In this document: positions 1 through 64,000 of the stretch, piece after piece
Position numbering within the stretch: position 1 is the first letter of the stretch
Layout: every line of letters begins with the position of its first letter
DNA from: Barnesiella sp. An22
Lineage (GTDB): Bacteria; Bacteroidota; Bacteroidia; Bacteroidales; Barnesiellaceae
Reading direction: 5' to 3'
DNA: 64,000 nt
Assembly: GCF_002159975.1 (NCBI RefSeq)
Contig: NZ_NFJR01000001.1
Location: forward strand, 248,001-312,000
Translations under genes and position numbers: made by a program
Notes under the pieces: model-generated
The model's database searches: none
Seen by the model: the letters and a program-made list of their open reading frames with translations, nothing else
What the model was told of the DNA's origin: nothing

Positions 1-2667
1 GAAAAGGCGCTGTCGTTCTCGCCCCAGATTCTGGTAGAGAAATCACTTAAAGGCTGGAAAGAGATTGAATACGAGGTGGTGCGCGACCGCTACGACAACT
101 GCATCACGGTATGTAACATGGAGAACTTCGACCCGCTGGGTATCCACACGGGCGAAAGTATCGTGGTGGCTCCGTCGCAAACACTCACCAACAGCGAATA
201 TCACAAATTGCGCGAACTGGCTATCCGCATTATCCGCCACATCGGCATCGTGGGCGAGTGTAACGTGCAGTATGCCTTCGACCCCAAGTCGGAAGACTAC
301 CGGGTAATCGAGGTGAATGCCCGTCTGAGCCGCTCGTCGGCCCTCGCCTCGAAAGCTACGGGTTATCCGTTGGCCTTCGTGGCTGCCAAACTGGGTTTGG
401 GCTATGGCCTGTTCGACCTGAAAAACTCGGTCACCAAAGAGACCAGCGCCTTCTTCGAGCCGGCTCTCGACTACATTGTCTGCAAAATACCCCGTTGGGA
501 CCTGGGCAAATTCCAGGGCGTAGACCGCGAGCTGGGCTCCAGCATGAAATCGGTCGGCGAGGTAATGGCCATCGGCCGCACCTTCGAGGAGGCTATCCAG
601 AAAGGTCTGCGCATGATTGGTCAGGGCATGCACGGCTTCGTGGAGAACAAGGAACTGGTTATTCCCAATATCGACAAGTCGCTGCACGAACCTACCGACA
701 AACGTATCTTTGTCATCAGCAAGGCTATGCGCGCCGGTTATACGGTAGACCAGATACACGAACTAACCAAAATAGACTGCTGGTTCCTGCAAAAACTGAT
801 GAATATCGTACGCACGGCTCACGACTTGGAAGAGCTCGACGAGTCGATTACCCGCGCCGAGAATCCCCAGGAATACTACGACCTCATGCGTCGGGCCAAG
901 ATACAGGGCTTCTCCGATTTCCAGATTGCCCGCGCCATCTGGAAGGAAAAGATGGAAGACTGCCACATGCAGTGGGTGCGCCAGTTCCGTAAATCGCTCG
1001 GCATCGTCCCCGTGGTGAAACAGATCGACACGCTGGCCGCCGAGTATCCGGCACAGACCAACTATCTGTACCTGACCTACAGTGGCATCGCCAACGATGT
1101 GAAATATCTGGGCGACCACAAGTCGATTGTGGTACTGGGTTCGGGTGCTTACCGCATAGGCTCTTCGGTTGAGTTCGACTGGTGCGGCGTACAGGCCCTG
1201 AATACCATTCGCAAAGAGGGCTACCGCAGTGTAATGATCAACTACAACCCCGAAACGGTATCGACCGACTACGACATGTGCGACCGCCTCTACTTCGACG
1301 AGCTGACCTTCGAGAGGGTGATGGATATTCTCGAACTCGAGAATCCTCACGGCGTAATTCTCTCGACCGGCGGACAGATTCCCAACAACCTGGCCACGCG
1401 CCTCGACGAGCAGCACGTGAGCATATTGGGCACGACGGCCGACAGCATAGACCACGCCGAAGACCGACACAAATTCTCGTCGATGCTCGACTCGCTGGGT
1501 ATCGACCAGCCGCGCTGGCGCGAGCTGACCTCGCTGGCCGACATCTACGACTTCGTGAAAGAGGTGGGTTACCCCGTGCTGGTTCGGCCCTCGTATGTGC
1601 TCTCGGGTGCTGCGATGAACGTCTGCTCGAACAACGCCGAGCTGGAACAGTTTCTGCAACTGGCCGCCAACGTATCGAAGAAACACCCGGTCGTAGTGAG
1701 CGAGTTTATCCAGCACGCCAAAGAGATCGAGATGGATGCCGTGGCCCGCAATGGCGAAATCATCATCTACGCCATCTCGGAGCACATCGAGTTTGCCGGT
1801 GTACACTCGGGCGACGCCACCATACAGTTCCCGCCGCAAAAGCTCTATGTCGAGACCGTGCGACGCATCAAGAAGGTGGCCGGGCAGATAGCCCAGGCGC
1901 TCAATATATCGGGTCCCTTCAACATCCAGTTCCTGGCCAAAAACAACGACATCAAGGTAATCGAGTGCAACCTGCGTGCCTCGCGTAGCTTCCCGTTCGT
2001 ATCGAAGGTTTTGAAAATCAACTTCATCGAGCTGGCCACGAAGGTGATGATGGGATTGCCGGTAGAGAAACCGGGCAAAAACGAGTTCGACCTCGACTAC
2101 GTAGGCATCAAGGCCTCGCAGTTCTCCTTCTCCCGTCTGCAGAAAGCCGACCCCGTACTGGGTGTCGACATGGCATCGACCGGCGAGGTAGGCTGTCTGG
2201 GACTCGATACCAGCGAAGCCATCTTGAAAGCCATGCTCTCGGTCGGTTACCAGATTCCGAAGAAGAACATCCTGCTCTCGACCGGTAGCGCCAAACAGAA
2301 AGCCGACATGCTCGAGGCGGCCCAACTCTTGCACGAGAAGGGATACAGCCTCTTTGCCACGGGCGGAACCCATCAGTTCCTCACCGACAACGGTATTCCG
2401 GCCGTGAAGGTATACTGGCCCAGCGAGAGCGACCACGAGCCGCAGGCCCTGGAGATGCTGCACAACAAGCAGATAGACCTGGTAGTGAACATTCCCAAGA
2501 ACCTGACGCAGAAAGAGCTCGACAACGGCTACAAGATACGCCGTGCCGCCATCGACTTCAACATCCCGCTCATCACCAATGCCCGGTTGGCTTCGGCCTT
2601 TATCGAAGCCTTCTGCAGCCTGAATATCGACGATATTCAAATCAAGAGCTGGGACGAATACAAGTAA
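1..2667 (+). CDS. carB: Carbamoyl-phosphate synthase large subunit, 5' end missing
   Basis: The reading frame is open from base 1, so the gene starts outside the window; 888 residues are visible against about 1,070 for the family. The enzyme makes carbamoyl phosphate from bicarbonate, ammonia (delivered by CarA) and two ATP for pyrimidine and arginine synthesis. Visible parts are the end of the first ATP-grasp half, the oligomerisation region, the second synthetase half starting at the GSGAYRIGSSVEFDW motif, its ATP-grasp (YPVLVRPSYVLSGAAM), and a C-terminal MGS-like allosteric domain (LFATGGTHQFL). The carA partner would be expected just upstream. A strong terminator follows at once. Confidence 0.97.
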   Translation, partial: EKALSFSPQILVEKSLKGWKEIEYEVVRDRYDNCITVCNMENFDPLGIHTGESIVVAPSQTLTNSEYHKLRELAIRIIRHIGIVGECNVQYAFDPKSEDYRVIEVNARLSRSSALASKATGYPLAFVAAKLGLGYGLFDLKNSVTKETSAFFEPALDYIVCKIPRWDLGKFQGVDRELGSSMKSVGEVMAIGRTFEEAIQKGLRMIGQGMHGFVENKELVIPNIDKSLHEPTDKRIFVISKAMRAGYTVDQIHELTKIDCWFLQKLMNIVRTAHDLEELDESITRAENPQEYYDLMRRAKIQGFSDFQIARAIWKEKMEDCHMQWVRQFRKSLGIVPVVKQIDTLAAEYPAQTNYLYLTYSGIANDVKYLGDHKSIVVLGSGAYRIGSSVEFDWCGVQALNTIRKEGYRSVMINYNPETVSTDYDMCDRLYFDELTFERVMDILELENPHGVILSTGGQIPNNLATRLDEQHVSILGTTADSIDHAEDRHKFSSMLDSLGIDQPRWRELTSLADIYDFVKEVGYPVLVRPSYVLSGAAMNVCSNNAELEQFLQLAANVSKKHPVVVSEFIQHAKEIEMDAVARNGEIIIYAISEHIEFAGVHSGDATIQFPPQKLYVETVRRIKKVAGQIAQALNISGPFNIQFLAKNNDIKVIECNLRASRSFPFVSKVLKINFIELATKVMMGLPVEKPGKNEFDLDYVGIKASQFSFSRLQKADPVLGVDMASTGEVGCLGLDTSEAILKAMLSVGYQIPKKNILLSTGSAKQKADMLEAAQLLHEKGYSLFATGGTHQFLTDNGIPAVKVYWPSESDHEPQALEMLHNKQIDLVVNIPKNLTQKELDNGYKIRRAAIDFNIPLITNARLASAFIEAFCSLNIDDIQIKSWDEYK

Positions 2668-2690
2668 TATAAGAAAACTCTGAACCGCAT

Positions 2691-2728
2691 AAAAGCGTGG
2701 CCTTCGATCGGGAAGGCCACGCTTTTTT
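2691..2728 (+). terminator. Rho-independent terminator after carB
   Basis: A perfect 15-bp stem (2691-2705 with 2712-2726), a 6-base loop and a T run ending at 2728. It closes the carB transcript. Confidence 0.93.
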
Positions 2729-2849
2729 ATTATCCCTTTTTTTGTATAAAACGAATAAATTCTTATCTTTATGCTCATGATTCAGAGGAATCGTTTCACA
2801 CGATTCCTTGAAGAGTCAATACCTTAATCAAATACAACACGGTAACAAA

Positions 2850-3362
2850 ATGAGAAAGTTTATTTATGCCGCGACACTGTTGCTCGCCTTCGTAACAGTC
2901 AAGGTGAATGCACAAGATTTCATGGACCGGGTGCACTTCGAATTCTCTACCGGAACAGGAATGGAGAATAAAGGGATAAGGCCTGTTGACTTTTCCTTCA
3001 AATCTCAGGTAGAGTTTGTCTCTATCGCCTATCTCTTCGTTACCGCAGAAGACAACATTTCCCTGTATAAACATGGAGGGGTAAAAACCTATTATAATGG
3101 AGTCGGCATAGGCGGTGGCCTGGGTGTAAAACTGCTTGACAGCGTGAAAAGCATCCATGCCCTCGATATACGGGCCAAGGCATTGAGCAGTGTGGGCTGC
3201 CCCTCGTGGAAACGCTCGAGCTACGATGTATCGTTGGCCTGGTATCTCAAGTCGTACAGGTTCTCGCCTGTCGTCGAGTTGGGTTACCGGTTTATCGATT
3301 CGCACACCTCGGGACTCGACAATTGCGGAAATGTCTTCCTTTCCATCGGATTCAGATACTGA
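2850..3362 (+). CDS. Small secreted, probably outer-membrane beta-barrel protein
   Basis: I do not recognise a named family. The 170-residue product begins with a clear signal peptide (MRKFIYAATLLLAFVTVKVNAQ) and continues with alternating hydrophobic strands rich in Gly and aromatic residues. It ends in a hydrophobic strand with a terminal tyrosine (FLSIGFRY), the usual end of an outer-membrane barrel. The ATG at 2850 is preferred over an earlier non-ATG start at 2808 because the signal peptide begins there. A near-consensus -7 element (TATCTTTA, about 2764-2771) lies upstream. It converges with the DUF454 gene, leaving only 6 bases between stop codons. Confidence 0.7.
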   Translation: MRKFIYAATLLLAFVTVKVNAQDFMDRVHFEFSTGTGMENKGIRPVDFSFKSQVEFVSIAYLFVTAEDNISLYKHGGVKTYYNGVGIGGGLGVKLLDSVKSIHALDIRAKALSSVGCPSWKRSSYDVSLAWYLKSYRFSPVVELGYRFIDSHTSGLDNCGNVFLSIGFRY

Positions 3363-3368
3363 TAACGG

Positions 3369-3728
3369 TTATTTGCGGGTCTTGTACGAGAGGATATGCC
3401 ACGACAGGGCCACGGCCAACAGCACGAAGAGCAAAGCGAGCCACCACACCCGGGCCACAAACAGGGCACAGTAGAGCAGCGTAATCCACACCAGCGATAC
3501 CGAGATGACCTTCACCCGCAGCGGTATGGCCTTGTGCTCGAGGAAGTCGCTGATATAGGGTCCCAGCCGCTTATGATTCAAAAGCCACCGGTAAAGCCGT
3601 GGCGAACTGCGCAGCCACAGCGCGGCCGACAGCAACAGAAAGGGCGTGGTAGGCAACAGTGGCAGGAAGATACCGGCTACACCCAAGCCGAGAGAGAGTC
3701 CGCCTAAAAAGATATAGATAGCTTTCAC
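3369..3728 (-). CDS. DUF454 (YbaN-like) inner-membrane protein
   Basis: This 119-residue hydrophobic protein matches the DUF454/YbaN family: a first helix pair with the pattern GLGVAGIFLPLLPTTPFLLLSA, a central polar stretch (SSPRLYRWLLNHKRLGPYI) and two further helices at the C-terminus. The molecular function of the family is unknown. The start is probably the GTG at 3728; the frame is open to 3818, but the extra residues do not match the family. A TATTTTTG -7 element (minus strand, 3733-3740) lies only 4 bases before this GTG, so the transcript would be leaderless if both calls are right. Confidence 0.8.
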   Translation of the reverse strand: MKAIYIFLGGLSLGLGVAGIFLPLLPTTPFLLLSAALWLRSSPRLYRWLLNHKRLGPYISDFLEHKAIPLRVKVISVSLVWITLLYCALFVARVWWLALLFVLLAVALSWHILSYKTRK

Positions 3729-3951
3729 GGTGCAAAAATACAACAAAACCCGAAGCCGGAAAGAATAGCCGGGAGAAAACCTGCGCGAGCCGATAACCGA
3801 TTGCTTGGAGTGCAGCATCCCTCAAAACAGGATACTCCTCCCCTGCTCCACAGCTTTAAAAACAAAAGCGAAGGAGAATCTGTTGACTTCACTGTCTCAG
3901 GCTCTCCTCCTTTTTATAACAAGATTCAGCTTTATACTCGAATAAGAGACA

Positions 3952-3984
3952 CAAAAAAAGGGAGCACTCACTTAGAGCACTCCC
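3952..3984 (-). terminator. Terminator after groEL
   Basis: Read on the minus strand, an imperfect stem (GGGAG with CTCCC, then a 2x2 mismatch and three more pairs) is followed by a run of seven T. It lies 30 bases beyond the groEL stop codon. Confidence 0.75.
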
Positions 3985-4013
3985 TGTTATAGGATGTAGG
4001 AAGAATCGCAGGA

Positions 4014-5672
<1,659 letters not shown>

Positions 5673-5688
5673 TTAAACATGAAACGCA

Positions 5689-5958
5689 TTAAAGGATAGC
5701 CAAAATATCCGACTGTCTCATAATCAGATATTTCTCGCCGTCCAGTTCGATTTCGGTGCCCGCATATTTGCCGTACAAAACGGTATCACCGGGTTTAACT
5801 ACCATTTCCTCGTCTTTGGTACCATTGCCGATGGCTATTACTTCACCTTTGAGGGGTTTTTCTTTGGCCGAATCAGGGATAATAATACCGCCGATTGTTT
5901 TCTCTTCTGCAGGAGCTGGAAGCACCAATACTCTGTCTGCTAACGGTTTAATTGTCAT
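5689..5958 (-). CDS. groES: Co-chaperonin GroES (Cpn10)
   Basis: The 89-residue protein has the family start [19 protein letters not shown], the mobile loop around [16 protein letters not shown] (residues about 20-35) that docks onto GroEL, and the C-terminal [17 protein letters not shown]. It caps the GroEL folding chamber. It is the first gene of the groES-groEL operon. I find no CIRCE element upstream; the 200-bp gap instead holds an inverted repeat (6030-6060) that could be a regulatory site. Confidence 0.99.
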
Positions 5959-6029
5959 GGTTATTTATTTTAGTTATACTTTTATTTTTGTATTTTTATC
6001 TGTACAAGAAGTGCAGACACTGGTGATAC

Positions 6030-6060
6030 AGCCAATTTCATGCCAAACGATATATTGGCT
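6030..6060. promoter_or_regulatory. Inverted repeat upstream of groES
   Basis: AGCCAAT (6030-6036) and ATTGGCT (6054-6060) form a perfect 7-bp inverted repeat with a 17-base spacer, 72 bases before the groES start. It could be an operator or chance; no known heat-shock element matches it. Confidence 0.3.
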
Positions 6061-6159
6061 CGAAATATGACAAAACGTCACCTTTGCGTATAACTCGAAG
6101 TGAATGAAAACTGACAAAGATTCCTGTCGGCCCGGATTACCTCGAGGCTACAACCCGAA

Positions 6160-7269
6160 TCAAGAGGGTATGGCGATAAGCGGAGTATCGGTGTGGAACA
6201 GCATCTTATGGGCGATACTGGGGTTGAAGAGGCGGGCAAAGATGTTGCGCTTGCGGTTGGGCACCACCATGACATCGATCGATGCCTCCTGGAACAGGCG
6301 CTCTACGTTGTCGAGGAAATTCTCCTCGCCGAGTATCTTGTAGTCGATTTCCCGACCGGGATAATGCGACTGACAGTAGTCGCGTATGCCGGCCAGCTTT
6401 ATCTCGGTCCAGGCATCGCTTTTCTCGGTCAAATGGAAGAACCGTATCCCGAACGAATAGTTCTGGAACAGGCGCATGAAGGTGTCGAGCGAGATTAAAT
6501 CCTGCTGGTCGAAGTTGGTAAAGAAGGCCACATTCTTAATATCGCTCACATGGGTATGCGTGAATCCCTCGGGTATGGCAAACACCGGGAAATTGCCATT
6601 GTCTACCACTTCGGCCGTAACGCTTCCTATCAGGTCTATCTCCTTTCGGGTCTTTCCCCTTGACCCCATAACAATGAGCGACGGGTTCAACTCTTTTGCC
6701 ATCAGGATGATCGTATCTTCAGGCACCCCTTCACATACCCTATATATAAAGGGGACCTGAGGGATGGCGCCCTCGACCATCAACTGGTGCAACTTTTCAC
6801 AAAAGGATGTCATCTCACGATTGGCCTTTGCAAATAATAGTTTATGTTCTTCACTTTCTTTCAATTCATGACTGATCGTCTCGGCCAACGAGAGAGACCC
6901 CATGGAGAAAGGAGACAAGAAGGTATGAAGCAATACGACTTCGGCCTGATGGGCCTCCGCAAAATCAAACCCCAGCCGACAGGCCAACAACGAATAGTCG
7001 GAGAAATCAATCGGGATAAGGATTCGGTTTTTCTGCGGTTTTTCCGAGACTTCCGATTTACCGAAAACCGGATCGGTCTCTAAAATCTCGAGGGCGTGAG
7101 GCAAATCTTTTTCGTGGATTCGCACTCGCACCCCCGGAGAAATGACTGGTTTCAACAGATTGACATTCTGAATGGCGACGGCTATACCCTGGCTCTCCAA
7201 AATGCCCTTTAAGATGAGAGCCTTCGGATAGGTGTGAATGGCCAGTGTGATTAAGCGGTCTTTCTTCAT
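6160..7269 (-). CDS. DUF2007 domain fused to tandem universal stress (UspA) domains
   Basis: The 369-residue protein has three parts. Residues about 4-66 resemble the DUF2007 signal-transducing domain (YPKALILKGILESQGI). Residues about 80-225 form a UspA domain ending in the ATP-binding signature GSRGKTRKEIDLIGS. Residues about 230-369 form a second, degenerate UspA domain with VVPNRKRNIFARLF in place of the glycine-rich loop. It is probably a cytoplasmic stress-related nucleotide-binding protein. It follows the small HTH gene by 23 bases, which suggests one operon. No membrane segment or signal peptide is visible. Confidence 0.85.
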   Translation of the reverse strand: MKKDRLITLAIHTYPKALILKGILESQGIAVAIQNVNLLKPVISPGVRVRIHEKDLPHALEILETDPVFGKSEVSEKPQKNRILIPIDFSDYSLLACRLGFDFAEAHQAEVVLLHTFLSPFSMGSLSLAETISHELKESEEHKLLFAKANREMTSFCEKLHQLMVEGAIPQVPFIYRVCEGVPEDTIILMAKELNPSLIVMGSRGKTRKEIDLIGSVTAEVVDNGNFPVFAIPEGFTHTHVSDIKNVAFFTNFDQQDLISLDTFMRLFQNYSFGIRFFHLTEKSDAWTEIKLAGIRDYCQSHYPGREIDYKILGEENFLDNVERLFQEASIDVMVVPNRKRNIFARLFNPSIAHKMLFHTDTPLIAIPS

Positions 7270-7292
7270 GGTCGATCTGTTTTAACTATGAT

Positions 7293-7553
7293 TTATTTCT
7301 TATTGTTTTCTTCTTCCAAAATACGAATAGCCATATCGTAGATTTGTGTATTGTCGAGCACAACGATACCGCCGTCGGGTCCCGGTTCGATATGAAGACC
7401 ACAATTTTTCCCAAATGAATAATTGGTTCCTCCAAAATAGTTACGCACGGTTTGGGTGGTAACATTCAACTCGTCGGCTATTCTATGCATGGAACCATCG
7501 GGCAAACTGTCTTTGATGCGACGAAGTTCGTTAAATGTGATTGTCTTAGTCAT
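7293..7553 (-). CDS. Small helix-turn-helix DNA-binding protein
   Basis: An 86-residue protein with an N-terminal HTH of the type found in LacI and related repressors (MHRIADELNVTTQTVRNYFGG, residues about 21-41). A short C-terminal part rich in Gly and Asp (EPGPDGGIVVLDNTQIY) follows, with no recognised effector domain. It probably binds DNA; the target is unknown. Co-transcription with the DUF2007-UspA gene 23 bases downstream suggests that they act in the same response. Confidence 0.75.
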   Translation of the reverse strand: MTKTITFNELRRIKDSLPDGSMHRIADELNVTTQTVRNYFGGTNYSFGKNCGLHIEPGPDGGIVVLDNTQIYDMAIRILEEENNKK

Positions 7554-7670
7554 AAGGGTAATGGTTTTTTATGGTTAATTATTCGGTTAATTGTACTCTT
7601 TTGAATACGCAATAAATTTAAGTTCTATTTTCTTTATTTCCAAATTTTGCAGCCAAAATTTTGCGGGCTT

Positions 7671-8357
7671 TCAAAAATAGATTGCGACGAGTGCATAGAC
7701 CGAGATAGCTACCACGCTCAAATAGATGACCGTAGTCGCAATCGCAATACCGGGGTCTTTACAGTAAGGCGACTGCCGTTGTGGCAAGCGGTGCCGCTGC
7801 CACAGCATGTAGCGGACTCTCTTCCACATTATATATATGAGTAAGGCAATGACGACACCGGCTATCGTACCGGCCAGAATGTCGCCTGGATAGTGTACCC
7901 CCAGATAGATGCGCGAGTAGCAGTTGACGGCTGCCCACGCAAGGCCGGTTATGGTAAAAAGCCGGTTGCGGAATATCAGCGCCAGCAACACCACGGCTCC
8001 GAAACTGTTGGCGGCATGGCTCGAGATGAAGCCGTAGCGCCCTCCTCTGTACCCGTTTACAATCTGTACAAGAGGTGAGAAGTCGGGGTCTTGTGCCGGC
8101 CTGAACCGGGCGAAATAGGGCTTGCACAGGGTCGAGGCAAACTGGTCGCAGAGGGTGATGGTGAGCGCCAGGGCAACCACGACGAGGGTAGCCTCTTTCC
8201 AGTTCTTCCGGAACAGCACAAAGAGCAGGGCGACTATGAGGGGTGCCCATGTGAGACGCCCCGTGTATATCCACATGAAATGATCCCAAAAGGGTGTGTG
8301 GGTATGGTTCAAAAACAGGAAGACCGTTTTATCCCACTCGATTAACTGTTCCAGCAC
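7671..8357 (-). CDS. PAP2-family membrane phosphatase
   Basis: The 228-residue integral membrane protein carries the three PAP2 signatures: KPYFARFRP (K-x6-RP), SSHAANSF (variant of PSGH) and SRIYLGVHYPGD (SR-x5-H-x3-D, catalytic His). Such enzymes remove phosphate from lipid phosphates, undecaprenyl pyrophosphate or lipid A; the substrate cannot be told from sequence. About five or six hydrophobic helices are visible. It begins 13 bases after batE stops, on the same strand, so it is probably the last gene of the Bat operon. Confidence 0.9.
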   Translation of the reverse strand: MLEQLIEWDKTVFLFLNHTHTPFWDHFMWIYTGRLTWAPLIVALLFVLFRKNWKEATLVVVALALTITLCDQFASTLCKPYFARFRPAQDPDFSPLVQIVNGYRGGRYGFISSHAANSFGAVVLLALIFRNRLFTITGLAWAAVNCYSRIYLGVHYPGDILAGTIAGVVIALLIYIMWKRVRYMLWQRHRLPQRQSPYCKDPGIAIATTVIYLSVVAISVYALVAIYF

Positions 8358-8370
8358 TTCTGTCTTTCGT

Positions 8371-9120
8371 TTAAATGATTTCTATGGACGACGACGGCAG
8401 CCACCCGCGGTTGCCATCGCTTATCTTCACCTCGTACCAGTCGCTCACCTTGTCCAAAATCACCACCTTGGTTCCTTCGTGCAGGACAAAGAGGTCGGTA
8501 CCGCTCTCCGATGGCGAACTCTTGGCCGGTACCGTAGCAGCAAACACGATAGCTTCGCTGCGGCGTTCCATCTTGTCGCTCAAGCCCCAGGCAAACCAGT
8601 TGGCCATGATGGCGACAAGCAGTATGACGATGCCGCCGAAGAAACCTATCTTCTTCAACCGCACCGACCGCGTGAAGAGGTAGAGATAGCAACCGCCCAG
8701 GAAGAGGAAGAAGGCGACGATACCGATGACAGCCCACGTGTTGGACGACAGGAAGCTGCGCATCGAGTCGATCCACACCGCGAGGAAGAAACGCCCCACG
8801 GGGTCTATCTTGTCGACAATGTGCGTGTTGGCCATATCGAGGTTGAAACGGGCATCCTCGTTACCGGGGTTCAGCAACAGCGCCCGCTCGTAGTTCAGGA
8901 TGGCCTTGGCAAACTCGTTGTGCTTGTAGTAAGCATTGCCCAGGTTGTAGTAGAGGTCGGACGACACGCCCTGCTCCCGGGCCGTCTGCTCATAGAGTTC
9001 GATAGCCTTGATGTAGTCCTCCTGAGCATAGGCTTCGTTGGCCTGTTGCAGGGTCTCCTGGCCAAACATCGTCGTCACGCCGGCGACGACAAAGAGCATG
9101 TATATGATTATCTTTTTCAT
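8371..9120 (-). CDS. batE: BatE: TPR and SH3-like aerotolerance-operon protein
   Basis: A 249-residue protein with a signal peptide (MKKIIIYMLFVVAGVTTMFG), then TPR repeats at about 25-100 (AYAQEDYIKAIELYEQ, LYYNLGNAYYKHNEFAKAI). Two membrane helices follow at about 125-170, then a C-terminal bacterial SH3 domain (VLHEGTKVVILDKVSDWYEV). This order matches BatE of the Bacteroides fragilis bat operon, where the locus was named for aerotolerance. The biochemical role is not established. It sits 12 bases after batD. Confidence 0.9.
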   Translation of the reverse strand: MKKIIIYMLFVVAGVTTMFGQETLQQANEAYAQEDYIKAIELYEQTAREQGVSSDLYYNLGNAYYKHNEFAKAILNYERALLLNPGNEDARFNLDMANTHIVDKIDPVGRFFLAVWIDSMRSFLSSNTWAVIGIVAFFLFLGGCYLYLFTRSVRLKKIGFFGGIVILLVAIMANWFAWGLSDKMERRSEAIVFAATVPAKSSPSESGTDLFVLHEGTKVVILDKVSDWYEVKISDGNRGWLPSSSIEII

Positions 9121-9132
9121 CTTCGTTGTGTT

Positions 9133-10920
9133 TTACTTTTTCACCGTATTTTCCATTTTACCGATGGCCTCGACCGTCTGAGTATAGAGCTCGTCCATAG
9201 CCTCGTCGGTCTGCGAGGGTGCATATTGGGCAAACTCGCAACGGCCCAGTATGTCGTTGAACTCGGCTATCAGTTCGGCACTGGCACCGTATTTCTCCAG
9301 CTCGGCAGCCACGTTGTCTTTGGTCAGCTCCGAATTGGGCAACCCGAGTTTATCGCTCAGGTATCCCCATACGGCCTTGAGTACCTCGTCGTAGAAGTGC
9401 TCCCGGTCGTGGTTCTTCAGGTATTTGCCGGCTACCTTCAACCGTTTCGAGGCTACCTTGTTGGCTTTCCGATTCTTCATCAGAGCCACATTGGCGTTAG
9501 CCTTGGCCTGCTTGCGGTTGATGATGACAAAGACAATGAATGCCAGAGCCGGGACGATGTACCACAACCAGTAAACCCAGTTGTCGATATAGAGGGTCGG
9601 GGTCTGTACCAGATTCATCTTGTCCAGCTTGATATAGTGAATATCCTGGTTGAGCAGCTTCAAATCCTCTTTGTTGGAGAAGTTGGTGACGGTCTTTCCT
9701 CCGCTGCCGGGAGCACCCTTGTCGACCGTAATCTCATACGCTTCGGTACGCAGGGTTTTGTAACTCTTGCTCTTGATGTCGAAGTACGAGAACTCTACGG
9801 CCGGGATTTTGAACGTACCGGCAAAGCGGGGAATGGTGGTGTACTCTACCGTGCGGGTTCCGCTCACCCCACCGGCCGAAGCCTTCACATTCACATCGAC
9901 CTTGGGGTCGTAGGTGTCGAAATCGTTGGGCAACTGCAACTCGGGGTTCTTCAGGTATTTCAAGTTGCCCGATCCCTTGATGGTCAGTTTCAAGGTAATG
10001 GCCTCGTTGGCCTTGACGTGGGTCGAGCTGATGGAACTGCTCAGCGAGAAGTCGCCTACCCCACCCATGAACGAGGCCGGTTTACCGCTGGGCAAAGGCA
10101 TCACCTCGACCGAAGTGGTATTGGTGCTTACCGACCGGCTTACTCCCTGAGGCACCCGCATGGGACCAAAGGGACCGTTGACCAGTTGATAGGTTTCTAC
10201 CTGAAAGTCGAACTTGCCGGGCGTGATGGTAATCTTGCCCGTACGTTGCGGGAAGAGCAGGCACTGTTTCAGCACGGCTACCTTGTAGTTTACGCCGTTG
10301 TAGTTCTCCAGACTGAACGAGGTATTTTGCGGCAGGTCAATATCTTGTACTACAAAGCCTTCGAACGAGGGGAAACTGTAATTCTCGGCTTGTACGCCCG
10401 AAGCCTGCGTATACAGCTTGATGGTGGCCAACACGGCCTCCTGCTCATATATCCGGCTCTTGGAGAGTATCAAACGGGCAAACAGCGTCGTGTTGTCGCT
10501 GCTCTGCCCACCCGAGCGACCCGACGAAGCGCTGGCCTTGTCGGGCGGTAATACGGTCAGTTTCCAGGTATTGGTCGACAGGGTGCGCCCGTCGGCCGAG
10601 ATGGTGGCCGGTGCAAAGGTGTAGCTACCCTCTTTCTCGGCCCGCAGGGTGATGACGTGGGTCTCGGTAGTCTGGCGATCGACTTTGCCGTTGACCACCG
10701 ACACGCTCGTACCCGAGCTCGTACCCTGATACAACACCTTGCAACCTTTGAATTCGGGCAATTTCAAATCCTTACCCGAAGCGTTGTACAACGTGTATTC
10801 CAGTTGAAACTGCTGTCCCTGTATCACCTGCCGGGGCCCATCGACCGCAAAACGCACATTGTTGGCCCACAGTCCAGTAACACAGACCAGCGTAAAGAAC
10901 AAAATCAAATATCTTTTCAT
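9133..10920 (-). CDS. batD: BatD: large periplasmic aerotolerance-operon protein
   Basis: The 595-residue protein starts with a signal peptide (MKRYLILFFTLVCVTGLWA). Tandem beta-rich, oxygen-tolerance (BatD) domains follow from about 20 to 410; one contains the pattern VKANEAITLKLTIKGSGNLKYL. One membrane helix near 445-465 (WYIVPALAFIVFVIIN) anchors it, with a soluble cytoplasmic tail of about 130 residues. Length and topology agree with BatD. It is 31 bases after batC and 12 before batE. The family is thought to work with the BatA/BatB VWA proteins at the membrane. Confidence 0.92.
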   Translation of the reverse strand: MKRYLILFFTLVCVTGLWANNVRFAVDGPRQVIQGQQFQLEYTLYNASGKDLKLPEFKGCKVLYQGTSSGTSVSVVNGKVDRQTTETHVITLRAEKEGSYTFAPATISADGRTLSTNTWKLTVLPPDKASASSGRSGGQSSDNTTLFARLILSKSRIYEQEAVLATIKLYTQASGVQAENYSFPSFEGFVVQDIDLPQNTSFSLENYNGVNYKVAVLKQCLLFPQRTGKITITPGKFDFQVETYQLVNGPFGPMRVPQGVSRSVSTNTTSVEVMPLPSGKPASFMGGVGDFSLSSSISSTHVKANEAITLKLTIKGSGNLKYLKNPELQLPNDFDTYDPKVDVNVKASAGGVSGTRTVEYTTIPRFAGTFKIPAVEFSYFDIKSKSYKTLRTEAYEITVDKGAPGSGGKTVTNFSNKEDLKLLNQDIHYIKLDKMNLVQTPTLYIDNWVYWLWYIVPALAFIVFVIINRKQAKANANVALMKNRKANKVASKRLKVAGKYLKNHDREHFYDEVLKAVWGYLSDKLGLPNSELTKDNVAAELEKYGASAELIAEFNDILGRCEFAQYAPSQTDEAMDELYTQTVEAIGKMENTVKK

Positions 10921-10951
10921 CGCTCTGTTGTATATAAGTTAGACACCCCGA

Positions 10952-11776
10952 TTACCACTCCTTGTCGGTCTTCTTGCGTTTTTGCTGCTGCATCAAAGCC
11001 CGTTGCACTTTCTCCTGGGTGTCGCGCTCGTCTTGCTGGATGGCATCGAGAATCTGTTGGGCATTCTCCCGCGACATCTGAGACTGCTGGGGTTGCTGTT
11101 GCTGGGGATTATTCTGTTGTTGGTTATCTTTCTGGTCTTGATTCTGTTTATTCTGGTTGTTCTTGTTCTGGTCCTGATTCTGTTGCTTCTGATCCTTCTG
11201 CTGGTCCTTGTTCTGGTCCTGCTGATCTTTGTTCTGGTCTTGATTCTGATCTTGCTGTTGTTTCTTCAGCAACAGTTGAGCCAACCGCAGGTTGTAGCGG
11301 GTCTCGTCATCTTTGGGATTACGACGCAGCGCATTTTTATACTCTTCGATACTCTGGGCGTAGTTTTTCTCCTGGAACGAGATATTTCCCAGGTTGTGCC
11401 AGGCGTGAGCCGTGCGCAGCGTGTCGGACGAGGCCTGCACTATCTTCTTATACTCGTTGCGCGAATCGTTCCACTTCTGCTGCTTGTACAGGGCGGCACC
11501 CAGGTTGTAGGTAGCTATCTCGGACGAAGGGTTGGCCTCCAGCGCCTTGCGGTATTCGATTTCGGCCTCGGTATATTTCTTGTCGTTAAACAGGTCGTTT
11601 CCTTTCCGTATCGAGTTGCGCTCGCTCTTCTCGTCGATTTTTTTCTCTTTGGGTGGTACGACCTTGGCCGGGGCCTCGTTGGCAGCAGGAGCCGCAGGAA
11701 CTGCCTGTCCCTGAGCCGAGGCAGTCCATGCCCCACTGGCCAATATCAAACATAGTATATAGTTGATTGCTTTCAT
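10952..11776 (-). CDS. batC: BatC: TPR protein with Gln/Asn/Lys/Asp-rich tail
   Basis: The start at 11776 is chosen because it begins a signal peptide (MKAINYILCLILASGAWTASAQ); an in-frame upstream start at 11830 would bury it. TPR repeats span about 55-165 (YTEAEIEYRKALEANPSSEIATYN; AQSIEEYKNALRRNPKDD). A roughly 60-residue low-complexity segment built almost only of Q, N, K and D follows, then a short conserved end. Order and TPR content match BatC. The low-complexity tract probably varies in length between strains. Confidence 0.88.
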   Translation of the reverse strand: MKAINYILCLILASGAWTASAQGQAVPAAPAANEAPAKVVPPKEKKIDEKSERNSIRKGNDLFNDKKYTEAEIEYRKALEANPSSEIATYNLGAALYKQQKWNDSRNEYKKIVQASSDTLRTAHAWHNLGNISFQEKNYAQSIEEYKNALRRNPKDDETRYNLRLAQLLLKKQQQDQNQDQNKDQQDQNKDQQKDQKQQNQDQNKNNQNKQNQDQKDNQQQNNPQQQQPQQSQMSRENAQQILDAIQQDERDTQEKVQRALMQQQKRKKTDKEW

Positions 11777-11784
11777 AGTGCAAA

Positions 11785-12828
11785 TTACTTTTCTGAATTT
11801 TCGGAGAAGAAAGTTATCTTCTTCAGCCAACTGTTCTTGCGGTCGATAATAAAGAGGTCGATCAGCAACAGCACCAGGGCAATCCAGGCCAGACCCTGGA
11901 ACTGCTCGTCGTATTGCGAATAGACCTTGCTCTCTATATCGGCCTTCTTCATCTTCTTTACCTCGGCCGTCAGGGCCCGCAGAGCCGCATTGGTATTATC
12001 GGCTCTCACGTAGATACCGGCACCGGCTTTGGCAATCTCCTGCCCGAGGGCCTCGTTGAGTTTCGAGATGACCACATTGCCATTGCTGTCCTTGATAAAG
12101 TTGGTCTCGCTATCACCGATGGGGATGGGTACACCCTCGAGCGAACCGATACCGATGACATCGACCTTGATGTTTTTCTCGGCTGCAGCCTGAGCCATCT
12201 GGGCGGCATCGTCCTCGTGGTTCTCGGCATCGGTAATGACGATAATGGCCTTATCTACACTCTCGTTGGGCGAGAAGGAGTTCATGGCGGTAGAGATGGC
12301 CCGCCCGATAGCCGTACCTTGTGTAGGTACCATCGAGGGGTTGATGGTGTTCAGGAACATCTTGGCCGACACGAAGTCGGAGGTGATGGGCAACTGCGTA
12401 TAGGCATCGCCGGCAAAGACGATAAGACCTATCTTGTCGTTGTCGAGTTCGTCGACCAGTTTCGAGAGCATCATCTTGGCCTTCTCGAGACGGTTGGGCG
12501 CTATATCCTTGGCCATCATCGAGTTGGAGACGTCGAGGGCAATCATGATTTCTACCCCCTGCTTCTTGACCGTCTCGAGTTTCGAACCGAACTGAGGCCG
12601 TGCCAACATGAATATGATAACAATAAATGCCAGTTGCTGAAAGATAAACTTGATCCAGGGCTTGTACTTCGACACATCGGTCATCAGCGGTGCCAGCACC
12701 GACGGATTGCCATACTTGGCCAGATTGCGGCGCGAGCGGTATCGCCCGTAGATAAAGAGCCCCCACAGCACAGGGACGAGAATCAGCAGATATAAATATT
12801 CGGGTTGTGCAAATCGAAACATAATCAA
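11785..12828 (-). CDS. batB: BatB: membrane-anchored VWA-domain protein
   Basis: The 347-residue protein has two N-terminal hydrophobic helices (residues about 10-30 and 60-80), a von Willebrand factor A domain with the MIDAS motif DVSNSM followed by TQGTAIGRA and VITDAENH, and a C-terminal helix (FQGLAWIALVLLLIDLFII). The VWA domain faces the periplasm in related proteins and binds partners through a divalent metal. It starts 7 bases after batA ends and is a paralogue of batA, as in other Bacteroidetes bat operons. Confidence 0.94.
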   Translation of the reverse strand: MIMFRFAQPEYLYLLILVPVLWGLFIYGRYRSRRNLAKYGNPSVLAPLMTDVSKYKPWIKFIFQQLAFIVIIFMLARPQFGSKLETVKKQGVEIMIALDVSNSMMAKDIAPNRLEKAKMMLSKLVDELDNDKIGLIVFAGDAYTQLPITSDFVSAKMFLNTINPSMVPTQGTAIGRAISTAMNSFSPNESVDKAIIVITDAENHEDDAAQMAQAAAEKNIKVDVIGIGSLEGVPIPIGDSETNFIKDSNGNVVISKLNEALGQEIAKAGAGIYVRADNTNAALRALTAEVKKMKKADIESKVYSQYDEQFQGLAWIALVLLLIDLFIIDRKNSWLKKITFFSENSEK

Positions 12829-12835
12829 CTTCTTT

Positions 12836-13819
12836 TTAAGGAATATTTTTCAACAACGTCTGACGCAGGAGTATCTCCAGCCCCAGGCACAAGAGTGCCA
12901 AGAGAGCCCATCGGGTATATTCCTCTTCTTTTACACTGAATTCCTTGACGGTGAGCTTGGTCTTCTCCAACTTGTCAATCTCTTCGAAGATACCTTTCAA
13001 TACGTTCTTGTTGGTAGCTCTGAAGTATTTGCCGTCGGCCGTAGCCGCAATTTGCTGCAGGGCTGCCTCGTCCATCTCGACCGGCATGTTCTGGTAGGTA
13101 ATGCCGTAGGGGGTCTGTACCGGCGTGGGGGCCAACCCTTTGGTACCTACTCCAATCGTGTAGACGTGTATGCCGAACGACTTGGCTATTTGTGCCGCCG
13201 TGGCCGGGGCTATATCGCCCGCATTGTTGGTACCGTCGGTCAGCAGGATGATGGTCTTCGACTTGGCGGGACCGTCCTTGATGCGGTTGATGGCCGTAGC
13301 CAGACCGTCGCCGATTGCCGTACCGTCGTCGACCATACCGCAATGTACATCTTTCATCAGGTTGAGCAGCACGGCGTGGTCGGTTGTCATCGGGCACATG
13401 GTGAAGCTCTCGCCGGCAAAGATGACCAGACCGATATTGTCGTGCTCACGCCCCGAAACGAACTGGGCAGCTACGTCTTTGGCAGCTTCGACCCGGTCGG
13501 GGGTAAAGTCGCGGGCCAACATACTGCCCGAAATATCGAGCGCCAGTACGATGTCGACCCCTTCGGTCGATGAGTTTTGCCAGTTGTCGGTCGACTGCGG
13601 CCGGGCCAGAGCAATAATCAGGAAGGCAACGGCCAGTATCCGCAAGGCAAAGTTGAAGTGGCGCAAGTATATCTTGTAGGTGCGCGGCATCTTGTCGAAC
13701 GGCTGCGTAGTCGAGACCTGCAAAGGGGCCTGCATGTGCTTCTGTTTGAGGATATACCACACGACGGCCGGTATAATCAGCAACAACAGCAGCAGATATA
13801 AAGGATTCGCAAATACCAT
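12836..13819 (-). CDS. batA: BatA: membrane-anchored VWA-domain protein
   Basis: The 327-residue protein has an N-terminal hydrophobic helix (NPLYLLLLLLIIPAVVWYIL), a second at about 55-72, a VWA domain with a full MIDAS signature (DISGSM; DDGTAIGDG; LTDGTNNAG) and a C-terminal helix (RWALLALLCLGLEILL). It is the first of the two VWA genes in the operon, 52 bases after the preceding membrane protein gene. BatA and BatB are usually associated with a MoxR ATPase, encoded upstream here. Confidence 0.94.
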   Translation of the reverse strand: MVFANPLYLLLLLLIIPAVVWYILKQKHMQAPLQVSTTQPFDKMPRTYKIYLRHFNFALRILAVAFLIIALARPQSTDNWQNSSTEGVDIVLALDISGSMLARDFTPDRVEAAKDVAAQFVSGREHDNIGLVIFAGESFTMCPMTTDHAVLLNLMKDVHCGMVDDGTAIGDGLATAINRIKDGPAKSKTIILLTDGTNNAGDIAPATAAQIAKSFGIHVYTIGVGTKGLAPTPVQTPYGITYQNMPVEMDEAALQQIAATADGKYFRATNKNVLKGIFEEIDKLEKTKLTVKEFSVKEEEYTRWALLALLCLGLEILLRQTLLKNIP

Positions 13820-13871
13820 TTTTCAAAAAATCTATTTAAAAAGCCACATGAGCCTTTGTTCAACAATGGGT

Positions 13872-14858
13872 TTATTCCGGTTTCTCGGGAGCCGTACCGT
13901 CGGCAGCAGGTTGTTCGGGTGCCTTCTCTTCGGGCTTGGTCTCTTCGACAAAGTTCTCGGCATACCGCATCACCTGCTCGTTGTCGTCGGGGAGCGGCCG
14001 CATCTTGGCAAACTTCACGAAGTCGGCCATCTCGAGAATATCGCGCAACTGCTGGTTCACCGCTTTGGTCTCCTCGTTACGCCGCAGCGTGTCGATAATC
14101 TGGGTCGAGGTCATCTCCATGGCGTTGATGTGGAATCGCTGGTCGATGTATACCCGCAGGATTTCGGTCAGGTTGGTATAGTAGGCCTTCTCCTGACCTT
14201 GCTGCCAGAGCTTCGAGTCTTTCAACTCGTGCAAAGCCTGTATGGCTCGTTCGTAGGGCGGTATGGCCTTCTCTTCGGCAGCAGCCTCGCCACCCTTGGC
14301 CTTGCGACCCCAGCGCCAGTAGGCATAGATACCGGCGGCTATGACAACGAGAGCGATGAGCAGATAGATGACCCATGCCGGCACATAGTCCCAGAGGACG
14401 AAGGGAGGAGCATCGACCCCCTTGATGTCAAACTCGGCATGCGTCGTATCGACCGGCACCGGAACCACCTTGAGGCTCAACGACTGGGTCTCGAAAGTAT
14501 CGTTGTCGATAACATATTTGAAAGGAGGCAGATAGTAGAGGCCCGAGTCAAACGAGGTGATAAGTACCTCGTTGTTGACCTGTATACGGTTGTTTTTCAA
14601 ATCGACCGTATCGGGTTTCGAAATCTTCAGCACCTCTACGCCGGCTACCAGCGTGTCTTGTATGATAGGCAGCCGCACAAACTTGCCTTTGTCTTGCGAC
14701 ACCTCGAGGCGCACCGTCGTCTGGTCGCCCATCATGATGGCGGCCGAGTCCATCTGGGCCCGCACCACTATCTGATTCTGGGCCGACACCGTTGCGGCAC
14801 TCATCGACACGAGCAGACATCCGCCAAACACTCGCAATAAGATAGATCGTATTTTCAT
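13872..14858 (-). CDS. Bat-operon membrane protein of unknown function
   Basis: The 328-residue protein has a signal peptide (residues 1-26, ending VSAQ), a periplasmic beta-rich part to about 155, one membrane helix at about 159-180 (AWVIYLLIALVVIAAGIYAYWRW), and a cytoplasmic part to the end with an acidic, Pro-rich tail (EETKPEEKAPEQP). A protein of this kind stands between DUF58 and BatA in many Bacteroidetes. Its topology resembles that of a BatD C-terminal half, but I cannot name a function. Spacing is 17 bases from the DUF58 gene. Confidence 0.75.
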   Translation of the reverse strand: MKIRSILLRVFGGCLLVSMSAATVSAQNQIVVRAQMDSAAIMMGDQTTVRLEVSQDKGKFVRLPIIQDTLVAGVEVLKISKPDTVDLKNNRIQVNNEVLITSFDSGLYYLPPFKYVIDNDTFETQSLSLKVVPVPVDTTHAEFDIKGVDAPPFVLWDYVPAWVIYLLIALVVIAAGIYAYWRWGRKAKGGEAAAEEKAIPPYERAIQALHELKDSKLWQQGQEKAYYTNLTEILRVYIDQRFHINAMEMTSTQIIDTLRRNEETKAVNQQLRDILEMADFVKFAKMRPLPDDNEQVMRYAENFVEETKPEEKAPEQPAADGTAPEKPE

Positions 14859-14875
14859 AGAATCTCAAATTTTTA

Positions 14876-15745
14876 TTACCCTCTTCGCTGGAAGAGATTC
14901 ATCAGGGCCACCACAAAGTCGTCGTCGGTGGCGATGGTCGCCAGGTCGACACGGCTCTTGCGCAAGGTGGTCAGCATCTTGTCTTGCCGGGCATTCCACC
15001 ACTCGGCATACCGGGCCCGCACGGCGGCCGACGACGAGTCGACCCACTGCTCGACACCCCGCTCGGAGTCTTGCAACTTGATGAGCCCCACGTTGGGCAG
15101 CTGCGACTCCCGACGGTCGTAGACCTGTATGGCTACCAGGTCGTGCCGGCGGTTGGCAATGGAGAGGGCGTTTTTGTAATCGCCGTTATCGATGAAGTCG
15201 GAGATTAAAAACGTCGTACACCGTTTCTTGATGGCGTTGGTCATGTACTCCAAGGCCAGACCTATGTTGGTTCCCGTATTGTCGGGGGTGAAATCGATCA
15301 GTTCGCGTATGATATAGAGGATATGCTTGCGCCCCTTCTTCGGCGGGATAAACTTCTCGATTTTGTCCGAGAAGAAAATCATGCCGATCTTGTCGTTGTT
15401 CTGTATGGCCGAAAAGGCTATCGTGGCAGCGACCTCGGCCATCATTTCACGCTTGGCCTCTCCCACGGCACCGAAGTTACGGCTGGCAGAGACATCGACC
15501 AACAACATCACCGTCAGTTCACGTTCCTCTTCGAAAACCTTCACAAAGGGCTTGTTGTAGCGGGCTGTCACATTCCAGTCTATATCTCTCACATCGTCGC
15601 CATACTGATACTCCCTCACTTCGGAGAAGGCCATACCCCTCCCCTTGAAGGCCGAGTGGTACTGACCCGCAAAGATGTTGCGGGAGAGGCCCCTCGTCTT
15701 TATCTCGATATGACGGACTTTCTTTAACAGTTCACTGGTTTCCAT
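14876..15745 (-). CDS. DUF58 domain protein of the MoxR-Bat operon
   Basis: A 289-residue soluble protein with the DUF58 signature DIDWNVTARYNKPFVKVFEEE followed by a VWA-like fold (LLVDVSASRNFG, a degenerate MIDAS; FLISDFIDNGDY). DUF58 proteins are regular partners of MoxR AAA+ ATPases, and this gene is 27 bases after moxR. The exact activity is unknown; it may be a substrate or adaptor of MoxR. Confidence 0.92.
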   Translation of the reverse strand: METSELLKKVRHIEIKTRGLSRNIFAGQYHSAFKGRGMAFSEVREYQYGDDVRDIDWNVTARYNKPFVKVFEEERELTVMLLVDVSASRNFGAVGEAKREMMAEVAATIAFSAIQNNDKIGMIFFSDKIEKFIPPKKGRKHILYIIRELIDFTPDNTGTNIGLALEYMTNAIKKRCTTFLISDFIDNGDYKNALSIANRRHDLVAIQVYDRRESQLPNVGLIKLQDSERGVEQWVDSSSAAVRARYAEWWNARQDKMLTTLRKSRVDLATIATDDDFVVALMNLFQRRG

Positions 15746-15772
15746 AAACAGCAGCTCTCCCTAACCGGTTAT

Positions 15773-16768
15773 TTAGGGTACTTCTACCTTGTTGAGTATC
15801 TCGCTGATAATCTCCTCGGCCGTCATGTTGTTGGCCTCGGCTTCGTAGCTGAGCCCGATACGGTGACGCAGCACGTCGTGGCATACGGCACGCACATCCT
15901 CGGGAATCACATAGCCGCGTTGTTTCAAGAAGGCATAGGCGCGAGCTGCCATGGCCAGACTGATAGAGGCACGAGGCGAAGCACCGAACGAAATCATCTC
16001 TTTCAAGTCGGCCAGACCGTGATCTTGCGGGAAACGGGTAGCAAACACGATGTCGACGATATAGCGCTCGATCTTCTCGTCGATGTATACCTTTTGTACA
16101 ATATCGCGAGCCTCGATAATTTCAGAGGGTTTCAGCACCGGTTTAATTTCGACCTTACGTCCGCTGATGTTCTGGCGGATAATCTGCTTCTCCTCCTCTT
16201 TCTTGGGATAGCTTATAATCACCTTGAGCATGAAACGGTCGACTTGCGCCTCGGGCAGCGGATAGGTACCCTCCTGCTCGATGGGGTTCTGTGTAGCCAT
16301 TACCAGGAAAGGATCGTCGAGACGGAACGTCTGCTCGCCGATGGTCACCTGGCGCTCCTGCATGGCCTCGAGCAAGGCACTCTGTACCTTGGCCGGGGCA
16401 CGGTTGATTTCATCGGCCAGCACGAAGTTGGCGAAGATGGGGCCCTTCTTGATTTGGAACTGCTCCTTGGCCTGGCTGTATACCATGGTACCTACCACGT
16501 CGGCAGGCAACAGGTCGGGGGTAAACTGGATACGGCTGTATTTCGAGTCGATCAGCGAAGCCAGCGTCTTGATGGCCAACGTCTTGGCCAAACCCGGAAC
16601 ACCTTCGAGCAAGATGTGACCGTTGGAAAGCAAACCAATCATCAACGAATCGATCAGATGCTTCTGGCCTACAATCACCTGGTCCATGCCCTGTGTAATC
16701 ATATTCACGAACGAACTCTTGCTGGCAATCAGGTCGTTCAACTCCCGAATATCAACTGTTTCACTCAT
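15773..16768 (-). CDS. MoxR-family AAA+ ATPase
   Basis: The 331-residue protein has Walker A (EGVPGLAKTLAIKTLA), Walker B (VLADEINRAPAKVQSALLEAMQE), sensor 1 (MATQNPIEQEGTYPLPEAQVDRF) and the C-terminal lid. MoxR proteins are chaperone-like ATPases that act on VWA-domain proteins and inserted cofactors. As first gene of the run moxR-DUF58-membrane protein-batABCDE-PAP2, it probably drives the maturation of the Bat complex. A -7 promoter element lies 54 bases upstream. Confidence 0.97.
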   Translation of the reverse strand: MSETVDIRELNDLIASKSSFVNMITQGMDQVIVGQKHLIDSLMIGLLSNGHILLEGVPGLAKTLAIKTLASLIDSKYSRIQFTPDLLPADVVGTMVYSQAKEQFQIKKGPIFANFVLADEINRAPAKVQSALLEAMQERQVTIGEQTFRLDDPFLVMATQNPIEQEGTYPLPEAQVDRFMLKVIISYPKKEEEKQIIRQNISGRKVEIKPVLKPSEIIEARDIVQKVYIDEKIERYIVDIVFATRFPQDHGLADLKEMISFGASPRASISLAMAARAYAFLKQRGYVIPEDVRAVCHDVLRHRIGLSYEAEANNMTAEEIISEILNKVEVP

Positions 16769-16821
16769 ACGTTTTCTCTTTTTATATTTTCAATTTATAC
16801 GTTTTTTCACTTTATCTCTCG

Positions 16822-16829
16822 CAAAATTA
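16822..16829 (-). promoter_or_regulatory. -7 promoter element for the moxR-bat operon
   Basis: On the minus strand this reads TAATTTTG, a match to TAnnTTTG. It would start transcription near 16815, about 47 bases before the moxR start. Confidence 0.6.
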
Positions 16830-16934
16830 GCGATAGAGAGGCTCTATATCTCCCCTATCGCGTTAAAAATGGCTAACCATTCACTTAAAAAAGACTAAGT
16901 CGCCAACCCCTTCGGTCAACGACTCAGCTATCGG

Positions 16935-18335
16935 TCACTCATACTGGCTCAGAATCTTCACGGCCAGAGCCTTGGCAGCTTCGACCGAACGTCTGTCTTT
17001 GGCATCGATATGATACTTCGAAGCTTCGGGAATAACCACCCGTGTTCCGATGGGTACCTGATTGGGATTCTTAATCACCTTTTTATTCTCTTCGTAGATA
17101 TATACCCAGAAGGTCTTGTGTCCGAAGTATTTACGGGCCAACGTCGTGAGAAATACCCCCGATCGGATGGTCTCGACCACCGGCTCGGCCTCTACAGCCG
17201 TTGTGGGTGTTGTTGCCGACTGGCTCGTTTTTTCTGTTTTCTCCACACGCTCGGTTTTCTCTGACTGGGCAACCGGCTTTTCAGCTACGGAATCCCGTTC
17301 GGCCACATCGACCATAGCCGTCGTATCGACCGGCTCCGATACAACAACCGTATCGGCCACTTGGTTCGCTTGCAGCTGAGGCGCGAATACCTCTTCATTG
17401 GTTAGTGAAAGTGTATATTCGCCTATTCGTATACCTTCATCGCCTCGCAAGAAGAACCACACGGCCACCCCGATAACCACGATTACACCCAGTGCCGAGA
17501 GAGCTCCCCACCAGAAGGCCCGGCGCGAGGCCGACTTCTGTAAATAGTCGGTATAGTCAGTGTCGGTTTCTACGGGGACAAGTGCCGGAACGTCGGCTTT
17601 CGGTTCGTCCGCAACAGGCTCCGCATGGGTTTCAGCCACAGGCTCTACGGCGGGTTGGATCTCGGTCTCGAGCGGTTGCTCTTCCGAGGTTTCGGCTGGC
17701 TCATCTTGCTCCAATGAAACCACATCGGGCTCCGGCTCTGTTTCGGCATCCGGGTCAGAGGCCGGTTCAGGTATCACGCCCGATTCGGGAACAACCGGTT
17801 GCTCCTCCTTTTCGCCCGGCAGGTCTTCGATCTCCGGCGCTTCAGGCTTATCTGTTTCGGGCATAATGGCGTCTTCAACCTCTTCTTGAAGGGGCATCGC
17901 CTCCGGGGCTGCCGGTTCGTCGGCCGCCACCGGCTCCTCTTCGGATCCATCGCCCTCACGACTTTCGGCCATTCCTTCATCGCCTACGGCCATCATGGCC
18001 TCGGTCGACACGTGGTCATTGAGAATCTCGACTGAAAAGCTCGAAAAGGGAGCATTCACCGCCTCGCGCAGCACCTTGTCGGGAACAAACGACACCTTGT
18101 AATGGCCCGGTATCTCCACCGGCTCGCCCGTCTGCACGTTCACGCTGGCACGAGGTTCTACCCAAATGGGCTTGAATACACCCAGCTCGTTGATTCTCAG
18201 CTCCTCGCCCGACGAGATAACCTCTGTCGAAATCGTGAAGAACTCCTTGAGAAAAGCCTCGGCCTCCTTTTTCGTCACATTCAGTTTTGTGGCGAGCAAG
18301 GTAACCAAATCGGGGAAAGATATTTTTTCATTCAT
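16935..18335 (-). CDS. HU-like domain, membrane segment and LysM domain in one protein
   Basis: The 466-residue protein has four parts. Residues 1-90 resemble HU/IHF DNA-binding proteins (LVTLLATKLNVTKKEAEAFL; INELGVFKPIWVEPRASVNV). Residues about 105-265 are a long acidic, Pro/Glu-rich linker. Residues 272-296 form one membrane helix (AFWWGALSALGVIVVIGVAVWFF) preceded by Arg-Arg, predicting the N-terminus in the cytoplasm. Residues about 388-437 fit a LysM-type cell-wall-binding module (GVFLTTLARKYFGHKTFWVYIY; NPNQVPIGTRVVIP). The start overlaps the stop of the upstream HU gene by 4 bases. It may tie DNA to the envelope; this role is inferred from architecture only. Confidence 0.85.
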   Translation of the reverse strand: MNEKISFPDLVTLLATKLNVTKKEAEAFLKEFFTISTEVISSGEELRINELGVFKPIWVEPRASVNVQTGEPVEIPGHYKVSFVPDKVLREAVNAPFSSFSVEILNDHVSTEAMMAVGDEGMAESREGDGSEEEPVAADEPAAPEAMPLQEEVEDAIMPETDKPEAPEIEDLPGEKEEQPVVPESGVIPEPASDPDAETEPEPDVVSLEQDEPAETSEEQPLETEIQPAVEPVAETHAEPVADEPKADVPALVPVETDTDYTDYLQKSASRRAFWWGALSALGVIVVIGVAVWFFLRGDEGIRIGEYTLSLTNEEVFAPQLQANQVADTVVVSEPVDTTAMVDVAERDSVAEKPVAQSEKTERVEKTEKTSQSATTPTTAVEAEPVVETIRSGVFLTTLARKYFGHKTFWVYIYEENKKVIKNPNQVPIGTRVVIPEASKYHIDAKDRRSVEAAKALAVKILSQYE

Positions 18336-18625
18336 TTCGACGAGAGCATTTTAAGTTTCATTTTAATAGCGCTGCCCGGCTTAAACGACAGAATCATTTT
18401 GGGGGGCACGAGCATGCGTTTGCCCGTAGCAGGATTCACGACAACCCGTTCCAGCTTCTTCTTCGGTTCGAACGTGCCGAACCCCTGAATAGCTACCGAG
18501 TCCATCTGTGCACAACGCTCTTTCATGATTTGGAGAAAGGCCGACATATACTCCTCGACCTCCCCTTTATCTTTGCCCAAACGGGTCTGCAACTGCGTCA
18601 AAAAAGTTTTGTGATCCATGACCAT
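18332..18625 (-). CDS. HU/IHF-family DNA-binding protein
   Basis: A 97-residue protein of HU length with the family outline: an N-terminal helical pair (FLTQLQTRLGKDKGEVEEYMSAFL), the turn IQGFGTFEPKKK, and the arm region (VVNPATGKRMLVPPKMILSFKPGS). It probably bends or packs DNA as a dimer. The first ATG is at 18625; another at 18619 is equally possible. It overlaps the HU-TM-LysM gene by 4 bases, suggesting translational coupling and perhaps a heterodimer of the two HU domains. Confidence 0.9.
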   Translation of the reverse strand: MVMDHKTFLTQLQTRLGKDKGEVEEYMSAFLQIMKERCAQMDSVAIQGFGTFEPKKKLERVVVNPATGKRMLVPPKMILSFKPGSAIKMKLKMLSSK

Positions 18626-18665
18626 TGTTTTTCAAGCCCCTGCCAGGGCCATAATTCGCTATCTG

Positions 18666-18673
18666 CAAAATTA
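18666..18673 (-). promoter_or_regulatory. -7 promoter element for the HU-LysM operon
   Basis: Minus strand TAATTTTG matches TAnnTTTG and would start transcription near 18659, about 35 bases before the first HU gene. Confidence 0.6.
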
Positions 18674-18819
18674 AAAAAATTCTGTGGAATAATTGCACAA
18701 AACAACAGATTAGTACGACAAGATATGGAGAAACGGGAGATGCAGATTTGCGAGAAAAAATTTGTGCGCCCGAACATTATTCGTATATTTACCGTTACTT
18801 AATCCTTACGGTGACAACT

Positions 18820-20919
18820 ATGGAAAATGTTCGGAAGTATTTCAAACGTGATATCAGTTGGTTATCTTTCAATTACCGGGTATTGATGGAGGCCATGGAC
18901 AAGACGGTGCCGTTGTTCGACCGCATCAGGTTTCTGTCGATATACCAGTCGAATCAAGAGGAATTTTATCGCGTGAGGGTTTCGGAGTATCACCAGATTC
19001 TGTCGGACTCTGCGAAAAGCGACGAGGAGAAGGAGCAGGCCGAGCGTACCTTGGAGTCGATTAACCGGGAAGTCAACCAGCAGGTCGACGACTTCAACAA
19101 ATTCTTTTTCAACGACATCATCCCCGAACTCGAGCGCGAGGGTATGGTGCTGTACCATCAGGAGAAAATCGAGGAGTGCCACCGGGACGAGGTGCGAAAC
19201 TTCTTTAAAGAAGAGGTATTCCCTTTCTTGCAGCCGGTGTTGATATTGAAAGACGACATCGTCTCTTTCCTGCGCGACAACCGGCTCTACCTGGCCATCA
19301 AAATGTATCGGAAGAGCGAACGCAACAACCCCGACCGACAACCGTTCTATGCCCAGATAAAGATTCCGTTCAGCAAAGTGCCGCGGTTTATCAAGCTCAC
19401 TCCGCACAACGGAAAGAACTACGTGATGTTTATCGACGACATGATTGCCTTGAACCTCGACATCGTCTTCCCGGGATTCGACATCGACTCGCACTATGCG
19501 ATACGGGTCTCGCGCGATGCCGACTTTTCCATCGAGCCCAAAGAGGGGGCCAACATTGTCGATGCCGTGCGCAAGCGGGTCAAGAAACGCAAGATCGGCA
19601 ACGCCAACCGGTTGGTCTACGACGGCTGCATGCCTCGCGACATGCTGGAGTATATCTGCGAAGCCTACGACATTCCGCACGGACAGTGCATCCGCTCGAG
19701 CCGGTATCTGAATCTGGAGGACCTGACCAAACTGCCCAACCTCACCGGCAAGGTGTTGAGCGAAACTCTCCCCTCGCCCATGCGGCTGCCCATCTTCGAC
19801 AACGCCCCGTCGATGTTCGAGGTGATTCGCCATCGCGACTTTCTGATACATTTCCCCTATCAGTCGTTCGACTACCTCACCCGGTTCCTGACCGAGGCTG
19901 CCGAGAACCCGGCCGTGACTGAAATAAAACTCACACAATATCGGGTAGCCGAAAACTCCGAAGTGATAGACCAGTTGCTCTACGCCGCCAAACAGGGGAA
20001 ACAGGTGACGGTATATGTCGAAATCAAAGCCCGGTTCGACGAGGAGAACAACATCATCACCTCGGAACTGATGCAGGAGTCGGGTGTTCGTGTCGTATAC
20101 AGCACCCCGGGATTGAAGGTCCATGCCAAGGCCTTATTGGTCAAGTGTGCCCCTACCGACAGCTCTCACCCCCAAGCCTATGCTTTCATGAGTACCGGCA
20201 ACTTCAACGAAGACACAGCCCGCATCTACTCCGACATGGGGCTGTTTACCGTCAACCGCGCCATTACGAGCGAACTCGACAAGCTCTTCTCCATACTCGA
20301 CGGTTCTTCAAAAGACCGCGATTTCAAGACGTTGCTCGTGGCCCAGTTCAACATGGTCGACGAGTTGAAACGGAAAATACGTTTCGAGATGGAAGAGGCC
20401 CGTCAGGGACGGAAGGCACACATCATTCTGAAAATGAACGGCCTGCACGACACGGGCATGATTGATGCCCTCTACGATGCCAGCGAGGCAGGCGTACACA
20501 TCGACCTGCTGGTGCGCGGCATCAACTGCCTGGTACCCAACCAGCCTTACAGCCGCAACATACACATGACGCGCATCATCGACTCGTACCTCGAGCATGC
20601 CCGCATCTGGTACTTCTATGCCGGGGGACGCGAAGAGGTATATCTGTCATCGGCCGACTGGATGCGCCGCAACCTGAACCGCCGCATCGAGACCGCCGTA
20701 CCCATTTTCGACCAGCATATCAAAAACGAAATCCTGTCGGTCATAGACCTGCAGTTGCGAGACAATGTAAAAGCCTGCCGCATAGACGAATATCTGGGTA
20801 ACCAATATGTCCGCACCCCAGGCCCACCCATACGCTCGCAACGGATGTGCTTCCACCTGCTGGAGCAGTACTCTACCCCCGACTCTGCTGCGGGCATGCC
20901 CGAGATATTTATCAGCTAG
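18820..20919 (+). CDS. ppk1: Polyphosphate kinase 1
   Basis: The 699-residue enzyme reversibly polymerises the gamma-phosphate of ATP into inorganic polyphosphate. The N-terminal domain begins YFKRDISWLSFNYRVLMEAMD. The autophosphorylated His lies in STPGLKVHAKALLVKC, and the second conserved His in SYLEHARIWYFYAGG, followed by EVYLSSADWMRRNLNRRIE. The ATG at 18820 is chosen because MENVRKYFKRDISWLSFN matches the family N-terminus; the open frame begins earlier at 18748. It appears to be a single-gene unit. Confidence 0.97.
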   Translation: MENVRKYFKRDISWLSFNYRVLMEAMDKTVPLFDRIRFLSIYQSNQEEFYRVRVSEYHQILSDSAKSDEEKEQAERTLESINREVNQQVDDFNKFFFNDIIPELEREGMVLYHQEKIEECHRDEVRNFFKEEVFPFLQPVLILKDDIVSFLRDNRLYLAIKMYRKSERNNPDRQPFYAQIKIPFSKVPRFIKLTPHNGKNYVMFIDDMIALNLDIVFPGFDIDSHYAIRVSRDADFSIEPKEGANIVDAVRKRVKKRKIGNANRLVYDGCMPRDMLEYICEAYDIPHGQCIRSSRYLNLEDLTKLPNLTGKVLSETLPSPMRLPIFDNAPSMFEVIRHRDFLIHFPYQSFDYLTRFLTEAAENPAVTEIKLTQYRVAENSEVIDQLLYAAKQGKQVTVYVEIKARFDEENNIITSELMQESGVRVVYSTPGLKVHAKALLVKCAPTDSSHPQAYAFMSTGNFNEDTARIYSDMGLFTVNRAITSELDKLFSILDGSSKDRDFKTLLVAQFNMVDELKRKIRFEMEEARQGRKAHIILKMNGLHDTGMIDALYDASEAGVHIDLLVRGINCLVPNQPYSRNIHMTRIIDSYLEHARIWYFYAGGREEVYLSSADWMRRNLNRRIETAVPIFDQHIKNEILSVIDLQLRDNVKACRIDEYLGNQYVRTPGPPIRSQRMCFHLLEQYSTPDSAAGMPEIFIS

Positions 20920-21019
20920 CTACTGCTCTTGTCGATATTAAGTTAAAGAACAGGTACAAGGCTCCAATAATTCCGAACAAAAGAATAAAGATTATTATAC
21001 GTATATTATTCTTTTTATA

Positions 21020-21027
21020 TACTTTTG
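21020..21027 (+). promoter_or_regulatory. -7 promoter element
   Basis: TACTTTTG matches TAnnTTTG, 23 bases before the start codon at 21051. Confidence 0.65.
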
Positions 21028-21050
21028 TCCTGAAACAAAGATCTAAAATT

Positions 21051-21998
21051 ATGAAACGAATTGTACTCTTATGTCTTATCGGAATGTCGATAATACCTCT
21101 GTCGGCTCAGACTCTGAAAAAGCAGAACCAAATGTTGAAGGATTCGATCGGTGTCATGCAAAAAGTCATCGACGAAAAGACAACCGCCAATCAGACACTG
21201 TCGCAGGAAAACTCGACCCTCAAAAGCAAACACGCACTACTCCTGGCTACTAAAGACTCGCTTGACGGAGCACAGAAAAACTTGTTGGGCAAATACAAGG
21301 AGCTGTCGGTCGAGAACGACCAACTGAAAGATTCGCTCTTTGTCTATCGCAACCAGAACAAAGCATTGCGTAATCAGGTAGACAGCCTTAACACTTCGCT
21401 GGTAAACCTCACCAACGAGATGAACGCCAAACTCGAATATCTGGCTCGTCAGGAAAAGATTTGGAAACGCAGCAAATACTTTTATATCGCCTATGGTATG
21501 ACCTCGCTCGACCGAGGTAACGGACAACCGAAATTGAACAGCGATTTTGCATTCTCTATCGGACGTGGCAAAACCTATTACCTGCACAAAAAACCGCTTC
21601 TGGGTATGATCAAATTCGGTTTGGACTGGACCTTCTTCGACATTGCCGTAGCTCAATACGAAGAGGAAGACGGACTCTATACCCGGGACGACAGTGATAT
21701 TTACAAAGGAGAAATCTCCATGCAGTTCGGCCCCTCGATTACCGTCAACCCTATCGACTTCCTGAAGGTCAATCTCTATTTCCGCTACGACCCCACCTAC
21801 TCGATGATGTTCAATACCAACGGCAACGAGTTCAAAGGCAACTACGGCTCTTACTTCAATACCGGTTTGGCTGCTTCATACAAAGTTATCTCGCTGGGCT
21901 ATGAATACCGTTGGGGCTCTACTTCATATAAAATCGACGACGAGAACCAGACCTGGAAAACGTCGGGTAACTACTTCTACATCAGTTTCCGGTTCTAA
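21051..21998 (+). CDS. Outer-membrane protein with periplasmic coiled coil
   Basis: I recognise no named family. The 315-residue product has a signal peptide (MKRIVLLCLIGMSIIPLSAQ), then about 110 residues of regular heptads rich in Leu, Lys, Asn and Gln (NQTLSQENSTLKSKHALL; LNTSLVNLTNEMNAKLEYLA) that predict a long coiled coil. A beta-rich part from about 140 ends with a terminal Phe (YFYISFRF), typical of an outer-membrane barrel. It has its own -7 element and terminator, so it is monocistronic. It may span from the outer membrane into the periplasm as a scaffold or tether; that is inference. Confidence 0.75.
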   Translation: MKRIVLLCLIGMSIIPLSAQTLKKQNQMLKDSIGVMQKVIDEKTTANQTLSQENSTLKSKHALLLATKDSLDGAQKNLLGKYKELSVENDQLKDSLFVYRNQNKALRNQVDSLNTSLVNLTNEMNAKLEYLARQEKIWKRSKYFYIAYGMTSLDRGNGQPKLNSDFAFSIGRGKTYYLHKKPLLGMIKFGLDWTFFDIAVAQYEEEDGLYTRDDSDIYKGEISMQFGPSITVNPIDFLKVNLYFRYDPTYSMMFNTNGNEFKGNYGSYFNTGLAASYKVISLGYEYRWGSTSYKIDDENQTWKTSGNYFYISFRF

Positions 21999-22022
21999 AT
22001 TCATCGGAGAAAAAATCATATC

Positions 22023-22059
22023 ATACCGACTGAAGTCTCCCTTCGGTCGGTATTTTTTT
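22023..22059 (+). terminator. Terminator of the coiled-coil protein gene
   Basis: A 13-bp stem (22023-22035 with 22041-22053, including one G-T pair), a 5-base loop and seven T. Confidence 0.92.
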
Positions 22060-22183
22060 ACCCATTCTTTTCTTCAGCTCCGTTCCCAAACTTTTCACAA
22101 CCATCGAGCGTTTATAAAAAGGCCGGCAACAGGCTCAGTGACGAGAAATACATTCACCCCCATGGGGTTCGTAAATATTTTCA

Positions 22184-22191
22184 TACCTTTG
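22184..22191 (+). promoter_or_regulatory. -7 promoter element
   Basis: TACCTTTG matches TAnnTTTG, 46 bases before the amidase start at 22238. Confidence 0.6.
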
Positions 22192-22237
22192 AATCGGCCA
22201 GACTATCGCACATGTTCTAACTTAATATACAGCAACG

Positions 22238-23314
22238 ATGAAACGATTATTTTCCTTACTGATTGCGGCTGCCGCTATTGCTACCCCACAGCTATGGGCG
22301 TGCACGGGAATTACCCTCACGGTAAAAGACGGTTCCAAAATCGTAGCCCGTACCATCGAATGGGGCGGCAGCGACTTGAACAGCCAATATGTGATTGTTC
22401 CCCGCGGATACGAACAACGCTCCTATGTACCGGGCGGGCAACAAACCGGCATGAAATTTACAGCCAAATATGGCTATGTGGGATTGGCCGTAGAGCAAAA
22501 AGAGTTTGTAGCCGAAGGGATGAACGAGGCCGGATTGTCGGCCGGGCTCTTCTACTTTCCCAATTACGGACAATACGAAGCCTATAACCCGGCACAACAA
22601 GCCTCGAGCATGGCCGACCTGCAACTGGTTGCCTGGATTCTGGGCAACTTCGCCACTGTCGACGAAGCCATCGAAGGACTGAAAACGGTGCACGTCGTAT
22701 CGATAGACCCGCGGGCCTCGACGGTCCACTGGCGCATGACCGACGTAACAGGCCGCCAAGTGGTGCTGGAGATTATTGCCGGCAAGATGCAATTTTATGA
22801 AAACAAGCTGGGGGTACTCACCAACTCGCCGGGCTTCGATTGGCAAATGACCAATCTCAACAACTACATCAACCTCTATCCGGGAACGACCGAACCCAAG
22901 TCGTTCGGCGACATCAAGCTATCCTCGTTCGGTGCCGGCAGCGGATTTCTGGGTCTTCCCGGCGACATCACACCGCCCTCCCGCTTTGTGCGTGCGGCCT
23001 TTTACCAGACCACCGCTCCACAGTCCCAGTCTGCAATCGAAGCCGTTACCGAGAGTTTCCACATTCTCAACAACTTCGACATCCCCATAGGAGCTGAGTT
23101 TACGACCGGTCAGACTCCTACCGACATCCCCAGCGCTACGCAATGGACTTCGGCTGCCGACATGGCCAACCGCCTGCTCTACTACCGCACCATGTACAAC
23201 AGCGCCATCCGCTGCTTCGATCTGAAGAGCATCGACTTCGGTCGAGTCAAATATCAGGTACAACCGCTCGACGCCGTCAAGCAACAACCCATACAGACTA
23301 TTCGAATCAAATAA
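22238..23314 (+). CDS. Choloylglycine hydrolase / linear amide hydrolase family protein
   Basis: The 358-residue Ntn-hydrolase has a signal peptide whose cleavage after Ala21 would expose Cys22 (ACTGITLTVKDGSKIVARTIEW) as the N-terminal nucleophile. Family residues include the RTIEW segment, the Asn in LTNSPGFDWQMTNLNNY and the downstream GLPGDITPPSRFVRA motif, whose Arg is catalytic in bile salt hydrolases. Members split bile acid conjugates, penicillin V or N-acyl homoserine lactones. Substrate specificity cannot be read here. Export to the periplasm fits the gut Bacteroidales homologues. Confidence 0.92.
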   Translation: MKRLFSLLIAAAAIATPQLWACTGITLTVKDGSKIVARTIEWGGSDLNSQYVIVPRGYEQRSYVPGGQQTGMKFTAKYGYVGLAVEQKEFVAEGMNEAGLSAGLFYFPNYGQYEAYNPAQQASSMADLQLVAWILGNFATVDEAIEGLKTVHVVSIDPRASTVHWRMTDVTGRQVVLEIIAGKMQFYENKLGVLTNSPGFDWQMTNLNNYINLYPGTTEPKSFGDIKLSSFGAGSGFLGLPGDITPPSRFVRAAFYQTTAPQSQSAIEAVTESFHILNNFDIPIGAEFTTGQTPTDIPSATQWTSAADMANRLLYYRTMYNSAIRCFDLKSIDFGRVKYQVQPLDAVKQQPIQTIRIK

Positions 23315-23341
23315 CCTGCGAGCTGCAAGTTGCAGAAAACA

Positions 23342-23376
23342 AAACAGCCGGTCACCACTCGGGTGACCGGCTGTTT
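23342..23376. terminator. Bidirectional terminator between convergent genes
   Basis: A perfect palindromic stem (GCCGGTCACC pairs with GGTGACCGGC, extended by AAACA/TGTTT) around a short loop. A and T runs on both sides serve the amidase gene on plus and the zinc-ribbon gene on minus. Confidence 0.88.
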
Positions 23377-23395
23377 CCATATCGTTTCAATCGAT

Positions 23396-24166
23396 TTAAT
23401 GCTCTTCCTTTACACCGGCAAGTTCCGGGTCAATCATGATACGTCCGCAGTATTCGCAAACGATAATCTTTTTACGCATCTTGATGTCGAGCTGTCTTTG
23501 AGGCGGAATGCGGTTGAAGCAACCACCGCAAGAGTCGCGTTGGATGTAAACCACAGCCAGACCGTTGCGGGCATTCTTGCGGATGCGCTTGAAGGCAGCG
23601 AGCAAACGGGGCTCTACCTTGTTCTCGAGTTTCTTGGCCTTCTCTCTCAACTTCTCCTCGTCCTGTTTCGTCTCCGAAACGATTTCGTCGAGTTCGCTCT
23701 TCTTCTCGGCCAGGATATGCTGACGATCCTGCAGCGTCTCTTCCGAAGCAGCCACCTCTTTGCTCTTGGCCTCTTGTGCGGCAATGTATTCGTTGATACG
23801 TTTCTCGCACAACTGAATTTCGAGAGTCTGATACTCTATCTCTTTCGAGAGGAAGTCAAATTCGCGATTGTTGCGCACATTGTCTTGCTGCTTGGTATAT
23901 TTGTCGATAAGCGTTTGGGCGTTTTGTATTTCTACTTTTTTGGCCGCTACGGCAGCTTTCAGGTCTTCTATCTCGGTATGATAGTTTTTGATACGCGTTT
24001 CAAGACCGGCAATTTCGTCTTCGAGGTCCTGAACTTCGAGGGGCAGTTCGCCTCTCAGCGTCTTTATTCTATCGATCTCCGAGAGAATGGTTTGCAAATC
24101 GTACAGTGTTTTCAACTTCTCTTCCACTGTATATTCTTTTTCAGCTTTTGTTTTGTCAGTAGCCAT
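23396..24166 (-). CDS. Coiled-coil protein with C-terminal zinc ribbon (zf-RING_7)
   Basis: The 256-residue protein consists of a long coiled coil (residues about 15-185) and a C-terminal C4 zinc ribbon with the pairs CGGC and CEYC (CGGCFNRIPPQRQ ... IIVCEYCGRIMI). Related proteins (zf-RING_7 / CT398-like) are widespread; their role is unclear, with links to flagellar or secretion regulation in some phyla and nucleic acid binding suggested in others. It starts 3 bases after the Nif3-like gene, in the aspS operon. Confidence 0.9.
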   Translation of the reverse strand: MATDKTKAEKEYTVEEKLKTLYDLQTILSEIDRIKTLRGELPLEVQDLEDEIAGLETRIKNYHTEIEDLKAAVAAKKVEIQNAQTLIDKYTKQQDNVRNNREFDFLSKEIEYQTLEIQLCEKRINEYIAAQEAKSKEVAASEETLQDRQHILAEKKSELDEIVSETKQDEEKLREKAKKLENKVEPRLLAAFKRIRKNARNGLAVVYIQRDSCGGCFNRIPPQRQLDIKMRKKIIVCEYCGRIMIDPELAGVKEEH

Positions 24167-24169
24167 ACG

Positions 24170-25267
24170 TTACAAATAATTTATCGGATTTGTATCTACT
24201 TGTGTAGAACGGATTGCAAAGGTAGGGAAATTTTTTTGAATAATCTCACAAAAAATCTCTTTTGTATATTGTTCACTCTCATAGTGACCGATTTCGGCCA
24301 GCAGGATACGCGACTCATATTCGAAATAATCGTGATACCGTATCTCACCCGTCACAAACATATCGGCTCCGACGGCAACGGCTCTCGACATGAGCGATGC
24401 TCCGGCACCGCCACACAGGGCCACACGCGAAATCTTGCGCCCGTGCAGAGGCGAATGCTTCACACAACCTACCGCAAAGGTATCTTTCAGCTTCTCCAGC
24501 ACCAGCAGTTCGTCGGCCGGTTCAGGCAAATTGCCCACCACTCCGGCCCCCACCTGCTCCCAGCGATTGGCCAGAGGTATCCAGTCGAAAGCCGGTTCTT
24601 CGTAGGGATGGCTCCGCTTCAAGGCGGTCTCGACGGCACCCTGCATGTAGACGGGCACGATTACTTCGAGTCGAGTCTCGGACTCGCGATGCTGCTCGCC
24701 TATCGTACCGCAATAGGGATGAGCCTGCACCCCGGGACGATAGGTACCCTCGCCCTCCTGACCGAAACTGCACTGGTCGTAATTGCCGATATGTCCAGCC
24801 CCGGCCTCGAACAGAGCGGTTCTCACCGCTTCGACATGAGAAACAGGCACATAGGTAACCAGTTTCATCAGCAACCCGGGCATGGGGTCGAGCACCCGCA
24901 CCTCAGTCAAGCCCAACTTGCGGGCCATTCTGAACGAGACACCGCCCGGAGCATTATCGAGATTGGTATGGGCGGCATAGATGGCTATGTTGTGTTGGAT
25001 TGCCTTGATGACAATACGCTCGACATAGCTCCTCCCCGTAATCGATTTCAGCCCCTTGAAGAGCAGGGGGTGATGCGACACAATCAAGTTATAGCCCAAG
25101 GCGATAGCTTCGTCGACAACCCCTTCGGTCACATCGAGACACACAACCGCTCCCGAAACCGGCTGAAACCGGTTGCCCACCTGCAACCCGGCATTGTCGT
25201 ACGACTCTTGCCAGGCGACAGGTGCTACCGACTCGATGGTCTCTATAATATCATTTAGAATTACCAC
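24170..25267 (-). CDS. Nif3-like dinuclear metal centre protein (DUF34)
   Basis: The 365-residue protein belongs to the Nif3/YbgI/YqfO family, which forms hexameric toroids with a two-metal site. Metal ligands are visible in NLIVSHHPLLF (His pair), AAHTNLDNAPGG and the late MFVTGEIRYHDYFE plus GHYESEQYTKE. The insert between halves (residues about 125-235) gives the long, YqfO-like form. The function has been proposed to be a GTP cyclohydrolase-like or metal-handling protein but is unproven. The start appears to be GTG at 25267, 6 bases after aspS. Confidence 0.92.
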   Translation of the reverse strand: MVILNDIIETIESVAPVAWQESYDNAGLQVGNRFQPVSGAVVCLDVTEGVVDEAIALGYNLIVSHHPLLFKGLKSITGRSYVERIVIKAIQHNIAIYAAHTNLDNAPGGVSFRMARKLGLTEVRVLDPMPGLLMKLVTYVPVSHVEAVRTALFEAGAGHIGNYDQCSFGQEGEGTYRPGVQAHPYCGTIGEQHRESETRLEVIVPVYMQGAVETALKRSHPYEEPAFDWIPLANRWEQVGAGVVGNLPEPADELLVLEKLKDTFAVGCVKHSPLHGRKISRVALCGGAGASLMSRAVAVGADMFVTGEIRYHDYFEYESRILLAEIGHYESEQYTKEIFCEIIQKNFPTFAIRSTQVDTNPINYL

Positions 25268-25273
25268 GTGCTG

Positions 25274-27028
25274 TTAATCCTTCAAATCTACTTTGATACA
25301 CAATTCGTTCAATTGCGAGTCGTCCAGCGGCGACGGTGCATTGAGCATGACATCGCGACCCGAGTTGTTCTTGGGGAATGCGATGCAGTCGCGAATCGAA
25401 TCAAGACCGGCAAACATCGATACCAGGCGGTCGAGACCGAATGCCAGACCTCCGTGAGGAGGAGCTCCGTATTTGAAGGCATTCATCAGGAAGCCGAATT
25501 GAGCCTCGGCCTGCTCTTCGGTGAATCCCAGCAGGCGGAACATGTGGTCTTGCAACTCGCTGTCGTGAATACGGATAGAACCGCCGCCCAGCTCTACGCC
25601 ATTGATTACCATGTCGTAGGCATTGGCCCGCACGGTTCCCGTATCGGTATCGAGCAGGGGAATATCTTCGGCCTTGGGCGAGGTGAAGGGGTGGTGCATC
25701 GCATAGAAGCGTTGTGTCTCGTCGTCCCACTCGAACAAGGGGAAGTCGATAACCCACAGCGGAGCAAAGGTATTCTTATCGCGCAAGCCCAGACGCGAAC
25801 CCATCTCCAGACGCAGTTCGCACAGTGCCTTGCGGGTCTTCATCGCAGGACCGGCCAGAATCAGCAGCAGGTCGCCCGGTTTGGCTCCGAAACGTTCGCC
25901 CCACTTCTTCAGGTCGTCGGGCGAATAGAATTTGTCGACCGACGACTTGGGATTTCCGTTCTCGTCGAAACGTACATAAATCAAGCCCTTGGCTCCGATT
26001 TGCGGACGTTTCACAAAGTCGGTCAACTCGTCGAGCTGTTTGCGCGAATAGGTAGCACACCCTTCGGCGCAGATACCGCCTACATACTCGGCACTGTCGA
26101 ACACCCCGAAGTTGTGGCCCTCGGTCAAATCCTTCAGTTCGACAAAGCGCATGCCGAAACGCATATCGGGTTTGTCGCTACCGTAGTATTTCATGGCATC
26201 GGCCCACGTCATGCGCAAGAACGGCTCGTTGAACTCGATACCGCGGATTTTCTTGAACAGATGCTTGATCATGCCCTCGAAGATATTGAGAATATCCTCT
26301 TGCTCCACAAACGACATTTCGCAGTCGATTTGCGTAAACTCGGGCTGACGGTCGGCCCGCAGGTCTTCGTCGCGGAAACACTTTACAATCTGGAAATAGC
26401 GGTCGAAGCCCGACACCATCAGCAACTGCTTGAGGGTTTGCGGCGACTGCGGCAACGCATAGAACTCGCCCGGATTCATTCTCGACGGTACCACAAAGTC
26501 GCGGGCTCCCTCGGGAGTCGATTTTATCAGCACAGGCGTCTCTACCTCGAGGAAGTTCAACTCGTCGAGATAACGGCGCACCTCGAAAGCCATCTTGTGA
26601 CGCAACTCGAGATTGCGGCGTACAATGGGACGGCGCAAATCGAGATAACGGTATTGCATGCGAATGTCGTCGCCACCATCCGATTCGTCTTCGATGGTAA
26701 AGGGCGGAGTCTCGGCCGTATGGAGAATGACCAGTTTCTCGGCTATGATTTCGATGTCGCCCGTCGGCAGATTGGCGTTCTTGTTCGAGCGCTCGGTCAC
26801 GGTACCCGTCACCTGTATCACATATTCGCGCCCCAGTTTATTGGCCTGGTCGCACAAACCGGCGTTGGTCTCCTGGTTAAATACCAACTGAGTGATACCG
26901 TAGCGATCGCGCAGATCGACAAAAGTCATACCACCCATCTTACGGCTGCGTTGCACCCAACCGGCCAGGGTTACCTGTTGGCCCACATGGCTCAATCGCA
27001 GCTCTCCACATGTATTCGTTCTATACAT
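25274..27028 (-). CDS. aspS: Aspartyl-tRNA synthetase
   Basis: A 584-residue class IIb synthetase of the bacterial type: N-terminal OB-fold ([26 protein letters not shown]), class II motif 2 region ([23 protein letters not shown]), a GAD-type insertion in the middle, and motif 3 ([16 protein letters not shown]). It charges tRNA-Asp. It heads an operon with the Nif3-like and zinc-ribbon genes. A -7 element is at 27105-27112. Confidence 0.98.
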
Positions 27029-27104
27029 TGTTATAGGATTTATATGTTTTGTTGTTATTGATTTCGGTTACTCAACGGCATTCGGAACAGCCCGAATGTC
27101 CTTG

Positions 27105-27112
27105 CAAAATTA
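27105..27112 (-). promoter_or_regulatory. -7 promoter element for aspS
   Basis: Minus strand TAATTTTG. Just downstream, 27080-27101 can fold into a CATTCGG/CCGAATG hairpin at the expected 5' end of the mRNA. Confidence 0.55.
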
Positions 27113-27197
27113 AAATAAAACATCGGTAAACAGGTATCTTTTACCGAAGAATTTGATAAAAATATGGGCGCATAGTTGGCGATACGAAAAAAAGCAG

Positions 27198-27205
27198 TAA
27201 ATTTG
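27198..27205 (+). promoter_or_regulatory. -7 promoter element for tRNA-Pro
   Basis: TAAATTTG matches TAnnTTTG; TTGG lies 18 bases upstream in the -33 position. The tRNA begins 33 bases downstream. Confidence 0.65.
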
Positions 27206-27238
27206 CCCTGCCCAAAAAGAGAGGGCCATTGCTTGTTT

Positions 27239-27313
27239 CGGGGTGTAGCGCAGTCCGGTTAGCGCACCTGCTTTGGGAGCAGGGGGTCGTGGGTTCGAAT
27301 CCCGCTACCCCGA
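27239..27313 (+). tRNA. tRNA-Pro (anticodon TGG)
   Basis: Acceptor arms 27239-27245 and 27306-27312 pair (one G-T), with discriminator A. The anticodon stem CCTGC/GCAGG encloses the loop TTTGGGA, giving TGG. The T arm has TTCGAAT. The CCA end is not encoded. Confidence 0.97.
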
Positions 27314-27325
27314 CAAAACAATAAA

Positions 27326-27366
27326 GGCATTGGCAATCGTTGTTCATGCGGTTGCCAATGCCTTTT
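27326..27366 (+). terminator. Terminator of tRNA-Pro
   Basis: An 11-bp stem (GGCATTGGCAA with TTGCCAATGCC) followed by TTTT, 13 bases after the tRNA. Confidence 0.85.
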
Positions 27367-27421
27367 CTGTTTCACCCATCTCCTCACTCTACCCCACTCC
27401 ATTTGTATTCTTCCCTGGCGG

Positions 27422-27464
27422 GAAAAAAAAGAAAGGTTATCCGATTCACATCGGATAACCTTTC
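27422..27464 (-). terminator. Terminator of the SusCD-endoglycosidase locus
   Basis: A perfect 15-bp stem (27431-27445 with 27450-27464); on the minus strand it is followed by a run of eight T. It lies 50 bases after the stop of the endoglycosidase gene. Confidence 0.92.
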
Positions 27465-27513
27465 GAGAGAGGCAGTCTTTTTCAGACTGATTATAATCTA
27501 AAACAATCTTAGA

Positions 27514-30500
27514 TTATTTTTTGATCATCTTTTGGTTGCGAATTACGCGACCGTTTTGCATCTTCACTACATAAACACCGGCAGAGAGGTCAGATACATT
27601 AGCCGATTCGGGGTTGTTCTTCAAGAACTTAACGAATTGACCGTCGGCAGTGTATATCCAAGCCTTTTCTACGTTGTTGAAGTAGATCATATCGCTCGTA
27701 ACCGTGGGATACATCGACGAAACAGCAGAGAGACCACCGTTTTCGTTGACTACGTTCTCGATACCCGATACTTCGTTCATTTCGGGTTCGTCGGCAACAC
27801 CGGTATCACGGAAGTCGGCATAACCGGCAGCCGGTTCACGACCAGCATTCGAGCCAGAAACTTCAACCGGGAAGTCGATCGAGAAACCTTTTTGCGTGCC
27901 GCCCGTGGGACCGGGGTGCGGGAACCATGCATCGGAGAATACCATACGCAGACGAGTCGTACCCACTGCAGCATCCTCGGGAACATTGATGATGAAGGTC
28001 GAACCCGATACGATCGAGTCGGTACCGGCATTCAGCTGACCAACCTCGAAGAGTTTTTCGTCGGTCGTAGCATCGAACTCGTAGTTGATATCCCAGTCCA
28101 TATAAGCAACACCGAAGCAGTACTTGAGGTTATCGTCCAAGTTGGCACCTTTGAGAGTCAAGGTTACTTTCTGACCTTGCTCAACTTTCAGTACATACTC
28201 CTCGGCGAAGAGGTAGTTTTCACCACCTACAGAGTCGCTTCTCGAGTAGTCGAGGTTTTGAGTAGCACCGGTCGTCTTCACTTCGGCAATGTAACGAGTT
28301 CTCAAAGCGGTCTCGTAACCATCGGCAGCCGAGTTGATGTACGTCGGAGGATATTGCGAGTTGGAAGCCTCGGGCAAAGTTTCGGTAGAACGTGCGATGT
28401 GAACCCATTCGATGGGCGAGTAGGTCTTCATGTCTTTCGATACCGAACGGATACCTACATAAGGATCGTCGTTTTCGTTTGCGAATTGGATGTTACCAAT
28501 ATAAGCCGACCAGGTAGAGGTACGACCTACTTCCGATACACGGCCGTCTTCGCCATTCTTGTAGAAGAGTTCGAAGTGATCTACGTTTACTTCGTCGTTG
28601 TAAATCATGCCGTAGTCTTTACGTGCAGGCGAGAAACCGGTGGGATCAACTTTCCAAGTCAGTTTCACCGACAACGAAGAGGTAGTCTCTTCTTTTACTT
28701 CGGCGATGATGCTTTCGCCATCGATGCTGGCCGGAGCCGAAGAAGCACGGTCGTCGCTCAGCATGAGTTGACCAATCATGATCTTATAGTCGTCATTGGC
28801 AGCCGAACCTTTTACACGGAAACCGATGTATTCGATTACATCGCCGGCGTTAAGACCTGTAAGAGCAATCTCTTTCTCTTCCCAGGTTGCACCAGCCAGG
28901 TCGCCTACGGGGAATTCCATCCAGTTCGAATCGTCGAATTTTCTCAAGATGAGGTAGAGGTTCGAAGCGTTGGTACCCTCAACACCCGTCTTCACAGCAA
29001 TTTTAGCTTTAGGATTACCAGCCGAAACATTCAGTTTGGCACGATACAACCATACGTCGGCACCCGTCGAAGTGGGAGTACCTTTCAGGCGCAACGAAGA
29101 ACCACCGATGTAAGCATCTTCGTGAGTAAACTCGGCCTTGATGTCGTTAGAGAGGGTTTCGGTACCCGTGTTGTAGATGACCCAACGATAGGTAGGTACA
29201 TAGTCTTGCTGACCCATATTGTACCAGCTACCCAGTGTCTTTTTACCTTTGTAGGCATAGAAATCACCGTTACCCAGCGTGAAGTTGGTGTTGAAAGGCA
29301 GGTCGCCTTGGATAGCCGTACGCTCGGGAATGAACGAAGCCAGACCGCAGAACGAGGTCAACTGTTGGTCGATACCAACAGAGGGAGATACTTGGAAGTT
29401 ACCGGCCGAGTTCGAGACAACCGGACGATTCAGCGGCGTGCGGTTAGCACCCGAGAATACCTTCTCCAACAGCGTCTGATAGTTGGATTGCAACTCCATC
29501 AGCGAGTTACCTACCGTATATTGGAAGATACGGCTTACTTTGTGCTCGCCCCACAGACATACACCACACTTCTTGGATTGCTCATCTTGGTTCAGAGCGG
29601 TCCAACGACGGTTCAAGGTTACCATCCATACACCGGCGTAGAGACCGTCGGCAGAACCCATGGCCTGCTCGGCAGTCGTTACAGACGAAGCAATACTCCA
29701 CGAGAAGTCATTGGCAGCATAGTTCAGCATCAGGTCGGCCGTCTTACCGGTCTCTTTTGTACCAAATACAGCATCCAAGTTGTAGTTGGTCAACGACGAG
29801 CTGCTCGTATAGATACCGATGTGGAAGCTGTCGAAACCAATCTCCTCAGCTCTTTTGTAAAGAGCTTTGTGGAAAGCCATTACATCGGCATTTTTATAGC
29901 CTTCGTCCTCGAAATTGTAGTTGATACCATCGAGACCCAGATAAATCAAGGCATTCAACAGGGCATCGACATAACGGAACGAGCCGTCTTCGTTCTTGGT
30001 CGTAATAAACTTAACATACTCACTCGATGTTCCTCCAGGAGTCCAAGACTCGAAGAACTTGATACCCGAGAACATGTGGGTACCGTTTTTGTGAGCGGCA
30101 TCGGCCCACGAACCGGGAGCTTGCAGAATGCTGTGGTTCCAGGCACCATAGAGGTTGGTGTAGTTCCACATGGAGTAAACGTCGTTGTGGAACTCGGCGC
30201 TGGGATAACCGCCAATCAGGTCACCTTGACCGGTAGGAATGTTCATCCACAACCGACGGGTAGGATACACATCGGGAACGATGTTTTTGTCGGCATCCTC
30301 CATGATGGCGGCAGGACGCACGTGCGAACGCGAGAACTCCAGGTCGAGATTGAAACCGGCAGCCTCAAACTCCTCCTTGGTAGGATACTTGCGGCCCTCG
30401 TCGGCTGCCTTGGCAAAGAGCACGAGCAGCTGATCGTCGTCCCATGGAGCAAAGTCAAAAATCTCAGTCGATGCAGACGCGGGGTAGGTTACGTCCTGTG

Positions 30501-30561
30501 CCTGCACGTTTACGGCTGTGCCTAAGAGCAGAGCCGCACCGAATACGGTAAACTTCTTCAT
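27514..30561 (-). CDS. Probable secreted GH85 endo-beta-N-acetylglucosaminidase with T9SS-type sorting domain
   Basis: The 1,015-residue protein has a signal peptide (MKKFTVFGAALLLGTAVNVQAQ) and a TIM-barrel-like region. The segment LGLDGINYNFEDEGY (residues 208-222) supplies the Asn-x-Glu pair (N216, E218) expected of GH85, where Glu is the acid/base and Asn orients the substrate acetamido group. Carbohydrate-binding-like beta modules follow (about 440-900). The last 75 residues (YPTVTSDMIYF; VSDLSAGVYVVKMQNG) look like a type IX secretion sorting domain. The enzyme would cut the chitobiose core of N-glycans at the cell surface. Family placement rests on motif reading, so another glycosidase family is possible. 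Confidence 0.75.
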   Translation of the reverse strand: MKKFTVFGAALLLGTAVNVQAQDVTYPASASTEIFDFAPWDDDQLLVLFAKAADEGRKYPTKEEFEAAGFNLDLEFSRSHVRPAAIMEDADKNIVPDVYPTRRLWMNIPTGQGDLIGGYPSAEFHNDVYSMWNYTNLYGAWNHSILQAPGSWADAAHKNGTHMFSGIKFFESWTPGGTSSEYVKFITTKNEDGSFRYVDALLNALIYLGLDGINYNFEDEGYKNADVMAFHKALYKRAEEIGFDSFHIGIYTSSSSLTNYNLDAVFGTKETGKTADLMLNYAANDFSWSIASSVTTAEQAMGSADGLYAGVWMVTLNRRWTALNQDEQSKKCGVCLWGEHKVSRIFQYTVGNSLMELQSNYQTLLEKVFSGANRTPLNRPVVSNSAGNFQVSPSVGIDQQLTSFCGLASFIPERTAIQGDLPFNTNFTLGNGDFYAYKGKKTLGSWYNMGQQDYVPTYRWVIYNTGTETLSNDIKAEFTHEDAYIGGSSLRLKGTPTSTGADVWLYRAKLNVSAGNPKAKIAVKTGVEGTNASNLYLILRKFDDSNWMEFPVGDLAGATWEEKEIALTGLNAGDVIEYIGFRVKGSAANDDYKIMIGQLMLSDDRASSAPASIDGESIIAEVKEETTSSLSVKLTWKVDPTGFSPARKDYGMIYNDEVNVDHFELFYKNGEDGRVSEVGRTSTWSAYIGNIQFANENDDPYVGIRSVSKDMKTYSPIEWVHIARSTETLPEASNSQYPPTYINSAADGYETALRTRYIAEVKTTGATQNLDYSRSDSVGGENYLFAEEYVLKVEQGQKVTLTLKGANLDDNLKYCFGVAYMDWDINYEFDATTDEKLFEVGQLNAGTDSIVSGSTFIINVPEDAAVGTTRLRMVFSDAWFPHPGPTGGTQKGFSIDFPVEVSGSNAGREPAAGYADFRDTGVADEPEMNEVSGIENVVNENGGLSAVSSMYPTVTSDMIYFNNVEKAWIYTADGQFVKFLKNNPESANVSDLSAGVYVVKMQNGRVIRNQKMIKK

Positions 30562-30610
30562 GATAAAAACATTAAATTAAAAAAAAGATTGTGTTTTTTG
30601 TTATAGCGAG

Positions 30611-30647
30611 GAGCGGGGAAGCGACCCGAGGGGGTTCTCCCCCGCTC
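30611..30647 (-). repeat. GC-rich hairpin between susD and the endoglycosidase gene
   Basis: GAGCGGGG (30611-30618) and CCCCGCTC (30640-30647) pair perfectly, with an inner GGGGG/CCCCC as alternative. No T run follows on the minus strand, so it is not a normal terminator; it may slow or protect the mRNA within the operon. Confidence 0.5.
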
Positions 30648-30668
30648 TGTGACTATACTGGTTGAAAA

Positions 30669-32453
30669 TTAGAAATTGGAACCGGCTACGTCCCACCATA
30701 CACGAGTACCTTGCGTATCGCTACCGCCCAATGCTTCGATACCCGAGGCGGTGATATCGGACATACCTACCGACGTATCACGACCGGGCAGAGGTATCTT
30801 GCGGATAATATCGCCCTGTACCAGGCTACCGTCGCCATCCTCTACGTTCAGCACCTCGAACTGTTTGGGATAGCCGGTGCGGCGCATGTCGTTCCAAGAC
30901 TCATAAGAGTACGGGAAAGCGGCAATGTACTTCTGGGTAATGATTTTCTCGAGTTTCGTCTCTTGCGAGTCACCTTCGTTCCACTTCACACCGATGGTGG
31001 TCACGCTCTCGGCATCGTAGCTGTGATCGTACTGATCTACATATTTATAGGCCACAGGAGCTTCGAGGCTCATGTACTCGTCGACAGCATTGGGATAATA
31101 AGTAGACATCAGACGGTGTTCTACCTGAGCGTTGCGGATACCTTGCTCGTAGAACTGTTGAGCGCTACCGCCCATGTTCCAACCACGCAGAGCACCTTCG
31201 GCACGCAGGAACTCAACCTCCGAAACCTTCATCAGATAGAGCGGAGCATTAGCCATCTCACCATTGTTTTTAATGGACGAGTAAGCAATGCGGAAGTTGT
31301 CCTTGTAGGCCTGACCCTGAATCATACGGATACCGGCACGCAGACCCATGATGCGGGTATTGGCTTGCATGATGTCATTGGGGTCGGACGAGTTGACAAC
31401 GATATTGCTGTTCTTGTCGAACACATACTCCAGATAGGGGTGCTTGAGGCTGGCGAGCAGGCTCTCGAACGAAGCGTTCAGACGGGTATCACCCCAGTTG
31501 TTGGCAATCTCGAACAAGGGGTTGGTATAACCCATCATCATGGGGTCGAGCAGCAACTCTTGGGCAGTAGTCTCTACAACACCGGCTTGAACAGCCTCTT
31601 CGGCCCATTTCTGAGCTACACTGGGTTGAACCTTCACGGTGTGCATGGCCATACGCAGTTTCAACGAGTTGGCCAGGCGGCACCACGATGCTACGCTCTT
31701 GTCTTGAGTCATCACATCGTATTGACCCAAAATAGATTGTACACCGGCTTTGTACCAGTCGGGACGACTGTCGAAGTGCTTCAAGCAGGCGTTGATGGTA
31801 TCGAGGTTATCTACGATAGAAGCGTAGATATCGGCCATCTTGTTGAAGGTAAAGGGGTTGCTCTCCTTATTGGACTTATGGTCTACATAAGGAATAGAAC
31901 CGTAGAGGTCGACCATCTCTTGTGCCGAATAGTCGAAGATCAACAGACCGATAGCTTTCAATTCGGGAATCGAATCGATTGTGGGGTGGTTGATCATGTT
32001 GGCGATGTTGTTCTTGATGCTGAGGAATGCACCATAAGGGCCATCGCAATAGTCCTGGTTGTAGGCATAGGTCGACTTGAGCGAGCCACCCAGACCAGTT
32101 GCAAAATTGTGGGGTACTACCAGATAACCGGCATAGTTATCGACCGTGATGTTGTAGACATACTGGTATTGGTGCGGACCCGGGGTCTGACCATCTTTAC
32201 CACCACGCAGGTAGTATTGGGCTGTCTTCATCTGAGCAAAGTATTGCTGCAAATCGGACATAGCATCGTTGAAGCCCTGCTCCGAAATCACTTTCCGATA
32301 GTCGATGCTATCGGCTTTACCTCTGTACACGACCGGATCCAAATCGGTCTGACCGCCGGTAAAGGTATCGGTAGGCATATCGAAATCCAAACACGAGTGC
32401 AGGCTTGCAGCCGCAAGCATGGCACAAAATGCCGTTAAAATGGTTTTTTTCAT
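30669..32453 (-). CDS. SusD/RagB-type glycan-binding surface lipoprotein
   Basis: The 594-residue protein has a lipoprotein signal (AMLAAASLHSCLDFD, Cys as acylation site). The SusD-like body carries late family segments such as YLMKVSEVEFLRAEGALRGWNMG and ITQKYIAAFPYSYESWNDMRRTGYP. It caps the SusC barrel and captures glycans at the cell surface. It starts 28 bases after susC. Its length and large N-terminal part suggest the SusD-like_2 subgroup. No glycan specificity can be read directly; the neighbouring endoglycosidase suggests N-glycans. Confidence 0.93.
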   Translation of the reverse strand: MKKTILTAFCAMLAAASLHSCLDFDMPTDTFTGGQTDLDPVVYRGKADSIDYRKVISEQGFNDAMSDLQQYFAQMKTAQYYLRGGKDGQTPGPHQYQYVYNITVDNYAGYLVVPHNFATGLGGSLKSTYAYNQDYCDGPYGAFLSIKNNIANMINHPTIDSIPELKAIGLLIFDYSAQEMVDLYGSIPYVDHKSNKESNPFTFNKMADIYASIVDNLDTINACLKHFDSRPDWYKAGVQSILGQYDVMTQDKSVASWCRLANSLKLRMAMHTVKVQPSVAQKWAEEAVQAGVVETTAQELLLDPMMMGYTNPLFEIANNWGDTRLNASFESLLASLKHPYLEYVFDKNSNIVVNSSDPNDIMQANTRIMGLRAGIRMIQGQAYKDNFRIAYSSIKNNGEMANAPLYLMKVSEVEFLRAEGALRGWNMGGSAQQFYEQGIRNAQVEHRLMSTYYPNAVDEYMSLEAPVAYKYVDQYDHSYDAESVTTIGVKWNEGDSQETKLEKIITQKYIAAFPYSYESWNDMRRTGYPKQFEVLNVEDGDGSLVQGDIIRKIPLPGRDTSVGMSDITASGIEALGGSDTQGTRVWWDVAGSNF

Positions 32454-32481
32454 ATTTCTATCTTAATTATTGGCTACTTAC

Positions 32482-35400
32482 TTAAAAATCAATTTTCAAA
32501 TTCACACCGATCGAACGGGTTGCCGGCATATTGAAGATGTCGAATGCACCCAAACCGTTTTTGGTCGAAAGAGCGATATTGGGATCGATCGGAGCATCCT
32601 TGTAGATGAAGAAGAGGTTGCGGCCGATAACCGAGAGCGACAGGTTGCGGATAACACCGCCGAACAGATTGCGGAAGGTATAGCCCAGCGAGAGTTCGGC
32701 CAGACGGAAATTGGTGGCGTCGTAAACATATTGCGACCCCATGTAGTTACCACCTACGGTCTGATAGTACTCTTGGATAGGAGCCACATTGCCGTCGGGC
32801 ATGATCATACCCGGTTTCGTAACCGAACCGTCGGACGACGTCCACACGAGGTTGTGAGCAGCCGCGTAGTCGCGAGCATCGCCTACCCGTTTCGAAACGC
32901 CTTGATAATCGAGGTAAGCCTCGGTGAGCGAAATGACTTTACCACCGATGCGGCCGTTGATCAGGAAGTAGAGCGAAAGGTCTTTCCAGCTGAAGGTGTT
33001 ACCCCAACCCAACTGGAACTTGGAGTTCATGTTGCCCAGATAGACAAAGTCGGTCGTACTTACCTGAGGAGCACCTTCGGAGCTGAGCCAGATGCTGCCG
33101 TCAGCATTGCGACGGAAGTCGAGGGCGTACATGTCGCCATACGAACCACCTTCGTCATAACGAACCAAGATATTACCACCGGCAATCTTCTGCTCGAGTC
33201 TGGCTGAATTGCCCTGATCGTCCTTGAAGGTTTTCACAATCTTGTTGTCGTTGTACGAGAAATTGACCGAGGTTCTCCACATCCAGTCTTTCGAGAAATT
33301 GAGCGAGTAAGAGAGGGTGGTCTCGACACCTTGGTTGCGAATGAGACCGGTGTTGACCGGTTTCATCTTACCGCCCGTAGTGGTTTGCAGGAAATAGCTG
33401 TTGCACAGCTGGGTGTGGTAGTAGGTCAAATCCCAGTTGAGGGCACTCTCGAAGAGCGATACATCGAAACCGGCCTCGAACGATTTGGAAGTTTCGGGCA
33501 GCGGGTTGTCGAAATAGCCGTAGGTCGACGATGCGATGGCACCGGTAGCCAAGTTCTCGGAACCCATGCTGAATACCTCGTTGGGAATCGAGTTACCTAC
33601 CTCACTATACGATGCGCGCAGCTTCAGGTGAGTGATGAACTCGGGCATGGTGATGTATTTGTGCATCAAGGTGTTGGCACCTACCGAGAAATAGCCGTAG
33701 TTGTCGGGGGTACCGCGGTACTCGAATTGCTTGAAAGCGCGGTACCAGTCTTGACGGTAGCTACCCTCCAAATATACATAGTCTTTATAACCTACCTGAC
33801 CGGTGAAGAAGAGGCCCTTGTCCCAGTTGGACGAGAGAGTGTAGGTATTCAGGCTGTTGCCTCCCCACGAAGCCAACGGCTCGAAGAAGTTGATGCGGGT
33901 GGGCAACGCATTCATATCGGCATAAGAGAAATAGGTGGCACGGGTCCACATCTTTTGGGTTTCGCCCTTCACGGTGTGCCCTACCCAACCGGCCGACGCC
34001 GATACCGAGAAATCTTTGAACTCCTTGTTGTAGCTCAACATGGCATCTACATATACGTCGTTGCTCCAATAGAGGTCTTGGCCATACATACCGTAGTCTT
34101 CCATCGTGACCACATTCCAAGTGGTGGCGTAGCGGTTGGTGAAGCCTTTGTATTTGGCACGGTCCATGTTCAAACGGCCTTGAACCTTCAAGCCGGGAAT
34201 AATCTCATAGCTGGCCGAAATAGATCCGTAGGCACGCTCTTCGGTGTTTTCGCTCCGGTTCATGCCGGTAATCCAGTAGGGGTTGTTGTTGCCGGCCGAG
34301 AAATAAGCCCATTGTTGCATGGGACCCGACAACTGGGTGGTACCGTTGGGTATCCACTCTCTCTTGTCGTTGTAGTAGCCATAGATATTGGAGGTCCAGG
34401 TACCTTCGCCCCGATAGTTCTTGCGATAGTAGTCCATGTCGATGTTACGCGGCATGCGATACAAGTCGTACAAGGGGTTCATGACCGTACCACCACCGGG
34501 ACGGTTCTTGGTATTGGCGTGTACATAGTTCAACGACAGGTCTACATTCAATTTCTTGTTGAACAACGAGTAGTTCTGACGGAACGAGAAGGTATTACGC
34601 TGATACGAGTTGTGTGGCACCATACCATCGGAATAGGAGTTGGCATACGAGAAATAGGAACGAACCTTCTCGGTACCACCGCTTATCGAAACCGAGTTGT
34701 TGTAGGTAGCACCCGTCTCGAAGAAATCGGCGATATCGTTTTGGGTATAATTACGCAGATGAGCGCCCGAGTAGGCGAGCTCGTCGGCCGTCATATCCGA
34801 CACCTTCTTACCCCAGCTCGTGGTAGAGAGCTGATTGGCAGCCACGTTGACATCGGCACCGTAGGTGTTTTGGATTTGGGGGAGAACCAGCGGAGTCTCG
34901 AAAGTTACATTGGAGTTCACGCTCACTGTGACACTACCCTCTTTACCGCGTTTGGTGGTAATCATCAACACACCGTTGGCAGCAGCACTACCGTAAAGGG
35001 CGGCGGCATTGGCACCTTTCAGAATGTTGATGCTCTCGATGTCGTCGGGGTTGATGAGCGAAAGGGCGTCACCACCTTCGGCCGTGCTCGAATAGGTAAG
35101 CGAGTTACCGTCGCTGCTCCACGACGAAGCGGCACCACCGATCTGGTTGGTCATAGGGATACCGTCGACCACAATCAGCGGGCTGTTGTTACCCATAACC
35201 GATTTGTTACCACGCAACAGGATTTTCGAGGTACCACCGGCACCACCGGCACTCTGGGTAATCGTCACACCGGCAGCTTTACCTTGCAACGAGTTTACAA
35301 AGTTGGCATCCTGTACTTTCATCAGCTCGTCGCCTTTGATCTCTTGAGTAGCATAGGTCAGCGACGACTCCTTACGGGTAATACCCATGGCGGTTACCAC

Positions 35401-35799
35401 CACTTCGTCGAGCAGCTTGTCGTTGCTGTCCATCACTACATCAATCTTGCTCTGTCCGTTGATAGCTTTCTTTATCGTCTCATAGCCGATATACGAAAAC
35501 TCCAACTCGTTGCTCCCTGCGGGAACTTTAATCGAATAGTTACCGTCGATGTCGGTAGCTACGACTACGTTGGTACCCACAACCTTTACGGTAAGACCGA
35601 TAAGAGTCTCGCCCGAGGGGTCGGTAACCGTACCCGTAACCACTTTCGTACCTGCGGCCACATTCTGATTTACACTCTGGGCTTGTGTCGTACTCGACGC
35701 CAAAGCCGGGGCTGCACTGGCATGCGCAGCGGTACCGATTCCAAAACCTGAAACCAGTACAAAAGCTACAATAATTGCTTTTAGATTTCTTCTATACAT
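32482..35799 (-). CDS. SusC/RagA-family TonB-dependent outer-membrane transporter
   Basis: A 1,105-residue protein. The ATG at 35799 starts a signal peptide (YRRNLKAIIVAFVLVSGFGIGTA); the open frame extends to 35850 without a better start. A carboxypeptidase-regulatory-like domain (VVTGTVTDPSGETLIGLTVKV) is followed by the TonB box region and plug (LDEVVVTAMGITRKESS; SLQGKAAGVTI; NNSPLIVVDGIPM), then a 22-strand barrel ending RSIGVNLKIDF. With SusD it imports oligosaccharides using TonB energy. No sensor gene (HTCS, ECF sigma/anti-sigma) is adjacent. Confidence 0.97.
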   Translation of the reverse strand: MYRRNLKAIIVAFVLVSGFGIGTAAHASAAPALASSTTQAQSVNQNVAAGTKVVTGTVTDPSGETLIGLTVKVVGTNVVVATDIDGNYSIKVPAGSNELEFSYIGYETIKKAINGQSKIDVVMDSNDKLLDEVVVTAMGITRKESSLTYATQEIKGDELMKVQDANFVNSLQGKAAGVTITQSAGGAGGTSKILLRGNKSVMGNNSPLIVVDGIPMTNQIGGAASSWSSDGNSLTYSSTAEGGDALSLINPDDIESINILKGANAAALYGSAAANGVLMITTKRGKEGSVTVSVNSNVTFETPLVLPQIQNTYGADVNVAANQLSTTSWGKKVSDMTADELAYSGAHLRNYTQNDIADFFETGATYNNSVSISGGTEKVRSYFSYANSYSDGMVPHNSYQRNTFSFRQNYSLFNKKLNVDLSLNYVHANTKNRPGGGTVMNPLYDLYRMPRNIDMDYYRKNYRGEGTWTSNIYGYYNDKREWIPNGTTQLSGPMQQWAYFSAGNNNPYWITGMNRSENTEERAYGSISASYEIIPGLKVQGRLNMDRAKYKGFTNRYATTWNVVTMEDYGMYGQDLYWSNDVYVDAMLSYNKEFKDFSVSASAGWVGHTVKGETQKMWTRATYFSYADMNALPTRINFFEPLASWGGNSLNTYTLSSNWDKGLFFTGQVGYKDYVYLEGSYRQDWYRAFKQFEYRGTPDNYGYFSVGANTLMHKYITMPEFITHLKLRASYSEVGNSIPNEVFSMGSENLATGAIASSTYGYFDNPLPETSKSFEAGFDVSLFESALNWDLTYYHTQLCNSYFLQTTTGGKMKPVNTGLIRNQGVETTLSYSLNFSKDWMWRTSVNFSYNDNKIVKTFKDDQGNSARLEQKIAGGNILVRYDEGGSYGDMYALDFRRNADGSIWLSSEGAPQVSTTDFVYLGNMNSKFQLGWGNTFSWKDLSLYFLINGRIGGKVISLTEAYLDYQGVSKRVGDARDYAAAHNLVWTSSDGSVTKPGMIMPDGNVAPIQEYYQTVGGNYMGSQYVYDATNFRLAELSLGYTFRNLFGGVIRNLSLSVIGRNLFFIYKDAPIDPNIALSTKNGLGAFDIFNMPATRSIGVNLKIDF

Positions 35800-35961
35800 A
35801 CGTGCATTTATAGGTATTCGAATACTAAAAAAAAAATTTACCTCTCTCATTAAAAAACTGTTACTTTATCTCCATAGGCTTTTTATAATTTATAATGTTA
35901 TGCTGTTTTCCACGGAAAAACTGTCTCAAATGAAACCTTATCATACGATTTCTACACGTTT

Positions 35962-35969
35962 CAAAAATA
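35962..35969 (-). promoter_or_regulatory. -7 promoter element for susC
   Basis: Minus strand TATTTTTG. Predicted start near 35956 gives a 5' leader of about 155 bases. Confidence 0.5.
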
Positions 35970-36418
35970 AAACGGTTGCAATATATAAATAAATTTTTGA
36001 TTTCATTGCAAAAAAAGGGATGTTTTTTTCATGATTCGTTCTTCTGGCATATTATACATTATATATAGTTTGCTATTTTTTCTCACGATATATTAAATAA
36101 CTCCATTTCCCGATTTTCCCCTAGTAAAAAAAAATATTTTTTTTCTATTTTGTGTAATCATGGTACGAAGAGTCAATTTGTTAAAATTTAAATTCATTTA
36201 TATTCAGTAATTTAATCACTCAACAGAAGCATTTTTTTTAAGTAAAATAAAATATGTTCTTTTTTGTAAATTGATTTTTTACAAAAAAAGGGCCTTTATC
36301 AAATTTTAGCCGCTGCAAATATCCGATTTAAGTTGGAATAAAACAAAAAAAACTCCATTTTTCGCGATTCTTTTTCTAAATATTGCAATAGAATAACGCA
36401 TATAAAAGGGAAAAAGTG

Positions 36419-36426
36419 TATTTTTG
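36419..36426 (+). promoter_or_regulatory. -7 promoter element for the RND efflux operon
   Basis: TATTTTTG matches TAnnTTTG, about 70 bases before the first gene at 36497. Confidence 0.6.
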
Positions 36427-36496
36427 CAAACCATTCCATTCTTCATTAAATTAGGATTACTGTGTTTCGACACTAAAAAACAACGAATTAAATTTT

Positions 36497-37747
36497 ATGA
36501 CAAAACTTTCTTTTGAGAATATTCGGCGCACGGCCCGAAGAATCGGTGGTTACATTTTGCTGCTACGAGAGCAACTTCGCCGCATTTCGTTACGCTCGTG
36601 GATATATATAGGTATAGCCCTGCTTCTGATATGCGGTGGCTTATACTGGTTCTTGCGACCGGCACCTCCGGCTCCCAACCTGCCGATTGTAGAAGTAGAG
36701 CCCGTGAAGACCGACGATGTAGAGATTTATGGCGAATATGTGGGTCGCATCAGAGCCCAGCAGTTTGTCGAAATACGGGCCCGGGTCGAGGGCTTCCTCG
36801 AGAAAATGCTTTTCGACGAAGGCACCTATGTAAAAAAGGGTCAGCCACTTTTCATTATCGACCCTAAACTGTACCAGGCCCGAGCCAACAAAGCCAAAGC
36901 TCAGTTGAACAAGAACAAGGCTCTGGCCCTGAAAGCCGAGCGTGACCTGGAGCGTATACGCCCCCTCTACCAGCAGAATGCTGCCAGTCAACTCGACCTC
37001 GACAACGCCATCGCCTCGTACGAGAGCGCCAAGGCCGAGGTGGAGATGAGCGAAGCCGACCTCACCCAAGCCGAAACAGCATTGGGGTATACAACCGTAA
37101 GCTCGCCCATCTCGGGTTACATATCGGAACGTAATGTCGACATAGGTACCCTCGTGAGCCCGGGTGGACAGTCGCTGCTGGCTACGGTGGTCAAGAGCGA
37201 CACGGTGCGCGTAGACTTCAGCATGACGGGGCTAGACTACCTGAAAAGTAAAGCCCGCAACGTGAATCTGGGACAGAAAGATACAACCCGCACGTGGGAA
37301 CCCTATATCACCATCACCCTGCCCGACAACTCGGCCTACCCGCAACGGGGTATCGTCGACTTTGCCGACCCGCAGGTCGACCCGCAAACCGGTACCTTCT
37401 CGGTTCGTGCCGAGATGCCTAACCCCGAGCACATCCTGCTGCCGGGACAGTTTACCAAAGTGCGACTTCTGCTCGATGTACGGGAAAAAGCGGTCGTAGT
37501 ACCTACCAAGGCAATCATTATCGAAAAGGGCGGCGCCTACATCTTTGTCGTAAGAACCGACAGCGTAGCCGAACGCCGGATGGTCGAACTCGGTCCCGAA
37601 GTGGGTAACAACGTAATCATAGAGCGTGGCCTTGTCCCCAACGAAAACATCGTTGTAGAGGGATACCACAAACTTACCCACGGCGACAAGGTGATACCGG
37701 CCATTTATCGAGAAGAGTCCAAAAAAGAAGAAAGTCCCAAAAATTAG
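36497..37747 (+). CDS. RND efflux periplasmic adaptor (AcrA/MexA type)
   Basis: The 416-residue membrane-fusion protein has one N-terminal membrane helix (WIYIGIALLLICGGLYWFL, residues about 36-54). The biotinyl-lipoyl-like half motif RVEGFLEKMLFDEGTYVKKGQPLFIID is followed by an alpha-hairpin (residues about 125-190), the second lipoyl half (TTVSSPISGYISERNVDIGTLV) and beta-barrel domains. It bridges the pump to the outer-membrane channel. It is the first gene of a three-gene pump operon, 6 bases before the permease. Confidence 0.96.
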   Translation: MTKLSFENIRRTARRIGGYILLLREQLRRISLRSWIYIGIALLLICGGLYWFLRPAPPAPNLPIVEVEPVKTDDVEIYGEYVGRIRAQQFVEIRARVEGFLEKMLFDEGTYVKKGQPLFIIDPKLYQARANKAKAQLNKNKALALKAERDLERIRPLYQQNAASQLDLDNAIASYESAKAEVEMSEADLTQAETALGYTTVSSPISGYISERNVDIGTLVSPGGQSLLATVVKSDTVRVDFSMTGLDYLKSKARNVNLGQKDTTRTWEPYITITLPDNSAYPQRGIVDFADPQVDPQTGTFSVRAEMPNPEHILLPGQFTKVRLLLDVREKAVVVPTKAIIIEKGGAYIFVVRTDSVAERRMVELGPEVGNNVIIERGLVPNENIVVEGYHKLTHGDKVIPAIYREESKKEESPKN

Positions 37748-37753
37748 TGCATT

Positions 37754-40700
37754 ATGAAATCGGACTTCTTTATTGACAGGCCCATATTCTCGATTGTCAT
37801 TTCAATCGTGATCGTAATTGTGGGTGTATTGGGCCTTATCCTCCTCCCCATAGACCAATATCCCCAGATTGTTCCCCCGGTAGTCAAGGTCTCGGCCTCC
37901 TATCCGGGAGCGAGTGCCCAAACCGTTACCCAAGCCGTAGCCACACCTATCGAGCAGGAGTTGAACGGTACCCCCGGTATGCTCTACATGGAGTCGACCA
38001 ACAGCAACTCGGGTAGTTTTTCGGCAACCATCACCTTCGACATATCGACCGACCCCGACCTGGCGGCCGTAGAAATACAAAACCGGGTCAAGCAGGCCGA
38101 AGCCCGTCTGCCGGCCGAGGTGGTACAAAACGGCATCTCGGTAGAGAAGCAGGCATCGAGCAAGCTGATGACCGTTACGCTGCTGTCGAACGACCCGAAA
38201 TTCGACGAGATTTATCTGAGTAACTACGCGACACTCAACGTAGTAGATGTGCTGCGACGTGTCAAGGGCGTAGGTAGCGTGTCGAATGTCGGCAGTCGCT
38301 ACTACGCCATGCAAATATGGGTTCAACCCGACCGACTGGCCAACCTCGGACTCACGGTCGAAGACCTGCAAAAGGCCCTGAAAGACCAGAACCGGGAATC
38401 AGCTGCCGGTGTGCTGGGTCAACAACCCATCGAAAACATCGACGTGACCACCCCTATCATCGCACAAGGGCGATTGTCGTCGGTAGCCGAGTTTGAAGAG
38501 ATTGTGATTCGGGCCAACCCCGACGGGTCGCTGACCCGCTTGCGCGACGTGGCCCGCATCTCGCTCGAAGCCCAGTCGTACAACACCGAGAGCGGTATCA
38601 ACGGCGGTAATGCTGCCGTGCTGAACATCAACATGTTGCCGGGAGCCAACGCCATGGAGGTAGCCAAATCGGTGAAGAAAGAGATGGAGGCTATCAGCCG
38701 CAACTTCCCCGAAGGCATTTCCTACGAGATTCCGTTCGATATGACCTCCTACATCTCGCAATCGATCAGCGAGGTGTATCACACCTTGTTCGAGGCTCTT
38801 GTTCTGGTTATTCTGGTGGTATTCCTCTCCCTGCAGAACTGGCGGGCTACCCTTATCCCCGTGATTGCCGTACCTATCTCGCTGATCGGTACCTTCGGTA
38901 TCATGCTGGCATTCGGGTTTTCGCTCAACATGATGACTCTGTTGGGTCTCATTCTGGCTATCGGTATCGTGGTCGACGACGCCATTGTGGTAGTCGAGAA
39001 TGTCGAGCGTATCATGAATGAAGAGCACCTCGACCCCTATACCGCCACCAAAAAGGCAATGCGGGGACTGGGCAGTGCCATTATTGCCACCTCGCTGGTA
39101 TTGTGCGCCGTGTTTGTGCCTGTGAGCTTTCTGGCCGGAATCACGGGTCAGCTCTATCGCCAATTTACCATCACCATTGCCGTATCGGTGCTCATCTCGA
39201 CCGTGGTCGCCCTCACGCTGAGTCCGGCCATGTGTGCCCTGCTGCTCCGTCCGGCCTCAGGTAAAAAGAAAAACAAGGTATTCCGCTATATCAATCTGTG
39301 GCTGGGACTCGGAAACCGGCTTTACGAGCGACTCATTCGCAAGGGCCTGAAAAATCCGCGCCGGGTGCTGGTAGCCTTCGGGCTCTCCCTGATTGCCATC
39401 TGGCTGCTCAACAAGGTAGTACCGCAAAGTTTCATGCCGCAGGAAGACCAGGGATACTTCACTGTCGAGCTGGAGCTGCCCGAGGGGGCTACCCTCGAGC
39501 GTACCCGGACCGTGACCGACCGGGCCATGAACTATCTGATGTCGCGCAAGGATGTAGACTATGTGCTCAACGTGACCGGCTCGAGCCCTCGTGTGGGTAC
39601 CAACCAGTCGCGCAGCCAGTTGACCGTCATTCTCAAGCCCTGGGAAGAGCGCAAGTCGTCGAACCTGCGCGAAATCATGGAAGAGATTCGTGAAGAACTG
39701 AACACATATCCCGAAAGCAAAGCCTACCTGAGCACACCGCCCGTTATCCCGGGTCTGGGTAGTTCGGGAGGTTTCGAGATGGTACTCGAGGCCCGTGGCG
39801 ACGCTACCTACGAAAACCTGCAACAGGCGGCCGATACCCTGCTCTACTACGCTTCGCAACGTAAGGAAATCAGCGGCCTCTCCTCATCGATTCAGAACGA
39901 TATTCCCCAGCTCTATTTCGATGTCGACCGCGACAAGGCTCAGATGTTGGGCGTGAAAATCTCCGATATATTCTCGACTCTCAAAACCTTTACGGGGTCG
40001 ATTTATGTCAACGACTTCAACATGTTCAACCGCATCTATCGGGTTTACATCCAGGCCGAAGCCCCCTACCGGGCTCACAAGGAGAATCTGGGCCTATTCT
40101 TCGTCAAGGGCAGCAACAACGCCATGATACCCATCACGGCCCTCGGCACTACTTCGTACACGACCGGCCCGGGTACGATACGACGGTTCAACATGTTCAC
40201 CTCGACTACCATATCGGGCGAAGCGGCTCCGGGCTACAGCTCGGGCCAGGTGATGACCATCCTCGAGGATATTGCCAAGAAGCACCTCCCCTCCAACATC
40301 GGTGTGGAATGGAGCGGCCTCTCCTATCAGGAGAAGCATGTAAGCGGACAAACCGGCTATGTGCTGGCACTGGCCCTGCTCTTCGTCTTCCTGTTCCTGG
40401 CAGCCCAGTACGAGAGTTGGTCTATCCCGGTAGCCGTGATTCTGTCCCTGCCGATTGCCGGTGTGGGAGCCTATCTGGGCAACTGGATATGCGGGCTCGA
40501 AAACAACATCTACTTCCAAATCGGTTTGGTCATGCTCATCGGTTTGGTGGCCAAGAACGCCATCCTTATCGTCGAATTTGCCAAAGAGGAGGTGGAGAAA
40601 GGCAACAACGTAGTCAATGCGGTAATCAAAGCCGCACACCTGCGGTTCCGCCCCATCGTAATGACCTCGTTGGCCTTCATCCTCGGTATGTTGCCGCTCG

Positions 40701-40852
40701 TCTTTGCCAGCGGTCCGGGTTCGGCCAGCCGACAAGGCATCGGTACCGGCGTATTCTTCGGTATGATTGTGGCCATCACGATAGGTATTATCTTTGTTCC
40801 CCTGCTCTTTGTATGGGTATACAAGCTGAAATTTAAACTGATGAAACGATGA
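37754..40852 (+). CDS. RND efflux permease (AcrB/MexB type, HAE1 family)
   Basis: The 1,032-residue inner-membrane pump has twelve predicted helices in the usual 1+5+1+5 pattern and two large periplasmic loops. Signatures are FFIDRPIFSIVISIVIVIVG at the start, IGIVVDDAIVVVENVERIM in helix 4 with the proton-relay Asp-Asp pair, and the Lys-containing GLVAKNAILIVEFAKEE in helix 10. It expels hydrophobic drugs or bile salts with proton force. The stop overlaps the start of the outer-membrane channel gene by 4 bases. Confidence 0.98.
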   Translation: MKSDFFIDRPIFSIVISIVIVIVGVLGLILLPIDQYPQIVPPVVKVSASYPGASAQTVTQAVATPIEQELNGTPGMLYMESTNSNSGSFSATITFDISTDPDLAAVEIQNRVKQAEARLPAEVVQNGISVEKQASSKLMTVTLLSNDPKFDEIYLSNYATLNVVDVLRRVKGVGSVSNVGSRYYAMQIWVQPDRLANLGLTVEDLQKALKDQNRESAAGVLGQQPIENIDVTTPIIAQGRLSSVAEFEEIVIRANPDGSLTRLRDVARISLEAQSYNTESGINGGNAAVLNINMLPGANAMEVAKSVKKEMEAISRNFPEGISYEIPFDMTSYISQSISEVYHTLFEALVLVILVVFLSLQNWRATLIPVIAVPISLIGTFGIMLAFGFSLNMMTLLGLILAIGIVVDDAIVVVENVERIMNEEHLDPYTATKKAMRGLGSAIIATSLVLCAVFVPVSFLAGITGQLYRQFTITIAVSVLISTVVALTLSPAMCALLLRPASGKKKNKVFRYINLWLGLGNRLYERLIRKGLKNPRRVLVAFGLSLIAIWLLNKVVPQSFMPQEDQGYFTVELELPEGATLERTRTVTDRAMNYLMSRKDVDYVLNVTGSSPRVGTNQSRSQLTVILKPWEERKSSNLREIMEEIREELNTYPESKAYLSTPPVIPGLGSSGGFEMVLEARGDATYENLQQAADTLLYYASQRKEISGLSSSIQNDIPQLYFDVDRDKAQMLGVKISDIFSTLKTFTGSIYVNDFNMFNRIYRVYIQAEAPYRAHKENLGLFFVKGSNNAMIPITALGTTSYTTGPGTIRRFNMFTSTTISGEAAPGYSSGQVMTILEDIAKKHLPSNIGVEWSGLSYQEKHVSGQTGYVLALALLFVFLFLAAQYESWSIPVAVILSLPIAGVGAYLGNWICGLENNIYFQIGLVMLIGLVAKNAILIVEFAKEEVEKGNNVVNAVIKAAHLRFRPIVMTSLAFILGMLPLVFASGPGSASRQGIGTGVFFGMIVAITIGIIFVPLLFVWVYKLKFKLMKR

Positions 40853-42234
40853 AAGAGACAAAAATAGTTCTATTCATACTGCTGGCCGCGTTGCTTCTGA
40901 ACGGTTGCTCCATCCAGAAGCGCTGCCAGGCGCCCGAGCTCAATCTGCCGGACGAAATCATCGCGGGAGGAAACGATACCCTCACGCTGGCCGATATGGC
41001 CTGGTGGGAGCTCTACTCCGACTCGACCCTGAGCAAACTCATCGACAAAACGCTGAACAACAACCGCAACATGCGGGCAGCCGAAGCGCATATCCGACAA
41101 ATGGAGGAGTTGTACCGCGTGAGCAAGGCGTCGCTGTGGCCCTCGATCGGAGGCCAGGTATTTGCCGACCGCGAGACCAATGCCTACTACGGCGAAAAGA
41201 CCAGCATCGAACCCGAACTCAGCCTGAAAGCCTCGCTGAGCTGGGAAGTAGACCTGTGGGGCAGCCTGCGCTGGAGCAAGAAAAAAGGAGCAGCCGAATA
41301 CCTCAATTCGGTCGAAGCTGCACGGGCCATGCAGATGACTCTGATTGCCGAAACGGCCACCGCCTACTTCGAACTGGTTGCACTGGACCAAGAGCTCGAA
41401 ATTGTGTTGCAGACGGTCGAGACCCGCGAGGAGAGCGTCAACCAGGCCCGCCTGCGGTTCGAGGGTGGTCTCACCTCCGAGACGGCCTACCAACAAGCTC
41501 AGGTGGAATTGGCCAACGCATCGGCCCTCATCCCGAATCTGGAACAGAAAATAGCCTTGAAAGAGAATCAAATAGCCGTTCTGTCGGGAGAATATCCTTC
41601 AAAGATAGAACGGAAAAAATTTGACCTCAACGCCTCGCTTCCCGAAGAGATTCCCATAGGTCTCCCCTCTACTCTGCTGCAACGACGCCCCGACGTGCGA
41701 CAGGCCGAACAGCAGCTCAAATCGGCCATGGCTTCGGTAGGCATTGCCTATGCCGACCGTTTTCCCAGACTGACCATCAATCTGGTGGGTGGTTTCGAGA
41801 ACGACGAACTGAGAGGCTACTTCCAATCGCCCTTCTCCTACGTGGCAGGCAATCTGGTAGCCCCGCTCTTTACCTTCGGGAAGAAGAAGGCGCAATACAA
41901 GGCTGCCCTGGCGGCATACGACGAAAAGCGCTATGCCTATGAGCAGAAGGTGCTCGAGGTCTTTCGCGAGGTCAACGATGCCGTCATCACCTACCAGAAG
42001 AAGCGGCGCACTTCGGAGTTGCAACTCAACCTCTACGAAGCGGCCCAAAAATATGTCGACCTGGCTCAACTGCAATACCTCAACGGGGTAATCCGCTACA
42101 TCGACGTACTGGATGCTCATCGTAACTTCTTCGACGCTCAAATCGGGCTGAGCAATGCCATACGCGACGAATATCTGGCCATGGTCAATCTCTACAAGGT
42201 ATTGGGCGGAGGCTGGAGCACACAAGCCTATTAA
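40849..42234 (+). CDS. Outer-membrane efflux lipoprotein (OprM/NodT type)
   Basis: A 461-residue protein of the TolC-like outer-membrane factor group with a lipoprotein signal (LLAALLLNGCSIQKRC; Cys as lipid site). The repeated OEP domains show LSKLIDKTLNNNRNMRAAEAHI, LSWEVDLWGSLRWSKKKGA and LPSTLLQRRPDVRQAEQQL. Trimers form the exit duct of the pump. It completes an adaptor-permease-channel operon ended by a terminator. No TetR or two-component regulator is adjacent. Confidence 0.96.
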   Translation: MKETKIVLFILLAALLLNGCSIQKRCQAPELNLPDEIIAGGNDTLTLADMAWWELYSDSTLSKLIDKTLNNNRNMRAAEAHIRQMEELYRVSKASLWPSIGGQVFADRETNAYYGEKTSIEPELSLKASLSWEVDLWGSLRWSKKKGAAEYLNSVEAARAMQMTLIAETATAYFELVALDQELEIVLQTVETREESVNQARLRFEGGLTSETAYQQAQVELANASALIPNLEQKIALKENQIAVLSGEYPSKIERKKFDLNASLPEEIPIGLPSTLLQRRPDVRQAEQQLKSAMASVGIAYADRFPRLTINLVGGFENDELRGYFQSPFSYVAGNLVAPLFTFGKKKAQYKAALAAYDEKRYAYEQKVLEVFREVNDAVITYQKKRRTSELQLNLYEAAQKYVDLAQLQYLNGVIRYIDVLDAHRNFFDAQIGLSNAIRDEYLAMVNLYKVLGGGWSTQAY

Positions 42235-42263
42235 ACACAGGCCGAGACCAATATAGTATAAAG

Positions 42264-42300
42264 AAAATCCCCGGTGTGCATGACACGCCGGGGATTTTTT
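42264..42300. terminator. Bidirectional terminator between the RND operon and galK
   Basis: A stem of about 15 pairs (AAAATCCCCGG with CCGGGGATTTT, extended inward by TGTG/CACG) ending in T on plus and TTTTC on minus. Confidence 0.9.
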
Positions 42301-42324
42301 CTATCGAGTTATCTCTTCTACCAC

Positions 42325-43476
42325 TTAGCAGAGCTTGCGGGCTCCGTCAGAGATGACAACGTCGTATACCTTGGGCATACGGCCATAGGTCTCTTTATAG
42401 CGGGCTTTGGCCGTTTCGATAAAGTGATCGTAGAGTTCGTTTTTCACCAGATTGATGGTGCAACCGCCGAAGCCGCCACCCATCACGCGCGAACCGGTCA
42501 CGCCACATTCTTTGGCTATTTCGTTCAAGAAGTCGAGTTCTTCACAGCTCACCTCATAGAGTTTGCTCATGCCATAGTGAGTCTCGTACATCTTCTTGCC
42601 CACGGTCTCGTAGTCGCCGCACTCGAGGGCGTCGCACACGTCGAGTACCCGTTGAACCTCACCGATTACATACTCGGCACGCATGTAATCCTCGGCCGTA
42701 ATCTCACCCTTCACCTCGTTGAGCATATCCATGTTGGCATCGCGCAGGAACTCTACATGGGGGTGTCTCTTCTGGATGGCAGCCACTACATTCTCGCACG
42801 ATTTACGACGGTCGTTGTAGGCCGACGAAGCCAACTCGTGTTTCACTACCGAGTCGAGCAATACCAGACGGTAGCCCTCGGGATTGAAGGGGAAATATTG
42901 ATACTCGAGCGAACGGCAGTCGAGACGGATAAGGTGGCCGGCTTTACCGAATACCGAGGCAAACTGGTCCATGATGCCACAGTTTACTCCGCAATAGTTG
43001 TGCTCGGTAGCCTGCCCAATCTTGGCCAACTCGAACTTGTCGATACCACAGTCGAACATATCGTTCAAGGCATAGGCATAGGTGCTCTCCAAAGCGGCCG
43101 ACGAAGACATGCCGGCACCCAGAGGCACATCGCCGGCAAATGCCGTGTTGAAGCCGGCAATCTTTCCGCCGCGTTTGATAATCTCGCGGCATACACCAAA
43201 GATATAGCGTGCCCAGCTTGCCCGGGGAGCATCCTCCTCGTTCAAACCGAACTCTACATAATCTTTCAAATCTATCGAGTAAGCCCGCACTTTGTTGGTT
43301 CCGTTTATTTTGAGCTCAGCTACCATGCCTTTGTCGATTGCGCCGGGAAATACGAATCCACCGTTGTAATCGGTGTGCTCGCCAATCAGGTTAATACGTC
43401 CGGGAGAAGCATATACCGACCCCGTAGAGCCATCGAAGTGTTTGATAAAACGACTTCTTACAAATTCTATATCCAT
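42325..43476 (-). CDS. galK: Galactokinase
   Basis: The 383-residue GHMP kinase phosphorylates galactose at C1 with ATP, the second step of the Leloir pathway. The galactokinase signature GRINLIGEHTDYNGGFVFPGA (about residue 27), the ATP-binding loop PLGAGMSSSAALES and the C-terminal GGGFGGCTINLV are all present. It follows galM by 37 bases. No galT lies nearby; many Bacteroidales carry it elsewhere or lack it. Confidence 0.98.
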   Translation of the reverse strand: MDIEFVRSRFIKHFDGSTGSVYASPGRINLIGEHTDYNGGFVFPGAIDKGMVAELKINGTNKVRAYSIDLKDYVEFGLNEEDAPRASWARYIFGVCREIIKRGGKIAGFNTAFAGDVPLGAGMSSSAALESTYAYALNDMFDCGIDKFELAKIGQATEHNYCGVNCGIMDQFASVFGKAGHLIRLDCRSLEYQYFPFNPEGYRLVLLDSVVKHELASSAYNDRRKSCENVVAAIQKRHPHVEFLRDANMDMLNEVKGEITAEDYMRAEYVIGEVQRVLDVCDALECGDYETVGKKMYETHYGMSKLYEVSCEELDFLNEIAKECGVTGSRVMGGGFGGCTINLVKNELYDHFIETAKARYKETYGRMPKVYDVVISDGARKLC

Positions 43477-43513
43477 AATACTAAATTAAAATGATTGTAA
43501 TTTATATAACTGA

Positions 43514-44590
43514 TTATTTTTGAATCGAAAACTTGAACTGGGTGTGACTTTCGAATTTCTCGTGCGGACGTAAAATGACCGACGGATAGTTCTCATGGTT
43601 GGGACTGTCGGGGAAGTGTTGGGTCTCGAGACAGAGAGCGGCCCGCATGGGATAGCGCTGGCCGTTCTTGCCGATGAAATTGCCCGTCATCCAGTTGCCG
43701 GTATAGAGCTGCACGCCGGGTTCGGTCGTATACACATCGAGCACGATGCCCGTCTTGGGCGATATGCACTCGGCACAGAAGGCAAACTCGCCCGGGTGTT
43801 TCTTGTTCAGTACGTAGGTGTGGTCATAGCCCTTGCCGTAGATGAGCTGAATGAAAGGCTCGTCGATGCGGCTCCCCACCTCGTAGAGTTTTCTGAAATC
43901 CATCGGGGTTCCCTCTACGGACGATTTCTCGCCATAGGGAATGGCTGTATCGTCGGTAGGCAGATAGTAATCGGCATCGATGCACAGCAGATGGTCGCCG
44001 ATGTAGGGATCGCCCGCTCCCGAAAGGTTGAAGTAAGAGTGGTTGGTCAAGTTGAGAATCGTAGCCTTGTCGGTCTCGGCCAGATAGGTAATATCCACGG
44101 CGTTTTCGTCGGTGAGTTTGAAGGTGACCTTTACCCGCAGGTTGCCGGGGAATCCCTCTTCGCCGTCGGGCGACAAGCGCGAGAACTCGATGGTCTGGCC
44201 ATCGATCTGGCGGGCATCCCATACCTGGAAGTTAAAGCCCTTGATACCGCCGTGCAGCGTGTTGGGGCCGTTGTTGATGGCCAGCTTGTCGTACAGCACA
44301 CCGTCGATTGTAAACTTACCTTTGGCAATACGATTGGCATATCGGCCGCACGTAGCACCAAAATAAGGTTCTTCCGAAGAGAGGTATTCCTGTATATTGT
44401 TGTGACCGGTAACTACATCTGTCATTTTCCCCGTTTTGTCGGGAACCATAAGCGAAACGATACGAGCCCCGTAATTCGTCAAGGCCAGTTCGCATCCGTT
44501 CTTGTTCACCAATACATAGAGGGCTGTTTTCTTTCCATCGACAACTCCTTGGAAATGTGTCGGATTCAAGCCTGAAAGAGTCATATCCAT
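43514..44590 (-). CDS. galM: Aldose 1-epimerase (mutarotase)
   Basis: The 358-residue enzyme interconverts beta- and alpha-galactose before galactokinase acts. Family residues include the substrate-binding Arg in FGATCGRYANRI, His in NNGPNTLHGG, the catalytic His in LTNHSYFNLSG and the late catalytic Glu in CLETQHFPDSPN. No signal peptide is visible, so it is cytoplasmic. It forms an operon with galK. I could not find a convincing -7 element upstream (44591-44760). Confidence 0.97.
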   Translation of the reverse strand: MDMTLSGLNPTHFQGVVDGKKTALYVLVNKNGCELALTNYGARIVSLMVPDKTGKMTDVVTGHNNIQEYLSSEEPYFGATCGRYANRIAKGKFTIDGVLYDKLAINNGPNTLHGGIKGFNFQVWDARQIDGQTIEFSRLSPDGEEGFPGNLRVKVTFKLTDENAVDITYLAETDKATILNLTNHSYFNLSGAGDPYIGDHLLCIDADYYLPTDDTAIPYGEKSSVEGTPMDFRKLYEVGSRIDEPFIQLIYGKGYDHTYVLNKKHPGEFAFCAECISPKTGIVLDVYTTEPGVQLYTGNWMTGNFIGKNGQRYPMRAALCLETQHFPDSPNHENYPSVILRPHEKFESHTQFKFSIQK

Positions 44591-44876
44591 ATTCTTCTTT
44601 TTAAGGTTAACTGAATTATTGATTGATTGTGTAAAGTTAATGTTATCTTTTTTTCTTGCAAAAATTTTGGGCGGCTTTTACTTAAAATTATTCCGATTGT
44701 TAATATTTAACAAAATTTTATACACCAAATCTTGAAGGAACTTAGTTCCCTCACAACACCGATAGAGCTTCTCGGTCAAACGGCTCTATCTAAACAGCTT
44801 ATATGAAAAGCTTTTCTCCGGGCCCATGGCCATGCCCGGTACTCTCCCACCCTCCTGACTCGGCAGAGATTGTTCT

Positions 44877-45458
44877 TCACGGAATATGGATGAGTTTGTG
44901 TGTCTGGAGCGAAAGTCGCCACTCGGGATGCTCCTTGATATAGGCCACTGCTCCATCGAGCAGAGAGGCATTGCGGTCTGCATCGCCGGTATCGCAGGGC
45001 TGCAAACTGCGACAGGCACCGTACGAGCAGGCCATCGCCTCGTAGGGAGCCATATCCTGCCCCTCATAAACCACCTTGAGCTCATCGACCCGCCCGATTT
45101 TCACGGGCAGAGCCTTGGGCGAACAGGTAATCCAGTCGATTGCGGCGACCACATCGGGCTCCAAAGCTATCGAGCCATTGGTCTCGATTTGTACGAATTT
45201 CCCCGCCTCATGCAGTTTATCGACCAGCAGGCGAGTAAGTTGCAAGGTAGGCTCACCGCCGGTAATCACCACATGCCGGGCCGGATACGAAGCAATGGCT
45301 GCCACAATATCGTTTTCGGTATAAAGAGTATAATCGTCGTGGCGGGTATCGCAAAAACTGCAACGCAGGTTACACCCCGACAACCGGATAAAGATGGCCG
45401 CCGTGCCGGTGAACCGACCCTCGCCCTGCAGGGAATAGAAAATTTCGTTGACTCTCAT
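44877..45458 (-). CDS. queE: 7-carboxy-7-deazaguanine synthase
   Basis: A 193-residue radical SAM enzyme of the short QueE type. It has MRVNEIFYSLQGEGRFTG at the N-terminus, the cluster-binding CNLRCSFC (CxxxCxxC) and TGGEPTL. It converts 6-carboxy-tetrahydropterin to 7-carboxy-7-deazaguanine, the third step to preQ0 and queuosine. Its start overlaps the queD stop by 4 bases, so the two are translationally coupled. A GATAGAGC/GCTCTATC hairpin lies 90 bases downstream (44761-44790) but lacks a T run. Confidence 0.97.
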   Translation of the reverse strand: MRVNEIFYSLQGEGRFTGTAAIFIRLSGCNLRCSFCDTRHDDYTLYTENDIVAAIASYPARHVVITGGEPTLQLTRLLVDKLHEAGKFVQIETNGSIALEPDVVAAIDWITCSPKALPVKIGRVDELKVVYEGQDMAPYEAMACSYGACRSLQPCDTGDADRNASLLDGAVAYIKEHPEWRLSLQTHKLIHIP

Positions 45459-45814
45459 AGGGCAAAATCGTCATCGGCACAGTCGTCTACCCGATAGACG
45501 GCAATGTTTCCGCCGCTCTCCTGTACCTTGGTCTTATAACATTCGGGTATCTGCTCGGTTATCCAGCGGGCTATGTTCTCGGCCGTGGGGTTGAAGGGCA
45601 ACAACTCGTTGAGGTTACCGTGGTCGAGATAGCCGTGAATCTTGTCCTTGATGTGCTTGAAGTCGCACACCATGCCGTCGGCATTGAGCTCCCGGGCCTT
45701 GCAATAGACGGTAACAATCCAGTTGTGGCCGTGCAACTGCTCGCACTTGCTTTCGTATGAGAGCGTCAATGCGTGCGCTCCCGCAATCTCCATAGTCTTT
45801 GCAACGTAATACAT
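45455..45814 (-). CDS. queD: 6-carboxy-5,6,7,8-tetrahydropterin synthase
   Basis: The 119-residue protein begins MYYVAKTMEIAGAHAL and has zinc ligands in AHAL and LHGHNW, catalytic Cys in the SKCEQLHGH segment and Glu in the QESGG region. It makes 6-carboxy-tetrahydropterin from dihydroneopterin triphosphate, the step before QueE. The ATG at 45814 is chosen because the open frame beyond it runs into the end of queC and shows no family residues. It lies 20 bases after queC. Confidence 0.96.
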   Translation of the reverse strand: MYYVAKTMEIAGAHALTLSYESKCEQLHGHNWIVTVYCKARELNADGMVCDFKHIKDKIHGYLDHGNLNELLPFNPTAENIARWITEQIPECYKTKVQESGGNIAVYRVDDCADDDFAL

Positions 45815-45834
45815 ATCGATGCTCTGTTCTTTTG

Positions 45835-46488
45835 TTATTCTTCGTATTCGGTAGGGTCGTCGATTCCGGCATCGCGCAGGGCCTCTTTGCGCTCGACACA
45901 AGTACCACACTTGCCGCAATGCTTCTCGCCGCCCTTGTAGCACGACCAGGTCGCGGCATAGTCGACGTGCAACTGCTTGCCCCGGCGGGCGATGTCGGTT
46001 TTGGTAATCTCGGTATAGGGTGCCAATATCTCGATATGCTCGTAGGTTCCCTCGCGCATGGCTTCGTTCATGACCCGGATGAAGGAGGAGCGGCAGTCGG
46101 GATAGATGGCATGGTCACCACCGTGATTGGCGATGAGTACCCGCTTGAGCCCGTTGCTCTCGGCTATGCCGCAGGCAATCGACAGCATGATACCGTTGCG
46201 AAACGGCACGACGGTGCTCTTCATGTTCTCGTCGGCATAATGGCCCTCGGGTATCGCCTCGCCCCCGCTCAGCAACGAACTTTTGAAATACTCCTTCATA
46301 AAGGCGAGCGGTATGACAATGTGTTTGATGCCCAACCGCTCGCAATGGAGCCGGGCAAACGGTATCTCTCTGGCGTTGTGATTGGCCCCGTAATCGAACG
46401 ATACCCCCAACGCTATGCGGTCGGCATACTCGTGCAGCAGTGTGATGCTGTCCATGCCGCCCGAAACGACTATCAACGAATCTTTCAT
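45835..46488 (-). CDS. queC: 7-cyano-7-deazaguanine (preQ0) synthase
   Basis: The 217-residue ATP-dependent enzyme turns 7-carboxy-7-deazaguanine into preQ0. The PP-loop SGGMDS and the four-Cys zinc site CYKGGEKHCGKCGTC define the family. The start at 46488 gives the standard N-terminus (MKDSLIVVSGGMDS). A five-codon ATG frame (46486-46503 on minus) ends with its TGA overlapping this ATG. QueF is not nearby. The operon has a leader of about 150 bases that may be structured. Confidence 0.96.
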   Translation of the reverse strand: MKDSLIVVSGGMDSITLLHEYADRIALGVSFDYGANHNAREIPFARLHCERLGIKHIVIPLAFMKEYFKSSLLSGGEAIPEGHYADENMKSTVVPFRNGIMLSIACGIAESNGLKRVLIANHGGDHAIYPDCRSSFIRVMNEAMREGTYEHIEILAPYTEITKTDIARRGKQLHVDYAATWSCYKGGEKHCGKCGTCVERKEALRDAGIDDPTEYEE

Positions 46489-46510
46489 ACTCTTCTTTTC
46501 ATTAAATTCT

Positions 46511-46580
46511 CCCGGGTAAAAACTGCCTGTCCCCACAACCCGGATATAATCAGGAACTCGCGGCGAGCGACAACCGGGCC
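46511..46580 (-). promoter_or_regulatory. Candidate structured leader of queC
   Basis: The queC leader contains CCGGG-type segments at 46511-46516, 46539-46543 and 46574-46578. The middle one can pair either with the upstream copy (enclosing a CTCG/CGAG hairpin) or with the downstream copy, which includes a GGGAG Shine-Dalgarno-like sequence. This would allow a switch; no known preQ1 motif is recognised. Confidence 0.35.
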
Positions 46581-46644
46581 TCTTCTACATACCCAAACGG
46601 CTCACTTCAAACCTTGCCGAACGGCTGTCAACCTTCGTTATGTG

Positions 46645-46652
46645 CAAAGATA
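46645..46652 (-). promoter_or_regulatory. -7 promoter element for queCDE
   Basis: Minus strand TATCTTTG matches TAnnTTTG; the leader to queC would be about 150 bases. Confidence 0.6.
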
Positions 46653-46707
46653 AACTAAAAATTGCAATACTCCCGGCAAATAGCTCATAAGCCTTTCAAA
46701 AAATAGT

Positions 46708-46715
46708 TATCTTTG
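46708..46715 (+). promoter_or_regulatory. -7 promoter element
   Basis: TATCTTTG matches TAnnTTTG, upstream of the NTF2-like gene. Confidence 0.55.
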
Positions 46716-46893
46716 TAGAAAAGATAAAGCGGCCAAGGCAAAGCATCACAGGCTCGTCAGACTTTTGCCGTCGGCTGCAGACATCGTTACAAAAGAAGGG
46801 GGATACTTTCGGCAAAAGGGTACCGACAGACGGGTCACCCGACCGACGACTTCCCCCCCTTTTGCTTCATTTACCATCAAATTCAAACCCGCA

Positions 46894-47322
46894 ATGAAAG
46901 CCAAGACACGCGTTCGCATCATATTCCTTACCCTCACCGCACTGGCCGTCGGTTTTCCGCTGCTGTTTCTCACGGCGCCGCCTGTCCCGCATCCGGTGGG
47001 ACCCGAGGTGATTGCCATCTCGTTTGTCGAGAACCTCACCAACGCCAATTTCGACGAAGCCCGCAAACTGGTCACACCCGAATCGGTCGAGACCGTACAC
47101 CTGTTCGAGACTCTGGTGGGAAGCCAAAGCGACGAATTGAAGAGCGAACCCACTCACTTCACCGTATCGCGTTCGGAGATGAATGCGACACAAGACACCC
47201 TCTTTATCGATGGGAAACTATTCTTTTCGAACAAGCATAAAATCATACGGCGCATCAGTCTCGTTCTGGTCTATCGCGAAGGACGTTGGTTGGTCGACTG
47301 TCACGACAACAACATCTTTTAG
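46894..47322 (+). CDS. Small membrane-anchored protein, NTF2/DUF4878-like
   Basis: A 142-residue protein: an N-terminal membrane helix or uncleaved signal (VRIIFLTLTALAVGFPLLFL, residues about 6-25), then a domain with the order helix (EVIAISFVENLTNANFDEARKLVT) and beta strands ending YREGRWLVDCHDNNIF. This resembles DUF4878/NTF2-like periplasmic domains of Bacteroidales, whose role is unknown. The ATG at 46894 is preferred because the frame upstream (to 46765) gives a non-hydrophobic, low-quality N-terminus. A thioredoxin gene follows 71 bases later. Confidence 0.65.
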   Translation: MKAKTRVRIIFLTLTALAVGFPLLFLTAPPVPHPVGPEVIAISFVENLTNANFDEARKLVTPESVETVHLFETLVGSQSDELKSEPTHFTVSRSEMNATQDTLFIDGKLFFSNKHKIIRRISLVLVYREGRWLVDCHDNNIF

Positions 47323-47393
47323 TACAACGAACCAAACGACTCGCACAGCCGTTACTTGCACGATTATATATCGATTGTTTAATACTTATTGCA

Positions 47394-47690
47394 ATGGGAA
47401 AATTTCAGGAAATTATTGCCGGCAACACGCCGGTATTGGTCGACTTCTTTGCCGAATGGTGCGGCCCCTGCAAAATGATGAAGCCGGTACTCGAAGAGTT
47501 GAAACACAAGATGGGCGACAGACTCATTGTCCTTAAAATCGACATCGACAAAAACCAGCCGATGGCCATGGCCTACCAGATTCAATCGGTACCCACACTC
47601 ATCCTTTGGAAAAACGGGCAGATTGCCTGGCGGCAGTCGGGGGCGCTTCCCCTGTACGAGCTGGAGCAAATTCTATCGGCCTATCTCTGA
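47394..47690 (+). CDS. Thioredoxin
   Basis: The 98-residue protein has the active site WCGPCK (about residue 22), the cis-Pro segment SVPTLILWKNG and no signal peptide, so it is a cytoplasmic dithiol-disulfide reductant. The ATG at 47394 is used because earlier in-frame sequence lies in the leader and has no thioredoxin character. It may be read from the NTF2-like gene promoter. Housekeeping trxA usually exists elsewhere too, so no symbol is assigned. Confidence 0.95.
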   Translation: MGKFQEIIAGNTPVLVDFFAEWCGPCKMMKPVLEELKHKMGDRLIVLKIDIDKNQPMAMAYQIQSVPTLILWKNGQIAWRQSGALPLYELEQILSAYL

Positions 47691-47773
47691 GAAGAGAGTC
47701 CACGGCGAGAGAGAGTTACCAAGTTTTCCATCACGGAAGAGTAGCTTTTTATCGCGTGTACCATATTATTTCG

Positions 47774-47781
47774 TACCTTTG
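47774..47781 (+). promoter_or_regulatory. -7 promoter element for chromate transporter genes
   Basis: TACCTTTG matches TAnnTTTG; predicted start near 47788, leader about 77 bases. Confidence 0.65.
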
Positions 47782-47796
47782 CAGCGCCTAAAAAAG

Positions 47797-47836
47797 AGGG
47801 GCCAGGCGATTGTGACCCATAGCCTGCCCCTGTTTT
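47797..47836 (+). terminator. Attenuator-like hairpin in the chromate transporter leader
   Basis: AGGGGC-c-AGGC (47797-47807) pairs with GCCTGCCCCT (47822-47831), ten pairs with one bulge, followed by GTTTT. It lies between the promoter and the first start codon, so it could end transcripts early. Confidence 0.5.
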
Positions 47837-47864
47837 GTACTCATATCGAACAGAGCAAAAGCCT

Positions 47865-48440
47865 ATGAAAGCAGGTATATATCTGAAACTATTTACGTCG
47901 TTCCTGAAGATAGGAGCCTTTACCTTCGGAGGCGGCTGGGCCATGATACCCATTATCGAACGGGAGGTTGTAGACAAGCAGCAGTGGATCAAGCGCGAAG
48001 ACTTCATCGACGCTCTGGCCATCGCCCAATCGCTGCCGGGTATCCTGGCCGTAAACATCTCGATTCTGGTGGGCAACCGGTTACGGGGCCTGAAGGGCAG
48101 CCTGACCGCTACGCTGGGCACGATACTCCCCTCGTTCCTGATTATCCTGGCCATCGCCATCTGGTTCGTACAGGTCTACGACAACCCGGTAATCGAAAGC
48201 ATCTTCAAGGGTATACGACCGGCCGTAGTCGCACTCATCGTGTCGCCCGTACTCTCGACCGCCAAGACAGCCCGCATCAACCTCAAAAACGTAATCATCC
48301 CTATCGTCGTAGCCCTGGGTATCTGGATGGGAGGCATCTCTCCTATCTGGTTCGTCCTGCTGGGTGGTATCGGCGGCGTCATTTATTACAATCACATCAT
48401 CAGTCGCATCAAAAAGCGGTATAACGAGAAAAAGAAATAA
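47865..48440 (+). CDS. Chromate transporter (CHR) family, first half
   Basis: The 191-residue membrane protein matches the short-chain CHR family: LFTSFLKIGAFTFGGGWAMIPIIEREVV near the start and the central AIAQSLPGILAVNISILVG motif. Four to six helices are visible. Two such half-size proteins usually work as a pair. The chromate-like family name comes from resistance proteins; in Bacteroidales the natural substrate is unknown. It is 3 bases before the second half gene. Confidence 0.93.
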   Translation: MKAGIYLKLFTSFLKIGAFTFGGGWAMIPIIEREVVDKQQWIKREDFIDALAIAQSLPGILAVNISILVGNRLRGLKGSLTATLGTILPSFLIILAIAIWFVQVYDNPVIESIFKGIRPAVVALIVSPVLSTAKTARINLKNVIIPIVVALGIWMGGISPIWFVLLGGIGGVIYYNHIISRIKKRYNEKKK

Positions 48441-48443
48441 GCC

Positions 48444-48998
48444 ATGTGGATTGTCTATCTTAACTTGTTCTGGGCCTATTTGAAGATTGGCCTGTTCGGA
48501 TTCGGCGGCGGATACGCCATGCTCTCCCTCATTCAGCACGAAGCTGTCGAGGTCATCCACTATGGCGAAAGCCAACCGTGGCTCACCCCTACCGAGTTCA
48601 CCGACATCGTGGCCATTTCGCAAATGACCCCCGGCCCCATCGGTATCAACAGTGCCACCTATGTAGGCTATGTAGCCACGGGCAACAGCGTGTGGGGCTC
48701 GCTGGTAGCCACCTTTGCCGTGTGTCTGCCCTCGTTCATTCTGGTACTGATGATCAGCCACTTTATCCTCAAGCACAAAGAAAATCCTATTATCAAAAGC
48801 ATATTTGCCGGTTTACGTCCCGTAGTCGTGGGGTTGATTGCCTCGGCAGCCCTGCTGCTTATGAACAAGGAGAATTTCCCCGACTACACGCTGAGTATCG
48901 CCATCGCGGTCGTCTCGTTCGTGCTGGTGCACTACACCCGGCTACACCCCATACTGGTGATTGTTCTGGCCGGTGTGGCGGGATATGCTCTCTATTAA
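48444..48998 (+). CDS. Chromate transporter (CHR) family, second half
   Basis: The 184-residue partner has the same repeat in matching positions (YLKIGLFGFGGGYAMLSLIQHEAVE; VAISQMTPGPIGINSATYVGY) and about five helices. The two genes correspond to the N- and C-terminal halves of long-chain ChrA, and inverse topology of the halves is expected. The folC start lies 10 bases after its stop. Confidence 0.93.
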   Translation: MWIVYLNLFWAYLKIGLFGFGGGYAMLSLIQHEAVEVIHYGESQPWLTPTEFTDIVAISQMTPGPIGINSATYVGYVATGNSVWGSLVATFAVCLPSFILVLMISHFILKHKENPIIKSIFAGLRPVVVGLIASAALLLMNKENFPDYTLSIAIAVVSFVLVHYTRLHPILVIVLAGVAGYALY

Positions 48999-49008
48999 AC
49001 AGACGGTC

Positions 49009-50301
49009 ATGAACTACGAAGAGACTTTGGAATATCTATACCGGCAGCTCCCGGTGTTTCAGCAAGTAGGGAGCGCAGCTTACAAACCGGGATTGCAAAA
49101 CAGCGAAGCACTCGACGAGTACTTCGGGCATCCCCACCGCAAATTCCACACCCTGCACATCGCCGGCACCAACGGAAAAGGTTCTGTATCGCATCTGCTG
49201 GCCTCGATACTGCAGCTCAACGGCTATAAAACGGGGCTGTATACATCGCCCCACCTGGTGGACTTCAGAGAGCGCATACGCATCGACGGCCAAATGATTC
49301 CCCGCCAGGAGGTCATCGACTTTGCCGAGAAGCATCTGGCTCCCACGCTCCACATTCACCCCTCGTTTTTCGAGTTGACCATGATGATGGCCTTCGACTA
49401 TTTTGCCCGCCAGGCGGTCGACGCAGCCGTCATCGAGGTAGGATTGGGCGGACGTCTCGACAGTACCAACATCATCACTCCCGACTTGTGCGTGATTACC
49501 AACATCAGCTACGACCATGTGCAGATGCTGGGGCACACCCTGCCCCAGATTGCCCGCGAGAAGGCCGGCATCATCAAACACGGCATCCCCGTAGTCATCG
49601 GTGAGGCACAGGGCGAGGTCAAACAGGTATTCATCGACAAGGCCAGCGAGGTGGGTGCCCCTATCTTCTTTGCCGAGGAGTGCGTGCGCTTCGACTCGGC
49701 CCGGCAGAGTGCCCGCGGATGGGAATTCGACTCGCCGGCATATCCCCACCTCTTTGGCGAACTGGGCGGCCTCTGCCAGGAGAAGAATGCCGCCACCGTG
49801 CTCACAGCTGTGGCTCGTCTGCGCGAGCTGGGCTATCGCATCACCGACCAATCGGTCTACGAAGCCTTTGCCCACGTCACCCGGCTCACCGGATTGATGG
49901 GCCGCTGGCAGCAGTTGCAGGCATCGCCCCGACTCATCTGCGACACCGGCCACAACACCGGCGGCATGCAGTATATTGCCCGCCAACTACGCAACGAGCA
50001 CTACGACACGCTGCGCATCGTCATCGGTATGGTCAACGACAAGGATATTTCGGGGGTACTGGCCATGCTGCCCAAGGAGGCTACCTACTACTTTACCCGG
50101 GCCTCGGTTCCCCGAGCCCTGCCGCAAGACAAACTCGAAGCGCTGGCTACCCAGGCCGGGCTGAAGGGGCGGAGCTTCCCCACGGTAAAAGAGGCGGTAA
50201 CGGCCGCACAAAAAGAGAGCCGCCCCGAAGACCTTATCTTCGTAGGCGGCAGTACCTTTATCGTGGCCGATTTGTTGCAGTTTATGCCTTTACCGCAATA
50301 A
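49009..50301 (+). CDS. folC: Dihydrofolate / folylpolyglutamate synthase
   Basis: The 430-residue Mur-ligase-fold enzyme has the P-loop HIAGTNGKGSVSHLLASIL, the YTSPHLVDFRERIRIDG segment, the omega-loop VGLGGRLDSTNI and the C-terminal CDTGHNTGGMQ domain. It ligates glutamate to dihydropteroate and adds further glutamates to folate. The ATG at 49009 starts the family N-terminus (MNYEETLEYLYRQLPVF). Its last 20 bases overlap the 3' end of ridA on the other strand. Confidence 0.96.
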   Translation: MNYEETLEYLYRQLPVFQQVGSAAYKPGLQNSEALDEYFGHPHRKFHTLHIAGTNGKGSVSHLLASILQLNGYKTGLYTSPHLVDFRERIRIDGQMIPRQEVIDFAEKHLAPTLHIHPSFFELTMMMAFDYFARQAVDAAVIEVGLGGRLDSTNIITPDLCVITNISYDHVQMLGHTLPQIAREKAGIIKHGIPVVIGEAQGEVKQVFIDKASEVGAPIFFAEECVRFDSARQSARGWEFDSPAYPHLFGELGGLCQEKNAATVLTAVARLRELGYRITDQSVYEAFAHVTRLTGLMGRWQQLQASPRLICDTGHNTGGMQYIARQLRNEHYDTLRIVIGMVNDKDISGVLAMLPKEATYYFTRASVPRALPQDKLEALATQAGLKGRSFPTVKEAVTAAQKESRPEDLIFVGGSTFIVADLLQFMPLPQ

Positions 50302-50659
50302 CTTCGATTTCGACCAGTGCCTGCTTGGGCAACTCTTTGACGGCGAAAGCCGAACGGGCCGGGAAGGCTCCCGAGAACTGTTGGGCATAGACCTCGTTCA
50401 TGGGGGCGAAGAGCGACATGTCGGCCAGGTAGACCGTGGTCTTGACGATGTGATCGACCGTACAACCGGCCTCGTCCAGTATGGCCTTGATGTTTGCGAA
50501 CGATTGGCGGGTTTGCGCCTCGATGCCCTCGGGCATGGTGCCCGTAGCCGGGTCGATGGGGAGTTGTCCCGAAAGGAAAATCATACCGCCGGCTTCGATA
50601 GCCTGGCTGTAAGGCCCGATGGCCTTGGGTGCTGCAGTCGTGGAAATTACTTTTTTCAT
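50282..50659 (-). CDS. ridA: RidA-family enamine/imine deaminase
   Basis: The 125-residue protein has the family start ISTTAAPKAIGPYSQAIEAGG and LSGQLPIDPATG. The catalytic Arg lies in PARSAFAVKELPKQALVEIEVIA. RidA trimers hydrolyse reactive enamines such as 2-aminoacrylate made by PLP enzymes. The ATG at 50659 is used because upstream in-frame sequence is unrelated. It starts 11 bases after the YihY/BrkB gene stops, so both are probably one operon. Confidence 0.96.
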   Translation of the reverse strand: MKKVISTTAAPKAIGPYSQAIEAGGMIFLSGQLPIDPATGTMPEGIEAQTRQSFANIKAILDEAGCTVDHIVKTTVYLADMSLFAPMNEVYAQQFSGAFPARSAFAVKELPKQALVEIEVIAVKA

Positions 50660-50670
50660 ATGTCCGTAGT

Positions 50671-52044
50671 TTATTTTTGCGGGAGTTCCACACGGCTCTC
50701 CTCGATTTCTAAATCTTTCAAACCAACCTTGTCGCCGGCCTCTTCCATGAGCCGACGGGTATCGACGATAACCCGCCACTCGCGGGGAAAGTCGTCCTTC
50801 AAATTATTGATGAAGTCTTCATCGCCCTCGCGATCGATAGCCCGCAACAGATAGCCTACCGACAGTTTATTGATGTCGATAGCCGGCTGGTAGGCAGGCA
50901 CCCGCTCCTCCTCCGAGAGGGTTTGCGACACGACACCGGCCTCTTCCAACGTCTCGACTGTCCGCTCCACCAACTGTATGGGTATGGCATAACGGCGCGA
51001 AATCTGCCCCTTGGTCAGGGGCGGCAGCCCGTCTCTGAAACGATGCACGATGACCGTAGCAATAACCAGCACGATGTAGTCGGAGTAGCGGCGCGAAATC
51101 TGGTTGGTCTCCTTCTCGAAATTGAAATTGACTACATTCTGAGACGAATAGGTAAGCACCGCCCCGAACAGACAGATGAGCCACGAGAACTGCATCCAGA
51201 TAAGCAACAGCGGCAGAAATGCGAAGCTACCGTAGATGGCATTGTACTTCGACACCCATATCTGTCCCGATATATATATGTATTGAAATATCTGGAAAGC
51301 CGTTCCGCAAATGAGCCCCGAGATAAAGGCATACTTGAACTTTACCTTCGTGTTGGGGATGAAGATATAAATGGCGGTAAAAAAGAGGGCCGTAAGGATG
51401 TAGGGAGCCAACCGGAAGACCCAGCGCAGCAACGGCGTCATGAACTCAAACACCACCGACGAGTTGAGCATGGTAGACATGAAGAGGGAAAAACCGCTCG
51501 AGGCCACCATAAGGATGGGCAGAATCAGAAACATCGAGGTGTAGTCGGTCACCTTGCGATAGAACGAGCGACCGCCCTGCACCTGCCAAATATCGTTGAA
51601 TGCCTTCTCGATGTTCGACAACAGACTGATAAGCGTCCACAGCAGAAAACAGAGGCCTATCCCCACAAATACCCCACCCTTCATCTGGTCGAGATATTGG
51701 TCGACAAAACTCAACATATACTCCAGCGCCTGACGCTGGGCCGGGAAATAATCAAAGAGCTGGCTCTGCATGATGTGTTGAAAGCCGAAACCCTTGCAGA
51801 TGGCAAAGAGCATGGCCAGCGCCGGCACAATAGCCAGAATGGAACTGAAGGTCAAAGCCGAAGCCTTCTCCTGCAACTTCTCGTTCAGGAAGCAGCGGAC
51901 CGACAGGTTCAGGGTTTTGAGTATATGGATGTGCAGTTTATACTCGGTAATATGCCATATATCGACCGAGACAAATTGCCAAAACCACCTCACCCACGAA
52001 CTGACTCGAGCAAAAAACGAGGGTTTCTTCTTACGCTTAGCCAT
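50671..52044 (-). CDS. YihY/BrkB-family membrane protein with C-terminal winged helix
   Basis: The 457-residue protein has six predicted helices in the virulence factor BrkB region (residues about 65-335), with the family segments KASALTFSSILAIVPALAMLFA and YGSFAFLPLLLIWMQFSWLICLFGAVL. A cytoplasmic C-terminal part resembles a winged helix (TKGQISRRYAIPIQLVERTVETLEEAGVV). The family was once called RNase BN by mistake; its role is unknown. The ATG at 52044 is used; the frame beyond it runs into RNase P RNA. No separate promoter is visible in the 37-base gap after rnpB. Confidence 0.92.
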   Translation of the reverse strand: MAKRKKKPSFFARVSSWVRWFWQFVSVDIWHITEYKLHIHILKTLNLSVRCFLNEKLQEKASALTFSSILAIVPALAMLFAICKGFGFQHIMQSQLFDYFPAQRQALEYMLSFVDQYLDQMKGGVFVGIGLCFLLWTLISLLSNIEKAFNDIWQVQGGRSFYRKVTDYTSMFLILPILMVASSGFSLFMSTMLNSSVVFEFMTPLLRWVFRLAPYILTALFFTAIYIFIPNTKVKFKYAFISGLICGTAFQIFQYIYISGQIWVSKYNAIYGSFAFLPLLLIWMQFSWLICLFGAVLTYSSQNVVNFNFEKETNQISRRYSDYIVLVIATVIVHRFRDGLPPLTKGQISRRYAIPIQLVERTVETLEEAGVVSQTLSEEERVPAYQPAIDINKLSVGYLLRAIDREGDEDFINNLKDDFPREWRVIVDTRRLMEEAGDKVGLKDLEIEESRVELPQK

Positions 52045-52081
52045 ATATTTATATTGCTCGGAACATATTTCACAAAAAAAA

Positions 52082-52428
52082 TACAGCAGGCCTGTAAGCC
52101 GGGTTATGTACTCCCTTGCGGGAGCGTCTGTCATTTATCTCGACCCTGTGTCACCACAGGGCTCTAGCGGTTTACCCCCCGGCATCGGGCGAGCAACCCT
52201 ACAACGCCGGTATACATAACCTTACAACCCATAAGACGTACGGCACTCTACATTGCTGTAAAGCCCGGTGAGCTCTTACCTCACCTTTTCACCCTTACTG
52301 CTTGCGCAGCGGTTATTTTCTGTTACGCGACTCTACCCTCACGAATAGCTTCCCGTTAGGAAATATGGTGCTCTGTGTTGCCCGGACTTTCCTCCCGCAC
52401 AAGGCGAGCGACAGACCGTCCTGCTGTA
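52082..52428 (-). ncRNA. rnpB: RNase P RNA (bacterial class A)
   Basis: Minus strand RNA of about 347 bases. P1 is formed by CCTGCTGTA and TACAGCAGG at the ends. The conserved GGAGGAAAGTCCGGGC lies near the 5' end, the GGGTGAAAAGGTG region in the middle, and the 3' part ends with TTACAGGCCTGCTG. It cleaves 5' leaders from tRNA precursors. A T run follows on minus at 52073-52081. A TATCTTTG element sits 6 bases before the predicted 5' end. Confidence 0.97.
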
Positions 52429-52433
52429 CGAGA

Positions 52434-52441
52434 CAAAGATA
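52434..52441 (-). promoter_or_regulatory. -7 promoter element for rnpB
   Basis: Minus strand TATCTTTG, 5 bases before the mature 5' end of RNase P RNA; the spacing supports both calls. Confidence 0.75.
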
Positions 52442-52611
52442 AGCATAAAAATGGCAAAGAAGGCAAAAGTGTCAGCCGATTTTTGACAAATAGATAATTT
52501 AACAGTCAATCTGACATACCAATCACCCCCTCAAGTTCGTTTTTTACTTGTGCGCCGCGTTAACCCCTGTTAAGCCGCTATCCCGCTTATTAAAAGAGCT
52601 TAAAAAGAGGT

Positions 52612-52633
52612 TGGCACGATTATAATGGCACGA
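52612..52633 (+). promoter_or_regulatory. TGGCACGA direct repeat before htrA
   Basis: TGGCACGA occurs at 52612-52619 and 52626-52633, one repeat every 14 bases, about 70 bases before the htrA start. It recalls the -24 half of a sigma-54 promoter but the -12 spacing does not fit. A TTAAC/GTTAA inverted repeat lies at 52560-52573. Confidence 0.4.
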
Positions 52634-52703
52634 GAAATGTATTAAATTTAACGTCACAAAAACTTAAATACAACAGAATATTAACACTTAAAACAAATAG
52701 ATT

Positions 52704-54203
52704 ATGAATTCTTACGGAAAAAAATTGATGGGTATTGCTTTAGTGGCAATCCTAAGTTCCGGGGTTACCATCGGAGCATTCAGTTTAATCAATAGATCCG
52801 CCAATTCAAAAATCGAGGATCAACCACTCGAAAGCGGTTATGCACAGCCCACCCGCTTCACACGAGTTGCCAACCATCCGGCTGTCGAGACCGACTTTAC
52901 CATAGCGGCCGAAAACACGGTCAATGCCGTGGTGAGCATCAAGTCGACCTCTACCCCCAAGCAAAGCCAGATGGGCGGATTTACCGACCCCTTCTTCGAA
53001 TACTTCTTCGGACAGGGCGGCCGTAACATCGAGCCTCAACCCCGTACGGGTCTGGGTTCGGGTGTAATCATCACCCCCGACGGATATATCGTGACCAACA
53101 ACCACGTGGTCGAAGGGGCCGACAAGCTCGACATCACCCTGAACGACAACCGCACCTTCAACGGCCGGGTAATCGGCACCGACCCCTCGACCGACTTGGC
53201 CCTGATTAAAATCGATGCCAAAGACCTGCCTATCGTCAAATTCGGCGATTCGGACAATCTGAAAGTGGGCGAATGGGTATTGGCCGTAGGTAACCCGCTG
53301 GGACTTACCTCGACCGTGACGGCCGGTATCGTCAGCGCCAAAGCCCGTAGCATCAGCGCACTCAACCCCCACAGCCAGAAGATGGGTATCGAGGCCTTCA
53401 TCCAGACCGATGCTGCCGTGAACCCCGGCAACAGTGGAGGTGCCCTGGTCAACACGGCCGGCGAGCTGGTAGGTATCAATACCGCCATCTACTCCGAGAC
53501 CGGTAGCTATGCCGGCTACTCGTTTGCCATTCCTACCTCGATCGTGAGCAAGGTCATCGCCGACCTCAAGGAGTACGGAACCGTACAACGTGCCGTGCTG
53601 GGTATCGGATATGTCGAAATCAACTCCGACGTAGCCAAGGCCAAGAACCTCGAGGTTCAGGAGGGTATCTATGTAGGGGAGGTCTATAACCGCAGCGCTG
53701 CCATGGAGGCCGGTATCAAAGAGGGCGATGTAATCACCTCGATCAACGATGTGAAAATCAAGAACGGCGCCATGCTCTCCGAGCAGTTGAGCAAATACCG
53801 TCCCGGCGACAAAATCAAAATCGGGTTGCTGAGAGGCAAAGAGTCGAAGACCGTATCGCTCACCCTCAAGAACAGCCAGGGTAATACCGAGATCACCAAA
53901 ATCGCCGGTATGGACTCGCTGGGCGCCGGATTCAAGGAGCTCGACGCCAAGAGCCTGAGAGAGATGAATATCCGCTACGGTGTACAGGTTATCGGCCTGA
54001 AGAACGGCAAATTCAAATCGGCCGGTATCAGAGACGGGTTTGTCATCCTCGAAATCAACAACACCCCCATGAAATCGGTAAGCGATCTGGAGAGCATGTA
54101 CGACTCGATTGTGAAGTCGAACCAACCCCAGAAAGTAATGTTCATCACGGGTGTATACCCCAATGGAAAGATGATGTACTACGCCGTAGATTTGGCTGAC
54201 TAA
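52704..54203 (+). CDS. HtrA/DegP periplasmic serine protease-chaperone
   Basis: The 499-residue protein has an N-terminal membrane segment or signal (LMGIALVAILSSGVTIGAFSLI), then a trypsin-like domain with catalytic H134 (TNNHVV), D164 (DPSTDLALIK) and S244 (GNSGG). Two PDZ domains follow at about 290-375 and 405-495. It degrades or refolds damaged envelope proteins. It is monocistronic, ending in a strong terminator. The TGGCACGA repeat upstream may be its stress-response control site. Confidence 0.97.
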   Translation: MNSYGKKLMGIALVAILSSGVTIGAFSLINRSANSKIEDQPLESGYAQPTRFTRVANHPAVETDFTIAAENTVNAVVSIKSTSTPKQSQMGGFTDPFFEYFFGQGGRNIEPQPRTGLGSGVIITPDGYIVTNNHVVEGADKLDITLNDNRTFNGRVIGTDPSTDLALIKIDAKDLPIVKFGDSDNLKVGEWVLAVGNPLGLTSTVTAGIVSAKARSISALNPHSQKMGIEAFIQTDAAVNPGNSGGALVNTAGELVGINTAIYSETGSYAGYSFAIPTSIVSKVIADLKEYGTVQRAVLGIGYVEINSDVAKAKNLEVQEGIYVGEVYNRSAAMEAGIKEGDVITSINDVKIKNGAMLSEQLSKYRPGDKIKIGLLRGKESKTVSLTLKNSQGNTEITKIAGMDSLGAGFKELDAKSLREMNIRYGVQVIGLKNGKFKSAGIRDGFVILEINNTPMKSVSDLESMYDSIVKSNQPQKVMFITGVYPNGKMMYYAVDLAD

Positions 54204-54210
54204 TCATACC

Positions 54211-54245
54211 GGGGATAAGGCTCGCGAGGGCCTTATCCCTGTTTC
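54211..54245 (+). terminator. Terminator of htrA
   Basis: GGGATAAGGC pairs with GCCTTATCCC around a short loop, followed by TGTTT. Confidence 0.85.
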
Positions 54246-54403
54246 TGTATCCAAATTCCAAATATCATTAACGAGGGAAACAGAACGAACCATCGAGCGT
54301 TGTATTGATGCGGATGATAAAGCCTCGGTTCTCAAATCGAGGATTTTACCGACACGCGTTCAAAATTAAACATTTTTTGTTACGTTATTAACAACAAATA
54401 TAC

Positions 54404-54411
54404 TATATTTG
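54404..54411 (+). promoter_or_regulatory. -7 promoter element for the sigma factor gene
   Basis: TATATTTG matches TAnnTTTG, 25 bases before the start codon, implying a very short leader. Confidence 0.65.
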
Positions 54412-54436
54412 CAATCCCAAATCTCTATATTGCAAG

Positions 54437-55297
54437 ATGAGACAATTAAAAATTACAAAATCGATTACCAACCGGGAGAGTGCATCTCTGGATAAATACC
54501 TGCAAGAAATCGGACGCGAGGACTTAATTACGGTAGAAGAAGAGGTAGAGCTCGCCCAACGCATCAAAAAAGGCGACCATGCAGCTTTGGAGAAGTTGAC
54601 GAGAGCCAACTTGCGTTTCGTTGTTTCGGTTGCCAAACAATATCAAAATCAGGGATTGAGCCTCCCCGACTTAATCAACGAAGGAAACTTAGGATTGATC
54701 AAAGCCGCCGAGAAATTCGATGAAACCCGAGGTTTCAAATTCATCTCTTATGCCGTATGGTGGATTCGTCAGTCCATTCTGCAAGCCTTGGCCGAGCAAT
54801 CGCGTATCGTACGCTTGCCGCTCAACCAGGTAGGCTCGCTCAACAAGATAAGCAAGGCGCTGTCGAAATTCGAACAGGAGAACGAACGTCGCCCGTCGCC
54901 CGAAGAGTTGGCCGAAGAGTTGGATATACCCGTCGACAAAATCTCCGATACGCTGAAGGTATCGGGCCGTCACATCTCGGTCGATGCCCCGTTTGTCGAG
55001 GGTGAAGACAACAGTCTGCTCGACGTGCTGGTCAACGACGACTCCCCCATTGCCGACCGCTCGCTTATCAACGAGTCGCTCTCGAAAGAGATAGACCGGG
55101 CACTGAAACAACTCACACCGCGTGAAAGCGAAATTATCAAAATGTTCTTCGGCATCGGTTGTCAAGAGATGACCCTCGAAGAGATTGGCGATAAATTCGG
55201 TTTGACCCGTGAGCGTGTACGCCAAATCAAAGAGAAGGCCATCAGACGGCTCCGCACCGCCTCGAGAAGCAAATTGTTAAAAACTTATTTGGGTTAA
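54437..55297 (+). CDS. rpoD: Primary sigma factor (RpoD/SigA, Bacteroidetes short form)
   Basis: The 286-residue protein lacks region 1.1, as in the primary sigma of Bacteroidetes. Region 1.2 ([27 protein letters not shown]), region 2 ([48 protein letters not shown]), region 3 and region 4.2 HTH ([28 protein letters not shown]) are complete. It directs RNA polymerase to the TAnnTTTG-type promoters seen throughout this window, including its own. Confidence 0.97.
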
Positions 55298-55318
55298 CTG
55301 CCTGCCCGTAAAGACAGT

Positions 55319-55352
55319 AAAAAAACCGACCTGCATGCAAGTCGGTTTTTTT
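55319..55352 (+). terminator. Terminator of rpoD
   Basis: A stem of ten to twelve pairs (AAAAACCGAC with GTCGGTTTTT) around a 10-base loop, followed by T. Confidence 0.9.
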
Positions 55353-55430
55353 ATTTTAAATTTTTTTCTTGCGCTTCGATTGCTTAATCGCCAGAAATCC
55401 TCTATCTTCGTTTTCACAAAGCATATCATT

Positions 55431-56045
55431 ATGAACAAATACCTATATCGTATCTTATTTCCGGTTATCCTGTTCGTTTCGGTACAAAATGCAACAGCAC
55501 AAGAGTCGACCACAGGTTTTGAAGACGGCAACAACCAGTATGTCATGCGGGAAAGCAACCTGGCCGACCTCGGTGAGGCCAAAAAGATAAAACCCTTTAC
55601 CTTCGGAGCCGAGGTAGGCGCCTCGATCGACATGGCAGGTAACGACCTCTCGACCTTCGATGTCGACATCTTTGCCGGCTATCGCTCGTCGATGATCAAG
55701 TGTCTGGGGCTGGGTGTTGGTCTGCACAACTCCTTCTCGAGCAATCGCCAGTACCTCCCCATCTATCTGCTGTTCCGTAGCAACCTGCTCAAAAACAAAT
55801 CTCTCTTCTTTGTCGACTTTCGGGCCGGTTACTCAAGCAATCAGATGTGCAAGGGCGAGAATCAGGGCGGATTTTTCGGATCGGCCGGACTGGGTATCAA
55901 CCTCTCGGTAAGCAAACGATTCGGGTCGCATCTGCTCATCGGTTACAACTTTTACCAGGTATCACCCTTCACCGACGAAAAGGGAGCCTTCCAGGACATC
56001 AACGGGAATCACTTGGTATCGGTACGGTTGGGGCTCAGTTTCTAA
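55431..56045 (+). CDS. Secreted beta-barrel-like protein of unknown function
   Basis: The 204-residue product has a signal peptide (YLYRILFPVILFVSVQNATAQ) and alternating beta strands with Gly and aromatic residues (FGAEVGASIDMAGNDLSTFDVDIFAGYRSS; GFFGSAGLGINLSVSKRFG). It ends VSVRLGLSF with terminal Phe, as expected of an outer-membrane barrel of about eight strands. I cannot assign a function. The ATG at 55431 starts the signal peptide; the earlier open frame overlaps the rpoD terminator. A near-match -7 (TATCTTCG) lies 20 bases upstream. Confidence 0.7.
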   Translation: MNKYLYRILFPVILFVSVQNATAQESTTGFEDGNNQYVMRESNLADLGEAKKIKPFTFGAEVGASIDMAGNDLSTFDVDIFAGYRSSMIKCLGLGVGLHNSFSSNRQYLPIYLLFRSNLLKNKSLFFVDFRAGYSSNQMCKGENQGGFFGSAGLGINLSVSKRFGSHLLIGYNFYQVSPFTDEKGAFQDINGNHLVSVRLGLSF

Positions 56046-56133
56046 GAGCCCGGTCTCGAGTTGCAAATAGATACGTTTTAGCGGGAATCGATTGCAAAAA
56101 ACCAACCTATCTCAATAAAAACAGTCTTTTTAT

Positions 56134-56163
56134 TTTGTTTTCTCGAAATAATAATTACCTTTG
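56134..56163 (+). promoter_or_regulatory. Promoter of the leu operon
   Basis: TTTG (56134-56137) as -33 and TACCTTTG (56156-56163) as -7, 18 bases apart. Transcription should start near 56169, 18 bases before the leader peptide. Confidence 0.8.
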
Positions 56164-56186
56164 CAATCGCATCAAGCCAATACGAC

Positions 56187-56258
56187 ATGACTATATCGCT
56201 GCTAAATAACCTGATTATTATTATTGATCTTCTATCGAACAGTCCCGACGAGAAGTGA
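56187..56258 (+). CDS. Leu/Ile-rich leader peptide of the leu operon
   Basis: A 23-codon frame, ATG to TGA, encodes MTISLLNNLIIIIDLL followed by SNSPDEK. It has five Leu codons (CTG CTA, CTG, CTT CTA) and five Ile codons, four of them in a row. CTA is unusual in this window, which favours CTG and CTC. It starts just downstream of the promoter and ends 40 bases before the terminator stem. Its stop codon lies inside an antiterminator arm. It probably has no function as a protein; ribosome position on it would control transcription of the operon. It was found by reading the leader, not by similarity. Confidence 0.8.
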   Translation: MTISLLNNLIIIIDLLSNSPDEK

Positions 56259-56335
56259 GAATCAGTGTTGCGCAGTAAACCGATAAAGAAACGTATATAG
56301 CCTTTCTCACGAATATGTTGGGAAAGGCTTTTTTT
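56211..56335 (+). promoter_or_regulatory. Transcription attenuator of the leu operon
   Basis: Four pairing segments: CTGATT (56211-56216) with AATCAG (56260-56265); GTGAGAA (56255-56261, containing the leader stop codon) with TTCTCAC (56304-56310); and the terminator stem. The second pairing overlaps the 5' arm of the terminator, so the two exclude each other. Confidence 0.7.
56298..56335 (+). terminator. Intrinsic terminator before leuA (attenuator)
   Basis: AGCCTTTC (56299-56306) pairs with GAAAGGCT (56322-56329), extended inward by about three pairs, then seven T. It lies between promoter and leuA, 26 bases before the start codon. Confidence 0.9.
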
Positions 56336-56360
56336 ATTAACCTCATATATGTGTAAAAGT

Positions 56361-57857
56361 ATGTCAGACAGATTGTACATTTTCGACACTACCCTACGAG
56401 ACGGCGAGCAAGTGCCCGGCTGTCAGCTCAACACCGTAGAAAAAATACAAGTGGCCAAAGCGCTCGAAGCCCTCGGGGTCGACGTCATCGAAGCCGGATT
56501 CCCGGTATCCAGTCCCGGCGACTTTGCATCTGTCGTAGCCATATCCAAGGCCGTGACCTGGCCCACCATCTGTGCCCTCACCCGGGCAGTCGAGAACGAC
56601 ATCAAGGTAGCGGCCGAGGCCCTGCAATATGCCAAGCACAAACGCATACACACCGGTATAGGCACCTCGGACTACCACATCAAATACAAGTTCAACTCGA
56701 CTCGCGAAGAGATTGTCGAGCGGGCTGTCGCTGCCGTCAAGTATGCCAAACGATATGTCGAGGATGTACAATTCTACGCCGAAGATGCAGGCCGTACCGA
56801 CAACGAATATCTGGCTCGCGTCGTCGAGGCCGTCATCAAGGCCGGGGCCACCGTCATCAACATACCCGACACCACCGGCTACTGCCTGCCCGACGAGTTC
56901 GGCCAGAAGATTCGCTACCTCATGGAGCACGTCGAGGGGATAGACCGCGTGGTCATCGCTACCCACTGCCACAACGACCTGGGTATGGCTACGGCCAACA
57001 CCATGGCCGGCATCCAGAACGGAGCCCGGCAGGCCGAGGTGACCATCAACGGCATCGGCGAACGGGCCGGCAACACCTCGCTCGAGGAGGTAGCCATGAT
57101 TTGCAAGTGCCACCACGACCTGCAAGTCGAAACCAACATCAACACCCAGAAGATTTACAGCACGAGCCGCCTCGTATCGAATCTGATGAATATGCCGGTA
57201 CAGCCCAACAAGGCCATCGTGGGACGCAACGCCTTTGCCCACTCGTCGGGCATCCATCAGGACGGCGTGCTGAAGAACCGCGAGAGCTACGAGATTATCG
57301 ACCCCAAAGAGGTGGGTATCGACGAAACCTCGATTGTATTGACCGCCCGCAGCGGACGAGCCGCCCTCAAGCACCGCCTTCACCTGCTGGGCATCGAGCT
57401 CGACAAAGAGGCGCTCGACAAAGCCTATGAGGCGTTCCTCAAACTGGCCGACCGCAAAAAAGACATCAACGACGACGATATACTGATGCTCGTGGGTAAA
57501 GAGCGCACGGCCAATGCCCGCATCCGCCTCGACTTCCTGCAAGTAACGGCAGGCGTAGGCATCAAGTCGGTAGCCAGCATCGGGCTCGACATTGCTGGCG
57601 AAAAGTTCGAGGCTGCCGCTTCGGGCAACGGACCCGTCGATGCCGCCATCAATGCCATCCGCTGCATCATCCACCGCAAGATGGTGGTGAGCGAATTTCT
57701 CATCCAGGCCATCACCCGAGGCAGCGACGACGTAGGCAAGGTGCACATGACCGTCGTCCACAACAACGCCTCCTACTACGGCTTCTCGGCCAATACCGAC
57801 ATCGTAGCCGCCTCGGCCGAAGCCTTTATCGACGCAATCAACAAATTTATCATATAA
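56361..57857 (+). CDS. leuA: 2-isopropylmalate synthase
   Basis: The 498-residue enzyme condenses 2-oxoisovalerate with acetyl-CoA, the first step of leucine synthesis. It has the HMGL-like TIM barrel start ([19 protein letters not shown]), metal ligand region [14 protein letters not shown], the [14 protein letters not shown] motif, the [13 protein letters not shown] linker and a C-terminal LeuA allosteric domain (residues about 365-498) for leucine feedback. Start 56361 matches the family; 56349 is an alternative in-frame ATG. It is the first structural gene after the attenuator. Confidence 0.97.
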
Positions 57858-57867
57858 ATCACACGAC

Positions 57868-59262
57868 ATGAACACGTTATTCGACAAGATATGGGACGCC
57901 CACGTAGTTACCTCGGTAGCCGGTGGTCCCGATCAGCTCTACATCGACCGGCACTACTGCCACGAAGTGACCAGTCCGCAGGCTTTCAACGAGTTGCGCG
58001 AACGTAAGTTGAAGGTATTCCGCCCGCAGAAGACCGTCTGCTCGCCCGACCACAACATACCCACGCTCCACCAGGACCAGCCCATTGCCGACCCCGTATC
58101 GCGCAACCAGGTCGACACGCTCGCCCGCAACGCCCGGGAGTTCGGCCTCACCTACTACGGTCTGGGCAACGAGAAGAACGGCATCATCCACGTAATCGGT
58201 CCCGAGTACGGGCTCACCCTGCCGGGCATGACTATCGTATGCGGCGACAGCCACACCTCTACCCACGGAGCCTTCGGCGCCATCGCCTTCGGTATCGGTA
58301 CCAGCGAGGTAGCCATGGTACTGGCCTCGCAGTGCATCTTGCAGCCCAAACCCAAAACCATGCGTATCAACATCGAGGGACAACTCGCCCCCGGTGTCAC
58401 CGCCAAAGATATAGCCCTCTATATCATCGCCCGGATGACTACGGGCGGGGCCACCGGCTACTTTGTCGAGTATGCCGGCGAGGCCATCCGCGCCCTCAGC
58501 ATGGAGGAGCGCATGACCGTATGCAACCTCAGTATCGAGATGGGAGCCCGCGGCGGACTGATTGCCCCCGACGAAACCACCTTTGCCTACGTCAAGGAGC
58601 GCGAGTTTGCCCCCAAAGGCGAAGCCTGGGACCGGGCCCTCGCCTACTGGAAGACGTTGCACAGCGATGCCGATGCCACCTTCGACCGCGAGGTGACCTT
58701 CCAGGCCGCCGACATCGCGCCTCGCATCACCTACGGGACCAACCCCGGCATGGGTATTGCCATCGACGAGGCCATCCCTACGGAAGAGAGTATCGACGAG
58801 AGCGGCAAGCTGTCGTTCCGCCAGGCGCTTCGCTACATGGGCTTCGAGGCCGGAGAGAAGCTGCTGGGCAAAAAAATCGACTACGTCTTCTTGGGCAGTT
58901 GCACCAACGGTCGCATCGAAGACTTCAGAGCCTTTGCCCGACTGGTGAAGGGGCATCGGAAAGCCGACCACGTGACCGCCTGGCTCGTGCCCGGTTCGCA
59001 AGCGGTAGCCCGCCAGATCAAGGCCGAAGGGCTCGACCGCACGCTGGCCGAAGCCGGGTTCGAGATACGTCAGCCGGGCTGCTCGGCCTGCCTGGCCATG
59101 AACGACGACAAAGTGCCGGCCGGCAAATATGCGGTATCGACCTCGAACCGCAACTTCGAAGGGCGTCAGGGCCCCGGAGCCCGCACCATCCTGGCCGGGC
59201 CGCTAGTAGCGGCAGCCGCAGCCATCACGGGTGAGATAACCGATCCACGAAAATTTTTATAA
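57868..59262 (+). CDS. leuC: 3-isopropylmalate dehydratase large subunit
   Basis: The 464-residue aconitase-family subunit starts [12 protein letters not shown]. It holds the 4Fe-4S cysteines in [12 protein letters not shown] and [11 protein letters not shown], with [21 protein letters not shown]-type substrate residues (seen here as [14 protein letters not shown]). With LeuD it isomerises 2- to 3-isopropylmalate. It begins 10 bases after leuA and 12 bases before leuD, within the operon. Confidence 0.98.
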
Positions 59263-59274
59263 CTTTACACTGCC

Positions 59275-59865
59275 ATGATTGAAAAAATAAATATCATAAC
59301 CTCGTCGTGCATTCCCCTTCCCCAGGAAAATGTCGACACCGACCAAATCATTCCGGCCCGATTCCTCAAAGCCGTATCGCGCGAGGGATTCGGCGAAAAC
59401 CTCTTCCGCGACTGGCGCTACGACAAGGAGGGGAAACCCGTGGCCGACTTCGTGCTCAACAACCCCGCCTACTCGGGCCAGATACTGGTAGCCGGCAAAA
59501 ACTTCGGCAGCGGCTCGAGCCGCGAGCATGCCGCCTGGGCCATCGCCGGGTATGGATTCCGGGTGGTGGTATCGAGCTTCTTTGCCGACATCTTCAAGAA
59601 CAACGCCCTCAACAACGGGGTGTTGCCGGTCGTAGTCTCCGAAGAGTTCCTGGCCGACCTCTTCCGCCATATCCAAGCCAACCCGAAAGCGACCGTGACG
59701 GTCAATCTCGAGGCGCAGACCATCACCGACAACACCAGCGGCGTGTCGGAACATTTCGAAATCAATCCCTATAAAAAGAGCTGCCTGCTCAACGGTTACG
59801 ACGACATCGACTATCTGCTCAGCAAAAAGCCGCAAATCGAAGCGTGGGAAGCCACACACCAGTAA
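59275..59865 (+). CDS. leuD: 3-isopropylmalate dehydratase small subunit
   Basis: The 196-residue swivelling domain subunit of isopropylmalate isomerase has [20 protein letters not shown] at the start. The substrate-binding loop [19 protein letters not shown] is complete. It pairs with LeuC to form the active enzyme. The next gene starts 10 bases after its stop. Confidence 0.98.
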
Positions 59866-59875
59866 ACGATTGCCT

Positions 59876-61423
59876 ATGTTTATAGAAATCATGGATACAA
59901 CGCTGCGGGACGGCGAACAGACCTCGGGGGTATCTTTTGCCCGGCAAGAAAAATTGAGCATTGCCCGGCTGCTCCTCGAGGAGTTGAAGATCCCCCGCAT
60001 CGAAATAGCTTCGGCCCGAGTCTCGTCGGGCGAATACGAAACTGCCACCCAACTGTGCGAATGGGCCCGGAAACGAGGACACATCGACAAAATAGAGATT
60101 CTGGGATTCCTCGACAACGGAGCCTCGATCGAGTGGATACGCTCGTGCGGGGCCCGGGTGATGAACCTGCTCTGCAAGGGCTCGGAAAAGCACTGCACCT
60201 TCCAGCTCAAAAAGACGGTACAGGAGCATATCGCCGACATCAAGGCAGCCATAAGAAAGGCTCGGGAAGCCGGACTGAAAATCAACCTCTACCTCGAGGA
60301 CTGGTCGAACGGCATACAGCACTCGCCGCAATATGTCTACCAACTGGTCGACGCACTGAAGAACGAAGCCGTAGAGCGGTTCATGCTGCCCGACACGCTG
60401 GGCATTCTCAACCCGCTCCAGACCCTGAAGTATTGCCGGGCCATGCGTCGCCGCTACCCCAACCTGCGGTTCGACTTCCACGCCCACAACGACTACGACC
60501 TGGCCACGGCCAACACCTTCGCAGCCGCCCTTACCGGCATACAGGGGGTGCACTGTACCGTCAACGGACTGGGCGAACGGGCCGGGAACGCGCCTCTTAC
60601 CAGTGTATTGGCCGTGCTGCACGACCAGGTGAAGGCCACGACGGGTGTCACCGAAAACATGCTCAACAAGGTGAGCCGCATCGTCGAATCCTACTCGGGT
60701 GTGCGGGTAGCCGCCAACAAGCCCATTATCGGCGAGTCGGTCTTCACCCAATGTGCCGGCGTCCATGCCGACGGCGACAACAAGAACAACCTCTACTACA
60801 ACGACCTGCTGCCCGAGCGCTTCGGACGCAAACGCGAGTATGCCCTGGGCAAGACCTCGGGGCGGGCCAACATCCGCAAGAATCTCGAATCGCTGGGCAT
60901 CGAGCTCGACGAAGAATCGATACAGCGGGTTACCCAACGGGTGGTCGAGCTGAGCGACAAAAAAGAGATGGTCACCCCCGAAGACCTCCCCTACATCATC
61001 TCCGACGTGCTGAAGCACCAGACCATCGCCCAGCACGTGAAGGTGGTCAACTACACCCTCAACCTCTCGCAGGGGCTCAAGCCGGTAGCCATTATCGCCA
61101 TCGACATCAACGGCCAGGTGTACGAGGGGGCATCGACCGGCGACGGTCAGTACGATGCCTTTGTAAAGGCCATCCGCAAAATCTACAAGGAGCAGCTGGG
61201 CCGCACCCTGCCCCTGCTCACCAACTACACGGTGAACATTCCGCCGGGCGGTCGCACCGACGCCCTCGTGCAGACCGTCATCTCGTGGGACTACAACGGC
61301 GGCGTGCTGAAAACCCAGGGCCTCGATGCCGACCAGATGGAGGCTGCCATACAGGCCACCATCAAAATGCTCAACCTCATCGAAGATAAAGAACACAAGG
61401 AACACATCATAGCAAACTCTTAA
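59876..61423 (+). CDS. Citramalate synthase-like (LeuA/CimA family)
   Basis: The 515-residue paralogue of LeuA has [19 protein letters not shown], the metal-site [28 protein letters not shown] and a C-terminal LeuA-type dimer domain (about 375-510). Its acceptor-loop residues differ from those of the leuA product here, and it lies between leuD and leuB. The likely reaction is pyruvate plus acetyl-CoA to citramalate, the entry to threonine-independent isoleucine synthesis; LeuCD and LeuB can then process citramalate. A second isopropylmalate synthase is the alternative. Start 59876 is the first ATG. Confidence 0.8.
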
Positions 61424-61434
61424 AACACAACCGC

Positions 61435-62511
61435 ATGAAGGAATTACATATCGCAGTATTACCGGGCGACGGCATAGGCCCGGAGGTAGTGGAACAGGCC
61501 TTGAACGTGACTCTGGCCGTCGGTAAGAAATTCGGTCACACCATCTTGCACGAAACGGCCCCGGTGGGAGCCTGCGCCATCGAAGAGACCGGCTCGCCCT
61601 ACCCCGACTCGACCCACGAGTTGTGCATGCGCTCCGACGCCGTACTGTTCGGTGCCATAGGCTCGCCCAAATACGACAACAACCCCAACGCCAAGGTTCG
61701 CCCCGAGCAGGGATTGCTCGCCATGCGCAAGAAGCTGGGGCTCTTTGCCAACATCCGCCCCATCACCACCTTCCCGGGGCTGATTCACAAGTCGCCCCTG
61801 CGGGCCGAACTGATTGACGGGGCCGACTTCATGTGCATCCGCGAACTCACCGGCGGCCTCTACTTCGGCCGTCCGCAAGGCCGCAGCGAAGACGGCAGCG
61901 TGGCCTACGACACCTGCATGTACAGCCGCGAAGAGATTACCCGCATCGTACAGCTCGCCTACGACTATGCCATGCGCCGACGCAAGAAGGTGACGATGGT
62001 CGACAAGGCCAACATCCTGGCCACCTCGCGGCTCTGGCGCGAAGTGACACAAGAGATTGCCGCCGAATATCCCGAAGTAGAGACCGAGTTTCTCTTCGTC
62101 GACAACGCCGCCATGCGCATGATTCAATGGCCCAAGAGCTTCGACGTCATCGTGACCGAAAACATGTTCGGCGACATCCTCACCGACGAGGGGTCGGTCA
62201 TCACCGGCTCGCTGGGCATGCTGCCCTCGGCCTCGATCGGGCTGCACACCTCGGTATTCGAGCCCATACACGGCTCCTACCCGCAAGCCGCCGGCAAAGA
62301 CATAGCCAACCCGCTGGCCACGATTCTGTCGACCGCCATGATGTTCGAATACGCCTTCGATCTGAAAGCCGAGGCCGACCTCATCAGGCAAGCCGTAGCC
62401 GAGTCGATGAAAGCCGGCATCGTGACCGAGGATATTGCCGACCCGGGAGCCCCCACCTGCCACACCCACGAGGTAGGCGAGTGGATTGTAAAATGGATTG
62501 AGCAACATTAA
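61435..62511 (+). CDS. leuB: 3-isopropylmalate dehydrogenase
   Basis: The 358-residue NAD-dependent beta-decarboxylating dehydrogenase starts [19 protein letters not shown]. It has the substrate residues [21 protein letters not shown] and [10 protein letters not shown], the metal Asp cluster [25 protein letters not shown], and the NAD loop [15 protein letters not shown]. It oxidises 3-isopropylmalate, completing the leucine-specific steps. It is the last gene of the operon, followed by a bidirectional terminator. Confidence 0.98.
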
Positions 62512-62542
62512 GACAGAACCGAGTCGCACTACCGACATACAA

Positions 62543-62576
62543 AAAGCGGGTGACCTGCACACAAGGTCATCCGCTT
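62543..62576. terminator. Bidirectional terminator between leuB and the OmpA-family gene
   Basis: A 14-pair stem (62543-62556 with 62563-62576, one G-T pair) flanked by A on the left and T on the right; on minus it is followed by TTTTT. Confidence 0.88.
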
Positions 62577-62600
62577 TCGCATTAAAAACAGACTCTGTTA

Positions 62601-63794
62601 TCACTGGGCCGAACCGGCAAAGACGACGATGCGATTCCAGTTATTGTTCTTCGGATACAGTTGCGAGTCGCTGCCGTTAGCTACGATTTGTATCCGTTTT
62701 TTATCGATGTTGTATTTCCCGGTGAGCAGCTTTACCACCGATTCGGCACGGCGTTGGCTCAGTTGCTTGTTATACTCGGGAGTACCCGTATCCTTGTCGG
62801 CATACCCTATCACCGAGATATTGCACGAGGGGTTGCTCTTGAGCCACTGGGCGATGTTGTAGACGTTGACCATCTCTTCGTCGGAGACCACGGCACTGTT
62901 GATGGTGAAGCGTACCACACCGGTCAACTCCTGGTTGCAGCCGGCCGGCTCAACAACCGTTACCTCCTCGACAACCGGTTCGGGACAGGGCGGGCACTCT
63001 ACCTCTTGCGACTCACACTCCTCGAGCTGGCCTCTCAACCGGTTCACTTTGTTGTTCAGCTGGTTAATCATCATCTGGTCGGCATACGCATCATAAGCTT
63101 TGAAGCGCTCTTTACCGAACTTGATCGAGAAACCGCCGACAGCCGAAACGACACTCTCAACCTCTTTTCCCTCGACAATACCGTTGAAGTGGTCGCCAAT
63201 GAGGTTGCCACGACCTTCGAGGAAGAAGTCGACATAGTGCGACAATCTGAAATTCAACTTGATACCGGCCGTAATGGGGAAAGCATAGGTCTTGCTGCCA
63301 TACGGCGTATTGTGGAACGAATAGATACCACCGGCACCGGCAAAAGGAATAATCGAGAAGACACGACGCTCGTTATAGCCGTGGAAGGTGTTGAACATAT
63401 CCCACATCAAATCGCCATAGACTGCAGCGTAACGCATGTGCGTCATCACCCCTTCGGAGAATGGCCAATTGGTATGCAGGGCTCCACCCATAGCCGACAG
63501 ACGGAATCCCAGATAAGGGCTTATCCACTTGCCTACGGCAAAGTTCATGGCCAAGGTATATTGAGCATCGCCCGTGTGCTCGGTCAAGAAAGTCTGACCA
63601 CCGGCACCCAACGAAATGAACCAGTTGTTTTTATGGCTATCGGAGTAGTATCGAGGCTTGCCGGGCAGAACCTCGGTCACCGAAACATCTTCTTCGACGA
63701 TAATCGCTTGTGCCGAAGCCGATTCGACATATCCGCAAAGCGATGTTGTAGCCGCAGCTACTGCTAAAAAAAAGAATTTTGTTTTCATCTTCAT
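62601..63794 (-). CDS. OmpA-family outer-membrane protein
   Basis: The 397-residue protein has a signal peptide (TKFFFLAVAAATTSLCGYVESASA), an N-terminal beta-barrel of about eight strands (residues about 55-240), a short coiled or linker stretch with a Cys/Pro-rich segment (ECPPCPEPVVEEV), and a C-terminal OmpA peptidoglycan-binding domain (VRFTINSAVVSDEEMVNVYNIAQWL; VIGYADKDTGTPEYNKQLSQRRAESVV). It links outer membrane and cell wall. A second ATG at 63788 is equally possible. The -7 element in the gap upstream (63795-64000) is not clear. Confidence 0.94.
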   Translation of the reverse strand: MKMKTKFFFLAVAAATTSLCGYVESASAQAIIVEEDVSVTEVLPGKPRYYSDSHKNNWFISLGAGGQTFLTEHTGDAQYTLAMNFAVGKWISPYLGFRLSAMGGALHTNWPFSEGVMTHMRYAAVYGDLMWDMFNTFHGYNERRVFSIIPFAGAGGIYSFHNTPYGSKTYAFPITAGIKLNFRLSHYVDFFLEGRGNLIGDHFNGIVEGKEVESVVSAVGGFSIKFGKERFKAYDAYADQMMINQLNNKVNRLRGQLEECESQEVECPPCPEPVVEEVTVVEPAGCNQELTGVVRFTINSAVVSDEEMVNVYNIAQWLKSNPSCNISVIGYADKDTGTPEYNKQLSQRRAESVVKLLTGKYNIDKKRIQIVANGSDSQLYPKNNNWNRIVVFAGSAQ

Positions 63795-64000
63795 GCGTTT
63801 TAGTTATACAATTTTGCTGTTTACAGTTCAAAAAGAGAGCAGCCGGTCGTCGCTACTATCTGTTTTTGTAACCTAAAACAACCGGATAAAAGAATGTGTT
63901 CACCGGCCGAAGAGAAAAGAATAGGAAAAATCCATACTATTTAGCCCTTGTAAGCGTCTCATAAAAAATGAAAACAGCATATAGCGGTTGGTAATAAATT
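63795..64000. other. Non-coding end of the window
   Basis: 206 bases upstream of the OmpA-family gene. I see no gene, tRNA or exact -7 match on the minus strand; the region is rich in A and T toward the end. Confidence 0.6.

Follow-up and report, generated by a model that had tools for sequence, protein, structure and literature searches.

How is the leucine operon of Barnesiella sp. An22 controlled? To our knowledge, few studies have characterised how gut Bacteroidales control their amino-acid genes. The operon studied here lies within a stretch of 64,000 nucleotides that was analysed as a whole (the window), with the gene order leuA-leuC-leuD-cimA-like-leuB 3' of a leader and all genes on the plus strand; its nearest named leuA (94% identity) is labelled uncultured Barnesiella. 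The original prediction proposed ribosome-mediated attenuation at this leader, and comparative conservation and covariation support that proposal: a ribosome-mediated transcription attenuator very probably controls leuA-leuC-leuD-cimA-leuB. The features of the locus, all on the plus strand, are as follows.

56134-56137 and 56156-56163, plus strand: promoter of Bacteroidales type, read directly, with TTTG, an 18-nt spacer and TACCTTTG; the box is kept in relatives
56187-56258, plus strand: predicted leader peptide gene of 23 codons and TGA (56256-56258), MTISLLNNLIIIIDLLSNSPDEK; kept in the genus
56214-56234, plus strand: control codons, four ATT (Ile) at 56214-56225, GAT, and CTT CTA (Leu-Leu) at 56229-56234
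56198-56276, plus strand: predicted protector hairpin (1:2), GCTGC (56198-56202) with GCAGT (56272-56276)
within the protector, plus strand: further pairs AATA (56205-56208) with TGTT (56266-56269), CTTCT (56229-56233) with AGAAG (56251-56255), and TCG with CGA
56253-56261, plus strand: antiterminator 5' arm (segment 2), AAGTGAGAA, overlapping the TGA of the leader frame
56304-56310, plus strand: antiterminator 3' arm (segment 3), TTCTCAC, within the terminator 5' arm
56299-56335, plus strand: predicted intrinsic terminator, stem AGCCTTTCTCA/TGGGAAAGGCT with loop CGAATATGT; stem 56299-56329, seven T 56329-56335
56361-57857, plus strand: leuA, 2-isopropylmalate synthase, starting at the conserved methionine of MSDR in a frame open from 56349
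57868-59262, plus strand: leuC
59275-59865, plus strand: leuD
59870-61423, plus strand: second synthase, cimA-like, with a Leptospira-type (R)-citramalate synthase CimA as top match
61435-62511, plus strand: leuB

The match of the second synthase to CimA reaches 617.9 bits, which is under the curated cut-off of 950, and the next family follows at 334 bits. A citramalate synthase would supply isoleucine synthesis via LeuCDB. Since the fourth gene resembles such an enzyme, sensing of Ile beside Leu would fit the operon, and a gene of this kind within the leu operon would account for the Ile codons that stand beside the Leu codons in the leader.

The promoter (TTTG-N18-TACCTTTG), the 23-codon frame with Leu-Leu, Leu, four Ile and Leu-Leu, and the terminator 40 bases past the leader stop all lie where the original prediction had placed them, the frame being confirmed by direct reading and the terminator at 56299-56335. 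For comparison across the order, 106 non-redundant Bacteroidales leuA loci were available after the removal of five duplicates (L001, L032, L055, L073, and L107). Among these, 59 carry a CCTTTCT-like terminator arm no more than 170 nt from leuA, the loci having been selected by CC[TC][TC]TCT within that distance, and their leaders form the 59 rows of the alignment A2 used in the covariation tests. In the alignment across the order, the frame, its Leu/Ile codons, the antiterminator, and the terminator are conserved, with covariation. A TAnnTTTG box was found no more than 70 nt from the leader ATG in 54 of the 59 relatives vs. 3.8% in shuffles.

In the genus, leuA was recovered in seven of the eight other genomes, and all seven loci have a Leu/Ile-rich frame of 19-23 codons followed by a terminator. 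Both Leu codons and two Ile codons are invariant across the eight genus leaders; the number of Ile codons varies, and the peptide residues beyond the Leu/Ile run are variable among relatives. In six of the seven other genus loci, the antiterminator arm and the TGA of the frame overlap, and in the remaining one (L009) the frame stops at TAG immediately 5' of GTGAG. Farther away, the leader of Bacteroides fragilis reads MNQSFIHILLCGIIILLAKVGGSECRA, with GGAAGTGAG inside the frame, and that of a Parabacteroides distasonis MAG (L082) ends in IILLWEQDRK, with AAG TGA G spanning the stop.

The codon usage of the leaders is distinctive. CTA makes up 106 of 295 Leu codons in the leaders vs. 38 of 1886 in the leuA genes of these loci; the leaders of the genus have 19 of 36, whereas seven genes of the window have 3 of 227. 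From its use in leuA and in the window genes, CTA is a rare codon here. The leader frames of the relatives were picked for maximal Leu/Ile, so their composition is biased in that direction.

The position of the codon run relative to the arm is also constrained. In the arm tests, which covered 49 leaders because 10 of the 59 lack an exact GTGAG and were excluded, 10-16 nt separate the last Leu/Ile run from the antiterminator arm in 49 of 49; codon-shuffled leaders have a gap of 9-19 nt in 29%, and the standard deviation is 1.7 nt in the real leaders vs. 16.2 nt in the shuffled ones. The first base of GTGAG lies 1 nt upstream of the stop codon in 24 of the 49 and 14 nt upstream of it in 17. We read these distances against the usual sizes of the ribosome footprint: with a gap of 10-16 nt, a stalled ribosome would not quite reach the arm, and a ribosome at the stop codon would cover it.

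The 7-bp antiterminator that had been predicted to overlap the terminator 5' arm, GTGAGAA (56255-56261) with TTCTCAC (56304-56310), is present, and its pairing covaries among relatives. The pairing forms in 84.1% of cells vs. 80.2% after shuffling, and 19 cells changed on both sides vs. 6.5 expected (0/500 shuffles), a count that a +1 slide of the arm equals. The covariation score was 0.151, and no slid version exceeded 0.080; with the arm slid by -3 or -2, 76-77% of cells can still pair. Double changes occur in six pairs, a number reached by 20/500 shuffles, and further pair types were not above shuffles (231/500). The outer pairs (columns 51-54) form in 72% of cells. A nine-pair form, GGAAGTGAG/CTCACTTCC, is complete in 24 of the 59 rows and has at least eight pairs in 37; the genus has a shorter form, and in the Barnesiella group the pairing extends to the opposite side of GTGAG. 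The clearest compensated antiterminators are GGGAGTGAG/CTCACTCC in three loci (L015, L040, and L042). RNAalifold returned no consensus pairs on the 59-row A2. By base pairing, the predicted antiterminator is mutually exclusive with the terminator.

The predicted terminator, with a stem that begins 40 nt past the leader stop and is conserved in 7/7 genus loci, has double changes in 8 of 13 pairs (1/500 shuffles as high), and 58 of the 59 leuA loci have a stem of at least seven pairs and a T run. A simple terminator and promoter scan of the region missed this terminator, the probable reason being that its loop is 9 and the loop limit of the scan is 8. The lower stem CCTTTC/GAAAGG (56300-56329 and relatives) is strongly conserved in sequence, although double pairing is required of the upper part alone. 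Many of the ilvD leaders found by the covariance model described below also have the motif, part of which served to select the 59 leuA loci.

Terminators with an upstream complementary arm were also counted, the complementarity being one reached by at most 2/50 shuffles. Such a combination was found in 41 of the 59 arm-bearing leuA loci and in 5 of the 47 others. It was likewise found in 25 of 35 ilvD loci, a set chosen by the covariance model and thus by the features then tested, and in 11 of 30 hisG loci. The 380 control regions, which served both this test and that of peptide composition, gave one; many of their ORFs are spurious, so they underestimate the terminators that stand before real genes.

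The original prediction also held that a third stem, CTGATT (56211-56216) with AATCAG (56260-56265), sequesters the antiterminator arm. The stem is present, 87% of genus cells pair, and there is one compensatory pair; its covariation was reached by 83/500 shuffles. These six pairs may add to the protector, at best as a small part of it. The sequestration itself is upheld by the fold and codon-shuffle tests, in the form of a protector larger than the six pairs proposed. The mean unpaired probability of the arm is 0.188 vs. 0.366 after codon shuffling of the ORF, and it lies under the shuffled mean in 49/49 leaders; at single loci the difference is modest, and the window's own leader (5/30 shuffles as low) is not significant alone. 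Similarly, in 54 of 59 leaders the ORF and spacer fold more stably than codon-shuffled versions do on average, with z below -1.6 in 34, and the window's own leader, at z -1.3 (9/60 shuffles), is again not significant alone.

Consensus protectors differ among groups, and their structures were predicted from the same alignments used to test them. In 16 Bacteroides-type leaders, double changes occur in 8 of 22 pairs (2/500 shuffles), and 91% of cells are paired; slid versions pair no more than 59%. For the genus, and likewise for nine leaders of the Parabacteroides type, the share of paired cells is 93-94%, with covariation not clearly above shuffles. The terminal Ile/Leu codons themselves pair with the arm in all three of these groups: TTATTC.ACT/AGTGAGTG, TTCTA/TAGGA, and CTTCT/AGAAG. 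On average 3.53 of 7.29 units of the pairing between arm and ORF fall within the last Leu/Ile run, which occupies 11.8 of 67 nt. These fold models support a protector that would hide the arm and be built partly by the control codons.

Comparison among relatives thus establishes, on sequence grounds, the leader frame, its codon bias, its spacing, and the covariation of the antiterminator, the terminator, and the Bacteroides-type protector. From these we infer tRNA sensing, in vivo termination, and the positions of the ribosome, along the following course. RNA polymerase would start at about 56170, and a ribosome would enter the 23-codon leader. With ample charged Leu and Ile tRNAs, it would reach the stop codon, which lies inside the arm AAGTGAGAA, and would cover the arm, so that the terminator (56299-56335) could form and transcription would end. 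With uncharged Leu (or Ile) tRNA, it would stall on the Ile/Leu run; because this run helps to form the 5' strand of the protector, stalling would open the protector. The front edge of the stalled ribosome would lie just short of the arm, which would then pair with TTCTCAC, prevent the terminator, and allow the operon to be read. If the leader were untranslated, the protector would fold, and termination would be expected. Predicted folds follow the same pattern: for RNA free from 56245 (a stall at Leu16) the antiterminator is best (-17.5 kcal/mol), for RNA free from 56269 (a ribosome at the stop) the terminator is best (-15.3 kcal/mol), and the whole untranslated leader forms protector and terminator together.

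Could these features arise in another way? A terminator that is constitutive or unregulated and merely stands at the start of the operon is barely credible. The simple scan does find terminator-like sites at chance level in the region (2 vs. 2.8 expected), so that a terminator site alone is weak evidence; what makes this site significant is the conservation of the frame, the terminator, and the promoter box together with the arm, and mutually exclusive covarying arms beside a conserved frame argue against a lack of regulation. An RNA that binds a ligand or a tRNA (a riboswitch or T-box), or a leader bound by a protein, with an incidental short frame, is extremely unlikely. The terminator and antiterminator arms taken alone would be compatible with such an RNA, as would the strong sequence conservation of the terminator arm in the aligned loci, which were selected by part of that motif. 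However, none of the 4227 Rfam families, the leucine-leader family included, matched the leu leader of the window or the loci of 12 relatives (11 with a leader), and no T-box or riboswitch family matched at the leu, ilv, and his leaders scanned. The only match elsewhere in the scan was a weak one to STnc240 (28 vs. 55 bits). An RNA of this kind would also leave unaccounted for the Leu/Ile content, the CTA bias, the arm spacing, and the switch to Val and His at ilvD and hisG that is described below.

It is also quite unlikely that the leader peptide is real and acts mainly in some other way, namely, by coupling or reinitiation into leuA, by nascent-chain arrest that senses free leucine, or in trans. 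Two of these actions have published parallels: a trans-acting leader peptide, peTrpL, exists (PMC7298713), and reinitiation at leader genes is a proposal made for many bacteria, Bacteroidetes among them (PMC4833913). Against this, the leader stop lies 102 nt upstream of the leuA ATG with the terminator in between, the residues beyond the Leu/Ile run are variable, and the amino acids differ by operon.

The leader is widespread in Bacteroidales. A covariance model (R1) built from A2 has correctly placed matches in 6 of the 47 loci that lack the terminator arm (L020, L028, L030, L068, L090, and L111), which leaves 41 of the 106 leuA loci with neither arm nor match; in two of these (L077 and L081) the contig ends no more than 61 nt from leuA. 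Over the order, 73 of 198 genomes have a match at E of 0.01 or less, in a search with stricter filters by which weak matches were lost. In the own genome, R1 has three matches at E of 1 or less: one at leuA, one at C45:197086 before ilvD (E 0.04), and a third (E 0.8) that we take as chance. Among the 29 loci L115-L143, 25 precede leuA and four precede ilvD. A further 40 matches were picked by hand from the list, mostly better-scoring ones, and precede ilvD (29), a weak relative of IlvD (one), leuA (three), a glutamate synthase gene (one), and trpB (one). The other five were set aside, as they precede an unrelated ORF (L169 and L179) or have no downstream ORF (L177, L180, and L181).

The same design was found before other amino-acid operons. 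The ilvD leader of the own genome (L188, G000:C45:197033-197195) encodes MMIMILHVISLSIIISELIVVSR, with Ile, Val, and Leu codons, and has a 10-bp antiterminator formed by GGTGGAAAGG, just 3' of the stop, and CCTTTCCACC. Many ilvD leaders encode a Val-rich peptide, e.g., MKALLSNIILVVVVVVLIIRSGVENGIA, and the identity of IlvD was given by NCBIfam for L126, L137, and L188. The hisG leader of the own genome (L187, G000:C34:187117-187250) encodes MLFLSLHHHHHLHIPRRGVR with six His codons; the antiterminator arm, TACGGTGAG, spans the TGA, and CTTACCGTA and then a terminator follow before hisG. Of hisG loci found by the HisG protein alone, 26/30 have a short frame that encodes three or more His, the frames having been picked for His. 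The trpB leader of a relative (L172) encodes MNFLLTNTFWWWHSQLKKS, with three Trp codons (WWW) and an arm that overlaps the TGA; R1 found it (E 0.002), and it scores 49.7 bits with RF01692, for which the gathering score is 49.

When leader peptides were chosen without regard to composition, by taking the first ATG that follows a TAnnTTTG box, those before leuA contained 20% Leu, 18% Ile, and 2% Val (65 peptides from 106 loci), those before ilvD 18% Val (24 peptides from 35 loci), and those before hisG 26% His (20 peptides from 30 loci; 18 of the 20 have three or more His). Control peptides contained 12/9/4/3% Leu/Ile/Val/His (18 peptides from 380 regions), and four of the 18 reached at least 40% Leu, Ile, and Val combined. 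Judged from these leaders, the identity of the control codons tracks the product of the operon, and the strongest argument that ribosome stalling would be the signal lies in this correspondence between codons and operon.

An attenuator-like leader (L168, G015:C40:24500-26240, minus strand) precedes a gene that matches the large subunit of glutamate synthase with 473.5 bits against a cut-off of 1047, the ORF being incomplete; the short frame of this leader, MTIGIIWSG, reaches the arm at the TGA and is free of Glu and Gln codons. Before the aspartokinase/homoserine dehydrogenase gene of the own genome, neither a threonine leader nor a clear terminator was found; the region upstream of this gene (L186, G000:C53:55500-59200) carries CACCCCTT and AAGGGGTG repeats. 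In a search with PF04715, trpE was not found in the own genome.

The chances seem evenly balanced that the leu/ile, ilv, his, and trp leaders are one Bacteroidales chassis refitted by a swap of control codons, whether via descent or re-use. Its parts would be a TAnnTTTG promoter, a very short 5' UTR, a codon run placed in the protector strand 10-16 nt before the arm, an antiterminator arm situated at the leader stop codon or close to it, and a terminator. If so, ribosome-mediated attenuation would be a main amino-acid sensor of Bacteroidales, and Bacteroidales ribosomes would trail RNA polymerase closely. Since an attenuator of this kind works only with a ribosome that keeps pace with RNA polymerase, the leader bears on transcription-translation coupling in the phylum.

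Candidates in Bacteroidetes/Chlorobi were reportedly listed by Vitreschak et al. in 2004. A later survey stated that, except for ermC, no leader peptides were known beyond Proteobacteria and Actinobacteria, and added Firmicutes (Naville and Gautheret 2010, PMC2965389). For Flavobacterium psychrophilum, strong indications of attenuation by leader peptides ahead of amino-acid operons have been reported (PMC9723704), and in B. thetaiotaomicron there are sORFs in 5' UTRs that are "reminiscent of leader peptides" (PMC7366714). These two papers treat Bacteroidota candidates in general terms, and their accessible parts describe no Bacteroidales leu, ilv, or his leader. In searches of the open-access literature, we found no leu, ilv, or his attenuator described in Bacteroidales. 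The novelty claimed by the original prediction is narrowed by the Flavobacterium candidates (PMC9723704), by those reportedly listed in 2004, and by the Bacteroid-trp family in Rfam. That family (RF01692, "Bacteroidete tryptophan peptide leader RNA"), listed by Weinberg 2010 (PMC2864571), is the nearest precedent, from the same phylum and of the same kind of element; it differs in its Trp codons and trp genes, and it had no match at the leu leaders scanned and none in the own genome. The leu, ilv, and his leaders, which had no Rfam match in our scans, could enter Rfam with their alignments.

The enterobacterial leu attenuator (leuL) has tandem Leu codons that include the rare CUA, alternative hairpins, and leu genes downstream. 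The leader described here is like it in having a Leu-codon leader peptide with CTA, alternative hairpins, and leu genes. A leucine-rich attenuator peptide of Staphylococcus aureus, a member of the Firmicutes, is described as likewise acting on branched-chain synthesis (PMC5794164). The mechanism is a classic one, and the leu leader would be a further case of it in a little-studied group. It differs from leuL in that Ile codons occur almost as often as Leu codons, the arm overlaps the stop, and the promoter is of the Bacteroidales type.
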